A stretch of 54,006 nucleotides of DNA from [Clostridium] symbiosum (lineage in GTDB: Bacteria > Bacillota > Clostridia > Lachnospirales > Lachnospiraceae). The translations under genes and the position numbers were made by a program. Below are positions 1 to 54,006 of this stretch, piece by piece. Position 1 is the first letter of the stretch; every line of letters begins with the position of its first letter. The notes below the pieces were generated by a model. The model was given only the letters and a program-made list of their open reading frames with translations, ran no database searches and was not told the DNA's origin. The stretch covers positions 1 through 54,006 of the forward strand of contig JAETSN010000024.1 in assembly GCA_021769625.1 (NCBI GenBank), written 5' to 3'.

Positions 1-3
1 TTT

Positions 4-46
4 GCACATAGAGTCAAACCTCCTTGTTGGTTTTTAGCCTATGTGC
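4..46. promoter_or_regulatory. Inverted repeat upstream of yraN
   Basis: GCACATAG (4-11) pairs exactly with CTATGTGC (39-46) around a 27-nt loop at the window edge. There is no T-tract of terminator type directly after it. It may be part of a leader or of the end of an upstream gene that lies outside the window. Function unknown. Confidence 0.3.
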
Positions 47-111
47 ATTGTAGCACAGTCAACAGAGTTTTGGCTCTATTTTATTTTTGGTTGCGGCCGG
101 AGGTCCGCGTT

Positions 112-465
112 ATGAATAAGAGAGAAGTGGGAACTGCTTATGAAAAGAAGGCGGCTTTGTTTTTGGAGAAGCAGGGATTGAAGATCTTGTGCTGCAATTT
201 TCGGAACCGGTATGGGGAGATCGATATTGTGGCGAAGGACGGGGAGGTTACTGTTTTTGCGGAGGTAAAGTACCGCAGGGATGCGGATAAGGGAATGCCG
301 GAGGAGGCGGTGGGCTATCGGAAGAAACGGCGGATCTGCAGGGTGGCGGATTACTACAGGATGATGCATCATATGGGAGATTTTTCGCCGGTGCGGTTTG
401 ATGTGGTGGCGATCTGCGGGGAAGAGATCAGGTGGTATCGGAATGCGTTTGATTATGTGAAGTAA
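112..465 (+). CDS. yraN: YraN/UPF0102 family nuclease-like protein
   Basis: A 117-residue protein of the YraN (UPF0102) family, which has a restriction-endonuclease-like PD-(D/E)XK fold and no well settled cellular role. The core is visible: the early G-x-x-Y-E-x-x-A helix, then NFRNRYGEIDIVAKDG and VFAEVKYR, giving the acidic residues and lysine expected at the active site. The length is normal for the family. I chose the ATG at 112 because CCGGAGG (97-103) sits just upstream and the family begins near this MNKREVG segment; the frame stays open further upstream to 43, but that extension lacks family character. It is followed 120 bp later by the pgeF-like gene on the same strand. Confidence 0.9.
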   Translation: MNKREVGTAYEKKAALFLEKQGLKILCCNFRNRYGEIDIVAKDGEVTVFAEVKYRRDADKGMPEEAVGYRKKRRICRVADYYRMMHHMGDFSPVRFDVVAICGEEIRWYRNAFDYVK

Positions 466-585
466 GTCATCAGTCGATCTGTTATATTGCCGGGAGAAAT
501 GTATGTTCCGATGACTTATGAATGGCATGGCTGAGCGGCAGGCCGGAGACTGAAGCGGATTGCAGAGAAAAGGAGAGAGAATAGC

Positions 586-1539
586 ATGATGGAAATAAAA
601 AGAAAGGGCAGTCAGGAAGTTTTAAGACTGCATCGGGCGGCAAATGGCGTAACCTATCTCACTTTTCCGGGGCTGGAAAGGACGGGAGCGGTGCGCCATC
701 TTTTTTCCACAAGAGTGGGCGGCGTCAGTGAGGGGATCTATGCCTCCATGAATCTCAGCTATACCAGAGGGGATAAGAAGGAGGCGGTGGATGAGAACTA
801 CCGCCGGATCGCGGCGGTTCTCGAGTGCAAAACAGAGGATATGGTCTGCTCGGATCAGACCCATACGGATCATATCAGGCTGGTGACGGACAAAGACCGG
901 GGAAAAGGTGTGGTAAAGCCGAAAGATTACAGGGATGTGGACGGGCTGATCACACAGGAGAGGGGAATTGTGCTCTGTACCTTTTTTGCGGACTGTGTGC
1001 CGCTGTTTTTTGTGGATCCGGTGAGACGGGCGATCGGTTTATCCCATTCGGGCTGGCGGGGAACCGTGCAGAAGATCGGGAAAAAGACGGTGGAAGAGAT
1101 GGGAAAGGCTTTCGGGACAAAGCCGGAGGATATCCATGCGGCGATCGGGCCGTCCATCTGTCAGAACTGTTATGAAGTGAGTGAGGATGTGATCGGGGAA
1201 TTTCGGAGGGCTTTTCCGAATACAGAAGAAGATATCGGTAATTCGAGTTCGCGGAGCGAATCCCGTGAGCGAGCTTGCAAGGAAAATGGTATCGGTAATT
1301 CGAGTTCGCGGAGCGAATCTCGTGAGCGAGCTTGCTCGCTCTGGTTTCGGACAAAACCAGGAAAATATCAGCTCGATCTGTGGGAGGCAAACCGCCAGGT
1401 TATGCTGGAGGCAGGGATCCCGTCGGAGCAGATCGAGGTGACGGATATTTGTACGTGCTGTAATCCGGAACTTCTGTTTTCTCATAGAGCAAGCTACGGG
1501 CAGAGGGGGAATCTGGGGGCGTTTATGATGCTGGTGTGA
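586..1539 (+). CDS. pgeF: Polyphenol oxidase/laccase-domain protein (YlmD/PgeF-like) with in-frame repeat insertion
   Basis: A 317-residue member of the YlmD/YfiH (Pfam Cu-oxidase_4) family, known in other bacteria as a peptidoglycan editing factor or purine nucleoside-active enzyme. Zinc-site motifs are present: CTFFADCVPLFF, the histidine of LSHSGWRGT, and TDICTCCNPELLFSHR near the C-terminus. The ribosome binding site AGGAG lies 10 nt before the ATG. The unusual part is residues about 217-250, where two 15-residue copies of the peptide IGNSSSRSESRERAC occur 19 codons apart, encoded by a palindrome-rich DNA repeat. These fall between the conserved CYEVSEDVIGEFRRAF helix and the QLDLWEANRQ segment, so a surface loop has probably been lengthened without breaking the frame. 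Activity is likely retained but is not shown. Confidence 0.9.
   Translation: MMEIKRKGSQEVLRLHRAANGVTYLTFPGLERTGAVRHLFSTRVGGVSEGIYASMNLSYTRGDKKEAVDENYRRIAAVLECKTEDMVCSDQTHTDHIRLVTDKDRGKGVVKPKDYRDVDGLITQERGIVLCTFFADCVPLFFVDPVRRAIGLSHSGWRGTVQKIGKKTVEEMGKAFGTKPEDIHAAIGPSICQNCYEVSEDVIGEFRRAFPNTEEDIGNSSSRSESRERACKENGIGNSSSRSESRERACSLWFRTKPGKYQLDLWEANRQVMLEAGIPSEQIEVTDICTCCNPELLFSHRASYGQRGNLGAFMMLV
1234..1335 (+). repeat. Tandem 45-bp palindromic repeat inserted in pgeF
   Basis: Two copies, 1234-1278 and 1291-1335, differ by one base (C/T) and start 57 bp apart, a multiple of three. Each contains inverted halves such as ATTCG...CGAAT. The second copy runs into a perfect palindrome GAGCGAGCTTGCTCGCTC (1324-1341), followed by CTGGTTT/AAACCAG (1341-1347 and 1354-1360). 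This is the look of a REP-type or Rickettsia-palindromic-element-type insertion that has entered a gene in frame. Confidence 0.8.
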
Positions 1540-1588
1540 GGAGACATGGAAGGATTTTTTCATTTTGTGGCGAGAGAGCCGGAGGGGA

Positions 1589-2125
1589 ATGCAGGTTATG
1601 GGAACAGGATTCAATATATGGCATTTTTTTCATGACATTGGAGAAGCGGGGATGCCGATCGGATTGTTTTTGATAGATTACGGGATCATCTGGATCCCGC
1701 TGGCATGTGCTTTGACTGCAATTCCTGAGACAAGAAAGACCGGAATCGTGATGCTTGTCGGACTGGGGCTGGATGTGATATTTTGTGACGGGATCCTGAA
1801 ACATCTGGCTGTGCAGGATTCCCGTACGGGAGCCTGGCTGTTGATGGGTGTCCGATTTCGTCTTCCTTCGGGATCTGCGGCAGCTGCTTTTACCGCGCTC
1901 ACAGCGCTCTGCTTCTCCAGGGAGAATAACTTCTGGAAAGCGGTTTTGGCGATTGCCTGCATTGTTGTTTTTTCCGGGAATCATGTTCTGAACCCGACAG
2001 ATGTTGTGGGAGGCATGGCAGTTGGCGCTGTATTCGGATATGCTGGCTGCAAAATAGTGGAGGCGTTGAAACGATGCAGGGAAAAGAAAAAATATAGCCG
2101 TACGGAGATTTTTGATCATCCGTAA
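1589..2125 (+). CDS. PAP2-like membrane protein with degenerate catalytic motifs
   Basis: About 178 residues with several hydrophobic segments (IGLFLIDYGIIWIPLACAL, TGIVMLVGLGLDVIF, AVLAIACIVVFSG, VVGGMAVGAVFGYAG), resembling the PAP2 phosphatase fold. Two signature motifs can be aligned but have lost catalytic residues: the PSGH motif reads PSGS, and the SR-x5-H-x3-D motif reads SGNHVLNPTDVVGG, with the histidine position replaced. It may be a non-catalytic member or may bind lipid phosphates. Start choice is uncertain: ATG 1589 sits 3 nt after GGAGGGG, ATG 1598 sits 12 nt after it, and the open frame extends to a TTG at 1565. The stop codon lies inside the first 50-bp direct repeat (2119-2168). 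Confidence 0.6.
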   Translation: MQVMGTGFNIWHFFHDIGEAGMPIGLFLIDYGIIWIPLACALTAIPETRKTGIVMLVGLGLDVIFCDGILKHLAVQDSRTGAWLLMGVRFRLPSGSAAAAFTALTALCFSRENNFWKAVLAIACIVVFSGNHVLNPTDVVGGMAVGAVFGYAGCKIVEALKRCREKKKYSRTEIFDHP

Positions 2126-2168
2126 AAAATACGGAAGAAAACAGGGCGCGCGTATCATGTAAGTACAG
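2119..2168. repeat. 50-bp direct repeat, copy 1
   Basis: This 50-bp unit begins with the palindrome TCCGTAAAAAATACGGA and ends in a TATCATGTAAGTACAG segment. It matches copy 2 (2227-2276) at about 44 of 50 positions. It overlaps the stop codon of the PAP2-like gene. The two copies bracket a strong hairpin at the left edge of the accessory block, which would fit duplicated recombination or integration sites or a small mobile element, but no recombinase gene is present. Confidence 0.75.
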
Positions 2169-2169
2169 T

Positions 2170-2220
2170 GGCAGCGCTCCGCGTGCAGAAAGCAGATGCA
2201 GAGCAAAGCGGAGCGCTGCC
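2170..2220. promoter_or_regulatory. 13-bp stem hairpin between direct repeats
   Basis: GGCAGCGCTCCGC (2170-2182) pairs perfectly with GCGGAGCGCTGCC (2208-2220) around a 25-nt loop and is followed by TTTTCG. It could end transcription of the PAP2-like gene or be the core of a small palindromic element bounded by the direct repeats. Confidence 0.55.
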
Positions 2221-2226
2221 TTTTCG

Positions 2227-2276
2227 TCCGTAAAAAATACGGAAGAAAATAGTATGCGCGTATCATGTAGGTATAG
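2227..2276. repeat. 50-bp direct repeat, copy 2
   Basis: Second copy of the unit at 2119-2168, starting with the same TCCGTAAAAAATACGGA palindrome. It differs mainly in a 4-base stretch in the middle and two bases near the end. The accessory block begins 80 bp downstream. Confidence 0.75.
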
Positions 2277-2358
2277 AGGCGGCTGAGAAAGGAGCGCGGC
2301 TGTCTCTTACAGAAAACGAAACACGGAAAGATCACAGGATGAAAAGGAGGAACGGAAA

Positions 2359-2469
2359 ATGAGTATTGACTGGGAAGAACTTCTTGACGCAGAGGGAGAA
2401 GACCTCGTCGACGCTTATGATGAGGCGGTGGACGACGCAGTCTGGTGGATGGAGGGGAACGATGACTGA
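2359..2469 (+). CDS. Tiny acidic protein upstream of mazF-like gene
   Basis: A 36-residue ORF (MSIDWEELLDAEG... ending WWMEGNDD) with 14 Asp or Glu residues and almost no basic ones. A strong ribosome binding site AAAAGGAGG (2342-2350) precedes the ATG by 8 nt, which supports translation. I do not recognise the family. Because MazF-type toxins are basic and are usually paired with an upstream acidic antitoxin, this peptide could be a miniature antitoxin, but it is much shorter than MazE and lacks a visible DNA-binding domain. A terminator-like hairpin separates it from the toxin gene. It could instead be an unrelated small protein. Confidence 0.55.
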   Translation: MSIDWEELLDAEGEDLVDAYDEAVDDAVWWMEGNDD

Positions 2470-2520
2470 AAGAGGGGCCGGAACTTCAGACGAAGGCAAT
2501 CCGGCTGTCCGGGGAGGCAG

Positions 2521-2571
2521 CGTGAAATATTAAATTTCACGATCCTGACTTGAGCGCCCGCCGAAGCGGGC
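2521..2571. promoter_or_regulatory. Two palindromes in the mazF upstream region
   Basis: CGTGAAAT (2521-2528) and ATTTCACG (2534-2541) form a perfect 8-bp inverted repeat around 5 nt; GCCCGC (2556-2561) and GCGGGC (2566-2571) form a second hairpin with a CGAA loop. An extra half site GCGTGAAA recurs at 2584-2591. Such sites could be operators for an autoregulated toxin operon or hairpins in the leader RNA. No clear -35/-10 pair was found nearby. Confidence 0.45.
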
Positions 2572-2622
2572 AAACGGAAGTTAGCGTGAAAAAGAAAATG
2601 CATAAAAGATGCTTACACCGAA

Positions 2623-2677
2623 AAGGCGCATGGAAAAAACGGCAGACAGTCCGCAATGTAAACCATGCGCCTTTTTT
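2623..2677 (+). terminator. Intrinsic terminator or attenuator before mazF
   Basis: AAGGCGCATGG (2623-2633) pairs perfectly with CCATGCGCCTT (2663-2673), followed by a run of T to 2677. The loop is long (29 nt), so an alternative fold is possible. It lies 28 nt before the start codon of the toxin gene, so transcription arriving from the 36-residue ORF would tend to stop here. This allows toxin expression to be set by readthrough. Confidence 0.5.
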
Positions 2678-2704
2678 GATGCACAAAGAAAGGAGAAGAG
2701 CAAG

Positions 2705-3091
2705 ATGGGCAGAACAGGCAAAAGAAACATTAAAAGAGGAGACGTTTTATTGGCAGACCTCGGCGCACCGGGGCATGGGAGCGAGCAGGCGGGAAAACGT
2801 CCGGTGGTCGTTGTGAGCAATGACTGGGTGAACTGCCACAACCATGTATATACCGTAGTGCCGCTGACGACACAGATAAACAGGCTTGATCTGCCGACGA
2901 ACGTCCTCATCCCCGCAAACAGAGAGGAGGGAGTGACACGGGATGCGGTTGCCCTGTGTGCACAGACGAGGTCGCTTGACGCCGTGAGAATCCTCAGAAA
3001 GCAGGGAAGGCTCAACAAAGATACTCTGGAGCGCATCACAAAAGGCGTCCTGATACAGATAGGCATTGAACCTATGATCCTTTTATCATAG
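2705..3091 (+). CDS. MazF/PemK family endoribonuclease toxin
   Basis: A 128-residue MazF/PemK homologue. Family features in order: IKRGDVLLADLG at the first strand, the GSEQAGKRPVVVVSND loop with the catalytic arginine, TVVPLTTQI, LPTNVLIP, the GVTRDAVALCAQTRSLD segment with the conserved threonine/serine region, and a C-terminal helix. MazF enzymes cut mRNA at short single-stranded motifs; the target here cannot be read from sequence. The ATG at 2705 is preceded by AAAGGAG (2691-2697) and matches the family start; an upstream in-frame ATG at 2609 would add 32 atypical residues. No ordinary MazE antitoxin is adjacent. The next gene, 34 bp on, is a ClpX-like unfoldase, notable because MazE-type antitoxins are usually destroyed by Clp or Lon proteases. 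Confidence 0.93.
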   Translation: MGRTGKRNIKRGDVLLADLGAPGHGSEQAGKRPVVVVSNDWVNCHNHVYTVVPLTTQINRLDLPTNVLIPANREEGVTRDAVALCAQTRSLDAVRILRKQGRLNKDTLERITKGVLIQIGIEPMILLS

Positions 3092-3125
3092 GAAACAACA
3101 GGGCGCAGAGAAAGGAGATTTCACA

Positions 3126-4145
3126 ATGCAGTACGATAACCGGACAGCGGGAAAAAGACCGTGGTATGACGAAAGTTTTTATGAGGTTGACGATCTTGAC
3201 GACTTTGACGTTGATGAGGAATTCGATAAAGAATTCGATAAGGAGTCAGATCTGCTGCGGCAGTTTGACAGAGGAGAGAAGCTGTATGATTATCTCGACA
3301 AGCGTATCTGGAAGCAGAACGAAGCGAAGCGGGCAGCTTCCATCATACTCTTTAACTGTCTGCATCGTAACAGGAGCTCCAACGCAATGTTCATAGGGCC
3401 GAGCGGCTGCGGCAAAACATATATCTGGAGATGCTTACAGGAACTTTTTCCCGAGAGGATCGAGATCGTCGATGGGAGCAATATCACCCCGGACGGCTGG
3501 AAAGGGGATAAAAAATGGGCGAGCCTGCTGCTTTCCGACAAATTTCTGGGAAGCGGCCAGGCCATTCTTGTCATAGACGAAGCGGATAAGATGTTCATGC
3601 CAAAGACAAATTCCAGGGGGGAAAACTGGAGTGAAGTCATCCAGGGCGAGGTTTTAAAGATGCTGGAGGGAACACGGATAGATTTAGGAAGCGGCGTCTG
3701 GGTTGATACGTCCAGGATCAGTTTTATATTCTGCGGCGCATTTTCCGTGAAATCGGAAGAAATCGCGGAGAAAAAACGGAGCTGCAGTATTGGTTTTGGA
3801 AAGAGCAGCCAGAAGGTGAGAGCGTATGATGCGCCGATCGGGAGGAAGAATCTGCACGATTTTGGGATCATGACGGAAATTCTGGGCAGGATCCGCCGGA
3901 TCGTCAATTTGAAGCCTATGACGGAAGAGGATTTCTTATATATGATGGACGCCGACTGCAGCCCGGTCAGGAAACTGGAGAAAGAGTTTGGCGTTGAGAT
4001 CAGCCTGATGCCGGAAACCTGTAAAAAGCTGGTCGCGGAGGCAGCAGAAGACGGGGAGGGAATCCGGGGGATGGAGAATAAACTCTGTGTTATGCTGGAG
4101 GATGCGCTGTATGAAGAGGAAGGCAGGCAGCACTTTGTTTTTTGA
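3126..4145 (+). CDS. ClpX-like AAA+ unfoldase lacking the zinc-binding domain
   Basis: A 339-residue AAA+ ATPase that aligns with the ClpX core. Visible landmarks: Walker A GPSGCGKT (91-98), a pore-1-like loop GWKG (124-127) where ClpX has GYVG, Walker B ILVIDEADK (147-155), the segment VDTSRISFIFCGAF (193-206) matching the ClpX sensor-1 region, SIGFG (221-225) matching the ClpP-docking IGF loop, and GIRGMENKL (312-320) at the sensor-2 arginine. The N-terminal zinc finger of ClpX is absent and is replaced by about 50 very acidic residues (DDLDDFDVDEEFDKEFDKE). This fits an unfoldase that may recruit the host ClpP to particular substrates. The start has AAAGGAG 8 nt upstream. It follows the toxin gene closely and likely shares its transcript. 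The function is inferred. Confidence 0.85.
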   Translation: MQYDNRTAGKRPWYDESFYEVDDLDDFDVDEEFDKEFDKESDLLRQFDRGEKLYDYLDKRIWKQNEAKRAASIILFNCLHRNRSSNAMFIGPSGCGKTYIWRCLQELFPERIEIVDGSNITPDGWKGDKKWASLLLSDKFLGSGQAILVIDEADKMFMPKTNSRGENWSEVIQGEVLKMLEGTRIDLGSGVWVDTSRISFIFCGAFSVKSEEIAEKKRSCSIGFGKSSQKVRAYDAPIGRKNLHDFGIMTEILGRIRRIVNLKPMTEEDFLYMMDADCSPVRKLEKEFGVEISLMPETCKKLVAEAAEDGEGIRGMENKLCVMLEDALYEEEGRQHFVF

Positions 4146-4224
4146 GTGCCGTAAGGGTATCTGCGGAAGCAACGGATAAGTGTTATATGAGTGTCTGTGG
4201 ATCCGGGATAGAAGGAGGGATTTT

Positions 4225-4536
4225 ATGAAAATGAATTACAGTTTTACGAAAAACTTTCGCATGGAAAATGTCTCATTTGAGGGATTGAGCGGACAGGAGT
4301 TCGCCGGTTCTTTAAAAGAGGCGTTAGGCATCCTGAAGATTGAAGATCCTGTGATAAGCCTGCGCGAAGACATAAAAAAGGGGCGCTATAAGGATGAGGA
4401 ACTGGAGCCGGTACTTGAGGTGGTGAAACTGATCAGTTCGCTTTGGGATGATCCGGAAATGAATGTCTTAATGCTTCTTGCAGCAGCGTTTGAACTGATC
4501 AGCAGGATGCATACAGTGTTAAAACGTGTCAGATAA
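4225..4536 (+). CDS. Unknown 103-residue protein
   Basis: I do not recognise this protein. It has a short polar N-terminus (MKMNYSFTKNFRMENVSFEGLSG), then predicted amphipathic helices (EFAGSLKEALGILK, EELEPVLEVVKLISSLW) and a hydrophobic helix NVLMLLAAAFELISRMHTVL near the C-terminus that could be a membrane or packing helix. The start is taken from GAAGGAGG (4211-4218), 6 nt before ATG 4225. It sits between the ClpX-like gene and the first of two paralogous genes, 14 bp before the latter, so it is probably part of the same operon. Confidence 0.7.
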   Translation: MKMNYSFTKNFRMENVSFEGLSGQEFAGSLKEALGILKIEDPVISLREDIKKGRYKDEELEPVLEVVKLISSLWDDPEMNVLMLLAAAFELISRMHTVLKRVR

Positions 4537-4550
4537 AAGGAGAGACGCAT

Positions 4551-5519
4551 ATGGAACAGGAAAAAACAGGCAGAGAGATGATGGAAGAGATCCGCAACCG
4601 GAGGCTGCATATGAACGATATGCTCCGGGCGGTCGCCGATGTGGTAGATGGTTATGATTATGATTATTCACGGCCTCTTGAAATGGATCGTGATGGAAGT
4701 TGGCTGGAAGAGCTGATCGCGGAGCTGCTTGCGTCAACGCAGAAGGAGTATGAGCCTGAGAAAAGAGAACTATATTACAGTTTCCTCTATTGTACGCTGC
4801 CAGGGATCAAATGGGACTGGAATCTGTGCCATCTGTCCATGGATTATGGCGAGTATAAGCCGGCGGGGGTATTGGGGGATGTGGTACGCATGGCGCGCGA
4901 TACGTGCATATCGACACCGAAGCGCAAGGAGGATCTGCTCTATATGGAGAGCGCAAACTATACGGATGAAATACGGGGATTTTTCGGATATATGCCGGAA
5001 GTGTGTTTTCTGCTGCGCGGAGAGAAAGTGTATTCCCTGTATACCGAGGAGGAAAAGGCGTTTGTCGGGAAGGGCAGGATAACGCTGGAAAAAAAGCGAA
5101 AGGAAACGGCATGTCCGCCGATCTGTGAGGAGCCGCATGCAGCGGAGGATGAGGATGAATCCGACACTTTGTCCGGGGTGGAAGCAGGCAGCGCAGTAGA
5201 ACGCGCGAAAAAGCGTATCGTGAGGCGCATCTATGATCCCGAAAAATATATCCGAAATTATCTGCGTTTTCGGGAACTGTCTTATACAGGCACTGTAAAA
5301 GGAGAGCTTATCTGGGACAGGGAGAAATTTTTGAGCGAGATAGAAGAGATGGCAGACTGTTATCTTTACAGAAACGGGTGTTGTGCTTATTCGCTTGAGG
5401 AGCTTTACGGGATGGTGACGAAATGTCTGGAGCAGATGGCAGCGGAGATGCGCCAAACGATGCGGAAAGGAAAGAAGTATAAACATTGGTTGGAAACCGG
5501 AGACAGCCTGCGGAACTAA
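4551..5519 (+). CDS. Unknown paralogous protein 1 (322 residues)
   Basis: No family recognised. It is soluble, helical and acidic. It is clearly paralogous to the product of 5786-6865: shared landmarks include ELYYSFLYCTLPGIKW, GDVVRMARDT, LYTEEEKAFV, YLRFRELSYT and AYSLEELYGMVT. The middle (about 190-215) is a low-complexity acidic linker that differs from its paralogue, suggesting two domains: an N-terminal helical domain and a C-terminal domain starting near DPEKYIRNYLRFRE. The ATG follows AAAGGAG by 9 nt. It ends just before a family B hairpin element, after which the paralogue has its own promoter. Confidence 0.8.
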   Translation: MEQEKTGREMMEEIRNRRLHMNDMLRAVADVVDGYDYDYSRPLEMDRDGSWLEELIAELLASTQKEYEPEKRELYYSFLYCTLPGIKWDWNLCHLSMDYGEYKPAGVLGDVVRMARDTCISTPKRKEDLLYMESANYTDEIRGFFGYMPEVCFLLRGEKVYSLYTEEEKAFVGKGRITLEKKRKETACPPICEEPHAAEDEDESDTLSGVEAGSAVERAKKRIVRRIYDPEKYIRNYLRFRELSYTGTVKGELIWDREKFLSEIEEMADCYLYRNGCCAYSLEELYGMVTKCLEQMAAEMRQTMRKGKKYKHWLETGDSLRN

Positions 5520-5521
5520 AA

Positions 5522-5633
5522 AACAGCATGCAGGCAGATAGTGCACAGCTTCATTTACGGACGCATTTTTTAGCGGCCGGAAATGTAAGCTCCATCCTTG
5601 TGTACTATCTGCCTGCCTGCGGAACTAGAATAG
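5522..5633. repeat. Family B structured repeat, copy 1
   Basis: The outer stem GCAGGCAGATAGTGCACA (5530-5547) pairs with 5599-5616 at 17 of 18 positions. An inner stem AGCTTCATTT/AAATGTAAGCT encloses GACGCA and GCGGCCGG. The left flank is AACAGCAT and the right flank is TGCGGAACTAGAATAG, both shared with copy 2 at 13331-13436 although the outer stem sequences differ completely. It lies between the two paralogous genes. Confidence 0.7.
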
Positions 5634-5695
5634 AAAGGCGGTAAAAATGCGCAGAAATATATCAGGTCCACGCGGACAGCCGGAGTGGATAAGTT

Positions 5696-5724
5696 TTGAC
5701 GCAAGATGGGCTGTATGTTACAAT
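5696..5724 (+). promoter_or_regulatory. Sigma-A-type promoter inside the accessory block
   Basis: TTGACG (5696-5701), a 17-nt spacer and TACAAT (5719-5724) give a strong vegetative promoter about 60 nt before the start codon at 5786. CGCGGACA occurs on both sides (5671-5678 and 5737-5744) and may be a direct-repeat operator. This would drive the 359-residue, 382-residue and sigma-factor genes separately from the toxin and ClpX-like genes. Confidence 0.65.
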
Positions 5725-5785
5725 TTAACAATGTACCGCGGACAAAAAGAAAATCTGTCTGCGACCGATGAAAAGGAGAAAAATC

Positions 5786-6865
5786 ATGAATCAGAATGAA
5801 ATCAGAGAGGCAAAAAGAACACTTTATGAGCGCCGGACACGTATGGAAGATCTGCTGGAGCAGGTTGGAGACGTGATAAGCGGATATAGTAAAACCTATG
5901 AGAATAAGATCATAAACGACGAGGGGATTGTGGATGATGCGCGCCTCGAGGAGCTGATCACACAGATCATGTCCACAGCGCACAGAGATTACAGTCCGGA
6001 AGAGGAGGAACTGTACCGCAGCTTTCTCTACTGCACGATACTTGGGATCGCCTGGAAGAGTTACATTTCTTCCCCGGAAGACTTTGAGAGGGAACCGTTC
6101 GAGCCGGCGCAGGCCTACGGGGACATCGTCCGCATGGCACGCGGTACAGGGCGGTCGGCGTGCAAAAACAGAGCGGATCTGCTGAAAGCGGAGTGCGGGT
6201 ATTTCTCATACAGCTTCCATGACTTTTTTGCGTATGCGCAGGAAGTGTTCTCTTTGCTGGGAGGAGACGTGGCGGGTTCTCTTTTTACGGAGGAGGAAAA
6301 AGCGTTTCTTGAGCGGGAGATAGAGCTTTTCAATGAAAAGAGAGCCAAAGCGTTTGATGACTTTTATGCCGGGAACGAGGAGAGGGAAAAAGACCGGATG
6401 GCGGAGGATCCTCTCTATGCGGAAGAAGTAAGGCAGCGGGAAGAACTTTCAGATGCGGCGAATGAGTCGCTGGCTGTCAGGTTGGAAAGCGGAGAGGATT
6501 CGTATGATATTCTTTACGGCAGCCCGGAGGAAGAGGAAGAAGATTCCTGGTGGGTAGAATTAGCCAGACAGCACGAGGTAGGGGAAGCGATGGTCCTGCA
6601 CCGTATTCCGGACGCCGAAAAGTATAAGAGGTATTATCTGCGCTTCAGGGAACTGTCCTACACGGAGGGCGTAGAGGGGAAACTCACCTGGGATGGAGAG
6701 GCGTTTGCCGGCGCGATAGAGGAGATGGTCGATCTCTACCTCTATGAGCAGAGGCTGTCCGCCTATTCGCTGGAGGAGACATACGGGCTTGTGACTGACA
6801 GCGTAAAACAGCTGCCCGGTATTGTGCGGGAGGCAGTGCGGAAAGCGAGGAGGTACGATAAATGA
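5786..6865 (+). CDS. Unknown paralogous protein 2 (359 residues)
   Basis: Paralogue of the 322-residue protein, of unknown function. Matching blocks include ELYRSFLYCTILGIAW, YGDIVRMARGTGRSACKNRADLL, LFTEEEKAFLE, YLRFRELSYTEGVEGKLTWD and AYSLEETYGLVTD. The linker between the two domains is longer and strongly acidic (about 190-255, with EEEEEDSWW). No catalytic motif is obvious; the duplicate genes may form a hetero-oligomer or act on different partners. The start ATG 5786 has AAAAGGAG 7 nt upstream. The stop overlaps the next start in an ATGA-type junction (6862-6865), so translation is coupled to the 382-residue protein. Confidence 0.8.
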   Translation: MNQNEIREAKRTLYERRTRMEDLLEQVGDVISGYSKTYENKIINDEGIVDDARLEELITQIMSTAHRDYSPEEEELYRSFLYCTILGIAWKSYISSPEDFEREPFEPAQAYGDIVRMARGTGRSACKNRADLLKAECGYFSYSFHDFFAYAQEVFSLLGGDVAGSLFTEEEKAFLEREIELFNEKRAKAFDDFYAGNEEREKDRMAEDPLYAEEVRQREELSDAANESLAVRLESGEDSYDILYGSPEEEEEDSWWVELARQHEVGEAMVLHRIPDAEKYKRYYLRFRELSYTEGVEGKLTWDGEAFAGAIEEMVDLYLYEQRLSAYSLEETYGLVTDSVKQLPGIVREAVRKARRYDK

Positions 6866-8010
6866 TAGAGAGCCGTGAAGAACTGGGCAGGAAGCTGGTG
6901 GAGGAGTATGAAACGCACAGGGCTGATGAGTCTTATGAAGAAAGCCTGCTCTACCGGTATTTTAGGGAGAGAGAAGAGCGCCGCGCGAGGGGAAAACTGC
7001 AGTCGGAGAAATCCGTGCGGGAATTTCTGGCGGATAAGGAGGAAGAAAAAGAGTATTATCTGCGTCTGAGGGTCGCGTATCTGGCTATGGGTGATGAATA
7101 CCGGTATATTACCCGGGAGGAGTACCAGGCGGCCAGGGATGCGCTGGTGGATCAGCTGCTCAAACAGAAAAAGATGTCGGCAAAGACAAAGGCAAGCCTG
7201 CCCGGCGAGTCACAGGAGGAGTTGGAGGATCGCCTGCTGAAAAAGCAGGCGGCCGACTTTGCCTACAATGAGAAAAGGGAGCGCAGTTCAAAGAAAGAGA
7301 GTGACGACGTCAGGCTGTTACGTTTTTTTGAACAAAACAGCGGGCAGGGGGACATACCTGCCCGGGATGCGGGCATGCCAAAGGAGCAGGCGGCGGGAAA
7401 GTTTGACGAAGCGCTGATAAAGAAGTGCGAAAAGGTATGCCGCCTGCTGCGGGACGATATGCAGAAAAAGGAGCAGACCAGGGTCATTTTACCGCTATAT
7501 GTGGAGGAAGGCACAGGCGCAGGCCTCTATCTTATGGGACGCGATAATATCCCGGAGACGGAGATCCCGAAGGCTCACAATGGGTTTCCATGTTATCCCT
7601 GTGTCATCTGCTATGAGGAATGTGCCAGAGAGAGAAAGATCAAATGGGGCAGCGCCAGGATAAAAGGGATCCCGATGGACGACCGCCGGATGGTCTTTTA
7701 CATGTCGGTGAAAGGGTTTTTCACGGTGGGGGAGGCTGTAGAGTACTTAAAGGCCCTGAAAGAAAACGGCAGCCTGAAAAACGGTTACCGGCTGGATAAT
7801 GCGGCGATGGAATATGATGTGCCGCCGAAGGAGCTGGACACAGAGTTTTCTTCTTTCTTCTATGCGGATAAGAGTCCGCAGATTCTGGGCAAAGAGGATC
7901 TAAGCGAAGAGGAGCGGGAGATCATAGAGAGGGAGGACAGGGAAGAAGAGGACGCAAGGCGCAGAGAAAAAGCACGCCGGGGAAGATCCGGAGGACCGGA
8001 TGGCCGATAG
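6862..8010 (+). CDS. Unknown charged protein sharing a module with the paralogues (382 residues)
   Basis: Unknown family. The N-terminal third is rich in Glu, Arg and Lys helices. The stretch EEEKEYYLRLRVAYLAMG (about 58-75) followed by YITREEYQAARDALVDQLL resembles the C-terminal YYLRFRELSY domain of the two upstream proteins, so the three genes may share a module. A globular C-terminal half contains VILPLYVEEGTGAGLYLMG, YPCVICYEECARERK (cysteine pair) and RMVFYMSVKGFFTVGEAVEYL. The last 30 residues are almost entirely charged and probably disordered. The start overlaps the upstream stop by 4 nt. The sigma-like gene follows 20 bp later. Confidence 0.75.
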   Translation: MIESREELGRKLVEEYETHRADESYEESLLYRYFREREERRARGKLQSEKSVREFLADKEEEKEYYLRLRVAYLAMGDEYRYITREEYQAARDALVDQLLKQKKMSAKTKASLPGESQEELEDRLLKKQAADFAYNEKRERSSKKESDDVRLLRFFEQNSGQGDIPARDAGMPKEQAAGKFDEALIKKCEKVCRLLRDDMQKKEQTRVILPLYVEEGTGAGLYLMGRDNIPETEIPKAHNGFPCYPCVICYEECARERKIKWGSARIKGIPMDDRRMVFYMSVKGFFTVGEAVEYLKALKENGSLKNGYRLDNAAMEYDVPPKELDTEFSSFFYADKSPQILGKEDLSEEEREIIEREDREEEDARRREKARRGRSGGPDGR

Positions 8011-8030
8011 GAGAGGAGATTGTTTCAGAT

Positions 8031-8963
8031 ATGGAACCGGAAGTAAAAAAGGTTGAAGCAGGGATAGCTGATAAAGATGTGCGCAACAGAGAGTTAGTCA
8101 GGCGGTATCGGGAAGGCGATAAGGAGGCCGGGAATCTTCTGCTGGAAGAGAATGACGGGCTGCTGAGGAAGGCTGTCAACAGTCTGAAGGGGTTCCGGCA
8201 CATGGAAGAGGATCTTCTGCAGGAAGCCAGGCTGAAAATGATCACGGAGATAGCGGAGAAGTTTGATCTGCAGCAGAATAAGGTCAGGTTCAGTACCTAT
8301 GCTTTTCAGTGTGTATCCCGGATGGTGAGAGATATTGTACGCAAAGAGTCGAAAGAAGAAGTATCGTTGGATAAGCCGGTCGGAGAAGACAGAGAAACGC
8401 TGCTGGACTTCATACCGATAGACATAAACAGTATATCAGCGGAAAAGGGAGGAAATCCGGAGAATACTGTGCTGCGCAGGGAATACTACGCGGAACTGGA
8501 AAAATTTATAGACAGCGGATTCCTGACGGCAGGCGAACAGGCGGTGATAAGGGGGATCGTGAGAGGGAAGGGAAATAGGGAAATCGGCGTCGGGCTGTAC
8601 CGAAAAGACGGGGAGATAGAGAAGATGAAAAAGCGGGCGCTTGAAAAGGTGATGTATGCCGGAGAGAGGGAAGCATTGTTTCCGAAATACGCCGCCGGGT
8701 ATATCTTTGATCTGTCGCTTACAAACGAAGGCGACACCAAATGTAATGCGGCGCTGGAACAATTTTTGAAGGACGGCGGCTTTCTGACAGCAAGTGAACG
8801 GGCAGTGATAAGAGGGACCGCTGCCGGGGACGGATATGATGAAATTGGCGCAAGGCTGCACCGCGAAACGTGGGAGATAGAGAAGATCGAAAAGAGAGCG
8901 CGTGAAAAGATGATGTACGCCCGGGACAGAGAGGAGTTGTTCCCCAGAGGGTTTCTGGGTTGA
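8031..8963 (+). CDS. Sigma-70-like factor with tandemly duplicated region-4-like unit
   Basis: A 310-residue protein. Residues about 20-105 look like sigma-70 region 2 (LVRRYREGDKEAGNLLLEEN, MEEDLLQEARLKM, and RFSTYAFQCVSRMVRDIV for the 2.3/2.4 part). The C-terminal half contains two similar units, about 156-218 and 243-306: each has FLTAGEQAVIRG or FLTASERAVIRG, then EIGVGLYRKDGEIEKMKKRA or EIGARLHRETWEIEKIEKRA, then MYAGEREALFPK or MYARDREELFPR. Each looks like a region 4 helix-turn-helix. Two such units in tandem are unusual. It could direct RNA polymerase to promoters of this block or act as an adapter. The start follows AGGAGAGGAG by about 12 nt. It is the last gene of the block and converges on prs. 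Confidence 0.8.
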   Translation: MEPEVKKVEAGIADKDVRNRELVRRYREGDKEAGNLLLEENDGLLRKAVNSLKGFRHMEEDLLQEARLKMITEIAEKFDLQQNKVRFSTYAFQCVSRMVRDIVRKESKEEVSLDKPVGEDRETLLDFIPIDINSISAEKGGNPENTVLRREYYAELEKFIDSGFLTAGEQAVIRGIVRGKGNREIGVGLYRKDGEIEKMKKRALEKVMYAGEREALFPKYAAGYIFDLSLTNEGDTKCNAALEQFLKDGGFLTASERAVIRGTAAGDGYDEIGARLHRETWEIEKIEKRAREKMMYARDREELFPRGFLG

Positions 8964-8979
8964 CTGATGAGGCCAACCC
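8957..8979. terminator. Short hairpin between convergent genes
   Basis: GGGTTG (8957-8962) pairs with CAACCC (8974-8979) in the 22-bp gap between the sigma-like gene and the convergent prs gene. The stem is short and there is no T-run, so a termination role is only suggested by position. Confidence 0.3.
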
Positions 8980-8985
8980 ATATTG

Positions 8986-10188
8986 TCATACGTGCGCGGC
9001 TTCTGCCGTTTCCATCAGTTTCAGGTTATGCTCCTCCATCAGCCTGCGGATCTTGTCGGTGGGCGTCCGCACGAAGTTCATAGATACATTGTGGTTCATA
9101 AAGTCGATAATAGAGGCCAGAAACTTGTTCATATCGGCGGTCACATAATAGGGACGCTTCAAGAGTTCCGGCGACTGATAGGTCAGGTTTGTGGTGATCA
9201 GTTTATCGAAATATCCTTTCTCGAAAGCTTCATCAAAGAGAGCTATCCCGTTTGTAAAGAGACCGAAAGTCGTGCAGATAAATACCCGTTTTACCTTAAA
9301 TTCCTTTAAGATGCGGGCGGTATCGATCATGCTCTCGCCGGAGGAGATCATATCATCCACGATGATGGCATCCTTGCCGGCGATATTGTCCCCCAAAAAT
9401 TCATGTGCGACAATGGGATTTTTTCCGTTTACAATGGTGGAATAATCCCTTCTTTTATAGAACATTCCCACATCCACGCCCAGTACATTGGCAAAATAGA
9501 TGGCGCGGTCCAACGCCCCCTCATCCGGGCTTAGAACGATCGTGTGATCTTTGTCGATGATAATATCCGGTTCCGCCTGCAGCAATGCCTTGGTGAACTG
9601 GTATGTGGGCATGAAACTGTCGAAACCGCACAGGGGCACAGAGTTCTGTACCCTCGGGTCATGGGCATCGAAGGTGACGATGTTGCTGACACCCATGTCA
9701 GAAAGTTCTCTCAGGGCATAGGCGCAGTCAAGAGATTCCCTGCCGCTTCGCTTGTGCTGCCTGCTCTCATACAGGAAAGGCATGATGACCGTGATGCGGT
9801 AGGCTTTTCCGCCCGCCGCCGCGATGACTCTTTTTAAGTCCTGATAGTGGTCGTCGGGCGATTTATGGTTTGTATAACCGTTCATCTGGTAGGTGATACT
9901 GTGATTGCAGACATCCAACAGGATGTAAAGGTCCTTGCCGCGGATGGATTCCTTGAAGATCCCCTTGCTTTCGCCAGTGCCGAAACGCGGGCATTCCACT
10001 TCTGCAAGAAAATTATCCTCATGGTATCCCTGAAACGCGGGGTCATTTGTCAGATCTTTATGGGTTTCTCTTCGAAAAGCTGCAAGATAATCATTGATAA
10101 CTTTACCCATTTCTGCGGCAGAGTCCAGAGCTGCGATCTTTAAAGGCGCTACCGGAAGCGCCTGTTCGAGTTTTGATGCGTCGGCCAT
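8986..10188 (-). CDS. prs: Ribose-phosphate pyrophosphokinase, long form
   Basis: A 400-residue PRPP synthetase, which transfers pyrophosphate from ATP to ribose 5-phosphate to make the precursor of nucleotides, histidine and tryptophan. The PRPP-binding loop AIIVDDMISSGESMIDTA is clear, as are the FDAHDPR segment and VIMPFLYESRQHKRSGRES. It is longer than the usual 315 residues because of N-terminal and internal additions, a form I associate with clostridial relatives. The ATG has AGGAG 10 nt upstream on the minus strand. It is transcribed alone, convergent with the accessory block and divergent from the DUF512 gene. Confidence 0.9.
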   Translation of the reverse strand: MADASKLEQALPVAPLKIAALDSAAEMGKVINDYLAAFRRETHKDLTNDPAFQGYHEDNFLAEVECPRFGTGESKGIFKESIRGKDLYILLDVCNHSITYQMNGYTNHKSPDDHYQDLKRVIAAAGGKAYRITVIMPFLYESRQHKRSGRESLDCAYALRELSDMGVSNIVTFDAHDPRVQNSVPLCGFDSFMPTYQFTKALLQAEPDIIIDKDHTIVLSPDEGALDRAIYFANVLGVDVGMFYKRRDYSTIVNGKNPIVAHEFLGDNIAGKDAIIVDDMISSGESMIDTARILKEFKVKRVFICTTFGLFTNGIALFDEAFEKGYFDKLITTNLTYQSPELLKRPYYVTADMNKFLASIIDFMNHNVSMNFVRTPTDKIRRLMEEHNLKLMETAEAAHV

Positions 10189-10241
10189 GTAATGTATCTC
10201 CTATGACGGCTGAAAATGTCGAAATTTGTTTTACATATCTC

Positions 10242-10270
10242 AATTTATAACATTCTTCGTGACACGTCAA
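10242..10270 (-). promoter_or_regulatory. Probable prs promoter
   Basis: On the minus strand TTGACG (10270-10265) is followed after 17 nt by TAAATT (10247-10242); TATAAA overlaps it at a 15-nt spacing. It lies about 55-80 nt before the prs start codon. Confidence 0.5.
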
Positions 10271-10290
10271 GGAAATTCTTGTAGAATGAA

Positions 10291-10324
10291 GATGAGTTAT
10301 AAGCTGGAAGGCTTATAACTCATC
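10291..10324. promoter_or_regulatory. Perfect 13-bp inverted repeat
   Basis: GATGAGTTATAAG (10291-10303) and CTTATAACTCATC (10312-10324) are perfectly complementary around an 8-nt loop, in the 246-bp gap between divergent prs and the DUF512 gene. There is no T-run. It could be an operator for either gene or a leader hairpin. The rest of the gap holds the prs promoter and no further gene. Confidence 0.5.
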
Positions 10325-10434
10325 GCTACTTCTGAATGAAGGGAAACGCAGTTTCGCTTTATTTTAGAAGGTTCCCGTTTTATTTTAAGTAAAAATGGGA
10401 GGTAGAGATCAATAAAAGAAACGAGGCATTAAAC

Positions 10435-11841
10435 GTGAAGAAAAAGGGACATGTCATTCAGAAGGTATTGCCGGGCAGCATTGCGGAAGAGATGGGGCTG
10501 GAGCCCGGGGATGCCGTTTTAAGGATAAACGAGCAGGAGATAGACGATATTTTTGATTACCAGTATCTGGTACAGGATGATTATATCGAGGTGGCTGTCC
10601 TCGCCGGGAGCGGGGAAGAGTGCATTCTGGAGATCGAGAAGGAGCCCGGGGAAGATCTGGGACTGGAGTTCGAGAACGGACTGATGGATGAGTACAAAAG
10701 CTGCCATAATAAGTGCATCTTTTGTTTTATCGACCAGATGCCGAAGGGGATGCGGGATACGCTGTATTTTAAGGATGATGATTCCAGACTGTCTTTTCTT
10801 CAGGGGAATTATGTGACGCTGACCAATATGTCGGAGCACGATATCGACAGGATCATCCGGTACCGGTTAGAGCCCATCAATATTTCCTTCCAGACCACAA
10901 ACCCCAAGCTGCGATGCATGATGCTGCACAATCGTTTTGGGGGGGAGGCGCTGAAGAAGGCGGACAGGCTCTTTGAGGCGGGAATCGGGATGAACGGGCA
11001 GATCGTGCTCTGCAGGGGGATCAATGACGGTGCGGAACTTGAGCGGAGCATTTCGGACCTGACGAAATATCTGCCATACCTGACAAGTGTGTCAGTTGTG
11101 CCGGTGGGACTCTCGGATTTCCGGGAAGGGCTGTATCCGCTTGAGCCTTTTACGAAGGAGGATGCGGAGGCGGTCATCGACTGTATAGAAAGTTTTCAAA
11201 AGGAAATTGTCAAAGAGCACGGGCTTCATTTTGTGCATGCTTCCGATGAGTGGTATCTGCTGGCAGGGAGAGAGCTCCCCGAGGCGGAGCGCTATGACGG
11301 CTATCTGCAGTTGGAAAACGGCGTGGGGATGCTGCGGCTTCTGGAGGATGAGTTCAAAGAGGCGCTGCAGGAGAAAAAGCAAAGGGGATACGGAAGAAAT
11401 GTGGAAGCCAGAAAGATGCGGGCAGGACAGAGGCGGGAGAGCGGCGCCGGGATCCCGGATGCGGAAAAGCAGGGAAGGGAGATCTCCATTGCCACCGGGA
11501 AGCTGGCATTTCCTGTGATCAGCAAAATGGCGGGCCAGGCGGAGGAACTGTATCCGGATCTGAAAATACATGTCTATGAGATCATCAACCGCTTTTTCGG
11601 GGAAAAGATCACGGTGTCCGGGCTTTTGACGGGGCAGGACATTATGGGACAGCTTCGGGGGAAAGAGCTGGGGGAAAGGCTGCTGTTGCCTGTCAATATG
11701 CTGCGCAGCGGGACCGATGTGTTTCTGGATGATGTGACGGTGGGGGAAGTGGAAAAAACTTTACAAGTGGCGGTAGATATTGTAAAATCAAGCGGGTATG
11801 ATCTGCTCTCCTGCATGTTGGGAGAAGGCGGGGATGTATAA
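10435..11841 (+). CDS. DUF512 family protein with PDZ and radical-SAM-like domains
   Basis: A 468-residue protein of the DUF512 family, common in Clostridia and usually beside der. Order: an N-terminal PDZ-like domain (VLPGSIAEEMGLEPGDAVLRING-type segment, 10-60), a cysteine motif CHNKCIFCFIDQMP (C-x3-C-x2-C, about 90-103) typical of radical SAM iron-sulfur binding, then the DUF512 region with FGGEALKK, GRELPEAERYDGY and a C-terminal LLTGQDIMGQLRGKELG stretch. A charged insertion lies near 312-345. The biochemical role is not established. It starts with GTG, 8 nt after GAGG. Confidence 0.88.
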   Translation: MKKKGHVIQKVLPGSIAEEMGLEPGDAVLRINEQEIDDIFDYQYLVQDDYIEVAVLAGSGEECILEIEKEPGEDLGLEFENGLMDEYKSCHNKCIFCFIDQMPKGMRDTLYFKDDDSRLSFLQGNYVTLTNMSEHDIDRIIRYRLEPINISFQTTNPKLRCMMLHNRFGGEALKKADRLFEAGIGMNGQIVLCRGINDGAELERSISDLTKYLPYLTSVSVVPVGLSDFREGLYPLEPFTKEDAEAVIDCIESFQKEIVKEHGLHFVHASDEWYLLAGRELPEAERYDGYLQLENGVGMLRLLEDEFKEALQEKKQRGYGRNVEARKMRAGQRRESGAGIPDAEKQGREISIATGKLAFPVISKMAGQAEELYPDLKIHVYEIINRFFGEKITVSGLLTGQDIMGQLRGKELGERLLLPVNMLRSGTDVFLDDVTVGEVEKTLQVAVDIVKSSGYDLLSCMLGEGGDV

Positions 11842-11884
11842 GAGAGATAAATGTGATAGGTTGTGAAAAAGGATATAGCAGGAT

Positions 11885-11965
11885 GATATGAGGTTCAGAC
11901 AGGGAAAAGCGTGTGATGCGGTTTGGGAAGTGCACAGGGTTCGTGTGATGTTTGAACCGCATATC
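11885..11965. promoter_or_regulatory. Inverted repeat ahead of der
   Basis: GATATGAGGTTCA (11885-11897) pairs with TGAACCGCATATC (11953-11965) at 12 of 13 positions. The loop holds two CGTGTGATG direct repeats. It lies in the 151-bp gap before der and may be a leader structure. Confidence 0.35.
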
Positions 11966-11992
11966 AGATAGAATACAGTATGGAGGCAGTTT

Positions 11993-13330
11993 ATGGCGAA
12001 GAAAAGAGGAAAGCCGGTGGTGGCGGTGGTGGGCAGGCCCAACGTGGGTAAGTCCACACTGTTCAATGTGCTTGCCGGGGAGAGAATATCGATCGTGAAA
12101 GATACGCCGGGGATCACCAGAGACCGGATCTACGCGGATGCGGAATGGCTGAATTACAGATTTACGCTGGTGGATACAGGCGGCATCGAGCCGGAGAGCA
12201 AGGATATCCTGCTCTCCCAGATGCGGGAGCAGGCGCAGATCGCCATCGACACGGCGGATGTGATCCTGTTCATGGTGGATGTAAAACAGGGGCTTCTGGA
12301 TTCCGATTCCAAGGTGGCGGACATGCTGCGCAAGGCGGGAAAGCCGGTGGTGCTCGTGGTAAATAAAGTGGATTCGCAGGAGCGGGACATGCTGGCGGTC
12401 TACGAGTTTTACAATCTGGGCATCGGGGAGCCCCTTGCGATCTCTGCAGCTAACAGGACCGGGCTCGGCGATATGCTGGATGTGGTCGTCTCGCATTTTC
12501 CGGAGGCGGCGGGCGATGAGGAGGAGGATGACAAGATCAGGGTTGCCATTGTAGGGAAACCCAATGTGGGGAAATCGTCCATCATCAACAGGCTGCTCGG
12601 CGAGAACCGTCTGATCGTTTCGGATATCGCGGGTACCACAAGAGACGCGGTGGATACGGAAGTGACCTATAACGGTAAGGAGTATGTGTTTATCGATACG
12701 GCGGGGCTGCGCCGGAAGAACAAGATCAAGGAAGAACTGGAACGCTTTATGATCATCCGCACGGTCAGTGCGGTGGAGCGGGCGGATATCGTGGTGCTCG
12801 TGATCGACGCGGTGGACGGCGTCACGGAGCAGGATGCCAAGATCGCAGGGATCGCCCACGACCGTGGAAAGGGCATGATCATCGCGGTCAACAAGTGGGA
12901 TGCCATCGAGAAGGACGATAAGACCACGAGGGAATACGAGAAAAAGATCAGGCAGGTGCTGTCTTTTATGCCCTATGCGGAAATTTTATATATTTCTGCG
13001 CTGACAGGGCAGAGATTACCCAAATTATATGATATAATAGAAGCGGTACATGAAAATCATGCGCTGCGGGTGGCTACCGGCGTCCTGAATGAGATCATGT
13101 CGGAGGCGGTGGCGATGCAGCAGCCCCCGGCGGATAAAGGAAAGCGGCTGCGGCTCTACTACATCACGCAGGTGGCGGTAAAACCGCCCACGTTTGTGAT
13201 ATTTGTCAACGATAAGGAACTGATGCATTTTTCCTACACAAGGTATATTGAAAACCAGATCCGGGAGACTTTCGGATTTAAAGGGACGCCGCTGAAGTTC
13301 TTTATCCGCGAACGCAAAGGGGATAAATAG
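11993..13330 (+). CDS. der: Ribosome-associated double GTPase Der (EngA)
   Basis: A 445-residue essential GTPase for assembly of the 50S ribosomal subunit. Two G domains are seen in tandem: [25 protein letters not shown] and NKVD in the first, and [26 protein letters not shown] and NKWD in the second. A C-terminal KH-like domain follows ([21 protein letters not shown]). The length is typical. The start has GGAGG 6 nt upstream. It is followed by a family B repeat and plsY. Confidence 0.97.
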
Positions 13331-13438
13331 AACAGCATCTTCCCCGGACAGTGCCCAGAGGATTTGCAGACGCAATGCGGCTGTAAATCGCTCTGCCGCA
13401 ACCGGTACTGGGAGGGGAAGATGCGGAACTAAAATAGG
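13331..13438. repeat. Family B structured repeat, copy 2
   Basis: GCATCTTCCCC (13335-13345) pairs perfectly with GGGGAAGATGC (13414-13424); an inner stem GATTTGCAG/CTGTAAATC (13361-13369, 13381-13389) encloses GACGCA and GCGG as in copy 1. The flanks AACAGCAT and TGCGGAACTAAAATAGGAG are shared with copy 1 while the outer stem differs. The right flank includes the AGGAG used by plsY. The TGCGGAACT-plus-AATAGGAG flank also occurs alone before deoC. Confidence 0.7.
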
Positions 13439-13449
13439 AGATAAAGATT

Positions 13450-14133
13450 ATGGCACGCGTGATCTGTTTGGTGATCGGATATGTATGCGGGCTGTTTCAG
13501 ACAGCTTATATTTACGGAAAATCGAAAGGAATCGACATCAGGGAAAAGGGCAGCGGCAATGCCGGCACCACAAATACCCTGCGGACATTCGGCGTGAAGG
13601 CCGGTGTTTTAGTGCTCTTCGGGGATATCATGAAATGTGCTGTCGCCTGTCTGATCGCGCGTTTCATCATTGCGCCGCAGATGGCGCCGGATATCAACTA
13701 TCTGCTCGTATTATATGCGGCGGCGGGGGCGATCCTGGGGCATAATTTTCCTTTTTATATGCATTTCAGGGGAGGAAAAGGCATTGCGGCGACGGCGGGA
13801 CTGATCATCTGTTTCCACTGGAGCTTTTTTATCATGGGCGTCATCGTGTTTTTCGGCACTTTTTTTACCACGCACTATGTATCGCTGGGATCTCTTCTTG
13901 TGTATGCGGGATTTATGATCCAGATCATCATAGAAGGACAGATGGGTGTGTTCGGGATGTCCCAGGCGGCGTTAAATGAGATGTATATTGTGTCGGCGCT
14001 GCTGGCTGTGATGGCATACTGTAAGCACAGGGAGAATATCAAACGGCTGTTAAAAGGGCAGGAGAGAAAGACCTATCTGAAGAAGAAGGAAGAGAAACCG
14101 CAGCAGGGACAGGGTGAAACACAGGAGAGATAA
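13450..14133 (+). CDS. plsY: Acyl-phosphate:glycerol-3-phosphate acyltransferase PlsY
   Basis: A 227-residue integral membrane enzyme that acylates glycerol 3-phosphate from acyl phosphate, the first step of phospholipid synthesis in most Gram-positive bacteria. Motifs are present: GSGNAGTTN after the first membrane segment, GHNFPFYMHFRGGKGIA for the glycine-rich loop, and a late hydrophobic segment. The C-terminus adds a basic tail (KKKEEKPQQGQGETQER). The start has AGGAG 9 nt upstream, contributed by the repeat. It is next to gpsA, which makes its substrate. Confidence 0.95.
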   Translation: MARVICLVIGYVCGLFQTAYIYGKSKGIDIREKGSGNAGTTNTLRTFGVKAGVLVLFGDIMKCAVACLIARFIIAPQMAPDINYLLVLYAAAGAILGHNFPFYMHFRGGKGIAATAGLIICFHWSFFIMGVIVFFGTFFTTHYVSLGSLLVYAGFMIQIIIEGQMGVFGMSQAALNEMYIVSALLAVMAYCKHRENIKRLLKGQERKTYLKKKEEKPQQGQGETQER

Positions 14134-14253
14134 AACAGAAACCCGGAACGGTACAGACAGGATAAAATGCGGATGAGATACAGATTGAGGGAGATATGAG
14201 CAGAAGTCAGAGAGGATCATTGTAAGTTTATCATGATAGAAAGGAAACAGGGT

Positions 14254-15258
14254 ATGGCAAAAATAGGATTGATCGGAGCGGGAAGCTGGGGAACGGCGCT
14301 CTCCAAACTGGCGGCGGATAACGGGCATAGAGTGACGGTCTGGTCCATCGTAAAAGAAGAGATCGACATGCTGAAAAAAAACAGGGAGCATCTGGATAAA
14401 CTGCCGGGCGTGAAACTGCCGGAGAGCATTTCCTATACGACCGAGATCGCTGAAGCGATAGAAGGGATGGACCTTTGTATTCTGGCGGTGCCTTCTCCGT
14501 TTACGAGGAGCACGGCGGCGATGATGAAACCTTTTGTCAGGGAGGGACAGATCATTGTCAATGTAGCGAAGGGCGTGGAAGAAAAAACGCTGATGACGCT
14601 GTCGGAGATCATCGAAGAGGAAGTGCCGGGGGCGGATGTGGCGGTGCTCTCGGGGCCTTCCCATGCGGAGGAAGTGGGGAAGGGAATGCCCACCACGATC
14701 GTGGCAGGAGCAAAGACAAAGGAAACGGCGGAATACATTCAAAATCTTCTGATGAACAGGGTGTTCCGTGTCTATACAAGCCCGGATATGCTGGGGATCG
14801 AGCTGGGCGGCGCCCTGAAGAATGTGATCGCGCTGGCGGCGGGCATAGCCGACGGGCTGGGCTGCGGCGATAATACGAAGGCGGCGCTGATCACGCGGGG
14901 GATGACCGAGATCGGCAGGCTGGGGCTTGCCATGGGCGGGAAACTGGAGACTTTCTGCGGCCTTACCGGTATCGGGGACCTGATCGTGACCTGTGCCTCC
15001 ATGCATTCCCGCAACAGGCGCGCCGGTATCCTGATCGGGCAGGGAAAGACCATGCAGGAAGCCATGGATGAGGTAAAGCAGGTGGTGGAAGGCGTCTATT
15101 CCGCCAAGGCGGCGATGGGGCTCGCGAAAAAGTATGGGGTGGAGATGCCCATCATTGAGCAGGTGAATCTGGTGCTGTTTGAGGGAAAACCGGCGGCGCA
15201 GGCGCTGGATGAGCTGATGCTGCGGGATAAGAAGATTGAGATCAGTGCGGGGTGGTGA
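14254..15258 (+). CDS. gpsA: NAD(P)-dependent glycerol-3-phosphate dehydrogenase
   Basis: A 334-residue enzyme reducing dihydroxyacetone phosphate to glycerol 3-phosphate for lipid synthesis. The dinucleotide-binding start is MAKIGLIGAGSWGTALS; further motifs include VAKGVEE, LSGPSHAEEV and GGALKNVIALAAGI with the catalytic lysine. ATG 14254 was chosen because AAAGGAAA lies at a good distance and the family begins with this segment; an in-frame ATG at 14233 is less likely. A family A repeat starts directly after the stop codon. Confidence 0.97.
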   Translation: MAKIGLIGAGSWGTALSKLAADNGHRVTVWSIVKEEIDMLKKNREHLDKLPGVKLPESISYTTEIAEAIEGMDLCILAVPSPFTRSTAAMMKPFVREGQIIVNVAKGVEEKTLMTLSEIIEEEVPGADVAVLSGPSHAEEVGKGMPTTIVAGAKTKETAEYIQNLLMNRVFRVYTSPDMLGIELGGALKNVIALAAGIADGLGCGDNTKAALITRGMTEIGRLGLAMGGKLETFCGLTGIGDLIVTCASMHSRNRRAGILIGQGKTMQEAMDEVKQVVEGVYSAKAAMGLAKKYGVEMPIIEQVNLVLFEGKPAAQALDELMLRDKKIEISAGW

Positions 15259-15383
15259 TTCCCAAGCGGACGCTGGTAAGAACATAAAATGCTTCGTCGC
15301 CACGCTTGCGCAGGCTCTGTTTTTCAAAGGGCTCCTTAAGTATTTCATGTTCTTACCATCTGGCTGTGGTGTTAACTAAATGG
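15259..15383 (+). repeat. Family A structured repeat, copy A1 (internally shortened)
   Basis: GGACGCTGG precedes a stem starting GGTAAGAACAT (15275-15294) that pairs with 15338-15357 at 18 of 20 positions. The centre keeps GTCGCCACGC and TTTTTCAAAGGGCTCCTTAAG but lacks the roughly 60 nt with GACACTAAGC found in the other copies. It lies right after gpsA. Confidence 0.75.
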
Positions 15384-15448
15384 TATTTGACACTAAGTTT
15401 GTGAAATATCTCTTTAGAGCGAAATGAGATATGGTTGGAGAGAAGTTT

Positions 15449-16531
15449 ATGAGATGTGCAAGATGCGGGAAGCATTTTGATGAGGAAATGTACAATGGGA
15501 TCTGTCCGAAGTGCGGGTATTTTCACAGCAGGCAGACAGAGTACGATGTAAGTAAGTATTTCAGCGCGAAGTTCGGCGATGAGGTGAAGACCTCCACAGA
15601 TGCGCAGGCGGCGAAGCAGCATGCGGAACTCCACAGGATGTATGACAGGCAAAATATGCATCAGCCGCAGGCAAAGCAGGCTGCGCCGCGTCAGGCACAG
15701 GCGGCGGATCCCTATCAACGGGCAGCAGGACAGGGAAATCCTTATCAGGCGGGCCGTGCCGGTTCATGGCAGCCGGGGAATAATAAGGGCGGCGGGGCCG
15801 GCTCCTATCAACAGGGAAATGATCTGCAGCACCGGTATGGGCAGGCAAAGGCGGATGACGGAGCAAAAGAGAAAAATATCATCGTGCCGATCTGTGCCGT
15901 GATAGCGGCGCTTTCGATCATCATGACGGTCGCCGCCTGCAATATAAAGAGGATCAGCCTGACGGAGAGCTACAGCACGCTGGATTATGAACAGGAATAT
16001 GCCGGAGCGGGGGAAGTGTTTGAGATAAACGGCAGGATGCTCATTGTGGAAAAGGCGGAAGTGGTCGATACCTCCATGCTGGATGATATACCTGCCCATA
16101 TACCGGGGGGTGAAAAACTGGTTGCGGTAACAGTGGGTATACTGCAGACGGAGGAATGGGACAGAAGCTGGACTTCAGGCATGGTATATTTATCGGACGG
16201 GTACACCTGCAATCAGTATATGGACAGCTATACTTTGGGGGATATCCTGATAAAGGAGTCTTCCGGGGGAGAATCCTCCTATTATGTTGCGGATGATATC
16301 CTCGAAGAACTATACGCCCTGAACGAGGATGCCGGGGAAGAGATCCTGACCGGATATAATTATCTGGACTACAGTTCCGTAGAGGGAAAGACCGGGAAAT
16401 TCTATTTTCTGACAGGCAAAGACGCGGAGGAAGTCACGATCTCTTTTGATCAGGCGAAAGAGAAAAACGGCGTTTCAATTCTGGAAAAGAGAGTGAGCGT
16501 TCCGCTTGTCCTTGGGGAGGAGATGCCATGA
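15449..16531 (+). CDS. Zinc-ribbon membrane protein with extracytoplasmic domain
   Basis: A 360-residue protein. The N-terminus is a zinc ribbon (MRCARCGKHFDEEMYNGICPKCGYF, written here as C-x2-C at 3-6 and C-x2-C at about 19-22). A Gln/Ala-rich low-complexity linker follows (about 55-135), then one membrane segment (IIVPICAVIAALSIIMTVAA), and an extracytoplasmic domain of beta-strand character that resembles DUF4352-type domains. Such proteins are common in Clostridia but their role is unknown. The start uses GGAGAG 6 nt before ATG 15449. The stop overlaps the next gene's start (ATGA), so the two are probably co-translated. Confidence 0.75.
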   Translation: MRCARCGKHFDEEMYNGICPKCGYFHSRQTEYDVSKYFSAKFGDEVKTSTDAQAAKQHAELHRMYDRQNMHQPQAKQAAPRQAQAADPYQRAAGQGNPYQAGRAGSWQPGNNKGGGAGSYQQGNDLQHRYGQAKADDGAKEKNIIVPICAVIAALSIIMTVAACNIKRISLTESYSTLDYEQEYAGAGEVFEINGRMLIVEKAEVVDTSMLDDIPAHIPGGEKLVAVTVGILQTEEWDRSWTSGMVYLSDGYTCNQYMDSYTLGDILIKESSGGESSYYVADDILEELYALNEDAGEEILTGYNYLDYSSVEGKTGKFYFLTGKDAEEVTISFDQAKEKNGVSILEKRVSVPLVLGEEMP

Positions 16532-17028
16532 AGAATAAGCTGAACGTGTTTTCCATTGTGTTTTGTGCGATCGTTGTTCTGGTGTGCCTTGTCTGCTACT
16601 CGGGGTATGTCAGCGAGCTGTATTTTGATGTCTGTACGCCTTACGCCTACCCGCCGATAGCAGGCTGCGAGGCAGTTTTGCTGGATGAGGTACCCGAAGG
16701 GTATCTGATCCCGGATCATGTGGAGGCGGACGACGCGGAGGAGATGGAGGTGACGGAGATCACCTACGAACTTGTGAGCACGGTCAATGATACGTTGGGC
16801 TCTCTGGAAAATCTGTGTTTTTACTACGGAGAAAACGGCGAGTGGATCGACGTGCTGGAGAAGGATGAGGATTACTGGGGCGCAGGGAATTATGAAAACT
16901 GCAATATACTGCCGCCGGGAGAGCATGTCGTCTGGAAAGAGTATGTGCTGGTGCCGAAGGGGATGGAAAAGATCAGCGTGTACTGGGTGTCGGACGGGAG
17001 CGAGCAGGTAACGATAAGACTGAGATGA
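16528..17028 (+). CDS. Small membrane-anchored extracytoplasmic protein
   Basis: A 166-residue protein with an N-terminal hydrophobic helix (VFSIVFCAIVVLVCLVCYSGYV), probably an uncleaved signal anchor, followed by an acidic domain of predicted beta strands (LVSTVNDTLGSLENLCFYYG, VVWKEYVLVPKGMEKISVYW). No family recognised. It overlaps the preceding zinc-ribbon gene by 4 nt, which suggests that the two products work together at the membrane. Confidence 0.65.
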   Translation: MKNKLNVFSIVFCAIVVLVCLVCYSGYVSELYFDVCTPYAYPPIAGCEAVLLDEVPEGYLIPDHVEADDAEEMEVTEITYELVSTVNDTLGSLENLCFYYGENGEWIDVLEKDEDYWGAGNYENCNILPPGEHVVWKEYVLVPKGMEKISVYWVSDGSEQVTIRLR

Positions 17029-17107
17029 ATGACAGCGGCAGGCATAAGCCCGAATAGATTACTTTCCGACATAAATTCGTTGATTTCTACGGTATTTGTT
17101 TAAACGA

Positions 17108-17113
17108 TATAAT
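17108..17113 (+). promoter_or_regulatory. Candidate -10 element before the MoxR-like gene
   Basis: TATAAT (17108-17113) sits in an AT-rich stretch 87 nt before the next start codon. The -35 position at a 17-nt spacing reads TTCTAC, which is poor; TTGATT is present but 22 nt away. It is a tentative promoter for the ATPase/vWA operon. Confidence 0.35.
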
Positions 17114-17199
17114 TACTATATTTTATTAAAAAGGACTTGCACCCGCGCATCTGTCGCAGGTCTGTCACAGGGAAAAAGATGCGCAGAAAGAGGATGAAA

Positions 17200-18012
17200 A
17201 TGGATCAGGGATTTAACAGTACCAATCAGTATGTAGCTTCAAGGGAGTTGATGGACGGCGTGAACGTGGCGATCGCGCTGCAGAAGCCCCTTCTGATCAA
17301 GGGGGAGCCTGGCACGGGGAAGACGATGCTGGCGCAGGCGGTGGCCGAGTCTCTTGGGAAAAAGCTGATCATCTGGAATATCAAGTCCACCACGAAGGCG
17401 CAGGACGGGCTCTATATGTATGATACGATCCAGCGTCTCTACGACGGACAGTTCGGGGAGGAGGGTGTGGACGATATCGCCCGCTATATCAAACTGGGAA
17501 AGCTGGGCGAGGCTTTCGAGTCGGAGGAACAGGTGGTGCTTCTGATCGACGAGATCGACAAGGCGGATCTGGAGTTTCCGAACGATCTGCTCTGGGAGCT
17601 GGACCAGATGGAATTTTACATTCATGAGACAAAGCGCACGGTGAAGGCGAAACACCGCCCCATCGTGATCATCACATCCAATGCGGAGAAGGAACTGCCG
17701 GATGCCTTCCTTCGGAGATGTATCTTCCATTACATCGATTTTCCGGATAAGGAACTGATGGCGGAGATCATAAAGACACATTATCCCAACGTGGAGGAGA
17801 ACCTGATGCAGCAGGCGATGGATATCTTCTATGACATCCGTTCCATGCGGGATATCCGTAAAAAACCCAGCACTTCCGAACTGATCGACTGGATCAACGC
17901 GCTGCAGATCGGCGGTATTCCCGCGGATGTGCTGCGCTCGAAGATGCCATTCCTCGGCGTGGTCGTGAAGAAGGACGAGGATCTGGAGACGGTGCGGCAG
18001 CACGGCATATAA
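17200..18012 (+). CDS. MoxR-family AAA+ ATPase
   Basis: A 270-residue MoxR-type AAA+ ATPase. Walker A GEPGTGKTML and Walker B VVLLIDEIDKAD are clear, followed by VIITSNAEKELPDAFLRRC, which includes the arginine finger region, and a C-terminal lid. MoxR ATPases act with von Willebrand A domain partners as chaperones that activate or assemble target complexes. The partner is the next gene, 61 bp downstream. I chose ATG 17200, 6 nt after AGAGG, because the family core starts soon after; the frame is open from 17137. Confidence 0.9.
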   Translation: MDQGFNSTNQYVASRELMDGVNVAIALQKPLLIKGEPGTGKTMLAQAVAESLGKKLIIWNIKSTTKAQDGLYMYDTIQRLYDGQFGEEGVDDIARYIKLGKLGEAFESEEQVVLLIDEIDKADLEFPNDLLWELDQMEFYIHETKRTVKAKHRPIVIITSNAEKELPDAFLRRCIFHYIDFPDKELMAEIIKTHYPNVEENLMQQAMDIFYDIRSMRDIRKKPSTSELIDWINALQIGGIPADVLRSKMPFLGVVVKKDEDLETVRQHGI

Positions 18013-18073
18013 TCCGGCAAAACCATTACGTTGATACATGTTTCAGCGTTCAGTATATAAAAGGAGCGTGACG

Positions 18074-19279
18074 ATGTTCTACCCATTTTTTCAAATATGT
18101 AAGGCGAAGGGGCTTCATATCACGATGAGCGAGTGGCTGACGCTGCAGGATGCGCTGGATCAGGGCATGGCGGGCAGCAGCCTCACGCAGTTTTATTATC
18201 TTGCGCGGATGATCCTTGTCAAGAGCGAGACGGATTTCGATAAATTTGATATGGCGTTTGAGGAATGCTTTAAGGGCGTGAAGACCGAGAATGAAGTTAC
18301 CTCCCAGATGCTGCGCTGGCTGGACAAGTCCGATATGATGGAGCTCGCCCATGAGGAGGCGAGGGCGCATTTAAACCAGATGGAGGACAACACGGTCATC
18401 GACAAGGAGGATGTGGAGCAGACTTTCAAGGACAGGCTGCGGGACCAGAACGAGGAACACAACGGCGGTTCCTTCTGGATCGGCACCATGGGCAAGACAT
18501 CCTTCGGCAATATGGGCGGCAATGTGGGCGGCGTGAGAGTGGGCGGCAAAACCGGATACCAATCGGCTTTTTCGGTGATCGGCGCCAGAAAATACAAGGA
18601 TTTCCGGGACGACAGGGTGCTGGACAACAGGCAGTTCCAGCTTGCCTTCAGACGGCTTCGGCAGTTTTCCACAAAACTGGATATCCCGAAGACGGAGCTG
18701 GATATCCAGGGCACGGTGGACAAGACCTGCAACAACGGCGGCTGTCTGCAGATCGTGATGGAGAAGCCCCGGAAAAATGCGGTGAAGCTGTTATTATTAT
18801 TTGATTCCGGCGGGACGATGATCCCCTACAGCAGCCTGATGAACGATCTGTTTCAGGCGGTGAACAAGTCGAATCATTTTAAAGATGTGAAGTGTTACTA
18901 TTTTCACAACTGTATCTACAGCAAGCTGTACAAGACGCCGGAGTGTGAGAACGGCGAGTGGGTGGACACGGAGTGGATGTTCCGCAATCTGGACAGCGAT
19001 TATAAGGTGATCATCGTGGGGGACGCGGCGATGGCGCCGGAGGAACTGTATTCCGACAGCGGAAATTACAGAGGGCCGAACGGCGGATTATCGGGTTTTG
19101 AATGGCTGCAGCTGATGAAGAAGCACTATAAAAAGATCGTGTGGATGAATCCCAAGATGGCGCCGGGCAGGGCGCCCTGGCGGGAGGCGGAGACGGCGAT
19201 CAAGGAGCTGTTCCCGATGTATAAGCTGACGGTCAAGGGGCTGAATGATGGGATGATCAAGCTGATGGCAAATAAGTAG
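18074..19279 (+). CDS. vWA/CoxE-like partner of the MoxR ATPase
   Basis: A 401-residue protein with an N-terminal helical region, a Gly-rich middle (MGKTSFGNMGGNVGGVRVGG) and a von Willebrand A-like domain from about residue 225. The metal-site segment reads LLLLFDSGGTMIPYS, so the usual D-x-S-x-S pattern is altered to D-S-G-G-T. The remaining fold markers (FHNCIYSKLY, VIIVGDAAMAPEELY) fit CoxE-like vWA proteins found with MoxR. ATG 18074 has AAAGGAG 7 nt upstream. The pair probably acts on an unknown client. Confidence 0.85.
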   Translation: MFYPFFQICKAKGLHITMSEWLTLQDALDQGMAGSSLTQFYYLARMILVKSETDFDKFDMAFEECFKGVKTENEVTSQMLRWLDKSDMMELAHEEARAHLNQMEDNTVIDKEDVEQTFKDRLRDQNEEHNGGSFWIGTMGKTSFGNMGGNVGGVRVGGKTGYQSAFSVIGARKYKDFRDDRVLDNRQFQLAFRRLRQFSTKLDIPKTELDIQGTVDKTCNNGGCLQIVMEKPRKNAVKLLLLFDSGGTMIPYSSLMNDLFQAVNKSNHFKDVKCYYFHNCIYSKLYKTPECENGEWVDTEWMFRNLDSDYKVIIVGDAAMAPEELYSDSGNYRGPNGGLSGFEWLQLMKKHYKKIVWMNPKMAPGRAPWREAETAIKELFPMYKLTVKGLNDGMIKLMANK

Positions 19280-19320
19280 GGAGTATTGGCAGGAGGACGC
19301 CGAAGGAAAGACAAATAAAG

Positions 19321-20385
19321 ATGGATAGAGAGAAGAAAGTAAAAAATGGATATATCGAGCTGTGCAGATTTTTGTTCTGCGTGATGATCGTGATACATCA
19401 CAATGCGCAGGATTTTGAGACGGGGACCGTGCTGCCGAGCGGTTTTGTGGCGGTGGAATTTTTCTTTTTCATTTCCGGCGCCATGGCGATGAGGCATATC
19501 GCGAAGGAAAAGGGCGAGATTTCTCAGAAAATGCGCTATGCGGTGGACTATACCTTGAAGAAGATCAAAAGGGTATTTCCCTATGCGGCGTGCGGGACGC
19601 TGATCGCCTATCTCTGGCGTATCTATTCGGTGCGGAACTTTTCGGCGGATATGGTGCATGAGCTGGCAATTTTGCCGTTCGAACTGCTTTTTCTGCCGAT
19701 GGGCGGGGTGGTTCCAGCAAGGCTGGACCTCTACATGAATGCACCGTTATGGTATGTGTCGGCGATGATGTTTACGCTGCCGCTGATCGTCTATCTTGCC
19801 CTGAAGGCGGAAGATGCCTTTCAACATTATATCGTATGGTTTGTACCGGTTTTGATCCACGGCTGGATGATCCTGCATATGGGGGGTTCCTGGGGCTGGG
19901 GAGAGACAACGCCGGTCGGCTATTCGGGGCTTCTGGTGGCTTTTTCCAATCTCACTTTGGGGTTTGGCATTTATCTGGCGTCGGGGAAGCTGGCGGAGAA
20001 AAAATTTGGGATACCCGCCAGAATTTTACTGACGGCGGTGGAAATTGCAGGGATCGTGTTGTGCTTTGTCTTTGCGGCATCGGAGCCGAATGCGTATACA
20101 TTTGAGACGGTGATCGGCATCCTCGCGGTATCTTTGATGATCACATTGAGCGGCGCAAGCTACACGGGAAAGATCCACGGGAAGATTTTTGAATGGCTCG
20201 GCACATTGAGCCTGCCGATCTACTGCGTCCACTGGTGGACCGGCCAGATGGTGCAGGTCTACCTGTACCAGTACTCTTACCCCGCAAGGATCATATTTAT
20301 ATTGGCAGGCAGTATCTTTTTGTCGATAATTATGATATTCTTTTTTAAAACAGTAAATAAATATATAAAAAAGCAAAAAAATTGA
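19321..20385 (+). CDS. Acyltransferase family 3 membrane protein
   Basis: A 354-residue multi-spanning membrane protein of the acyltransferase 3 family. The N-terminal GYIELCRFLFCVMIVIHH segment has the catalytic-type histidine after the first helix, and VAVEFFFFISGAMAM matches the second helix with its F-F-x-x-S-G pattern. About ten hydrophobic segments follow. These enzymes O-acylate cell-surface sugars or lipids. The C-terminus is lysine rich. The substrate is unknown; it stands alone between the vWA gene and tyrS. Confidence 0.85.
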   Translation: MDREKKVKNGYIELCRFLFCVMIVIHHNAQDFETGTVLPSGFVAVEFFFFISGAMAMRHIAKEKGEISQKMRYAVDYTLKKIKRVFPYAACGTLIAYLWRIYSVRNFSADMVHELAILPFELLFLPMGGVVPARLDLYMNAPLWYVSAMMFTLPLIVYLALKAEDAFQHYIVWFVPVLIHGWMILHMGGSWGWGETTPVGYSGLLVAFSNLTLGFGIYLASGKLAEKKFGIPARILLTAVEIAGIVLCFVFAASEPNAYTFETVIGILAVSLMITLSGASYTGKIHGKIFEWLGTLSLPIYCVHWWTGQMVQVYLYQYSYPARIIFILAGSIFLSIIMIFFFKTVNKYIKKQKN

Positions 20386-20398
20386 AATGAGCTTTATA

Positions 20399-20572
20399 TG
20401 GTTAACGCTTTAGCCAGCCGGGTGAGAAATAAAATTCTCAAGGAGCCCTTTGAAAAACGCCGGCACTTAGCGAGGTATCTCACGAGCTTAGTGTCCGCTG
20501 CGTTTTTCACAGAGCGCGAGCGTGGCGACGGAGAATTTTATTTCTCACCCGGCGTCCGGGTTCCATTAACCA
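20399..20572 (-). repeat. Family A structured repeat, copy A2 (inverted orientation)
   Basis: The terminal TGGTTAA (20399-20405) pairs with TTAACCA (20566-20572). A perfect 23-bp stem joins 20417-20439 and 20531-20553. Read on the minus strand, the centre has the family landmarks: GTCGCCACGCTCGCGCTCTG, GCGGACACTAAGCTCGTGAG, ACCTCGCTAAGTGCCGGCG and TTTTTCAAAGGGCTCCTTGAG. It lies in the 214-bp gap before tyrS. No T-box leader is seen there. Confidence 0.8.
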
Positions 20573-20599
20573 CAACCAATACAAAAAGGAGAGCATATT

Positions 20600-21826
20600 A
20601 TGAAGATATTTGAAGAACTGCAGGCAAGAGGCCTGCTCGCACAGTTGACGGACGAGGAGGAGATCAGGGAACTTGTAAACGACGGGAAGGCGACTTTCTA
20701 TATCGGGTTTGACCCCACGGCGGACAGCCTGCATGTGGGGCATTTTATGGCGCTGTGCCTGATGAAACGGCTGCAGATGGCGGGGAACAAGCCCATTGCG
20801 CTGATCGGCGGCGGCACCGGGATGATCGGCGATCCCTCCGGCAGGACGGATATGCGGAGTATGATGACAACGGAGATGGTCGACTGTAACTGTGAATGCT
20901 TTAAGAAGCAGATGAGCCGTTTTATCGAGTTCGGGGAAGGCAAGGCGATGATGGTCAACAACGCCGAGTGGCTCCGGGACCTGAACTATATTGAATTTAT
21001 CAGGGATATCGGCGCCTGCTTCTCCGTCAATACGATGCTCCGGGCGGAGTGCTATAAGCAGAGGATGGAGAAGGGCTTAAGCTTTCTGGAGTTCAACTAC
21101 ATGATCATGCAGTCCTACGATTTTCTGGAGCTGTACAAACGCTACGGCTGTAATATGCAGTTCGGCGGGGACGATCAGTGGAGCAACATGCTGGGCGGCA
21201 CGGAACTGATCCGGAAAAAACTGGGCAAGGACGCTTACGCCATGACCATCACCCTTTTGATGAACTCTGAGGGGAAAAAGATGGGCAAGACCCAGAAGGG
21301 CGCGGTATGGCTGGATCCGAATAAGACCACACCTTACGAGTTCTACCAGTACTGGCGCAATATCGGGGATGCGGATGTGCTGAAATGCCTGCGGATGCTG
21401 ACCTTCCTGCCAATCGAACAGATCGACGAGATGGACAAATGGGAGGGCAGCCAGCTGAACGAGGCGAAGGATATACTGGCCTATGAACTGACCAATCTGG
21501 TGCACGGCGAGGAGGAAGCGGGCAAAGCGAAGGAGGCTTCCAAAGGGCTGTTCGGCGGCAGCGGCAGCATCGAAAACATGCCGAAGGCGAAATTGACAGC
21601 GGATAACTTTAAGGACGGCAGGATCGATCTGATCAGCATGCTGACGGTATCGGGGCTGGTGGCATCCCGCTCCGAGGGGCGGCGCGCCATCGAACAGGGC
21701 GGTGTCAGCGTAAACGACGAAAAGGTGACGGATATCAGGGCATCCTACGATATGAATGCGTTTGACGGGGACGGCGTTATCTTAAAGAGAGGCAAAAAGA
21801 ACTTTAAGAAGCTGGTGATCGGATAA
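20600..21826 (+). CDS. tyrS: Tyrosyl-tRNA synthetase
   Basis: A 408-residue class I aminoacyl-tRNA synthetase charging tRNA-Tyr. The HIGH motif appears as DSLHVGHFM, the tyrosine pocket as QFGGDDQWSNM, and the KMSKS motif as KKMGKTQKG, the TyrZ-like form. A C-terminal S4 RNA-binding domain is visible (VASRSEGRRAIEQGGVSVND). The start has AAAGGAG 8 nt upstream. Many Firmicutes control tyrS by a T-box; here the upstream gap is filled by a family A repeat instead. Confidence 0.96.
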   Translation: MKIFEELQARGLLAQLTDEEEIRELVNDGKATFYIGFDPTADSLHVGHFMALCLMKRLQMAGNKPIALIGGGTGMIGDPSGRTDMRSMMTTEMVDCNCECFKKQMSRFIEFGEGKAMMVNNAEWLRDLNYIEFIRDIGACFSVNTMLRAECYKQRMEKGLSFLEFNYMIMQSYDFLELYKRYGCNMQFGGDDQWSNMLGGTELIRKKLGKDAYAMTITLLMNSEGKKMGKTQKGAVWLDPNKTTPYEFYQYWRNIGDADVLKCLRMLTFLPIEQIDEMDKWEGSQLNEAKDILAYELTNLVHGEEEAGKAKEASKGLFGGSGSIENMPKAKLTADNFKDGRIDLISMLTVSGLVASRSEGRRAIEQGGVSVNDEKVTDIRASYDMNAFDGDGVILKRGKKNFKKLVIG

Positions 21827-21876
21827 GACAGATAGGATATCCGGTTTACGGGTATGAACGGTAACGGGGGTAAGGA

Positions 21877-22827
21877 ATGGACAGGATCGCACTTTTGATT
21901 CCATGCTATAACGAGGAAAAGACCATCGGGAAAGTGATCGCGGACGCAAAAAAATATATTCCGGAAGCGGTCATCTATGTGTATGACAATAATTCCACCG
22001 ACCAGACTGCAAGGATCGCAAAGGAGGCGGGCGCTATCGTCCGCCCCGAGTACCAGCAGGGAAAGGGCAACGTGATCCGCAGGATGTTCCGGGAGATCGA
22101 GGCGGAATGTTATATCATGACGGATGGGGACGATACCTATCCCTTGGAGTATGCCCGGGAAATGGCGGATAAGGTGCTGGAAAAGCAGGTGGATATGGTG
22201 GTGGGGGACAGGCTTTCCTCCACCTATTTTACGGAGAATAAACGGCCCTTTCACAACATGGGAAATTCCCTTGTGCGGATGGCGATCAATAAGATCTTTG
22301 CCTGCGATATCAAGGATATCATGACAGGCTACCGCGCCTTCAGCTATAATTTCGCGAAGACCTTTCCGATCCTGTCGCGGGGGTTTGAGATCGAGACGGA
22401 GATGACGATCCATGCGGTCAACAACAATATGGCGATCGACAACGTGGTCGTGGAGTACAGGGACAGGCCCGCGGGCAGCGTTTCAAAACTGAATACCTAT
22501 TCGGACGGGATCAAGGTTCTCGGCACGATCGGGAGGCTTTTCAGGAATTATCAGCCGTTTAAGTTTTTTACTTTGATCAGCGTGGTGCTGGCGGCTCTCT
22601 CCGTGGGATTTTTAGTCCCGGTGCTGGCGACTTATTTTGAGACGGGACTGGTGGAGAGGTTTCCGACCCTGTTTGTGTGCTGCTTTGTGATGCTGGCGGC
22701 GCTGCAGGCTTTTTTTGCGGGGCTGATCTTATCCAGCAACGCCATAAAGAGCAGGCGGGATTTTGAATTCCAGCTGAATCTGGTGGAAATGATAAGACAT
22801 AAAAATAACGGTAATGCAGAAAAATAA
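21877..22827 (+). CDS. Family 2 glycosyltransferase with C-terminal membrane helices
   Basis: A 316-residue GT-A fold glycosyltransferase of the dolichol-phosphate-mannose synthase-like group. LIPCYNEEKTIGKVI starts the nucleotide-sugar fold, MTDGDDTYPL carries the D-x-D-type metal site, and GFEIETEMTIHA with VVEYRDRPAGS are typical downstream blocks. Two membrane helices end the protein (FFTLISVVLAALSVGFLVPV and LFVCCFVMLAALQAFFAGLI). It probably transfers a sugar to a lipid carrier. It begins about 50 bp after tyrS. Confidence 0.88.
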   Translation: MDRIALLIPCYNEEKTIGKVIADAKKYIPEAVIYVYDNNSTDQTARIAKEAGAIVRPEYQQGKGNVIRRMFREIEAECYIMTDGDDTYPLEYAREMADKVLEKQVDMVVGDRLSSTYFTENKRPFHNMGNSLVRMAINKIFACDIKDIMTGYRAFSYNFAKTFPILSRGFEIETEMTIHAVNNNMAIDNVVVEYRDRPAGSVSKLNTYSDGIKVLGTIGRLFRNYQPFKFFTLISVVLAALSVGFLVPVLATYFETGLVERFPTLFVCCFVMLAALQAFFAGLILSSNAIKSRRDFEFQLNLVEMIRHKNNGNAEK

Positions 22828-22894
22828 AATGGAATGACGCCACGATAAAACTTTACTGATGAGGGGATCTATATCATAAAAGGAGTTTTAAATA

Positions 22895-23530
22895 ATGGCA
22901 AATGCGAATATCACAAAAAGGGAACTGGCGGAAAGTTTGAAGAGACTGGCTTCCGAGCGGCTTTTTGAGCATGTTACGGTGGGGGATATCGTGAAGGAAT
23001 GCGGCGTGAACCGGCAGACTTTTTATTACCATTTCAGCGATAAATATGAACTGCTGGACTGGATCTACTACAATGAGACGTTCGTGCCGCTGACTGCGGA
23101 TATCTCTTTCGGAAACTGGGATGAAAAGCTCTATGAATTATTGCAGATCATGCGGAAAAATAAGGCTTTTTACATGAACACCATCAAATGTTCCGACAAC
23201 TTTTTTGAGGAATATCTGTTGAAAATGCTGACGATCCTGTTTGAGACGGCGGTGGAAGATCTGGATGTGAGAAGGCAGCTCACGCCGGAGAAAAAGAGGC
23301 TGGCGTCCAAAATATTTGCCCATGGGCTGACGGGTGTCGTCATCGAATGGGCGATGGGCGGCATGAAGGCGGATGAAAAATTGCTGTCCGAAAATATGAA
23401 GGAGCTGGTGGAAAACATAGAAAGATTGTCTTTTTATATTTATCAGTATAAAAACAATATGCTCACGGAAACAGAGATTCTAGCCACTTTACCAGAACTG
23501 CCGGCGACTCTTCCGAAAACAGATACATAA
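22895..23530 (+). CDS. TetR family regulator (DhaS-like)
   Basis: A 211-residue regulator. The N-terminal HTH (ITKRELAESLKRLASERLFE, then VGDIVKECGVNRQTFYYHF) is typical of TetR; the C-terminal part (LYELLQIMRKNKAFYMNTIK, FAHGLTGVVIEWAMGGMK) matches the DhaS/YbiH-like C-terminal domain. The start follows AAAGGAG by 9 nt. It is likely to control the MMPL gene downstream, where two TGTCT/AGACA inverted repeats occur. Its 3' end overlaps a small convergent ORF. Confidence 0.9.
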   Translation: MANANITKRELAESLKRLASERLFEHVTVGDIVKECGVNRQTFYYHFSDKYELLDWIYYNETFVPLTADISFGNWDEKLYELLQIMRKNKAFYMNTIKCSDNFFEEYLLKMLTILFETAVEDLDVRRQLTPEKKRLASKIFAHGLTGVVIEWAMGGMKADEKLLSENMKELVENIERLSFYIYQYKNNMLTETEILATLPELPATLPKTDT

Positions 23531-23705
23531 ATTTTTCGAGCGTTTCTTTTGTGAAAGAGACGGAACTGTCCAGATGGAACATCCGTTTATAATTTTTTAA
23601 GATATGGTCCGCGGCCTTGAGGGTGAGCGGACTTTTTTTGCGCCGCTTTAAATGTTGGAGCTGCATTTCAAAAAAAGCGGTTTTCATATCCTGATTGAGA
23701 CTCAT
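23463..23705 (-). CDS. Small unknown protein, convergent with the TetR gene
   Basis: An 80-residue ORF on the minus strand. The ATG at 23705 has GCGAGG about 8 nt upstream, and the composition is protein-like, with basic N-terminal half (LQHLKRRKKSPLTLKAADHIL) and a helical C-terminal half (SFTKETLEKFMYLFSEESPAVL). No family recognised. It overlaps the last 68 bp of the TetR gene on the opposite strand, so at least part may be constrained by that gene. Confidence 0.5.
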   Translation of the reverse strand: MSLNQDMKTAFFEMQLQHLKRRKKSPLTLKAADHILKNYKRMFHLDSSVSFTKETLEKFMYLFSEESPAVLVKWLESLFP

Positions 23706-23781
23706 ATCGTTATCCTCGCTTCTTTGTATTTCGATAGATTTTTCCGTAGATCCACAGCCGGAATTTTCCTATTTCCCGTTA

Positions 23782-23871
23782 TGCCGCCTACAGCGGCACA
23801 AACAAATCCCAGTGTGAAGTTTTAGAATTTCTTAGTCTGCGTACTTTGCAGGCTTAGAAATTCTCTTCACA
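23782..23871. promoter_or_regulatory. Two hairpins in the gap before the MMPL gene
   Basis: TGCCGC (23782-23787) pairs with GCGGCA (23793-23798). A longer hairpin pairs TGTGAAG plus AGAATTTCTTAGTCTGC (23813-23840) with 23848-23871 at most positions. No clear T-run follows. The 326-bp gap between the 80-residue ORF and the MMPL gene also holds the TGTCT/AGACA sites and is otherwise AT-rich non-coding sequence. Confidence 0.45.
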
Positions 23872-23898
23872 TTTGTTACTTTACAATACCCGACAATC

Positions 23899-23970
23899 TG
23901 TCTTTAAGAAATAGACAAAATTGAAAAAATGACAAAAAATAAAACAAATGGGAAATTTTGTCTAAAGACA
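23899..23970 (+). promoter_or_regulatory. Candidate TetR operator sites
   Basis: A perfect palindrome TGTCTAAAGACA lies at 23959-23970, and the same half sites spaced by 9 nt occur at 23899-23917 (TGTCT...AGACA). They sit 60-130 nt before the MMPL start codon and downstream of the TetR gene. Operator identity is inferred from symmetry and position. Confidence 0.5.
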
Positions 23971-24031
23971 CGGGGGGATTTAAGAGATATCTTGTTAAAT
24001 GATAAAAGACATTTGCGAGGTGAAAGTAAAT

Positions 24032-26629
24032 ATGAAGTTGTCAGAAGCTGAGGCAAAGGCCGCAAGGGAAGAGGCAGGCCGGAAGGTAAAAGAGAAACTG
24101 GAAAACAGGGAGAAGCGTCTGGAGGATCTTCGGAAAGGAAAAACGTCCCTGCCCGAAGGGATCGTCAGGCACAGGGAGAAGATCATGCGGATCTTTATCG
24201 GGCTGGCGCTCATCTGTGCCGTCTGCATTCCTTTTGTCGGCGTCAACTATGATCTGACGTCCTATCTGCCGGATACCATGATATCCAAAGAGGCGATCAA
24301 TGTTATGGAGGAGGAATTCGGTTATCCGGGTACGGCGCGCATCATGATAGAGAATGTCACGCCCTATGAAGCGCAGCTCTACAAAGAGATGATGGAGAAC
24401 GTGGAAGGCGTGGATATGGTGTCCTGGATCAGCAGCGATGTCTACATGTCCGGAGAATTTATCGATATCGCCGGGCAGACAGATTACTATAAAGACAACT
24501 GCGCGGTGATGGATGTGACTTTCACGGAGGGCGACACATCGGAGCTGACAAATGATGCTCTTGACGAGATCAGCGGTATTCTTGGGGAGAAAGGGCATTA
24601 CGGCGGACCGGCGGTGGAGAACAAATCCCTGCAGGAGAACCTGAAAGTACAGATCGCCATCATAACGGTCATCGCGGTCATTATGATCTTTCTGATCCTC
24701 TGTGCCACGACGGATTCCTGGGCGGAGCCGTTTTTGTTCCTGATCGTGATGGGCGTGGCGATCGTGATCAACATGGGGACCAACATTTTCCGGGGGACGA
24801 TCTCCTTTATCAGCAGTTCGGTGGCGGCAATTTTGCAGCTTGCGATCTCCATCGACTATTCGGTCTTCCTGTTACATACTTTCATGCGGGAGAAAAAGAC
24901 AGAGCCGGACATAGAGAAGGCGATGGTGAACGCCATCCGGCATTCGGCGGTATCGGTCCTCTCCAGCGGCATGACCACTTTTGTAGGATTTATGGCATTG
25001 TTCTTCATGCGGTTTCTGATCGGGCAGGATCTTGGATTCGTGTTGGGCAAGAGCATTATCAGCAGTGTTGTGACGGTGCTTCTGTTTATGCCCGCTCTGA
25101 TCCTGAAATTCGATCCACTGATCGAGCGGACACAGCATAGGATCATCATGCCGTCCTTTAAAAAGGCGGCGGGCGGAGTGTTCCGGCTCCGGTATGCAGT
25201 GCTGGTGTTTATTGCTATCATCTTTATACCGACTTACCTGATGCAGAATTCCAACGTGAATACCTATGGGAACAGCGCGCTCGGCGCCAGCGTGGGAACG
25301 GTTGTCTATGATGATGAACAGCTTATAGAGTCGAAGTTCGGGCGGAGCAATCTCTATCTTGTCATGGTGCCGAACGGTTCCCCTGTGCTGGAGCGGGAGC
25401 TGGCGGGAGAGCTGAAAGATTTAAGTTATGTGAGGGGCGTGACCGCATTGTCGGATATGCTGCCGAACGGCGTGCCGGAGCAGATCGTGCCCTCCAGCGT
25501 GACAGAGCTTCTGCGGAAGGAACATTATACGAGGATGCTTGTATTTACCAGGACAAAAGCGGAGAGTGATCTGGCATTTGAGACATCGGATGAGATACAG
25601 GCTATCGTAAAATCCTATTATCCGGAAAATTCCTATGTGGCGGGCAATACGCCTTCCACGCAGGACCTGAAGGTCGTCTGTGACGCGGATTACGCGATGG
25701 TCAATGCCTTTTCCCTGCTTGGGGTGGCGCTTGTCGTGATCGTTGCGTTCCAGTCGCTGCTGCTGGCTGTGGCGGCGATCATACCGATCAGCGCGGCAAT
25801 CTGTATCAATCTGGCGATACCCTATCTGCAGGGCAAGGTATTCATGTTTGCGGCGATGGTGGTGGTGAGTTGTATCCAGCTTGGCGCGACCGTGGACTAT
25901 TCGATCCTACTGATCAATAACTATCTGGACCGGAGGGAGAGCATGAAACCGAAAAAAGCGGCGCTGGGCGCACTGCAGGCGAGCATGCTGTCCATCCTGA
26001 CTTCCGGCACGATCCTGACGGTTGCGGGTTATGCGATCTATTTTGTGGTCTCGGTGGAAGCCATCCGGGATATCGGACATATGGTGGGGCGCGGCGCGAT
26101 CCTGAGTATGAGTTTCGTGCTGCTGGCAGTGCCGGGACTGATGACGATACTGGATAAACAGATCATGAAAGAGAAGGAGATCGTCGGCAGATGGAAAGAA
26201 AAAGCCGCGGAGAAAAAGAGAAAGAGACAGGAAGAGAAACAAAAGGATGAGGGACGCATTGCAAAGCGGCTGAAGGCGAGAGAGAAAGAGGATTCCCTGA
26301 TCGTCGAGCGGCTTGAAAAGATAGAGTACCGGATCATCGTGAGAAGAATGAAAGAGCAGAAGAAACAGGAGAAACTGGAGAGGCTGCAGGAAGAGAAAAA
26401 GCGGAAAGAGCGGGAACTGTCAGAGACTTATCGGGATGATGCGGAAGAGAAACCGAGAGAAGCCGAAAACAATAAAGCAGAGGAAAATCGGCGAAAAACC
26501 GAAAAGGATAAAGAGAAGGAAAACCTGCGGGAACCGGACAGCAGTGAGGTTTACGAAAGGCGCCGGGAAGCTGATGAGACGGCGGAAATCAGAGAAGGGA
26601 AAGAGGATGCGGATCATGAAGAAAAATAG
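24032..26629 (+). CDS. MMPL/RND family transporter with charged C-terminal tail
   Basis: An 865-residue membrane transporter of the MMPL branch of the RND superfamily. There is a charged N-terminus, a first helix (IFIGLALICAVCIPFVGV), an external loop, a bundle of five helices containing the SIDYSVFLLHTF motif, a second single helix (YAVLVFIAIIFIPTYL), a second loop and a second bundle with GATVDYSILLINNYL. The last 140 residues are Lys/Glu-rich, probably a cytoplasmic coiled coil. Such proteins export lipids or other hydrophobic compounds. ATG 24032 follows GAGGTG; an alternative ATG lies at 23999. The 3' end overlaps the next gene by 14 nt. Confidence 0.9.
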   Translation: MKLSEAEAKAAREEAGRKVKEKLENREKRLEDLRKGKTSLPEGIVRHREKIMRIFIGLALICAVCIPFVGVNYDLTSYLPDTMISKEAINVMEEEFGYPGTARIMIENVTPYEAQLYKEMMENVEGVDMVSWISSDVYMSGEFIDIAGQTDYYKDNCAVMDVTFTEGDTSELTNDALDEISGILGEKGHYGGPAVENKSLQENLKVQIAIITVIAVIMIFLILCATTDSWAEPFLFLIVMGVAIVINMGTNIFRGTISFISSSVAAILQLAISIDYSVFLLHTFMREKKTEPDIEKAMVNAIRHSAVSVLSSGMTTFVGFMALFFMRFLIGQDLGFVLGKSIISSVVTVLLFMPALILKFDPLIERTQHRIIMPSFKKAAGGVFRLRYAVLVFIAIIFIPTYLMQNSNVNTYGNSALGASVGTVVYDDEQLIESKFGRSNLYLVMVPNGSPVLERELAGELKDLSYVRGVTALSDMLPNGVPEQIVPSSVTELLRKEHYTRMLVFTRTKAESDLAFETSDEIQAIVKSYYPENSYVAGNTPSTQDLKVVCDADYAMVNAFSLLGVALVVIVAFQSLLLAVAAIIPISAAICINLAIPYLQGKVFMFAAMVVVSCIQLGATVDYSILLINNYLDRRESMKPKKAALGALQASMLSILTSGTILTVAGYAIYFVVSVEAIRDIGHMVGRGAILSMSFVLLAVPGLMTILDKQIMKEKEIVGRWKEKAAEKKRKRQEEKQKDEGRIAKRLKAREKEDSLIVERLEKIEYRIIVRRMKEQKKQEKLERLQEEKKRKERELSETYRDDAEEKPREAENNKAEENRRKTEKDKEKENLREPDSSEVYERRREADETAEIREGKEDADHEEK

Positions 26630-28700
26630 AAGATTTATAAAGATAACGGCAGCGGTTTTATCGGCGGCCATGCTGGCGGGTGCGGCCTGTACCCCGCTGC
26701 AGGCAAAAGCGCCGAAGGTGGAGATCGATGAATCCATGTATGTCAATATGGACTATTACGGAGCAATCGACGATATCAGTGTTGTAAAGGGATGTTTTTT
26801 GAACGGCAATACCGTGATAGAAGACTACGGCGAGTATGATGAGATCATCAACATGAGTGACCGCACACAGCCGGTGGTGGACAATGGAAAAGTGACATGG
26901 AATCTGCAGGACACGGAGAAACAGTATTTTTACTACGAGTGCAAGTCGGAAGATCTGAAAACGAAAGTGCCCTGGGACATCGATGTCTCCTATCGTCTAA
27001 ATGGCGTGGAAGCGGCGGGAGCGGACTTAGGGGGCGCGCAGGGGCTTGTGACGACGCTGATCCATGTGACGCCGAAGGAGGATATTCCGGATTACTATAA
27101 GAACAATATGATCCTGATGTGTGGTACGATCGTGGATATGAAGGATACGTTGAGCATTGAGGCGCCGGGTGCGCAGCTTCAGACGCTGGGGACGGAGAAG
27201 GCGGCGATCTTTCTTGCGCTTCCCGGAGAAGAGAGCGAATTCAGGGTGGATATAGGCACCAATAAATATGAGAGCATGGGTGTGTTCTTTATGATAGTAC
27301 CGGCGACGCTGGATTCTCTCGAGATCGTCAACGATGTGCGGGAAGTGCGGGATACGGTGGAGGATTCCGTGGACGCCATGGACGGCGCGCTGGATGTGAT
27401 CCTGGACAATATCGACGGGATGCGGGACGACCTCGCAAGCGTGGAAGAGGGATTGAAGAGAGCGGAGGAAGCGCATCAGATCTATGATAAGAACAGGGAA
27501 TCCATGGAGGCGGACGCCGATGCGGCTATTACCTCGCTGGAAAATATGGTGACATATCTGGAGATCATCAATACCCAGACGCAGGCGGATCAGGACAATC
27601 TGGACCAGACCATCGACCGTCTGGCGGATATGATGTATACCATCGGTAATCTCAGCAGTTTCGGTTCGGATATGAGCGCAAACCTGAGCAATCTGAACGG
27701 TTCGCTGGGAATGCTGAATGAGATCGCGGACGGGACGATCGATCAGGAGAAGATCGAGCAGCTGCAGGGGATTGCGGGAATATCCGGATCATCTCCCGCG
27801 GGCGGCAGCCCGACAGTACAGCAGGTAGCTTTTCAGGCAGCGGCAGAAAAATTGGGAATGAGTGCGGCTGATGTGGGCGCGGCATATGCCGCGGCGGCAG
27901 GAGGTTCCACGAATCCGCAGCATCAGGCTATTAAAGCCGGAGTCGATGAAGCCATCAAAAGTATGGGATATGATCCGGCTACAGCAGGTCAGGTGAAGAT
28001 CACAGATCCTTCGGGAGCAGATGCAGGACTGAAGTCGTTTCTCACAAGTTACATAGCGACTCTGGAAAATCTGAACGTGGATGCTGGCGATACCGGCAAA
28101 GCTTTGATCTCCAACAGTCAGGAACTGCTTCAGAAGGCGAACAGCGCCATGGAAACCGTGGATTCCATGGCAAAGTGGACGGATGAGACGGTGCGGGAGG
28201 ATGTACAGACTCTTATTACTCAGCTCACGGACTTGATCAGTGCCACGGAGATGACGCTTTCCGCAACGCAGGCGGCATTGTCCAGCATCCGCGCGACAAT
28301 GGAGCTGACGGAGGATACCTTATCTTCTTCGCTGACATTGACGCTGAACGGCCTGACCGGCGTGATGCACAGCGGTGTGGGCATAGCGGACGGTGTGGAC
28401 ATTATGCGGGACGCGAAAAATACCGTGAAGGACGCGGTGGATAATGAACTGGATGAGATAGAGGAGGAGCATAATTTCCTGAATCTGGATGTGACGGAGA
28501 GCTTTCCTTCCTTCACTTCGGAGAAGAATGAATCGCCGAACAGTATTCAGATCATCATGCGGACAGCGGAGATCACCGCGGATGATGATGCGGACAATGT
28601 GACGGATATCGAGGTGCCCAGAGAGGATATCGGCATGTGGGGGAGATTTAAGGCGGTGTTTGTGAATCTCTGGAATAAGATATTGGGGTTATTTCAGTAG
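26616..28700 (+). CDS. Secreted coiled-coil protein, partner of the MMPL transporter
   Basis: A 694-residue protein with a signal peptide (KKNRRFIKITAAVLSAAMLA then GAACTPLQAKA; the cysteine could also mark a lipoprotein, though the lipobox is weak). An N-terminal beta-rich domain is followed by a long helical region with repeated heptads (VREVRDTVEDSVDAMDGALD, LEEGLKR-like, VTYLEIINTQTQADQDNLD). It recalls the extracytoplasmic helical part of YhgE/Pip-type proteins. ATG 26616 has AGAGG 9 nt upstream and lies within the end of the MMPL gene, so the two are coupled and probably form one export system. The exact role is unknown. Confidence 0.75.
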   Translation: MKKNRRFIKITAAVLSAAMLAGAACTPLQAKAPKVEIDESMYVNMDYYGAIDDISVVKGCFLNGNTVIEDYGEYDEIINMSDRTQPVVDNGKVTWNLQDTEKQYFYYECKSEDLKTKVPWDIDVSYRLNGVEAAGADLGGAQGLVTTLIHVTPKEDIPDYYKNNMILMCGTIVDMKDTLSIEAPGAQLQTLGTEKAAIFLALPGEESEFRVDIGTNKYESMGVFFMIVPATLDSLEIVNDVREVRDTVEDSVDAMDGALDVILDNIDGMRDDLASVEEGLKRAEEAHQIYDKNRESMEADADAAITSLENMVTYLEIINTQTQADQDNLDQTIDRLADMMYTIGNLSSFGSDMSANLSNLNGSLGMLNEIADGTIDQEKIEQLQGIAGISGSSPAGGSPTVQQVAFQAAAEKLGMSAADVGAAYAAAAGGSTNPQHQAIKAGVDEAIKSMGYDPATAGQVKITDPSGADAGLKSFLTSYIATLENLNVDAGDTGKALISNSQELLQKANSAMETVDSMAKWTDETVREDVQTLITQLTDLISATEMTLSATQAALSSIRATMELTEDTLSSSLTLTLNGLTGVMHSGVGIADGVDIMRDAKNTVKDAVDNELDEIEEEHNFLNLDVTESFPSFTSEKNESPNSIQIIMRTAEITADDDADNVTDIEVPREDIGMWGRFKAVFVNLWNKILGLFQ

Positions 28701-28719
28701 AGGGATGCAGGGGAGGACG

Positions 28720-28922
28720 CTCCGGAAAGTGTCTGGGGATGCTTTTCGGGGCTTCGGAGGCAAGTAACTCTAAACTTCCGTAAATCTGCTAAGGGCATCC
28801 GAAAAAATCCATAACTCGCTTCGCTCAGACAGATGGATTTTTTCGGATAACGCAAATTTCCGGAAGTTAAGAGTTACTAAGCCTCCTGCAGAGTGAAAAG
28901 CATCCCCAGACACTTCCCGGAG
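28720..28922. repeat. 203-bp nested palindrome
   Basis: Three nested stems are seen: an outer one joining 28720-28747 to 28895-28922 (27 of 28 pairs), a middle one around AGTAACTCTAAACTTCCG pairing with 28856-28878 (21 of 23), and an inner perfect 16-bp stem ATCCGAAAAAATCCAT (28797-28812) with 28833-28848. The tip contains AACTCGCTTCGCTCAGACAG. It fills most of the gap after the secreted protein gene. No other copy is in the window. Confidence 0.8.
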
Positions 28923-29005
28923 CTGGCTGTGGCTGCCGGGACGCAATCTGAGAACGGTATAAATGGTATGTGTTGTTATATCAGAGAAATGTCAATAAAA
29001 AATAC

Positions 29006-29017
29006 CCCTTTTCGGAA
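29006..29017 (+). repeat. Left 12-bp inverted repeat around the orphan ORF
   Basis: CCCTTTTCGGAA is the exact reverse complement of TTCCGAAAAGGG at 29448-29459. It lies just upstream of the -35 element of the orphan gene. Confidence 0.55.
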
Positions 29018-29046
29018 TTGCGTACCCGTTAAAAACAGATTATAAT
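29018..29046 (+). promoter_or_regulatory. Promoter of the AT-rich orphan gene
   Basis: TTGCGT (29018-29023), a 17-nt spacer and TATAAT (29041-29046) form a good vegetative promoter 35 nt before the start codon. Confidence 0.6.
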
Positions 29047-29080
29047 TGCACTAATAATCAGGAGTTGTGGAGGATTACCT

Positions 29081-29413
29081 ATGTTGGAAATACCCGAAAG
29101 AGTTAATTATGAAGAATGGGATAATCATGATTTTATCATTCCGGCAGAACTACAACTAACAGATAATAGTTTTCTTCATGAAGCTATACAGGTTTTTTAT
29201 AAAGCGGGAGGATATGATTTTTTTAAGATTATTAACCCGGAAAAATATGCATCGAAATGGTTGGATTTTGTGGGTGGCTTGTACTCAGATATTGAAGATG
29301 GCAAATACAAAACGGATGGCAAATTTCATAAGATTCCTTTGTCTGATAAAGATAGAACATCACTGAAAGAACAAGGCGTTCCAGAATTATTCACAGACAA
29401 TATTGATGTCTAA
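29081..29413 (+). CDS. Orphan 110-residue protein, AT-rich gene
   Basis: No family recognised. It is acidic and aromatic-rich (VNYEEWDNHDFIIPAELQL, FYKAGGYDFFKIINPEKYA, KWLDFVGGLYSDIEDGKY), with a composition like that of some immunity or phage-accessory proteins, though this is only an impression. GGAGG lies 7 nt before the ATG. The gene uses many A/T-ending codons, unlike its neighbours, and lies between 12-bp inverted repeats (29006-29017 and 29448-29459) with its own promoter, which suggests recent acquisition. Confidence 0.65.
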   Translation: MLEIPERVNYEEWDNHDFIIPAELQLTDNSFLHEAIQVFYKAGGYDFFKIINPEKYASKWLDFVGGLYSDIEDGKYKTDGKFHKIPLSDKDRTSLKEQGVPELFTDNIDV

Positions 29414-29447
29414 ATTCAATGTTGCTGAGTCATTAATGAGAACGCTT

Positions 29448-29459
29448 TTCCGAAAAGGG
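29448..29459 (-). repeat. Right 12-bp inverted repeat around the orphan ORF
   Basis: TTCCGAAAAGGG, the reverse complement of 29006-29017. Together they bound 454 bp containing one promoter and one ORF. Confidence 0.55.
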
Positions 29460-29579
29460 AGTAAAAAATTTACGATAGCGGAATTATTTATAGGATGCTT
29501 ATAGAGGATTATGTGATATTTGTGTTGTGGAAAATATATGAAAAGTGAGCAATTGAATCATATAGAGAAAGGGATAATT

Positions 29580-30536
29580 ATGTTTAAAAGTATAAAAAAT
29601 ATAATGATGAAATCAAAAAAAGGGAAGAAAATAATGGCGGTTGTCATGGCGGCGGGGCTCTTTATGGGGCTTATGGCGGCGTCTGCGGAGACGGTGCAGG
29701 CGGAAGAGATTCCGTTTGTGGATATTTCAACGAATCTGATATCCCTCAGTCCTCAGGCGGATGAGGTGACGATGAATGTGGCGGCAAGGAATATGCCGGA
29801 GGGGACGGAGCTTGCGTTTTCGGTCGCGGATGGGAATATCTGCAGTGTGGAATGGGTGGAGCTCGATTCAAAAGGATATACGCGGCTTCTGTATAAGAGA
29901 GGAGCGGCACTCGGTGAGACGCTGGTTACTGTTTTTGTGAAGGACAATCCGGCGATCGCAAGCCAGATCATGGTGACAAATAAAGATGCGGCGGACAGCT
30001 ACGTCTATGAGGGGGACGGAAATCAGAATATCCATGGGCTGAATATGCCGCCGGTTCCCTATGATGTGCATGTGGTGAGCACCGATACGGACGGCTATTT
30101 CGGACTGCTCTATACCAATGCGGCGGGGGAGTCAAAGGTTCTTGTCAATAAGGTCGGCGCTTATGAGGGCAGTACGACGATCGCGAAAGGGACAAACGCC
30201 ACATCGCTCCAGATCCTTGCCACAGGACATTGGCAGATCGTGATGACGCCGGTGTTGCAGTTTACGACGATGACCCAGTCCGGCACGGGCAATTTTGTCT
30301 CGGGACGCTTTAAGGGGGATGACGGGACCCATGACGTCTACTGCGCGAACTGGGCGGAAAAGGGGAATTATATCGTCTGGCTCTATGATCTCAACGATGA
30401 TACAAGGCTGCTCCTCGCCAACGGCGCCGGGACTTACGGGAAGAAGAGAAAGAATGTATATCTGAACGAATCGCACAGCTATTATCTGTCCGTGCAGTCG
30501 GAGGGGAACTGGCTGGTGGAGTTTTCGCAGGAGTAA
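29580..30536 (+). CDS. Secreted protein of unknown function
   Basis: A 318-residue protein with a clear signal peptide: a basic start, then KIMAVVMAAGLFMGLMAASA and a likely cleavage site before ETVQAEE. The mature part is predicted mostly beta: an Ig-like or BIG2-like first domain (ISLSPQADEVTMNVAARNM, LVTVFVKDNPAIASQIMV) and a second domain with repeated short strands around GSTTIAKGTNATSLQILATG and HSYYLSVQSEGNWLVEFSQ. It probably sits in the wall or is released. ATG 29580 follows AAAGGG; MMKSK 24 nt later is an alternative start. A strong terminator follows. Confidence 0.75.
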   Translation: MFKSIKNIMMKSKKGKKIMAVVMAAGLFMGLMAASAETVQAEEIPFVDISTNLISLSPQADEVTMNVAARNMPEGTELAFSVADGNICSVEWVELDSKGYTRLLYKRGAALGETLVTVFVKDNPAIASQIMVTNKDAADSYVYEGDGNQNIHGLNMPPVPYDVHVVSTDTDGYFGLLYTNAAGESKVLVNKVGAYEGSTTIAKGTNATSLQILATGHWQIVMTPVLQFTTMTQSGTGNFVSGRFKGDDGTHDVYCANWAEKGNYIVWLYDLNDDTRLLLANGAGTYGKKRKNVYLNESHSYYLSVQSEGNWLVEFSQE

Positions 30537-30610
30537 AAACAGGGGTAACCCTGAAATTCCAGACAACAATATTGCAGAGAAAGCATAAGTGAGAACTGAA
30601 TACGGCGCGG

Positions 30611-30664
30611 ATGCGGCGTTCCTCTGTCCTGTAAAAGGGAAAACAGGAACGCCGCATTTTGTGT
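30611..30664 (+). terminator. Terminator after the secreted protein gene
   Basis: ATGCGGCGTTCCT pairs with AGGAACGCCGCAT and is followed by TTTTGTG. It lies 75 nt after the stop codon and is the clearest terminator in this region. Confidence 0.75.
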
Positions 30665-30671
30665 CGTTATG

Positions 30672-30854
30672 TTACACATCATATTTTTGCGCATAGATTT
30701 CTTTCAGATCATCAATCGCCATTTCGACATCAAGAGTATGGAAGCAAAGCCAGCATTCATTCATTGTTTTTGCATCAGCAGTTTTATAAATTTCTCTGCT
30801 GTACTCTCCGGTGTAGCAATTCCAATAGCGATAGGTGTATCCTGTCCAGTACAT
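30672..30854 (-). CDS. Possible small protein
   Basis: A 60-residue minus-strand ORF with unusual aromatic content (MYWTGYTYRYWNCYTGEYS) and an acidic C-terminus. The upstream GGAAG is only 3 nt from the ATG, so the ribosome binding site is poor. The sequence looks more protein-like than a random shadow, but I do not recognise it. It lies in the 525-bp gap between the terminator and the ECF sigma gene; the rest of that gap (30855-31061) shows no further gene. Confidence 0.35.
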   Translation of the reverse strand: MYWTGYTYRYWNCYTGEYSREIYKTADAKTMNECWLCFHTLDVEMAIDDLKEIYAQKYDV

Positions 30855-31061
30855 TACTTCCGATGAATAATTTGACTATAACATATGAAATAGCGAGATA
30901 CAATACGGGATGCCCGGGAAAATAAGCGGATAACAGCCTGATAAATGACGGAAAACTCTTTTTTGAATATACAATGCAACAAATGGAAAATTGCGGTACA
31001 CTTATAAGATGAAAACCTCTTCCATATAATAGCTGGGAGGCGGATGCAAAAGAGGTGGGAC

Positions 31062-31586
31062 ATGGAGAAAAAACTGCAGTTGGTGAGAGAGGCAAAGCAG
31101 GGAAGCGCGGAAGCTTTTGCCGAGTTGTACAGAGAGATCTATCAGAATTTATACCGGTTTGCATTGTATATGCTGGGAAATCCTGCGGACGCGGAGGATG
31201 TGGTCAGCGATACGGTGACGGATGCCTGGGTGACGATAGGAAAGCTTCGGAGTGAGGAGGCTTTTGAGGGCTGGGTATTTCGGATACTGTCCAATAAGTG
31301 CAGGCGGAAGCGAAAGGAATATGTGAACAAACCGGTGGAGTGGAAAGAAGAGATCGGGGATATGTCGGGCGCGGACGATATGGTGGAGAATTATCATCTG
31401 CGCAGGGTATTTGGCGAGTTGGATGAGGAGGATCGGATGATCATCGGTATGCATGTATTCGGCGGTTATACCAGCAGGGAGATTTCCGAGATAACAGGTA
31501 TGAACGCGAATACGGTCAGATCAAGGGAGAGCCGCGCCCTGAAAAAGATGGCGGAAAAACTGGAAGGACGGGAGGTACTGGTATGA
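31062..31586 (+). CDS. ECF-type sigma-70 factor
   Basis: A 174-residue extracytoplasmic-function sigma factor with region 2 (FAELYREIYQNLYRFALYML, then GNPADAEDVVSDTVTDAWV and WVFRILSNKCRRKRKE) and region 4 (LDEEDRMIIGMHVFGGYTSR, then EISEITGMNANTVRSRESRALKKM). ATG 31062 has AGAGGTGGG close upstream; ATG 31044 is an alternative with too short a spacing. The stop overlaps the next start (31583-31586), which encodes the membrane anchor of the presumed anti-sigma partner. Confidence 0.92.
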   Translation: MEKKLQLVREAKQGSAEAFAELYREIYQNLYRFALYMLGNPADAEDVVSDTVTDAWVTIGKLRSEEAFEGWVFRILSNKCRRKRKEYVNKPVEWKEEIGDMSGADDMVENYHLRRVFGELDEEDRMIIGMHVFGGYTSREISEITGMNANTVRSRESRALKKMAEKLEGREVLV

Positions 31587-31918
31587 CGGAACAGGAATTG
31601 TTAGAGCAAATAAGACAGTCGGCGGAAGCTTTTGAAGTACCGGAGAGCCTTTCGCCTGAAAGCATACTGGAAAAGTGCCGGGGACTGGAACAGGAAAAAG
31701 CGAAGGGGGGAGGAAAGGGCGGAAAAAAGTTCCGCATCGGAAAGCCGAAACTGATAGCCGGACTTTCCGCGGCGGCGGTTTTTACTATCTGCTGTATCTC
31801 CCTGATGAGAATGGGCGGGATTGATCTGGGTGTGTCCAGCGGCACATCGGAGAAATCTGCAGCAAATGGATATGGCAGTGGCGACAGAGGCGGAAGCTGC
31901 GCCGCAGGATGCTCCTGA
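31583..31918 (+). CDS. N-terminal part of a membrane-anchored beta-propeller protein (frame-broken)
   Basis: A 111-residue ORF: a cytoplasmic helical segment (LLEQIRQSAEAFEVPESLSP, EKCRGLEQEKAKGGGKG), a membrane helix (LIAGLSAAAVFTICCISLM) and a short tail ending SCAAGCS. It overlaps the ECF sigma stop by 4 nt, the usual place for an anti-sigma factor. Read alone it stops just after the membrane helix, while the next frame carries the expected extracytoplasmic propeller. The most natural reading is that 31583-33743 was one gene in which a frameshift occurred around 31840-31900. Confidence 0.7.
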   Translation: MTEQELLEQIRQSAEAFEVPESLSPESILEKCRGLEQEKAKGGGKGGKKFRIGKPKLIAGLSAAAVFTICCISLMRMGGIDLGVSSGTSEKSAANGYGSGDRGGSCAAGCS

Positions 31919-33743
31919 GGAAGAGTGCGCGGTACTGGAGGCAGGTGCGGAAGAAGGATCTGATGGATCGGCGGATGCCGGGGCAGGAGGGGAAGTAAAG
32001 CAGATCGAGCGGAAAGATGCCGGGGATCTCTATACGCTGGCGGAAAGCTACGATGAGGTTTATGGCCATCTGGAAGAAATAATAATGAATGAGAACGGTG
32101 AGACGGCCGACAGCGGCGCTATGGAGGAAGGCATGACGGCTGACGCGGCAATGACGTCCGGCATGGATTTTGCAGTGGCGGAGGAAGCGCGAAGCAGCGG
32201 TTCTGTGCAGGACCTGCAGAGAGAAAAAGAAAAATTTTCGGCGGAAAAGGAGGAATATTCCAGGACAAATGTGCAGACCTTCGGCATCGACGAGAGTGAT
32301 ATTGTAAAAACAGACGGGGAATATATTTATCTGCTCAGGGGCAGTTCTGTCAGCATTGTGTCTGCAAAGGATGGAGAGATGAAACAGGTGGGCGAACTGG
32401 AGGCGGACACGGAGAGCGGTGCTGCGAATATCTGCGCAATGTATGTGGACGGCGATCTGCTGATCCTGATGGCGCAGGAAAGCAGGGCCAGTCTGGAAGA
32501 GACGGAGGGTGATGAAAGATTTGATTACGCGATGAAATATATTGATACCGATGTGGCAACGTCCGTCATTACCTATGATATCAGCGACAGGAAAAATCCT
32601 GTTCTGGCAGGAAAGACGACACAGGACGGAGCTTATGTCACCTCCAGAAAGGACGGCAGTATCTTATATTTGTTCACCGATAAATATCTGATGGAGGATT
32701 ACGGGAAAGGACCGGAGGGGGTGATCCCGGAGGTGAATGCCAGAAAGATCGCCGAGGACTGTATCTATCTCGGGGACCGCGGGGAGAGGGCGCTCATCAT
32801 TTCTTCTCTATCCGTGAACAGGCCGGAGACAGTCAGGGATAGCGTGATGATACTGGATAACGGTTCCGAGATCTATATGGGGGAGGATTCGCTGTATCTG
32901 TACCGCAGCAATTATAACGGCGTCGGGGAGGCCACGGAGATCGCGAAATTTTCACTGAAAGGTGGCTATTTAAACGGCGAGGCGGCGGCATCTGTCAGGG
33001 GCAGCGTGCGGGATACTTTCGCCATCAACGAAAAGAATAATAAACTTCGCGTGCTGACCACGGATACTTCCGGAAACGAGTGGGAAAACTGTCTGTTCCT
33101 GCTGGATGAAAATCTGAAAGTGACAGGGAAACTGAACCATATCGCGGTGGGAGAAACGATCTACGCGGCAAGATATCTGGGGGATATGGCATATTTCATC
33201 ACCTACCGGAACACGGACCCGCTCTTTGCGGCTGATTTGTCGGATGAGAAGAAACCGAAACTGGTGGGCGAGCTGGAGATCACGGGATTTTCCGAATACC
33301 TGCATTTCTGGGGCGACGATAAACTGCTGGGGCTGGGATACGAGACGGATGAAAGCAGCGGGGCACAGGAAGGTTTAAAGCTGGTGATGTTCGATATGTC
33401 CGATCCGGCCACGCTGAAGACGCTCGGCAGCAAGGTACTTGACGGAATAAGCTACAGCCCTGCGCTGTATGAGTATAAAGCGGTACTGGTTGACCCGGAG
33501 GAAAATCTGATCGGTTTTGTGACGGAATCTTACAACCGGGGTGTGAAGAGGACGTATGAGCTGTACCGGTGGAATGGGAGCGGGTTTGAGAGGATCCTTT
33601 CGGAAAAGCTGGATGACGGGTATGAGGGAGAAAATTACCGGGGGCTTTATGTAGGGGAACGCTTCTATATCGCGCATCCGGAGGTGGTACGGTATTATGA
33701 CAGGGAGGATTATAAGCTGAAGCAGAAGCTGGAGATGGAGTGA
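31821..33743 (+). CDS. Beta-propeller domain protein, C-terminal part (frame-broken)
   Basis: About 640 residues opening at a TTG, with ATG 31866 as the first ATG; neither has a good ribosome binding site. After an acidic, Ala-rich linker comes a family of beta-propeller domains common in Firmicutes (TFGIDESDIVKTDGEYIYLL is the diagnostic start, then LYLYRSNYNG, GNEWENCLFLLDENLKVTG, and SEYLHFWGDDKLLGLGYETD). In complete members a cytoplasmic part and membrane helix precede it; here those lie in another frame (31583-31918). It is probably the sensor of an ECF sigma system. The frame change needs one extra base or two missing bases relative to an intact gene. Confidence 0.8.
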   Translation: MIWVCPAAHRRNLQQMDMAVATEAEAAPQDAPEEECAVLEAGAEEGSDGSADAGAGGEVKQIERKDAGDLYTLAESYDEVYGHLEEIIMNENGETADSGAMEEGMTADAAMTSGMDFAVAEEARSSGSVQDLQREKEKFSAEKEEYSRTNVQTFGIDESDIVKTDGEYIYLLRGSSVSIVSAKDGEMKQVGELEADTESGAANICAMYVDGDLLILMAQESRASLEETEGDERFDYAMKYIDTDVATSVITYDISDRKNPVLAGKTTQDGAYVTSRKDGSILYLFTDKYLMEDYGKGPEGVIPEVNARKIAEDCIYLGDRGERALIISSLSVNRPETVRDSVMILDNGSEIYMGEDSLYLYRSNYNGVGEATEIAKFSLKGGYLNGEAAASVRGSVRDTFAINEKNNKLRVLTTDTSGNEWENCLFLLDENLKVTGKLNHIAVGETIYAARYLGDMAYFITYRNTDPLFAADLSDEKKPKLVGELEITGFSEYLHFWGDDKLLGLGYETDESSGAQEGLKLVMFDMSDPATLKTLGSKVLDGISYSPALYEYKAVLVDPEENLIGFVTESYNRGVKRTYELYRWNGSGFERILSEKLDDGYEGENYRGLYVGERFYIAHPEVVRYYDREDYKLKQKLEME

Positions 33744-33798
33744 CCGGGACGGATGCGGTGTTTCTGAGAACAAAATCGGGAACACATGCAACAGGTAA

Positions 33799-33904
33799 GT
33801 GAGAGTAAAGCAGTTATTTCCGCGAGCAACGAGCCAAGTGCCGTGCTTCAAGCCAACTTTTGGTTGGCTTGAGCATATTGGCGACTGCTGCGGGGTATTT
33901 CACT
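33799..33904. repeat. Structured intergenic element
   Basis: The perfect hairpin TCAAGCCAAC (33848-33857) with GTTGGCTTGA (33863-33872) lies inside weaker flanking pairings: GCCAA with TTGGC, GCAG with CTGC, and GTGA with TCAC at the ends. It fills most of the space between the propeller gene and the convergent aroC gene. No further copy is in the window. Confidence 0.45.
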
Positions 33905-33907
33905 GTA

Positions 33908-33956
33908 AAAATGCACCTGCATATTCCGTAATCGGATCGTATACAGGTGCATTTCA
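33908..33956. terminator. Bidirectional terminator between the propeller gene and aroC
   Basis: AAATGCACCTG (33909-33919) pairs with CAGGTGCATTT (33943-33953) around a 23-nt loop, with A-rich and T-rich ends on both sides. The position between convergent genes fits termination in both directions. Confidence 0.6.
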
Positions 33957-34008
33957 GGTTAAAATTCAGATGTGAGGAAAATACGTCTATTCATTGAATC
34001 AAAAAATG

Positions 34009-35109
34009 TTAATTCTTATAGAAATCCTCCAGATATTCCACCCGCGCATTCATGTTGAGCATCATGAGATCCAGAATGGTCAGGGCTGCCATGGACTGCA
34101 CGACAACAACGGCCCTCGGCACGATCACCGGATCATGCCGGCCCTGGATCTGGATCGTTACATTTTCCCCTTCTCGGTTCACCGTTTCCTGGGGCTGGAA
34201 GATGGAGGGGGTGGGTTTGATATGGGCTTTGAAGAACAGTTCGCTCCCGTCGGACATTCCTCCTAAAGTACCGCCGCTGTGGTTTGTTTTTTTGCGGACG
34301 GAGCCGTTTTCCGTGTAGAAAGCATCGTTATTCTGGGAGCCTTTGCTTTTGGCGGCGAGAATGCCGTCCCCCATCTCAAAGGCCTTCACTGCGCCGATGG
34401 AGAGCATGGCTTTTGCGAGGGAAGCGTCCAGTTTTTCAAAGACAGGTTCTCCGATACCGGCGGGAAGCCCCGTGACGCGGCAGGCGATCACGCCGCCGGA
34501 GGAATCTTTTGCCATCTGGCATTCCTTCAGATAGCTTTCCGCCCTGGCGGAGGCTTCCGCATCCGGCATACAGGTGGGGGTGGTCAGGATCGCTGCTTCA
34601 TCGAAACGGCTATAATCTATGGAAACAGGACCGATGGCTTCCGTGTAGGCGCAGACCGAGATGCCCAGCCGGGATAACAGTTTCAGGGCGATGGCGCCTG
34701 CCGCCACACGCCCTGCGGTCTCTCTGCCGGAAGAGCGGCCGCCGCCGCGGTAATCCCGGAAACCGTATTTGGCGTCAAAAGGATAGTCTGCATGTCCCGG
34801 CCTGTAACAGGACGCGATCTGGGAGTAGTCCGAGGATTTCTGGGAGGTGTTGCGGATCATCAGGGAAATGGGAGTGCCCGTGGTCTTTCCTTCAAAGATG
34901 CCGCTCAGGATCTCCACCTGATCGCTCTCTTTCCGGGGAGTGGAAATGGAGGTTTGACCGGGTTTCCTCCGATCCAGATAGATCTGGATATCTTCCTCCG
35001 AAAGCGGAAGCCCTGCGGGACAGCCGTCGATGACAACGCCTAATGCCTTGCCGTGGGATTCGCCCCAGGTGCTTATTTTAAAGATGGTGCCGTATGTTGA
35101 ACCTGCCAT
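34009..35109 (-). CDS. aroC: Chorismate synthase
   Basis: A 366-residue FMN-dependent enzyme that makes chorismate from EPSP, the last step of the shikimate pathway. Family segments are clear: STWGESHGKALGVVIDG near the start, RKPGQTSISTPRKESDQ, and GRSSGRETAGRVAAGAIA, with the DYRGGGRSSGRET motif. The minus-strand start has AAAGGAG 10 nt upstream. It has its own promoter and is divergent from the VanY-like gene. Confidence 0.96.
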   Translation of the reverse strand: MAGSTYGTIFKISTWGESHGKALGVVIDGCPAGLPLSEEDIQIYLDRRKPGQTSISTPRKESDQVEILSGIFEGKTTGTPISLMIRNTSQKSSDYSQIASCYRPGHADYPFDAKYGFRDYRGGGRSSGRETAGRVAAGAIALKLLSRLGISVCAYTEAIGPVSIDYSRFDEAAILTTPTCMPDAEASARAESYLKECQMAKDSSGGVIACRVTGLPAGIGEPVFEKLDASLAKAMLSIGAVKAFEMGDGILAAKSKGSQNNDAFYTENGSVRKKTNHSGGTLGGMSDGSELFFKAHIKPTPSIFQPQETVNREGENVTIQIQGRHDPVIVPRAVVVVQSMAALTILDLMMLNMNARVEYLEDFYKN

Positions 35110-35139
35110 AATGAATGTCTCCTTTTTTCAATATTTATA

Positions 35140-35168
35140 AGTATAATAAAAATTCATAAAAAAAACAA
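35140..35168 (-). promoter_or_regulatory. Probable aroC promoter
   Basis: On the minus strand TTGTTT (35168-35163) and TATACT (35145-35140) are separated by 17 nt, starting 31 nt before the aroC start codon. Confidence 0.5.
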
Positions 35169-35187
35169 TGCAATATCGGAAAATATA

Positions 35188-35196
35188 TGTTATACT
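35188..35196 (+). promoter_or_regulatory. Extended -10 promoter of the VanY-like gene
   Basis: TGTTATACT (35188-35196) is an extended -10 element 40 nt before the start codon; no good -35 is present. It lies back to back with the aroC promoter. Confidence 0.45.
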
Positions 35197-35235
35197 AGGG
35201 AACACGGATCAAGGAAATACATATGGGAAAAGAAG

Positions 35236-36282
35236 ATGAATGAATCCTGGAAGGAAAAAGTGATACTCGGAGCCAGGAAGAAAATACGGAAATATCCTTA
35301 TTTTAAAGGGATCATTACGTTAGGGCTCACGGTTCTGCTCCTTGTATTTTATATGGGTAAGGGATTGGCTTCCAACACGAAGAAGTTGATCTCGCTGGCG
35401 GTGCTTCTGGTGTTTTTCACCATTAGCTGTAGTTTTTGTGCGCCCATGTTTCAGGGAAACGGAGAAGTGGAACAGCAGGTATTTACGGAGCATCTGGAGA
35501 CCGAGGTGATCACGCTGGCTACGGAATCGAAGGCGGCGGAAGCAGAAAAGAATGTGGAAAAAGAGGAAATCCTGCCGGCGGAAGGAGGGACGGAGGAGAT
35601 CGTCAATCCGGAAGCGGAAGCAGGGGATGATATCGATAATTATTCTGCGGATGAGATTCTGGCAAACTATGATCCGGAAGAACTGGAGCTGCCGGTGGAG
35701 GAGGCCGGAGCGGTCTCCGCGGATGACTGGAATCTGCTGCTTGTCAATAACAGGCATCCGATCCCGGAGGATTATGAGTTCACGCTGGGGACGATCAAGG
35801 GGAGCCTGCAGTGCGACGAGCGGATCATACCAGAATTTATGAGCATGCTGCAGGCCGCCCAAAAGGACGGGATCGCGCTGGAAGTCTGCTCTCCGTACCG
35901 CACTCTCGAAAGGCAGGAACTTTTATTTGACCGGAAGATCGAGCGGTATATGAAACGGGGAATGTCCTATATGGATGCCTATAAGCTCTCGGCGCGGGTG
36001 GTAAATGTGCCGGGAACCAGTGAGCACCAGATAGGGCTTGCGCTGGATATCTATACCGATTCCTACAAATCACTGGATGAGGGATTCGGGGAGACGGCAG
36101 CGGGGATCTGGCTGCGGGAGAACTGCGGCGAGTACGGATTTATCCTGCGCTATCCGAAGGGAAAAGAATACATAACGGGCATCGAGTATGAGCCCTGGCA
36201 TTTCCGGTATGTGGGCAGGGCGGCAGCGCAGGAGATCATGTCACAGGGGCTGACGCTGGAGGAGTATGTAGAGAACCTGTAG
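35236..36282 (+). CDS. D-alanyl-D-alanine carboxypeptidase, VanY (M15B) family
   Basis: A 348-residue membrane-anchored zinc peptidase. Two hydrophobic segments lie near the N-terminus (GIITLGLTVLLLVFYMG and LISLAVLLVFFTISCSF), then a Glu-rich linker, then the M15B catalytic domain: SPYRTLERQELLF, SEHQIGLALDIYTDS (zinc ligands His and Asp), and EPWHFRYVG (catalytic Glu, zinc His). It trims the terminal D-Ala from peptidoglycan stem peptides. The ribosome binding site is only AGAAG. Confidence 0.92.
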   Translation: MNESWKEKVILGARKKIRKYPYFKGIITLGLTVLLLVFYMGKGLASNTKKLISLAVLLVFFTISCSFCAPMFQGNGEVEQQVFTEHLETEVITLATESKAAEAEKNVEKEEILPAEGGTEEIVNPEAEAGDDIDNYSADEILANYDPEELELPVEEAGAVSADDWNLLLVNNRHPIPEDYEFTLGTIKGSLQCDERIIPEFMSMLQAAQKDGIALEVCSPYRTLERQELLFDRKIERYMKRGMSYMDAYKLSARVVNVPGTSEHQIGLALDIYTDSYKSLDEGFGETAAGIWLRENCGEYGFILRYPKGKEYITGIEYEPWHFRYVGRAAAQEIMSQGLTLEEYVENL

Positions 36283-36381
36283 GGAAGGTGATCTTATTCC
36301 TGCGGGCAAAGCGCCATGCCTGCGGCGGGATTATTGAATACGGTAATGTCGGGTGATAAAGAAGCCTGACATGGAGGATGT

Positions 36382-37524
36382 ATGTACAAAGTATTAAAGA
36401 AAGAAGGCAGGGCAAAGCGTGCGGAACTGACAACGGTACACGGCGTGGTGCAGACCCCTGTCTTTATGAATGTAGGGACGGTGGCGGCCATTAAGGGGGC
36501 TGTTGCCACATCCGATCTGGAGGAGATCGGGACACAGGTGGAACTTTCCAACACCTATCATCTGCATGTGAGGCCGGGCGACGAGCTGATAAAGTCCGTG
36601 GGCGGCCTGCATAAGTTCATGTCGTGGGAGAGGCCGATCCTGACGGATTCCGGCGGCTTTCAGGTATTCTCTCTGGCGAAGCTGAGGAAGATCACGGAGG
36701 AGGGGGTGGCGTTCCATTCCCATATCGACGGCAGGAAGATTTTTATGGGACCGGAGGAGAGCATACAGATCCAGTCCAATCTGGGTTCCACCATAGCGAT
36801 GGCTTTTGACGAGTGTCCCTCCAGCAAGGCGGACAGGCTCTACGTGCAGAATTCCGTGGACCGGACGATGAGGTGGCTTGTGCGCTGTCAGAAAAAGATG
36901 AGGGAGTTAAACGGTCAGGAGGGGACGATCAATCCTGCCCAGCTTCTGTTCGGCATCAATCAGGGGGCTGTTTTTGACGATATCCGGATTGAACATGCGA
37001 AGCGGATTTCGGAGCTTGATCTGGACGGCTATGCGGTGGGCGGCCTTGCGGTGGGGGAGACCCATGAGGAGATGTATCATATTCTGGAGGAGACAGTGCC
37101 CTATCTGCCGGAGAATAAGCCTGTTTACCTGATGGGCGTGGGGACGCCGGCAAATATTCTGGAAGCGGTGGAGCGGGGCGTAGACTTTTTTGACTGTGTT
37201 TATCCCTCCAGAAACGGCAGGCACGGGCATCTGTATACGAATTACGGGAAGATCAACCTGTTCAACCAGAAATATGAAAAGGATATGCGTCCCATCGAGG
37301 AGGGCTGCGGCTGTCCCGCCTGCAGGCGTTATTCCAGAGCCTATATCCGGCATCTTCTGAAGGCGAAGGAAATGCTGGGCATGCGGCTCTGTGTGTTGCA
37401 CAACCTGTATTTTTATAACACCATGATGACGGAGATCAGGGATGCGCTGGATGCGGGGAGATTTGCGGTTTATAAGAAGGAAAAGCTGGAACGGATGGCG
37501 CAGGGGCAGATGGAAAATAAGTAG
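36382..37524 (+). CDS. tgt: tRNA-guanine transglycosylase
   Basis: A 380-residue enzyme that replaces guanine 34 in certain tRNAs with preQ1 on the way to queuosine. Seen: TDSGGFQVFSL (substrate pocket), GGLAVGETHEEM, the catalytic Asp region YLMGVGTPANILE and the zinc site GCGCPACRRYSRAY followed by a histidine in YIRHLL. GGAGG lies close before the ATG. yajC follows, as in many bacteria, but secD and secF are not present after it. Confidence 0.96.
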   Translation: MYKVLKKEGRAKRAELTTVHGVVQTPVFMNVGTVAAIKGAVATSDLEEIGTQVELSNTYHLHVRPGDELIKSVGGLHKFMSWERPILTDSGGFQVFSLAKLRKITEEGVAFHSHIDGRKIFMGPEESIQIQSNLGSTIAMAFDECPSSKADRLYVQNSVDRTMRWLVRCQKKMRELNGQEGTINPAQLLFGINQGAVFDDIRIEHAKRISELDLDGYAVGGLAVGETHEEMYHILEETVPYLPENKPVYLMGVGTPANILEAVERGVDFFDCVYPSRNGRHGHLYTNYGKINLFNQKYEKDMRPIEEGCGCPACRRYSRAYIRHLLKAKEMLGMRLCVLHNLYFYNTMMTEIRDALDAGRFAVYKKEKLERMAQGQMENK

Positions 37525-37609
37525 AAGAAGACGGGAGCGGAGGAGCCGGTGAAGACAGGTGATCTGCCGTGGAAATCCGGGCAAAGAATAAAGACTGTAA
37601 AAATAGGGC

Positions 37610-37638
37610 TTGTCTTAAAGTCAAAATTTGTGTATGAT
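37610..37638 (+). promoter_or_regulatory. Promoter before yajC
   Basis: TTGTCT (37610-37615), a 17-nt spacer and TATGAT (37633-37638). This gives yajC a promoter separate from tgt. Confidence 0.55.
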
Positions 37639-37740
37639 AGTTAAACAGGCTTTGTTCCTGTGGCAACGGGCTGTGGTGTGGACCGCAGCATGGAAAGAAC
37701 AGATAAGCGCAGGGGTATGCGCGGAAACGAGGATGAAAGA

Positions 37741-38046
37741 ATGTTAAGTTTATTGACGGCTGATGCTGCCCAGGGCGGCGGTATGATCATGATCATTTAT
37801 CTGGTACTCATTGTCGGATTTTTCTATTTCTTCCTGATGAGGCCCCAGAAAAAGGAACAGAAGAGGGTGGCAGGCATGCTGGCGGCTTTAGAGATCGGCG
37901 ATGTGGTATGTACGACAAGCGGTTTTTACGGGGTAGTGATCGATATCACGGACGATACGGTGATCGTAGAGTTCGGCAACAATAAAAACTGCCGTATTCC
38001 GATGAAAAAAGAAGCGATTTCGGAAGTGGAGAAAGCGGAAAGTTGA
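37741..38046 (+). CDS. yajC: Preprotein translocase subunit YajC
   Basis: A 101-residue membrane protein that joins the SecDF-YajC complex aiding protein export. A short N-terminus is followed by one membrane helix (IMIIYLVLIVGFFYFFLMR), then PQKKEQKR and the GDVVCTTSGFYGVVIDI segment typical of the family. ATG 37741 follows GAGG by 8 nt; the upstream in-frame part (from 37660) is not family-like. A terminator follows at once. Confidence 0.92.
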   Translation: MLSLLTADAAQGGGMIMIIYLVLIVGFFYFFLMRPQKKEQKRVAGMLAALEIGDVVCTTSGFYGVVIDITDDTVIVEFGNNKNCRIPMKKEAISEVEKAES

Positions 38047-38055
38047 GAAAACGGG

Positions 38056-38084
38056 AATAAGGCGCTGCGGCGTCTTATTTTTTT
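38056..38084 (+). terminator. Terminator after yajC
   Basis: AATAAGGCGC pairs with GCGTCTTATT around a small loop and is followed by seven T residues. It directly follows the yajC stop codon. Confidence 0.8.
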
Positions 38085-38087
38085 GCG

Positions 38088-38116
38088 TTGCATGGTTCTT
38101 TCGCTTCTGCTAAAAT
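38088..38116 (+). promoter_or_regulatory. Promoter of leuB
   Basis: TTGCAT (38088-38093), a 17-nt spacer and TAAAAT (38111-38116), about 100 nt before the leuB start codon. No leader peptide or attenuator is obvious between. Confidence 0.6.
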
Positions 38117-38213
38117 AGGAAAATAAAGAAACAGAAACAGGACTTGGGGAAAGCATGCCGTTGTAGGGCAGAGATATTGAAATAAGAAAATATAGCAGAC
38201 GGAGGAAAAAAAA

Positions 38214-39299
38214 ATGAACTGTAAAATCACCTGTATACCCGGCGACGGGATCGGACCGGAAATTGTGGCGGAGGCAAAGAAAGTGCTGCGGAAGGTGGCG
38301 GAAAAATACGGCCATGAGATGAACTTTCAGGATGTGCTGATGGGCGGGGCGTCCATCGACGTGCATGGGATTCCCCTGACGGACGAGACGATAGAGAACT
38401 GTAAGGCGGCGGATGCGGTGCTGATGGGTTCCATCGGCGGCAATACATCCACTTCACCCTGGTATCAGCTCCCACCTGAAAAGCGGCCGGAGGCAGGGCT
38501 TTTAAAGCTGCGGAAGTCCCTGAATTTATTTGCGAACCTGCGTCCTGCCTATCTGTATGAGGAACTGGCCGGGGCATGTCCGCTGAAGGAGGAAATCAGT
38601 GCGGCGGGCTTTGACATGATGATCATGCGGGAGCTGACAGGCGGGCTTTACTTCGGCGAGAGGAAGACCGTGGAGGAGAACGGCATCCGGAAAGCCATCG
38701 ATACGCTGGCCTACGATGAGACGGAGATCAGGAGGATCGCCGTAAAGGGTTTTGATATCGCGAGGAAGAGAAGGAAGAAAGTGACTTCGGTGGACAAGGC
38801 GAACGTATTGGATTCCTCCAGATTGTGGAGAGCCGTTGTGAACGAGGTGGCAAAGGATTATCCGGATGTGGAACTGGAGCATATGCTGGTGGACAACTGC
38901 GCGATGCAGCTTGTGAAGGATCCGGCGCAGTTTGACGTGATCCTGACCGAGAATATGTTCGGGGATATCCTGTCGGATGAGGCCAGCATGGTGACGGGTT
39001 CCATCGGTATGCTTTCCTCCGCCAGCTTAAATGACAGCAAGTTCGGGCTGTATGAGCCGAGCCACGGTTCCGCACCGGATATCGCCGGGACGGGAAAGGC
39101 AAACCCGATCGCCACGATCCTGTCCGCATCCATGATGCTGCGCTACAGCTTTGACCTGGACAAGGAGGCGGACGCCATCGACGCTGCGGTACAGCAGGTG
39201 CTGAAAGACGGTTTCAGGACCGTGGACATCATGTCGGAAGGATGCACGCAGGTGAACTGTGCGGAGATGGGGGATAAGATCGCGGAGAGGATCCGGTGA
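38214..39299 (+). CDS. leuB: 3-isopropylmalate dehydrogenase
   Basis: A 361-residue NAD-dependent decarboxylating dehydrogenase of leucine biosynthesis. Seen: [32 protein letters not shown] with the substrate arginine and tyrosine region, [29 protein letters not shown] for metal binding, and [12 protein letters not shown] for the nucleotide site. GGAGG precedes the ATG by 9 nt. It is separate from the other leu genes; ilvD and ilvB lie 7.5 kb downstream. Confidence 0.97.
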
Positions 39300-39308
39300 G
39301 GACAGAAT

Positions 39309-39857
39309 ATGATCAGAACAGCAAGGCCGGAGGATGCAGAGGCTCTTTTGGAAATATATGCGCCTTATGTGAAGGGGACGGCCATCACCTTTGAATACGA
39401 GGTGCCGTCTGTGGAGGAGTTTCGGAAAAGAATAGAATCTATACTGAAAAAATATCCTTATCTGCTGGCGGAACAGGACGGAAAGATCACGGGCTATGCC
39501 TATGCGGGCGTTTTCAATGAAAGGCCTGCCGCTGACTGGGCGGTGGAGACGGCTATTTATGTGGACAGGGGCAGCCGCAGAACGGGAGTCGGCAGGGCTT
39601 TATATGGGGCGTTGGAAAAGGCCCTGGCCCGGCAGAATATTCTCAATGCAAATGCCTGTATTGCCTGTCCGGAAACCGAGGATGAATATCTGACCTATGA
39701 CAGTATCCGGTTCCATGAACATATGGGTTACCGGATGGTGGGAAGATTTCATCAGTGCGGCTACAAATTCGGACGCTGGTATGATCTGGCCTGGATGGAG
39801 AAGCATCTGGGGGAACATCCGGAGAAACCGGAGGAGGTCAGGCGGTTTTCGCAGTGA
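39309..39857 (+). CDS. GNAT family N-acetyltransferase, phosphinothricin-type
   Basis: A 182-residue acetyltransferase. MIRTARPEDAEALLEIYAPYV is the typical start of the Pat/YwnH group; the acetyl-CoA site is GSRRTGVGRALYGALE (Q/R-x-x-G-x-G/A). ERPAADWAVETAIYV and LGYRM-like C-terminal parts agree. These enzymes acetylate amino groups of small toxins such as methionine sulfoximine-type compounds. It follows leuB by 9 bp and is probably cotranscribed. Confidence 0.88.
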   Translation: MIRTARPEDAEALLEIYAPYVKGTAITFEYEVPSVEEFRKRIESILKKYPYLLAEQDGKITGYAYAGVFNERPAADWAVETAIYVDRGSRRTGVGRALYGALEKALARQNILNANACIACPETEDEYLTYDSIRFHEHMGYRMVGRFHQCGYKFGRWYDLAWMEKHLGEHPEKPEEVRRFSQ

Positions 39858-39992
39858 GACGACAAGGCTTAGATGGATGAAAGACCAGGCGGGGCTTCGA
39901 TTGAGGATAGAAGAACAAAAGAATATGTATATATTGCATAAATATCATGACATAAAATAGTGAAAATATGACAAAATAAAATCGGATCGATC

Positions 39993-40016
39993 AAAAAAGG
40001 ACTGTAGTCCTTTTTT
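39993..40016 (+). terminator. Terminator after the GNAT gene
   Basis: AAAAAAGGACT pairs with AGTCCTTTTTT around a 2-nt centre; the A/T runs make it work in either direction. The rest of the 282-bp gap before 40140 is AT-rich and shows no gene. Confidence 0.75.
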
Positions 40017-40139
40017 GAGTTTAAGGCGTATGTCATAATGTAGATACAGGCATGGCGCATTGGCCGGGGTGGGCGGACAGCAGGGTTTATACTGCGGCGG
40101 ATACGCCGGATAAAGAAGAAGGAAGCGGGGAACGATCCG

Positions 40140-40802
40140 ATGAACAGGGAAAAAGCAAAAAAGACGATGCTGGCAGTGATCGGCATATTATTTGTAGGAA
40201 CGGGGATCGCCTTTAATGCGGCGGCGTCTCTGGGGAACGATCCGATCGGGATCGTATATGACGGGCTTAGAAATATGCTGGGGCTTTCGGCGCAGCAGCT
40301 CGGCATGGCATCCAATTTTGTGAATTTTGCGCTGACTGTCATTGTATTTTTAGCGGGAAGGCGCTATGTGAATATCGGTACGTTTATCTATATTATTCCC
40401 TACGGGGTGATCGTTGACCTGGGCGGAAAGCTGTACCATGCACTGTTTCCTGTCCAGACGCTGCCGCTGCAGATTCTGGGAGCGTTTATCGGATGTATGT
40501 TATTGTATTTCGGAGTGGCTATGTTTATTGCGGCGGATATCGGTTTGGATCCTTTTACCGGTACGGTGATGTTGATCAGGGACAAAGTAAAAAAAGAATA
40601 CCGGACAGTAAAAATATGCTTTGACGCGGGCTGTGTTCTGCTGGGGGTTATTTCAGGCGGCAGGCTCGGGATCATCACAGTAGTTACGATGCTTGCGGCA
40701 GGCCCGGTGATTCAGTTCTTTTCGGAAGGCATCTCAAAGTGTATCTCGAAATGTATGAAAGGGGATACCGCGCATAAAATAGAAAGCGAGGTTTCCGTAT
40801 GA
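40140..40802 (+). CDS. YczE/YyaS/YitT family membrane protein
   Basis: A 220-residue membrane protein with five or six hydrophobic helices. GIAFNAAASLGNDPIGIVYDG and FIAADIGLDPFTGTVMLI show the repeated G-x-D-P motif of this family. The function is unknown; some members are thought to be transport related. Its stop overlaps the start of a Crp/Fnr regulator (ATGA), so the regulator may respond to whatever this protein handles. Confidence 0.8.
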   Translation: MNREKAKKTMLAVIGILFVGTGIAFNAAASLGNDPIGIVYDGLRNMLGLSAQQLGMASNFVNFALTVIVFLAGRRYVNIGTFIYIIPYGVIVDLGGKLYHALFPVQTLPLQILGAFIGCMLLYFGVAMFIAADIGLDPFTGTVMLIRDKVKKEYRTVKICFDAGCVLLGVISGGRLGIITVVTMLAAGPVIQFFSEGISKCISKCMKGDTAHKIESEVSV

Positions 40803-41527
40803 GGCAGGAGACGGTATGTGATCTGACGCCGTTTTTGAAAGAGACAGACAATAAGAGGCGGGAGCAGTTTACGGAATATTTCCATGATGCGCCCTGGTGG
40901 CTGCTGAAGGAGTTCCGGATAGAAAAGATAGAAAAAGACACCCTCCTTGTAAAAGAGGGGGAACCTGCGGATACCATATATTATGTGATAAAAGGAGTTG
41001 TGGAGGCGGCGGATTACCGGGTATACGGGGTGCCTTTTAACTACATGCGGTTCGATAAACTGTATGCGTTCGGAGGGATGGAGTTTATGACGGATGAGGA
41101 TGTGTACAGGACGAATCTCTGGACCGTGACGGACTGTGTGGTGGTCAAACTGTCCAGAACGGTATTTGGGAAATGGATGTACTCGGATATCCATGCGATG
41201 AAATATGAGGCAAAGCAGATCTGTGAATATCTTCTGGCGGAGGGGAGGAACAACAGACTGTTTTTGTTTATGCAGGGAGCGGACAGGCTGGCATTGTTTC
41301 TGGTGGACCACTATAAAAAGTATCATAAGGACGGCTGGCTGGAAATTTCTGCAGGCAGACAGAGTCTGGCGGACGAGACGGGGTTATGCTTAAGGAGCAT
41401 TAACAGAAGCATTAAGAAATTTTATGAGGAGGGCCTGATCACAAAAAAGGGACAGAAAATTCTGATCAGTAAGGAACAATATGAAGAACTTAGAAAAATT
41501 GTAGAAAAAAAGATCGACCTGTCATAA
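40799..41527 (+). CDS. Crp/Fnr family transcription regulator
   Basis: A 242-residue regulator with an N-terminal cyclic-nucleotide-binding-type beta barrel (LLVKEGEPADTIYYVIKGVV) and a C-terminal helix-turn-helix (GRQSLADETGLCLRSINRSI). No cysteine cluster for an iron-sulfur centre is seen and the typical cAMP contacts are not obvious, so the ligand is unknown. It overlaps the upstream membrane protein gene and lies directly before the nucleoside catabolism genes, which it may control. Confidence 0.85.
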   Translation: MRQETVCDLTPFLKETDNKRREQFTEYFHDAPWWLLKEFRIEKIEKDTLLVKEGEPADTIYYVIKGVVEAADYRVYGVPFNYMRFDKLYAFGGMEFMTDEDVYRTNLWTVTDCVVVKLSRTVFGKWMYSDIHAMKYEAKQICEYLLAEGRNNRLFLFMQGADRLALFLVDHYKKYHKDGWLEISAGRQSLADETGLCLRSINRSIKKFYEEGLITKKGQKILISKEQYEELRKIVEKKIDLS

Positions 41528-41533
41528 AATTTA

Positions 41534-41562
41534 TTGCAAAATAACAGAGGGAATAATAAAAT
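41534..41562 (+). promoter_or_regulatory. Promoter of the nucleoside catabolism cluster
   Basis: TTGCAA (41534-41539), a 17-nt spacer and TAAAAT (41557-41562), about 30 nt before the udp start codon. Confidence 0.6.
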
Positions 41563-41592
41563 AGAAGCATAGCGAAAGGTGGGGTGAAAAGC

Positions 41593-42369
41593 ATGAAGAA
41601 CTATTCGGAAGATGCGAGCAGGCAGTATCATATTCAGGTGGCAAAAGGAGAGGTCGGCAGATATGTCATCATGCCGGGGGATCCGAAGCGCTGTGTGAAA
41701 ATAGCGCAGTATTTTGAAGATCCGGTTCTGGTGGCGGACAACAGGGAGTATGTGACCTATACCGGGACGCTGGACGGTGTGAAAGTCAGTGTGACGTCCA
41801 CCGGGATCGGCGGTCCTTCCGCTTCTATCGCCATGGAGGAACTTTATCGCTGCGGAGCGGATACGTTTATCCGGATCGGCACCTGCGGCGGGATGCAGGC
41901 CGAGGTGAAGAGCGGGGATGTGGTGGTCGCCACGGGAGCCATCCGCATGGAGGGGACGACAAAGGAATATGCGCCCATCGAGTTCCCGGCCGTGCCGGAT
42001 CTTGTGGTGACAAACGCGCTGGTGGAGTCGGCGAAAAAGAAGGGTTATCCGTTCCATACGGGGGTGGTGCAGTGCAAGGATTCGTTCTACGGGCAGCACG
42101 AGCCGGAGACAAAGCCGGTCAGCTATGAGCTGATGAACAAGTGGGAAGCGTGGAAGCGGCTGGGATGTCTGGCGTCCGAGATGGAATCGGCGGCGCTGTT
42201 TATTGTGGCGAGCTATCTGCATGTGCGGACGGGGTCCTGTTTCCTTGTGGTGGCGAATCAGGAGCGGGAGAAGCTGGGGCTGGAAAATCCCGTGGTGCAT
42301 GACACGGATATAGCGATCCAGGTGGCGGTGGAAGCGATTCGGGAACTGATAAAGCAGGATCAGAAATAG
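41593..42369 (+). CDS. udp: Uridine phosphorylase
   Basis: A 258-residue enzyme splitting uridine with phosphate to uracil and ribose 1-phosphate. [42 protein letters not shown] and [10 protein letters not shown] are typical of the Udp branch of nucleoside phosphorylases. ATG 41593 was chosen with AGGTGGGG upstream; a GTG at 41584 is an alternative. It begins the nucleoside cluster. A family A repeat follows. Confidence 0.93.
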
Positions 42370-42371
42370 TC

Positions 42372-42594
42372 AATGTCATTTAGTTAATGATGCCGGACGC
42401 TGGCAAGAACATAAAATACTTCGGCGCCACGCTCGCGCTCTGTGAAAAGCGCAGCGGACACTAAGCCCGTGAAATACCATGTGAAATTTTGATTTTTAAA
42501 TTTCACATTGGCTAATTGTGCCGGCGTTTTTCAAAGGGCTCCTTAAGTATTTTATGTTCTTACCAGCTGACTAAGGTGTTAATTAAATGACATT
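42372..42594 (+). repeat. Family A structured repeat, copy A3
   Basis: The terminal inverted repeat AATGTCATTTAGTTAA (42372-42387) pairs with 42579-42594 at 15 of 16 positions. A 23-bp stem joins 42399-42421 with 42545-42567 (22 of 23). The centre has GCGCCACGCTCGCGCTCTG, GCGGACACTAAGC, GTGCCGGCG and TTTTTCAAAGGGCTCCTTAAG, with one extra small hairpin GTGAAATTT/AAATTTCAC. It lies between udp and deoC inside a probable operon. Confidence 0.8.
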
Positions 42595-42645
42595 GCAGAA
42601 ATAGTAGGAGTTCGGCTTATGCGGAACTGGAATAGGAGAATGATT

Positions 42646-43311
42646 ATGGATGTAAAAGAAATGGTAAAGCATGTTGACCACACGCTGCTTCTGCAGCCTT
42701 CCACTTGGGAGGAAATCAGGCAGATCTGCGACGATGCGGTGGCATACGGGACGGCTTCCGTGTGTATCCCGCCTTCTTATGTAAAGCAGGCGGCGGATTA
42801 TCTGCAGGGAAAGGTGGCGGTCTGCACCGTGATCGGATTTCCAAACGGTTATATGACAACCGCCGTGAAGGAATTCGAGACGAAGGATGCCATCGCGAAC
42901 GGAGCGGCGGAGATCGATATGGTGATCAATATCGGCTGGCTGAAGGATAAAAAGTACGATCTGCTGGAGGAGGAGATCCGTGCGTTAAAGGCGGCATGCG
43001 GCGATAAGATACTGAAGGTGATCATTGAGACATGCCTGCTGACGGATGAAGAGAAGATAAAGATGTGTGAGATCGTGACGAAGGCGGGAGCGGATTACAT
43101 TAAAACTTCCACCGGTTTCTCGACGGCAGGCGCAACCTTTGACGATGTGAAGCTGTTTGCGGAGCATGTGGGGCCGGATGTGAAGATCAAAGCGGCGGGC
43201 GGCATCTCTTCTCTGGAGGATGCGGAGAAATTCCTTGCGCTGGGGGCGGACCGCCTCGGCACGAGCCGTATCATCAAACTGATCAAGAAGGAAGAGGCGA
43301 CAGGGTATTAA
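42646..43311 (+). CDS. deoC: Deoxyribose-phosphate aldolase
   Basis: A 221-residue aldolase cleaving 2-deoxyribose 5-phosphate to glyceraldehyde 3-phosphate and acetaldehyde. The Schiff-base lysine lies in [28 protein letters not shown] holds the second conserved lysine and phosphate loop. ATG 42646 is 6 nt after AGGAGA; this AATAGGAG is part of a TGCGGAACTGGAATAGGAG segment like the right flank of family B repeats. Confidence 0.95.
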
Positions 43312-43429
43312 AGGTGAAGGTTATGCGGGACTGGAATAGACCGAGCTGAAAGCAAGGAATACGAACAAAAAGCGAAGCGTTTGTGAGTTGGAATATATGT
43401 GAAACCGAAATAGAATAGGAGGGCAGGAG

Positions 43430-43849
43430 ATGGATAAGAAACTGACAGAAGAAATGATCGATCTGGCGATCCGGCAGATGGATTTTTCGTATGTTCCGTA
43501 TTCCCATTTCAGGGTCGGTGCGGCGCTCCTTGCAAAAAACGGAAAGTTTTATACAGGCTGCAACATTGAAAATGCCGCCTACACGCCGACCAACTGCGCG
43601 GAGCGGACAGCGTTTTTCAAGGCGGTGAGCGAGGGTGTGACGGAGTTTGACGCCATCTGCATCGTGGGCGGAAAAGAGGGAATCCTGACGGGATATGCGG
43701 CTCCCTGCGGCGTGTGCAGGCAGGTGATGATGGAATTCTGCGATCCGGATACCTTCCGGATCATTCTGGCGAAGAGCAGAGAGGAGTATGAAATTTGTAC
43801 TTTGCGGGAAATGCTCCCGCAGGGATTCGGGCCGGCGAATCTTGCCTGA
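43430..43849 (+). CDS. cdd: Cytidine deaminase
   Basis: A 139-residue zinc enzyme converting cytidine to uridine. The zinc site is NCAERTAFFKAVS (Cys and catalytic Glu) plus APCGVCRQVMMEF (two cysteines); NIENAAYTPT matches the substrate loop. GGAGG lies 7 nt before the ATG. It feeds uridine to udp. Confidence 0.96.
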   Translation: MDKKLTEEMIDLAIRQMDFSYVPYSHFRVGAALLAKNGKFYTGCNIENAAYTPTNCAERTAFFKAVSEGVTEFDAICIVGGKEGILTGYAAPCGVCRQVMMEFCDPDTFRIILAKSREEYEICTLREMLPQGFGPANLA

Positions 43850-43996
43850 TGATGGCAGGGATTCGGACGGGCAGATCTTGCCTGATCGGCCGCAGTGACC
43901 GGTCTGAGTACTTTTGACTGACATCGGGCAGTTGTTTTGAGAGGAAAACAAACATAACGAAAAAAACACAGGATAAAGGGATGGGCTTAGGCGATC

Positions 43997-44974
43997 ATGA
44001 CAACCATGGAATTAAGGAAACTGCCCAAAATAGAACTGCACTGTCATCTGGACGGTTCCCTGAGCCGGGAATTTATCGAGGAGCGGCTTGGGAGGAGCGT
44101 GGAGGAGACAGAGATCAGGGTATCTGAGGACTGCAGGAATCTGGAGGAATATCTGGGAAAATTTGTGCTGCCCATAGCCTGCCTGCAGGATCAGGCGGGG
44201 CTGACGGGGGCAGGGTATGATGTCTTAAGGACGATGGGCAGTGAGAGTGTCTGTTATGCGGAGATACGTTTTGACCCGATCGCCTGCGGTCTGGAAGGCA
44301 TGAGTACGGAGCAGGCGATCGAAGCGCTGCTTGGAGGACTGGAAAAGGGAAAACAGGATTTCGGCGTGGCGTATAATGTGATCGTCTGTGCCATGCGTCA
44401 TTACAGTGAAGAGCAGAATTACGAGATGATCAGGACGGCGCGGCAGTTTTTAGGGACCGGTGTCTGTGCGGCGGATCTTGCCGGGGCGGAAGCGCAGTAT
44501 CCGATGGCGGAGTTCATAAACTTGTTTGAAAAGGTGAAAAAACTCGGCATGCCCTACACGATACATGCCGGGGAGTGCGGCAATGCGGACAATATCGCGG
44601 ATGCGGTGAAGGCGGGGGCAAGACGCATCGGGCACGGCATTGCCATGAGGGGAAGAAACGATATTCAGGAACTCGTGAAAAAAGCCGGTGTGGGGATCGA
44701 GATGTGTCCCATCAGCAATCTGCAGACGAAAGCAGTAAAAAGCCCGGAGGAGTATCCTCTGCGGGAATTTCTGGATAGGGGGCTGCTTATCACGATCAAT
44801 ACGGACAACCGTGCCGTGAGCGGTACGTCCCTGACAAAGGAACTGGAATTTATCGCGAAAACTTACGGAATACGGGACGAGGAGATCTTATCCTGCATGA
44901 AAAATGCGGCGGAGGTTTCGTTTGCGGATGACGGGATGAAGGAAAAGCTCCGCGGCTGTTTTGTGAAAGTATGA
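43997..44974 (+). CDS. add: Adenosine deaminase
   Basis: A 325-residue metal-dependent enzyme converting adenosine to inosine. ELHCHLDGSLSREFIEE gives the two metal histidines, IHAGECGN the third with the catalytic Glu region, RIGHGIAM a further active-site histidine, and NTDNRAVSGT the metal aspartates. The ribosome binding site is weak (TTAGGCGATC). It fits the surrounding nucleoside cluster. Confidence 0.94.
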   Translation: MTTMELRKLPKIELHCHLDGSLSREFIEERLGRSVEETEIRVSEDCRNLEEYLGKFVLPIACLQDQAGLTGAGYDVLRTMGSESVCYAEIRFDPIACGLEGMSTEQAIEALLGGLEKGKQDFGVAYNVIVCAMRHYSEEQNYEMIRTARQFLGTGVCAADLAGAEAQYPMAEFINLFEKVKKLGMPYTIHAGECGNADNIADAVKAGARRIGHGIAMRGRNDIQELVKKAGVGIEMCPISNLQTKAVKSPEEYPLREFLDRGLLITINTDNRAVSGTSLTKELEFIAKTYGIRDEEILSCMKNAAEVSFADDGMKEKLRGCFVKV

Positions 44975-45094
44975 AGAGAAAGAATCGAGAAATCGCAGGG
45001 CGGAACACTTCTGCAAAAATATATAGAGAAATAGGCACAATATGAAAAATGAGAGTTTATTATGGTTGGTATTTGGGCAAAACGAAAGGAGCGA

Positions 45095-46294
45095 ATGACT
45101 AAAATGAGCGCATATAAGAGAATTTTTGTGATCGTTCTGGATTCTCTCGGCATCGGGGAACTGCCGGATGCCGGAGATTTCGGGGATGTGGGAACGGATA
45201 CCTTCGGGCATATTCTGGATCGGATGGGCAGGATCGAGATACCGAACCTTCAAAAGCTGGGGATGCTGAATCTTCATGCGGGCGGTGAGATGAAAGCCGT
45301 GGAAAAGCCTCTCGGACGGTATATGCGTCTCGGTGAGATGAGCAGCGGAAAGGATACCATGACGGGGCACTGGGAGATCATGGGCATTAAGACGGAAAAG
45401 CCTTTTAAGACATTTACCGAGACAGGTTTTCCGCCGGAGCTGATCGCGGAACTGGAGAAGCGCTGCGGGAAGAGAGTAATCGGCAACAAGAGCTACAGTG
45501 GGACCAAGATCATTGAGGAGCTGGGCGAGGAGGAGATCAACACGGGGGCGATGATCGTCTACACGTCGGCGGACTCCGTGCTGCAGATCTGCGGCAACGA
45601 GGAGACTTTCGACCTGCAGAACCTGTACCGCTGCTGTGAGATCGCGAGGGAACTGACGCTGCGGGACGAGTGGAGAGTCGGGCGCGTGATCGCAAGGCCC
45701 TATGTGGGGAAGAAGAAAGGGGAGTTTAAGCGCACCAGCAACCGACATGACTATGCGCTGAAGCCTTCAGGCCCGACAGCGCTGAACGCCCTGCAGGATG
45801 CGGGCTTTGATGTGATCGGCATCGGCAAGATCCATGATATCTTCTGCGGGGAGGGGATCACGGAGACCCATCATTCCGACAGTTCCGTGCACGGCATGGA
45901 GCAGGCCATAGAGATCGCGGACCGGGATTTTAACGGTCTTTGCTTTGTCAATCTGGTTGACTTTGACGCTCTGTGGGGGCATCGCAGGGATGTGAAGGGC
46001 TACGCGGAGGAGATCGAAAAATTTGACAAAAATCTGGGAGTCCTTCTGGAGAAGCTGACGAAGGACGATCTGGTGATCCTGACGGCGGACCATGGAAATG
46101 ATCCGACCTATACGGGGACGGACCATACCAGAGAGTATGTGCCCTTTGTCGCATATTCCAAGAGGATGGAGCACGGCGGCGCACTGGAAAATGAGGAGAC
46201 TTTTGCGGTGATCGGGGCTACAGTGGCCGATAATTTCGGCGTGAAGATGCCGGAGGGGACCATTGGCAGATCGGTGTTGGAAAAGTTATTGTAG
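45095..46294 (+). CDS. deoB: Phosphopentomutase
   Basis: A roughly 399-residue metalloenzyme interconverting ribose or deoxyribose 1- and 5-phosphates, linking the phosphorylases to deo[32 protein letters not shown], and [16 protein letters not shown] with EYVPFVAYS are the metal-binding blocks of the alkaline phosphatase superfamily. ATG 45095 is 3 nt after AAAGGAG and ATG 45104 is 12 nt after it; either could be used. Confidence 0.95.
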
Positions 46295-46330
46295 AAATTG
46301 TTCCCATGAGAATAAAAGCGATATGAGAAT

Positions 46331-46389
46331 AGTCCGGTGTGGCGGCAGAGTGCTTACAGCAACTGTCGTAAACCGGACTGTTATTTTTT
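46331..46389 (+). terminator. Terminator after deoB
   Basis: AGTCCGGT (46331-46338) pairs with ACCGGACT (46372-46379), followed by GTTATTTTTTG. The 33-nt loop may carry a smaller stem. It marks the end of the nucleoside cluster; the gap 46390-46482 shows no gene. Confidence 0.55.
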
Positions 46390-46482
46390 GTGCTTTGTAC
46401 TTCATGGCGGGTTTTCTGCTGCGCGGCAAAGTGCAAAAGAGCATGCAGATCTGCGAAATTTATCCAACATTGCCGGTGCATC

Positions 46483-46512
46483 TTGTAAAAAGGTGAAACA
46501 GTGTGCTAAAAT
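46483..46512 (+). promoter_or_regulatory. Promoter of ilvD-ilvB
   Basis: TTGTAA (46483-46488), an 18-nt spacer and TAAAAT (46507-46512). It lies just before the family A copy A4, so that element would be in the 5' untranslated leader of ilvD. Confidence 0.5.
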
Positions 46513-46522
46513 AAACTGAAGT

Positions 46523-46730
46523 GATGCCATTAAGTTGGTGATGGCGGACGCCGAGAGGAAAATCAAATCCTCTGTCGCCGCGCTCTCGCTGGCTCTGTTT
46601 TTTAAGAGTCTGTGAAAAGCGTAGCGGGCACTAAGCTCGTGAAATACCTCGCTAAGTGCCGACGCTTTTTAAGGGGCTCCTTGAGGATTTGATTTTCCTC
46701 TCGGCTGCTTAAAGACATTAACAAAATGAT
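46523..46730 (+). repeat. Family A structured repeat, copy A4
   Basis: A perfect 23-bp stem starting GCCGAGAGG joins 46550-46572 with 46683-46705. The centre has GTCGCCGCGCTCTCGCTGGC, GCGGGCACTAAGCTCGTGAA, ACCTCGCTAAGTGCCGACG and TTTTTAAGGGGCTCCTTGAG. Terminal pairing is weaker than in A3. It sits between a likely promoter and ilvD. Confidence 0.8.
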
Positions 46731-46799
46731 AAAGTAGACTGAGCTGCAGGCAGCGGGAATGGACAGAAATGAATATAACAGAGAAGAAAGGATGAAGAC

Positions 46800-48470
46800 A
46801 TGAGGAGTGACAATGTAAAAGTCGGGATGCAGCAGGCACCCCACAGAAGTCTGTTTAATGCGCTGGGTTTCACGGAGGAGGAGATGAGAAAGCCGATGGT
46901 CGGCATCGTCAGCTCTTACAATGAGATCGTACCCGGCCATATGAATCTGGATAAAATTGTAAATGCGGTGAAACTGGGCGTGGCGGAAGCGGGCGGCGTG
47001 CCGGTGGTATTCCCCGCGATCGCGGTCTGTGACGGGATCGCCATGGGGCATGTGGGAATGAAATATTCCCTTGTGACAAGGGATCTGATCGCGGATTCCA
47101 CGGAATGTATGGCGCTGGCGCATCAGTTTGACGCGCTGGTGATGGTTCCCAACTGTGATAAGAATGTGCCGGGGCTTTTGATGGCGGCGGCGAGAATCAA
47201 CGTGCCGACCGTATTCGTGTCCGGCGGACCCATGCTGGCAGGGCGGGTGAAGGGCGAAAAGAGAAGCCTTTCCTCCATGTTTGAGGCGGTGGGCGCCCAT
47301 GCGGCGGGCAATATGAGTGAAGAGGATGTGCGGGAATTTGAGGAGAAGGTATGTCCGACCTGCGGTTCCTGTTCCGGTATGTATACGGCGAATTCCATGA
47401 ACTGCCTGACGGAGGCGCTGGGCATGGGGCTTGGAGGAAACGGCACGATCCCGGCGGTGTATTCCGACAGGATCAAACTGGCAAAACATGCCGGTATGGC
47501 TGTGATGGAGATGCTGAAACAGAATATCCGTCCCAGAGATATCATGACGAAGGAGGCTGTTTTAAATGCATTGACTGTGGATATGGCGTTGGGCTGTTCC
47601 ACCAACTCCATGCTGCACCTCCCGGCGATCGCCCATGAGATCGGTTTTGATTTCGATATCGCCATGGCGAATGAGATCAGCGAGAAGACGCCGAATCTCT
47701 GCCATCTGGCGCCTGCGGGTCCCACTTATATGGAAGATCTGAATGAGGCGGGCGGCGTCTACGCTGTGATGAACGAACTGTCCGAGCTGGGGCTTTTAAA
47801 TGAAGGCTGCATGACTGTCACCGGAAAGACTATCGGTGAGAATATCAAAGGCGCGGTAAATAAGAATCCGGAAGTGATCAGGCCTCTTGATCATCCCTAC
47901 AGCAAAACGGGTGGCCTGGCGGTGCTGAAAGGAAATCTGGCGCCGGACGGCTCCGTGGTGAAGCGCTCTGCGGTGGTGCCGGAGATGATGGTGCATGAAG
48001 GACCGGCGAGGGTGTTTGAGTGCGAGGAGGATGCTATTGAGGCAATCAAATCCGGCAGGATCGTGGCGGGCGATGTGGTAGTGATCCGGTATGAGGGACC
48101 AAAGGGAGGCCCGGGCATGCGCGAGATGCTGAATCCGACTTCCGCCATAGCGGGTATGGGGCTTGGTTCCAGCGTGGCGCTGATCACGGACGGACGTTTC
48201 TCCGGCGCAAGCAGGGGCGCATCCATCGGACATGTGTCGCCGGAAGCGGCGGTGGGCGGTCCTATCGCGCTGGTGGAAGAGGGGGATATCATCAGCATCG
48301 ATATTCCGAATTACAGCCTGAATGTAAAGGTTTCTGAGGAAGTGCTGGCGGAGCGGAAAGCGAAATGGCAGCCGAAAGAGCCCGCGGTGAATACCGGATA
48401 TCTGGCGAGATACCGCGAGATGGTGACCAGCGGCAACAGGGGGGCGATTCTGGAGAAAGTGAAGAAGTGA
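46800..48470 (+). CDS. ilvD: Dihydroxy-acid dehydratase
   Basis: A 556-residue iron-sulfur dehydratase making 2-keto acids in valine, leucine and isoleucine synthesis. Cluster ligands are in [18 protein letters not shown] and [34 protein letters not shown] and [13 protein letters not shown] are conserved C-terminal blocks. AAAGGA precedes the ATG. ilvB follows 65 bp later. Confidence 0.97.
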
Positions 48471-48535
48471 TGGCGCAGACGCCGGAGTTTTTGTATAAAA
48501 AATCAAAATATATTTAATTTACAGGAGGAATATGA

Positions 48536-50215
48536 ATGCAGCTTACAGGCTCGGAAATTGTGATAGAGTGTTTAAAAGAACAGGGTGTGGATACCGTTTT
48601 CGGTTATCCCGGCGGTACGATCTTAAATGTATATGACGCATTATATAAGCACAGCGATGAGATCCATCATATCCTGACAAGCCATGAGCAGGGCGCGGCA
48701 CATGCGGCGGACGGTTATGCCAGAGCGACCGGAAAGGTGGGTGTCTGCATGGCGACCAGTGGTCCCGGCGCGACCAATCTCGTGACGGGGATCGCTACGG
48801 CTTATATGGATTCCATTCCGGTGGTGGCGATCACAGCGAACGTGAACCTGCCCGCCCTCGGCAAGGATTCCTTTCAGGAGGTGGATATCGCGGGCGTGGT
48901 GATGCCGATCACAAAGCACAGCTACATAGTGAAGGATGTGACAAAGCTGGCGGATACATTGCGGAAGGCTTTCCATATTGCAAAATCCGGCCGTCCCGGT
49001 CCAGTGCTGGTGGATATCACGAAGGATGTGACGGCAAATACCTGTGAATTTACGCCGCAGACACCGGAACCTGCAGAGAAAAAGGCAAAATATACGGAGG
49101 CGGATATCGAGGCGGCGATCGAGCTGATCAACAGGGCCGAGAGGCCGTATCTCTATGTGGGCGGCGGGATTATTCTATCCGGCGCCTCGGAGGAACTTGC
49201 CAGATTCGCGAAAAAGGTGGACGCGCCGGTCTGCGATACGCTGCTCGGCAAGGGCGCGTTTAACGGAAGAGACGCTGTCTATACAGGGATGATCGGCATG
49301 CACGGAACAAAGGCCTCCAATCTGGGCGTCAGCGAGTGCGACCTGCTGATCGCCTTGGGCGCAAGATTCTCCGACCGTGTGGTGGGAGATCCGAAGAGTT
49401 TTGCAGCGAAAGCGAAAGTGCTTCATATCGATATTGATGCGGCGGAGATCAATAAAAATATCAGGACGGATGTGTCCGTAGTCGGGGATCTGAAGGAAAT
49501 CCTCCAGATCTTAAATCAGAGGCTGGAAGATAAAAAGCATCCCGAATGGCTTGCAAGGATCGCGGAGCTAAAGGAGAAACATCCGCTGGCCTACGATAAG
49601 AGCGGGCTGACCTGCCCTTATATCATAGAGGAGATCGACCGGATCACAGAGGGGAAAGCGATCATCACGACGGATGTGGGACAGCACCAGATGTGGGCGG
49701 CGCAGTATTATAGATATACGGAGCCGAGAACTTTCCTCTCCTCCGGCGGCCTTGGCACGATGGGCTACGGGCTTGGTGCCTGCATCGGCGCAAAGTGCGG
49801 TATGCCGGATAAGATATGCGTCAATATCGCGGGCGACGGGTGTTTCCGCATGAACCTGAATGAGCTTGCAACCGCCAGCAGATACAATATCCCGATCATA
49901 CAGGTGGTGATCAACAACCATGTGCTGGGCATGGTGCGGCAGTGGCAGACGCTGTTCTACGGAAAGCGTTATTCCCAGACGATTCTGCAGGATAAGGTGG
50001 ACTTCTGCAAAGTGGCGGAAGGACTCGGCTGCGAGGCGATCCTTGTGACGAAGAAAGAGGAAGTGGCGCCGGCCGTGGAGAAGGCGTTGTCTCTTGGAAA
50101 GCCTGTTGTATTGAACTGCATTATCAATGAGGATGATAAGGTGTTCCCGATGGTATCGCCGGGCGGCCCGATCAGTGAGGCGTTTGACGCGGAGGATCTG
50201 GCAAAGAGAGGATAA
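48536..50215 (+). CDS. ilvB: Acetolactate synthase large subunit
   Basis: A 559-residue thiamin diphosphate enzyme condensing pyruvate to acetolactate or acetohydroxybutyrate. Seen: FGYPGGTILNVYDAL, the catalytic Glu in HEQGAAHAADGYARATG, GRPGPVLVDITKDV and the cofactor motif NIAGDGCFRMNLNELATA. The start has GGAGG 7 nt upstream. No small regulatory subunit (ilvN) follows; a terminator comes next. Confidence 0.96.
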   Translation: MQLTGSEIVIECLKEQGVDTVFGYPGGTILNVYDALYKHSDEIHHILTSHEQGAAHAADGYARATGKVGVCMATSGPGATNLVTGIATAYMDSIPVVAITANVNLPALGKDSFQEVDIAGVVMPITKHSYIVKDVTKLADTLRKAFHIAKSGRPGPVLVDITKDVTANTCEFTPQTPEPAEKKAKYTEADIEAAIELINRAERPYLYVGGGIILSGASEELARFAKKVDAPVCDTLLGKGAFNGRDAVYTGMIGMHGTKASNLGVSECDLLIALGARFSDRVVGDPKSFAAKAKVLHIDIDAAEINKNIRTDVSVVGDLKEILQILNQRLEDKKHPEWLARIAELKEKHPLAYDKSGLTCPYIIEEIDRITEGKAIITTDVGQHQMWAAQYYRYTEPRTFLSSGGLGTMGYGLGACIGAKCGMPDKICVNIAGDGCFRMNLNELATASRYNIPIIQVVINNHVLGMVRQWQTLFYGKRYSQTILQDKVDFCKVAEGLGCEAILVTKKEEVAPAVEKALSLGKPVVLNCIINEDDKVFPMVSPGGPISEAFDAEDLAKRG

Positions 50216-50246
50216 GCGGGAGATCAGTTTTCATAGGGAAAGAACA

Positions 50247-50279
50247 GAGGCCGTCAACGAAATGAGTTGGCGGTCTTTT
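50247..50279 (+). terminator. Terminator after ilvB
   Basis: GGCCGTCAAC pairs with GTTGGCGGTC (with wobble pairs) and is followed by TTTTG, 31 nt after the stop codon. Confidence 0.6.
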
Positions 50280-50297
50280 GTGATATACAAAAAAGAT

Positions 50298-51200
50298 CTA
50301 TGAAGAAGCAAGGGCGTCGAGCTTTGCACGCAGTTCGGCGATTTCGGCGTCTTTTTCCGTCAGAGCAGCTTCTTTCTCTGCAAGGATTTCTTTCAATTCA
50401 GCGATCTCCATACTGGGAAGAACAATGAGCGGTTTTGTCATGCGCTGCACCTCCTGATGATAGTTTGGGTGGTGGTAAAAAACATGTTCGGAAGCACGGA
50501 CAAGCAGATTGATATAATCACTGCACTCCTGCTGTGTTAAATACCCATTAGTTAAGTCCTGTTGTAATATCACTATAATATCATCCAGAAATTCTGTCAA
50601 TTCCTTTTTTGTCAGAGGTTTTGTTTTGGAGGCGATGCGGGGTTTTAACCTGAGCAGCAGATAGGGGATGAACAGATTCAGATGTTTTCTGTGAATCTCC
50701 TGCAGGGAGTAGGACTGTATCCTGACTGTTGGAATCCGGTAGAGATGTTCGCTGTCATCCTGAAAGATCACACGGCATTTCAGGCTGTCGGGAAGGGCGT
50801 TGTTCTGATCGGGGTAGAGTACGATGGAATGGGGGAAGCGGATCAGTATTTCATTGTGGAGGCGGTCTTCCGATATGCAGTGTTCTACGGCATAGTGCAG
50901 ATCGTAGGAGATCATGCGGACGACCATCATCCGGTCGTTTCCCATCTGACATTCTATGTGGTAGTAATCCGCATCTGCGATCAGGAGCGAAATATCCATC
51001 AGTTTGGAGGAGGGCGTATCTTTTGTATCGTCCAGATAAGTGGAGTGTTCTGTCCCGAGGATCCGGATGGGAGTGCCGGGGGGATATTCTTTGCCGTAGA
51101 CTTCTTTGATGAGCGGGAAAAGCTGTTTTGGCATGGTGTAGACAACGGCTTTCAGAATTTCGTCCCAAAGCCTGTCACCGACGATCGTTTGAGTATGCAT
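50298..51200 (-). CDS. Rpn family PD-(D/E)XK nuclease-like protein
   Basis: A 300-residue protein of the Rpn (recombination-promoting nuclease, PDDEXK) group. The nuclease core is visible: DISLLIADADYYHIECQMG has the aspartate and an E-x-Q pair of the D-(x)n-E-x-Q/K pattern. A long helical C-terminal part follows, ending in an Ala/Leu/Glu heptad run (ELKEILAEKEAALTEKDAE, then LRAKLDALASS), likely a coiled coil for self-association. ATG 51200 has AAAGGA upstream on the minus strand; the open frame reaches 51428 but that part is not family-like. It is a single gene next to ilvB. Confidence 0.8.
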   Translation of the reverse strand: MHTQTIVGDRLWDEILKAVVYTMPKQLFPLIKEVYGKEYPPGTPIRILGTEHSTYLDDTKDTPSSKLMDISLLIADADYYHIECQMGNDRMMVVRMISYDLHYAVEHCISEDRLHNEILIRFPHSIVLYPDQNNALPDSLKCRVIFQDDSEHLYRIPTVRIQSYSLQEIHRKHLNLFIPYLLLRLKPRIASKTKPLTKKELTEFLDDIIVILQQDLTNGYLTQQECSDYINLLVRASEHVFYHHPNYHQEVQRMTKPLIVLPSMEIAELKEILAEKEAALTEKDAEIAELRAKLDALASS

Positions 51201-51372
51201 GGAGTCCTTTCTTTGATTTTCAATATAATTATTATAGTTACAAAAGCAATATATAGTATATAGTCCGTGAAAAAAGTGAAAGCTGTGACGATATGCCGGA
51301 TATATGGGACATGGCGGAAAGCCTGTCCGAACTGCTTTAAAAGATGCCGCACATCGAAATATTATTCTGTCC

Positions 51373-51395
51373 AAAAGACGGCAGTCTTTTTTGTT
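51373..51395. terminator. Short hairpin in the Rpn/L,D-transpeptidase gap
   Basis: AAAAGAC pairs with GTCTTTT around GGCA, with further T residues on the plus strand. It looks like a terminator, but no plus-strand gene ends here. The 326-bp gap otherwise holds the promoter at 51474-51482 and an AT-rich stretch before the Rpn start. Confidence 0.45.
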
Positions 51396-51473
51396 TTCAC
51401 AAGCTGAGTATAACAGAAGGGGGAACATATGGCAAGCGGATTTTGAAAAATGTAATGTAAAAAGAAAAATATC

Positions 51474-51482
51474 TGGTATAAT
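51474..51482 (+). promoter_or_regulatory. Extended -10 promoter of the L,D-transpeptidase gene
   Basis: TGGTATAAT (51474-51482) is an extended -10 element 45 nt before the start codon. No good -35 was found. Confidence 0.55.
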
Positions 51483-51526
51483 ATGTTAGAGGTATCAGAT
51501 ATTGACGGGAACAAAAGAGGATTTTT

Positions 51527-53113
51527 ATGAAGACAGGAAAAAAGATACGTTATGCGGTTGTCCTGCTGGCTGTCTTATGCGCGGGCGCCTATCTGGGGAT
51601 CGCTTATTATTATATGGAGGGGTTTTCCTTCGGCACCTGGATCAACGGTGTGTACTGCACCGGAAAAAGTGTGGCGCAGGTGAATGAAGAACTGCTTTCG
51701 CAGATATCCGCGCCGGAACTGACGGTGGTCTATCCGGTCAGCGGTGGAGAGGAATTGCCGGAGGAAGAGCGGTGCAGCAGTCATTTTATACTGGATGAAC
51801 AGATGCTGCAGCAGGATTATACAAAATCACTGCAGCAGCTCCTGCAGAAGCAGAGGCCCCTGATGTGGCCGCAGAATCTGTTTCTGCGGGCGGGGGGATA
51901 TGAACTGAAACCGGCGGTTTCCTTTACGGAGGAAGGGAAGGAAGCGTTTGAAGAGGCATTTCTATCAGATAAGACGGTGCAGGCGGAGATCGGGAGGGAT
52001 GCCTGCATACGGCTGGAAAAAGATGAGAAAGAGGGGATCAGGCTCTACGACGGGAAGAAGAACCGCCTCGATACCGAAAAGGCATATGGGGAGTGTGTGA
52101 ATGCGGTAGAGGAGGGAAAGACCGAAGTTTTGCTTTCCTCCGCCTGCTATTATGACGAAAAGAGCAATGAGGAGGAAAAGGAGCAGCAGGCGCTTTATCG
52201 GGAATTGCTGGAGTTTCTGGATTTTGAGATCATCTATGACATGGGCGCGGAGCAGGTCAGGTTTGACCGGAAAGCACTGGTGGAACTGTTGGCAATGGAA
52301 GAAACAGGGACAGACGGGGCTGCCGGAGAGGAGGAGGGCAGGAAATCCGGGACAGCCGGAGAGAAAGGATCCGTGGAATCCGCGGCAGCCGCAGAGGGGA
52401 AAGCAGCGCCGATGCAGGAGGAAGACGGCGGAGAGTTTGTGTTTGTCCGGGGGGAGGACGGTGTGTTCTGTTGGGATCAGGAAAAGGTTAAGGCGGCGGT
52501 GGATAAGCTGGCGGATACCTACGACACATACGGAAAGCCCCGGGAGTTTGCCATGACAGGCGGCGGAACGGTGACGCTGGAAAAGGGAAATTACGGAACG
52601 CAGTTGGACCGAAAGGCGGAAGAGAAGTGGCTGTCGGAAGCGCTCGCAGAGCGGAAAAGTGAGACGCATACGCCGTCCTATTTGAGAGAAGCCTATGCCA
52701 GAGGGGAAGATGATATAGGGGATACCTATGTGGAGATCAATATGACGAAGCAAAAACTCTGGTTCTACATGGAGGGAAAGGTGGAGATCGAAACCCCTAT
52801 CGTCACCGGCAATATGATGCGGCGCAGGGGAACGCCGGAGGGCGTGTATTTTGTATACGGAAAGCAGAAGAACAGGATATTGAGAGGACCGGGATACGCC
52901 TCCCACGTCAATTACTGGATGCCTGTGAAGGGCGGCGTCGGCATGCACGACGCACTCTGGCGGGATGAGTTCGGCGGGGAGATCTACAAGAAGGAAGGCT
53001 CCCACGGCTGTATCAACCTGCCCCTTGAGGCGGCGGAGAAGATGTATGGGCTGATAGAGATCGGCGTGCCGGTGATCCTGTATTATGAGGAGGAAGATGC
53101 AGGAGACTCATGA
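51527..53113 (+). CDS. L,D-transpeptidase (YkuD) with peptidoglycan-binding domains
   Basis: A 528-residue membrane-anchored enzyme. The N-terminal helix (IRYAVVLLAVLCAGAYLGIA) is followed by putative peptidoglycan-binding domains of the PG_binding_4 type (CTGKSVAQVNEELLSQ and ELEFLDFEIIYDMGAEQVRF-type segments). A low-complexity Gly/Glu/Ala insert lies near 264-305. The YkuD domain fills the C-terminus, with VEINMTKQKLWFYMEGKVE and the catalytic SHGCINLPLEAAE. Such enzymes form 3-3 cross-links in peptidoglycan or attach proteins. AGAGG precedes the ATG. Confidence 0.92.
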   Translation: MKTGKKIRYAVVLLAVLCAGAYLGIAYYYMEGFSFGTWINGVYCTGKSVAQVNEELLSQISAPELTVVYPVSGGEELPEEERCSSHFILDEQMLQQDYTKSLQQLLQKQRPLMWPQNLFLRAGGYELKPAVSFTEEGKEAFEEAFLSDKTVQAEIGRDACIRLEKDEKEGIRLYDGKKNRLDTEKAYGECVNAVEEGKTEVLLSSACYYDEKSNEEEKEQQALYRELLEFLDFEIIYDMGAEQVRFDRKALVELLAMEETGTDGAAGEEEGRKSGTAGEKGSVESAAAAEGKAAPMQEEDGGEFVFVRGEDGVFCWDQEKVKAAVDKLADTYDTYGKPREFAMTGGGTVTLEKGNYGTQLDRKAEEKWLSEALAERKSETHTPSYLREAYARGEDDIGDTYVEINMTKQKLWFYMEGKVEIETPIVTGNMMRRRGTPEGVYFVYGKQKNRILRGPGYASHVNYWMPVKGGVGMHDALWRDEFGGEIYKKEGSHGCINLPLEAAEKMYGLIEIGVPVILYYEEEDAGDS

Positions 53114-53175
53114 GAAAATGTAAATTTGTATGCAAAAAACGGTATGGTTATGCATAATTTTGTGTTTTATTCAAG

Positions 53176-53204
53176 TTGACTTCTCTTTGGTGAAACGGTA
53201 GAAT
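53176..53204 (+). promoter_or_regulatory. Promoter of serC
   Basis: TTGACT (53176-53181), a 17-nt spacer and TAGAAT (53199-53204), 41 nt before the serC start codon. Confidence 0.65.
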
Positions 53205-53245
53205 AAATATTTGGTAAGAAAGATATGGTTCAAGGAGGAATGACA

Positions 53246-54006
53246 ATGGCGAGAGTATATAATTTTTCGGCGGGGCCCGCGGTGCTTCCGGAGGAAGTAT
53301 TGAAAGAGGCGGCTGCCGAGATGCTGGATTACGAAGGATGCGGCATGTCCGTGATGGAGATGAGCCACCGCTCCAAAGTGTTTGATAAGATCATAAAGGA
53401 TGCGGAGGCGGATCTGCGGGAGCTGATGAACATCCCTGACAACTATAAGGTACTGTTTCTGCAGGGCGGCGCAAGTCTTATCTTCGCGTCCGTGCCGATG
53501 AACCTGATGAAGAACAAAAAGGCAGGCTATATCATCACAGGGCAGTGGGCCAAGAAGGCGTATCAGGAGGCAAAGATCTACGGCGAAGCGATAGAGCTGG
53601 CTTCCTCGGCGGATAAGACCTTCTCCTACATACCTGACTGTTCCGATCTGGATATCCCCGACGATCTGGACTATGTCTATATCTGTGAAAACAATACGAT
53701 CTACGGCACCAAGTACCATACTCTGCCGAATACGAAGGGGAAGATCCTTGTGGCGGATGTTTCCTCCTGTTTCCTGTCGGAGCCAGTGGATGTGACAAAA
53801 TACGGCGTGATCTACGCGGGTGTGCAGAAAAACGTGGGGCCTGCGGGCGTGCAGATCGTGATCATCCGGGAGGATCTGCTCTCCGACGATGTGCTGCCGT
53901 GTACGCCTACCATGATGAAATTCAAGACCCATGCGGACAATGATTCCCTCTACAATACACCACCCTGCTACGGCATCTATATCTGCGGCAAGGTGTTCAA
54001 GTGGCT
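53246..54006 (+). CDS. serC: Phosphoserine aminotransferase (partial, runs off the window)
   Basis: The first 253 residues of a PLP enzyme making 3-phosphoserine from 3-phosphohydroxypyruvate in serine biosynthesis. MARVYNFSAGPAVLPEEVL is the typical start, then MEMSHRSKVF, LFLQGGASLIFA (phosphate and PLP contacts), ADVSSCFLSEPVDV, and VQKNVGPAGVQIVI with the PLP lysine. GGAGG lies 7 nt before the ATG. The frame is open to the last base of the window. Confidence 0.95.
   Translation, partial: MARVYNFSAGPAVLPEEVLKEAAAEMLDYEGCGMSVMEMSHRSKVFDKIIKDAEADLRELMNIPDNYKVLFLQGGASLIFASVPMNLMKNKKAGYIITGQWAKKAYQEAKIYGEAIELASSADKTFSYIPDCSDLDIPDDLDYVYICENNTIYGTKYHTLPNTKGKILVADVSSCFLSEPVDVTKYGVIYAGVQKNVGPAGVQIVIIREDLLSDDVLPCTPTMMKFKTHADNDSLYNTPPCYGIYICGKVFKW

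Follow-up and report, generated by a model that had tools for sequence, protein, structure and literature searches.

The closest described counterparts of the locus reported here are the toxin-antitoxin systems MazEF/PemIK and SocAB (type VI), the unfoldase ClpX, and the sporulation and ECF-like sigma factors. MazF toxins can act in abortive infection. In SocAB, ClpXP holds the toxin in check via an adaptor antitoxin (PMC4803016), and in ClpX, IGF loops bind ClpP and RKH loops participate in substrate recognition (PMC7112952). The window, that is, the whole 54,006-nucleotide stretch of [Clostridium] symbiosum DNA analysed, carries at positions 2359-8963 eight genes on one strand, encoding in order a 36-aa acidic ORF, a MazF, a ClpX-like AAA+ protein, C, D, E, F and a sigma factor (Table 1). 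Like MazEF/PemIK, this locus has a MazF by sequence and a small ORF preceding the toxin, but it lacks a recognised MazE, places a terminator-like hairpin before the toxin, and comprises eight genes including an unfoldase and a sigma factor. It would share with SocAB a toxin gene tied to ClpXP-type proteolysis and a possible adaptor, whereas here the unfoldase itself is encoded within the locus. The SocAB toxin and adaptor presumably belong to families different from those of the block. No description of this combination was found in open-access papers.

We propose, at a probability of roughly 0.35, that the locus is a chromosomal accessory, two-unit, switchable proteolysis-linked toxin module in which a private sigma factor drives expression of MazF, the unfoldase and C. 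We infer all regulatory and biochemical steps of the module, which would run as follows. The second unit (E, F and sigma) would be read from a conserved sigma-A-like promoter, and the sigma factor would bring RNA polymerase to a repeated locus-specific element upstream of the 36-aa ORF, where the first unit begins. Most transcripts would halt at the hairpin after this ORF, so that the acidic peptide would be made in excess and could restrain MazF, while read-through would yield MazF, the AAA protein, C and D. Of these, the AAA protein would form a ClpX-derived ring docking on host ClpP by its IGF loop, with C taking over the choice of substrates from the lost zinc domain of ClpX. On some trigger, possibly the arrival of a mobile element, this alternative ClpXP would change its substrates, after which MazF would cut RNA and growth would stop.

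Table 1. Coordinates of genes and candidate regulatory features of the locus within the window.
Feature	Position	Strand	Size and remarks
Promoter-like element, copy 1 (CCGTAAAAAATACGG...TATCATGTA)	2120..2161	+	Locus-specific
Strong hairpin followed by TTTT	2170..2224	+	Between element copies; RNA fold: 13-bp GC-rich stem, G000
Promoter-like element, copy 2	2228..2269	+	131 bp upstream of 36-aa ORF
36-aa acidic ORF	2359..2469	+	15 D/E, no K/R
Terminator-like hairpin (AAAAGGCGCATGG / CCATGCGCCTTTTTT)	2621..2677	+	Directly before mazF ribosome-binding site
MazF/PemK-type endoribonuclease	2705..3091	+	128 aa; open frame from 2609
ClpX-like AAA+ unfoldase	3126..4145	+	339 aa; IGF motif, no zinc domain or RKH loop
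C	4225..4536	+	103 aa; neighbour of AAA protein
D	4551..5519	+	322 aa; paralogue of E
Sigma-A-like promoter TTGACG-17-TACAAT, extended TG	5696..5724	+	In front of E
E	5786..6865	+	359 aa; paralogue of D; open frame from 5768
F	6862..8010	+	382 aa; 4-bp overlap of start with E
Sigma-70-family factor	8031..8963	+	310 aa; tandem region 4 duplicate, residues 154-219 and 240-306

The initial annotation had described eight same-strand ORFs, and all eight were confirmed at the coordinates in Table 1. The tight spacing it reported is not uniform: 235 bp separate the 36-aa ORF from mazF and 266 bp separate D from E, the former gap containing the terminator-like hairpin and the latter the sigma-A-like promoter. 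The sequence suggests two transcription units with the break between D and E. The flanks had been taken as core genes, which applies to pgeF and prs, common to the carriers, but not to the PAP2-like gene on the left, an accessory gene present in two of the four carriers. The pgeF-prs interval holds the full set, intact and ordered, in four of nine genomes of the genus, and dN/dS ranged from 0.10 to 0.57 across the eight genes in comparisons against G000. The genes are thus under purifying selection, and the set is beyond chance given its intact, ordered recurrence at one site together with these ratios. The absence of an integrase held in a profile scan, in which neither an integrase nor a relaxase was found among the block genes scanned (Pfam, NCBIfam). 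The idea of a self-contained accessory locus was borne out, as the block has its own promoter-like element and sigma factor and recurs as a unit; within the samples searched, co-occurrence of the whole set is rare beyond the genus but not inside it. Synonymous divergence shows horizontal exchange and mosaicism, and related species appear to swap parts of the locus.

Across nine genomes, the promoter-like element occurred at eight sites with at most one mismatch, all upstream of the eight-gene block, and its spaced version gave no site elsewhere at up to two mismatches. The 36-aa ORF is of equal length in all four carriers (72-81% identity to the window copy), with TTG as start codon in G005. 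It matched no Pfam or NCBIfam family and had one weak PHROG match (E 0.009) to a family of unknown function; it may encode an antitoxin or a leader peptide. The stem of the hairpin before mazF is preserved in 4/4 genomes, with paired changes and a loop of variable length. Both hexamers of the sigma-A-like promoter are identical in the four genomes, and a Shine-Dalgarno-like sequence before the ATG of E at 5786 is conserved in 4/4.

Profile searches recognised the three proteins that had been named from the sequence. The MazF-like toxin matched Pfam PF02452 (E=1.5e-25, 89.9 bits vs. a cut-off of 23.1), and MazF chains are its closest relatives in sequence among solved structures (E about 3e-18). 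The ClpX-like unfoldase matched the NCBIfam ClpX model NF003745 (E=9.1e-27) at 93.9 bits, below the equivalog cut-off of 359. The atypical sigma factor matched TIGR02937 (E=1.6e-17, 63.6 bits vs. a cut-off of 42.9), with Pfam Sigma70_r2 (23.8 vs. 24.0) and r4 (11.7 vs. 24.1) both under cut-off and no equivalog cut-off reached among its 25 best NCBIfam matches. Regions 2 and 4 are matched as in sporulation and ECF-like sigma factors, but unlike in those, region 4 is duplicated. The two repeats share 40 of 66 aligned residues, their alignment score of 185 compares with 49 for the best of 1000 shuffles, and the duplication is present in 4/4 genomes.

The AAA protein shares with ClpX an AAA+ core with Walker A and Walker B and the IGF motif; we take the arginine-finger region and the sensor-2 arginine to be common to both as well. 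It differs in its length and in lacking the zinc domain and the RKH loop, and GWxG replaces the GYVG pore loop. These traits extend to its relatives: the window protein has the IGF motif, as do 13 of the 14 block-type AAA proteins (L082, a distant one, reads LAGF), and GWxG was found in 14/14 and the RKH loop in none of the 14. The N-terminal zinc-domain cysteine pattern, present in the genome's own ClpX, was found in 0/11 full-length proteins, the remaining three being read as the matched segment only. The block protein forms a branch separate from ClpX and the ClpX-like paralogues encoded in the same genome. It keeps the ClpP-docking IGF motif, its putative docking resting on this three-residue motif in the alignment. 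Outside the genus, C adjoins the AAA gene in 7/7 loci at 46-53% identity among the matches listed, and in both of the more distant loci, at 35-37% identity, the AAA protein carries fused to its N-terminus a segment that resembles C over about 45-56 of 117 profile positions. Predicted structures of C and E were of too poor quality for use.

The initial annotation had proposed that the unfoldase removes the partner of the toxin. In this explanation, the AAA protein and ClpP would destroy a MazF antitoxin encoded in the locus (the 36-aa ORF, D, E or F) and thereby arm the toxin. Antitoxin loss through Clp proteases is established in other systems, and here the MazF gene lies 34 bp from that of an IGF-bearing ClpX-type unfoldase, the pair staying together in 4/4 carriers. 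However, searches of Pfam, NCBIfam and PHROGs recognised no antitoxin of the MazE type and placed none of the block proteins, including the 36-aa ORF, in an antitoxin family, though an ORF so short could be missed. Furthermore, no MazF was detectable in 7/7 outside AAA-C loci, some of which span only 3-7 kb, which makes antitoxin removal unlikely as the general job of the AAA protein. The proposal is possible but found no specific support, and we consider it unlikely. Neither MazF nor the sigma factor accompanies AAA-C in the outside loci examined; unfoldase and toxin may therefore be only loosely linked, which also weighs against the proposed two-unit module. A converse explanation is that MazF itself is what AAA and ClpP degrade together with C, the latter being a proteolytic adaptor as SocA is for SocB. 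The SocAB precedent and the position of C as a small, regular neighbour of the unfoldase would fit this analogy, but C and AAA exist elsewhere without MazF, and we regard it as less probable still.

Of the three unknown proteins said to be related, D and E are (40-41% identity), but F is not (hhalign probability 0.3, E 0.18 against the D/E profile). F was found in one of 295 genomes of the order and C in one of 299 of the family, in each case the genome itself, as was the single sigma hit at E 1e-16 or better among 200 genomes. E was returned from three of 250: its own genome, G114 and G031, of which the last (26% over 90 aa within a 2717-aa frame) was set aside. These draws were even samples with few genus members and therefore leave other carriers uncounted; AAA-C relatives exist outside them. 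In G114, a ClpP gene adjoining a coupling-protein gene has an E-like gene and a weaker F-like one at distances of 2.7-4.1 kb. The kinship of the F-like gene to F is weak, because it rests on its position beside the E-like gene and on 20 matched residues (hhalign probability 0.35, E 0.17); a search of 299 genomes with this gene returned only itself.

Such neighbourhoods could indicate that the block is a patchwork, pieced together from remnants of conjugative and recombinase elements and serving no joint function. Besides the G114 genes, a serine recombinase or resolvase-type gene lies near MazF relatives (43-50% identity) in 7/8 loci examined of 20 returned, one of the seven scoring just below the Pfam cut-off, and among six AAA loci with proteins scanned, SSB occurred in three and ParB in one. 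Eight intact, ordered genes under purifying selection, with a common locus-specific element in 4/4 carriers, speak against this, and a patchwork appears improbable. Another MazF is encoded in the same genome downstream of alr (alr named by eye).

A search for AAA relatives of at least 60% identity matched 69 of 72,556 plasmid records and 93 of 50,697 phage records, every one of them below 60%, and no relative was confirmed in viral contigs scanned with alignments of AAA, C, D/E, F and sigma. In PHROGs families, relatives of a general kind exist for MazF (E 1.1e-23), for the AAA protein (9.6e-23) and for the sigma factor (1.3e-19). Defence loci often show patchy presence, exchange and mosaic alleles. 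The block, which is found patchily at a single site, is exchanged horizontally and has mosaic alleles, would accord with an anti-phage or anti-plasmid abortive-infection locus, but it is flanked by housekeeping genes, pgeF and prs, and the defence-family matches are no better than weak (PADLOC: DolB for AAA, a CARF-type model for sigma, each E 1.4e-5), leaving this explanation with a low probability.

Beyond the two-unit toxin module proposed above, a broader and more doubtful reading is that AAA-C represents an undescribed class of ClpP-coupled machine on mobile elements, in which a separate protein replaces the substrate-choosing domain of ClpX. In this genus that machine may have become part of an exchanged locus for growth arrest or defence, wired together with MazF and the D/E and F orphan families and controlled by a sigma factor and promoter of its own; the 5' and 3' modules of this locus would recombine as cassettes. 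If true, a ClpX-type unfoldase could change its substrates when a separate gene takes the place of an entire recognition domain, and gut commensals would possess a toxin locus under its own sigma factor. D/E and F would then be two protein families without known role that are tied to sigma control.

The eight genes of the locus (a 36-aa ORF, mazF, AAA, C, D, E, F and sigma), confirmed to lie on a single strand as initially annotated, form an intact, selected and horizontally exchanged unit that has its own private promoter-like element and includes an unusual relative of ClpX. The components belong to known kinds; neither the wiring of the locus nor the split between AAA and C was described in the papers found by literature searches. 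Profile searches made the families of MazF and the sigma factor clear, and returned no significant family match for C, D, E or F. The proposal of three related proteins held for D and E, which are paralogues (40–41% identity), but not for F, which is unrelated by profile comparison. MazF, AAA and sigma all matched PHROGs families, indicating that proteins of these general types are found in phages. Pfam and NCBIfam searches gave zero family matches for the 36-aa ORF, which matched one 58-aa PHROG of unknown function (E 0.009) and may be an antitoxin or a leader peptide, both candidate readings.

Coordinates of the locus and of associated features
Feature	Sequence	Positions
Eight-gene locus	window	2359-8963
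Tandem in-frame duplication (~57 bp) inside pgeF	window	1225-1335
Short-hairpin insertion in the spacer before mazF	window	2515-2590
Other cargo at the pgeF-prs site of G007, incl. DegV gene	L054	8860-15570

An AAA orthologue (83–100% identity) was found in four of nine genomes of the genus (G000, the genome of the window, G004, G005 and G008). The initial annotation had raised the question of whether the gene order recurs, and it does: the complete, ordered eight-gene set lies between the housekeeping genes pgeF and prs in 4/9 genus genomes. Matches to pgeF and prs are spaced ~17–57 bp apart in G001, G002 and G006. In G007 this site carries different cargo, which by eye also includes MarR-like and XRE-like genes, and may therefore be a hot spot. 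In G003, pgeF was not found in the stretch examined, which stops at the contig end shortly past prs. The core of the pgeF duplication had no other site, at up to 2 mismatches, across the nine genomes.

The AAA protein, annotated as ClpX-like, does match ClpX models, but with scores far below their cut-offs. Aligned with ClpX of its own genome, it retains the Walker and IGF motifs, along with the GR and arginine of what we take to be the arginine-finger region and sensor 2; unlike ClpX, it lacks the zinc domain and the RKH loop, and its pore loop is GWxG. Among 14 AAA proteins of this kind, IGF was present in 13, GWxG in all and RKH in none, and the zinc pattern was absent from all 11 read at full length. 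These 14 stood apart from ClpX and its paralogues in a tree (support 87/100; 94/96 for the 11 split-type proteins among them), with long-branch warnings. Three ClpX-like genes lie inside 8 kb on a single contig of another genome compared (L034, G012:C9). A second ClpX-like protein of G000 (L038, G000:C42; ~530 aa) has the zinc-domain pattern, and long frames akin to it occur in many genomes of the family.

A scan of genome contigs for AAA relatives returned at least 13 loci, 3 of the listed ones being genus orthologues. Among the matches listed, C was directly downstream of AAA in all seven loci at 46–53% identity. At two listed loci of 35–37% identity, where tblastn found no separate C, the AAA N-terminus itself carries a C-like segment (profile E-values of 1.7e-8 and 1.5e-5 in a set of 20 sequences; positions 38–93 and 39–83 of the 117 in the C profile), and C was not found at one listed locus at 31%. 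The ten non-genus AAA loci listed, some of just 3–7 kb, showed no detectable MazF, sigma, D/E or F. Ten proteins selected from six AAA loci were scanned; SSB was found in three of these loci and ParB in one.

Relatives of MazF (43–50% identity) were examined at 8 of 20 returned loci. A serine recombinase or resolvase-type gene was present within at most 3.4 kb of sequence in seven (six above the Pfam cut-off, L115 just under), and none was found in that range at L121. Another MazF, 30–33% identical to that of the locus, is present in 9/9 genus genomes (the G003 match contains a stop; in G000 it lies downstream of a gene that is alr-like by eye), and G005 has a third (36%). The genome G114 has an E-like gene (hhalign probability 73, E 3e-5) and, after it, one with weak kinship to F; they lie 2.7–4.1 kb from a ClpP gene adjoining a conjugative coupling-protein gene.

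The sequence layout suggests two transcription units, with the break between D and E. Upstream of the 36-aa ORF, a promoter-like element starting CCGTAAAAAATACGG occurs in 1, 2 or 4 copies spaced 107–108 bp apart. At up to 1 mismatch it has 8 sites in the nine genomes, all at the locus and only in the four carriers; its spaced version had zero sites elsewhere in these genomes at up to 2 mismatches. The sigma factor would read this element, and our confidence in the proposed mechanism is modest. The element contains CGTATC in G000/G005 vs CATATC in G004/G008, and sigma region 2 has two forms that divide the same two genome pairs, which with n=4 is only a hint. A terminator-like hairpin separates the 36-aa ORF from mazF, its pairing kept in 4/4 carriers, where, for example, G-C is replaced by A-T and by G-T. 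The insertion before mazF is specific to G000, being missing from the three other carriers, and its core occurs once in the window. In the D-E gap, TTGACG-17-TACAAT is accompanied by an extended TG, and its two hexamers are invariant in 4/4 carriers; because promoter-like matches across the region numbered 11 vs 7.1 in shuffles, it is the conservation that counts.

Relative to G000, dN/dS was 0.10–0.57 across the eight genes, the 0.57 of the 36-aa ORF being based on few changes. Between G000 and G004, synonymous divergence was 0.28–0.62 from mazF to sigma, 0.72 for the 36-aa ORF and 0.70–1.34 for clpX, prs2, clpX2, duf512 and prs, the margin between AAA and clpX being small. In the close pair G004/G008 it was 0.04–0.12 for clpX, prs2, clpX2 and prs and 0.01–0.05 for E, F and sigma, and reached 0.37–0.82 from the 36-aa ORF to D, reversing the order for that half of the locus. 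The neighbours pgeF (0.43) and duf512 (0.27) are likewise raised in this pair, so exchange may reach past the eight-gene block. At the D-E gap, identity jumps from 84% to 99%. Given this step and the pattern of synonymous divergence, parts of the locus appear to move between species as modules.
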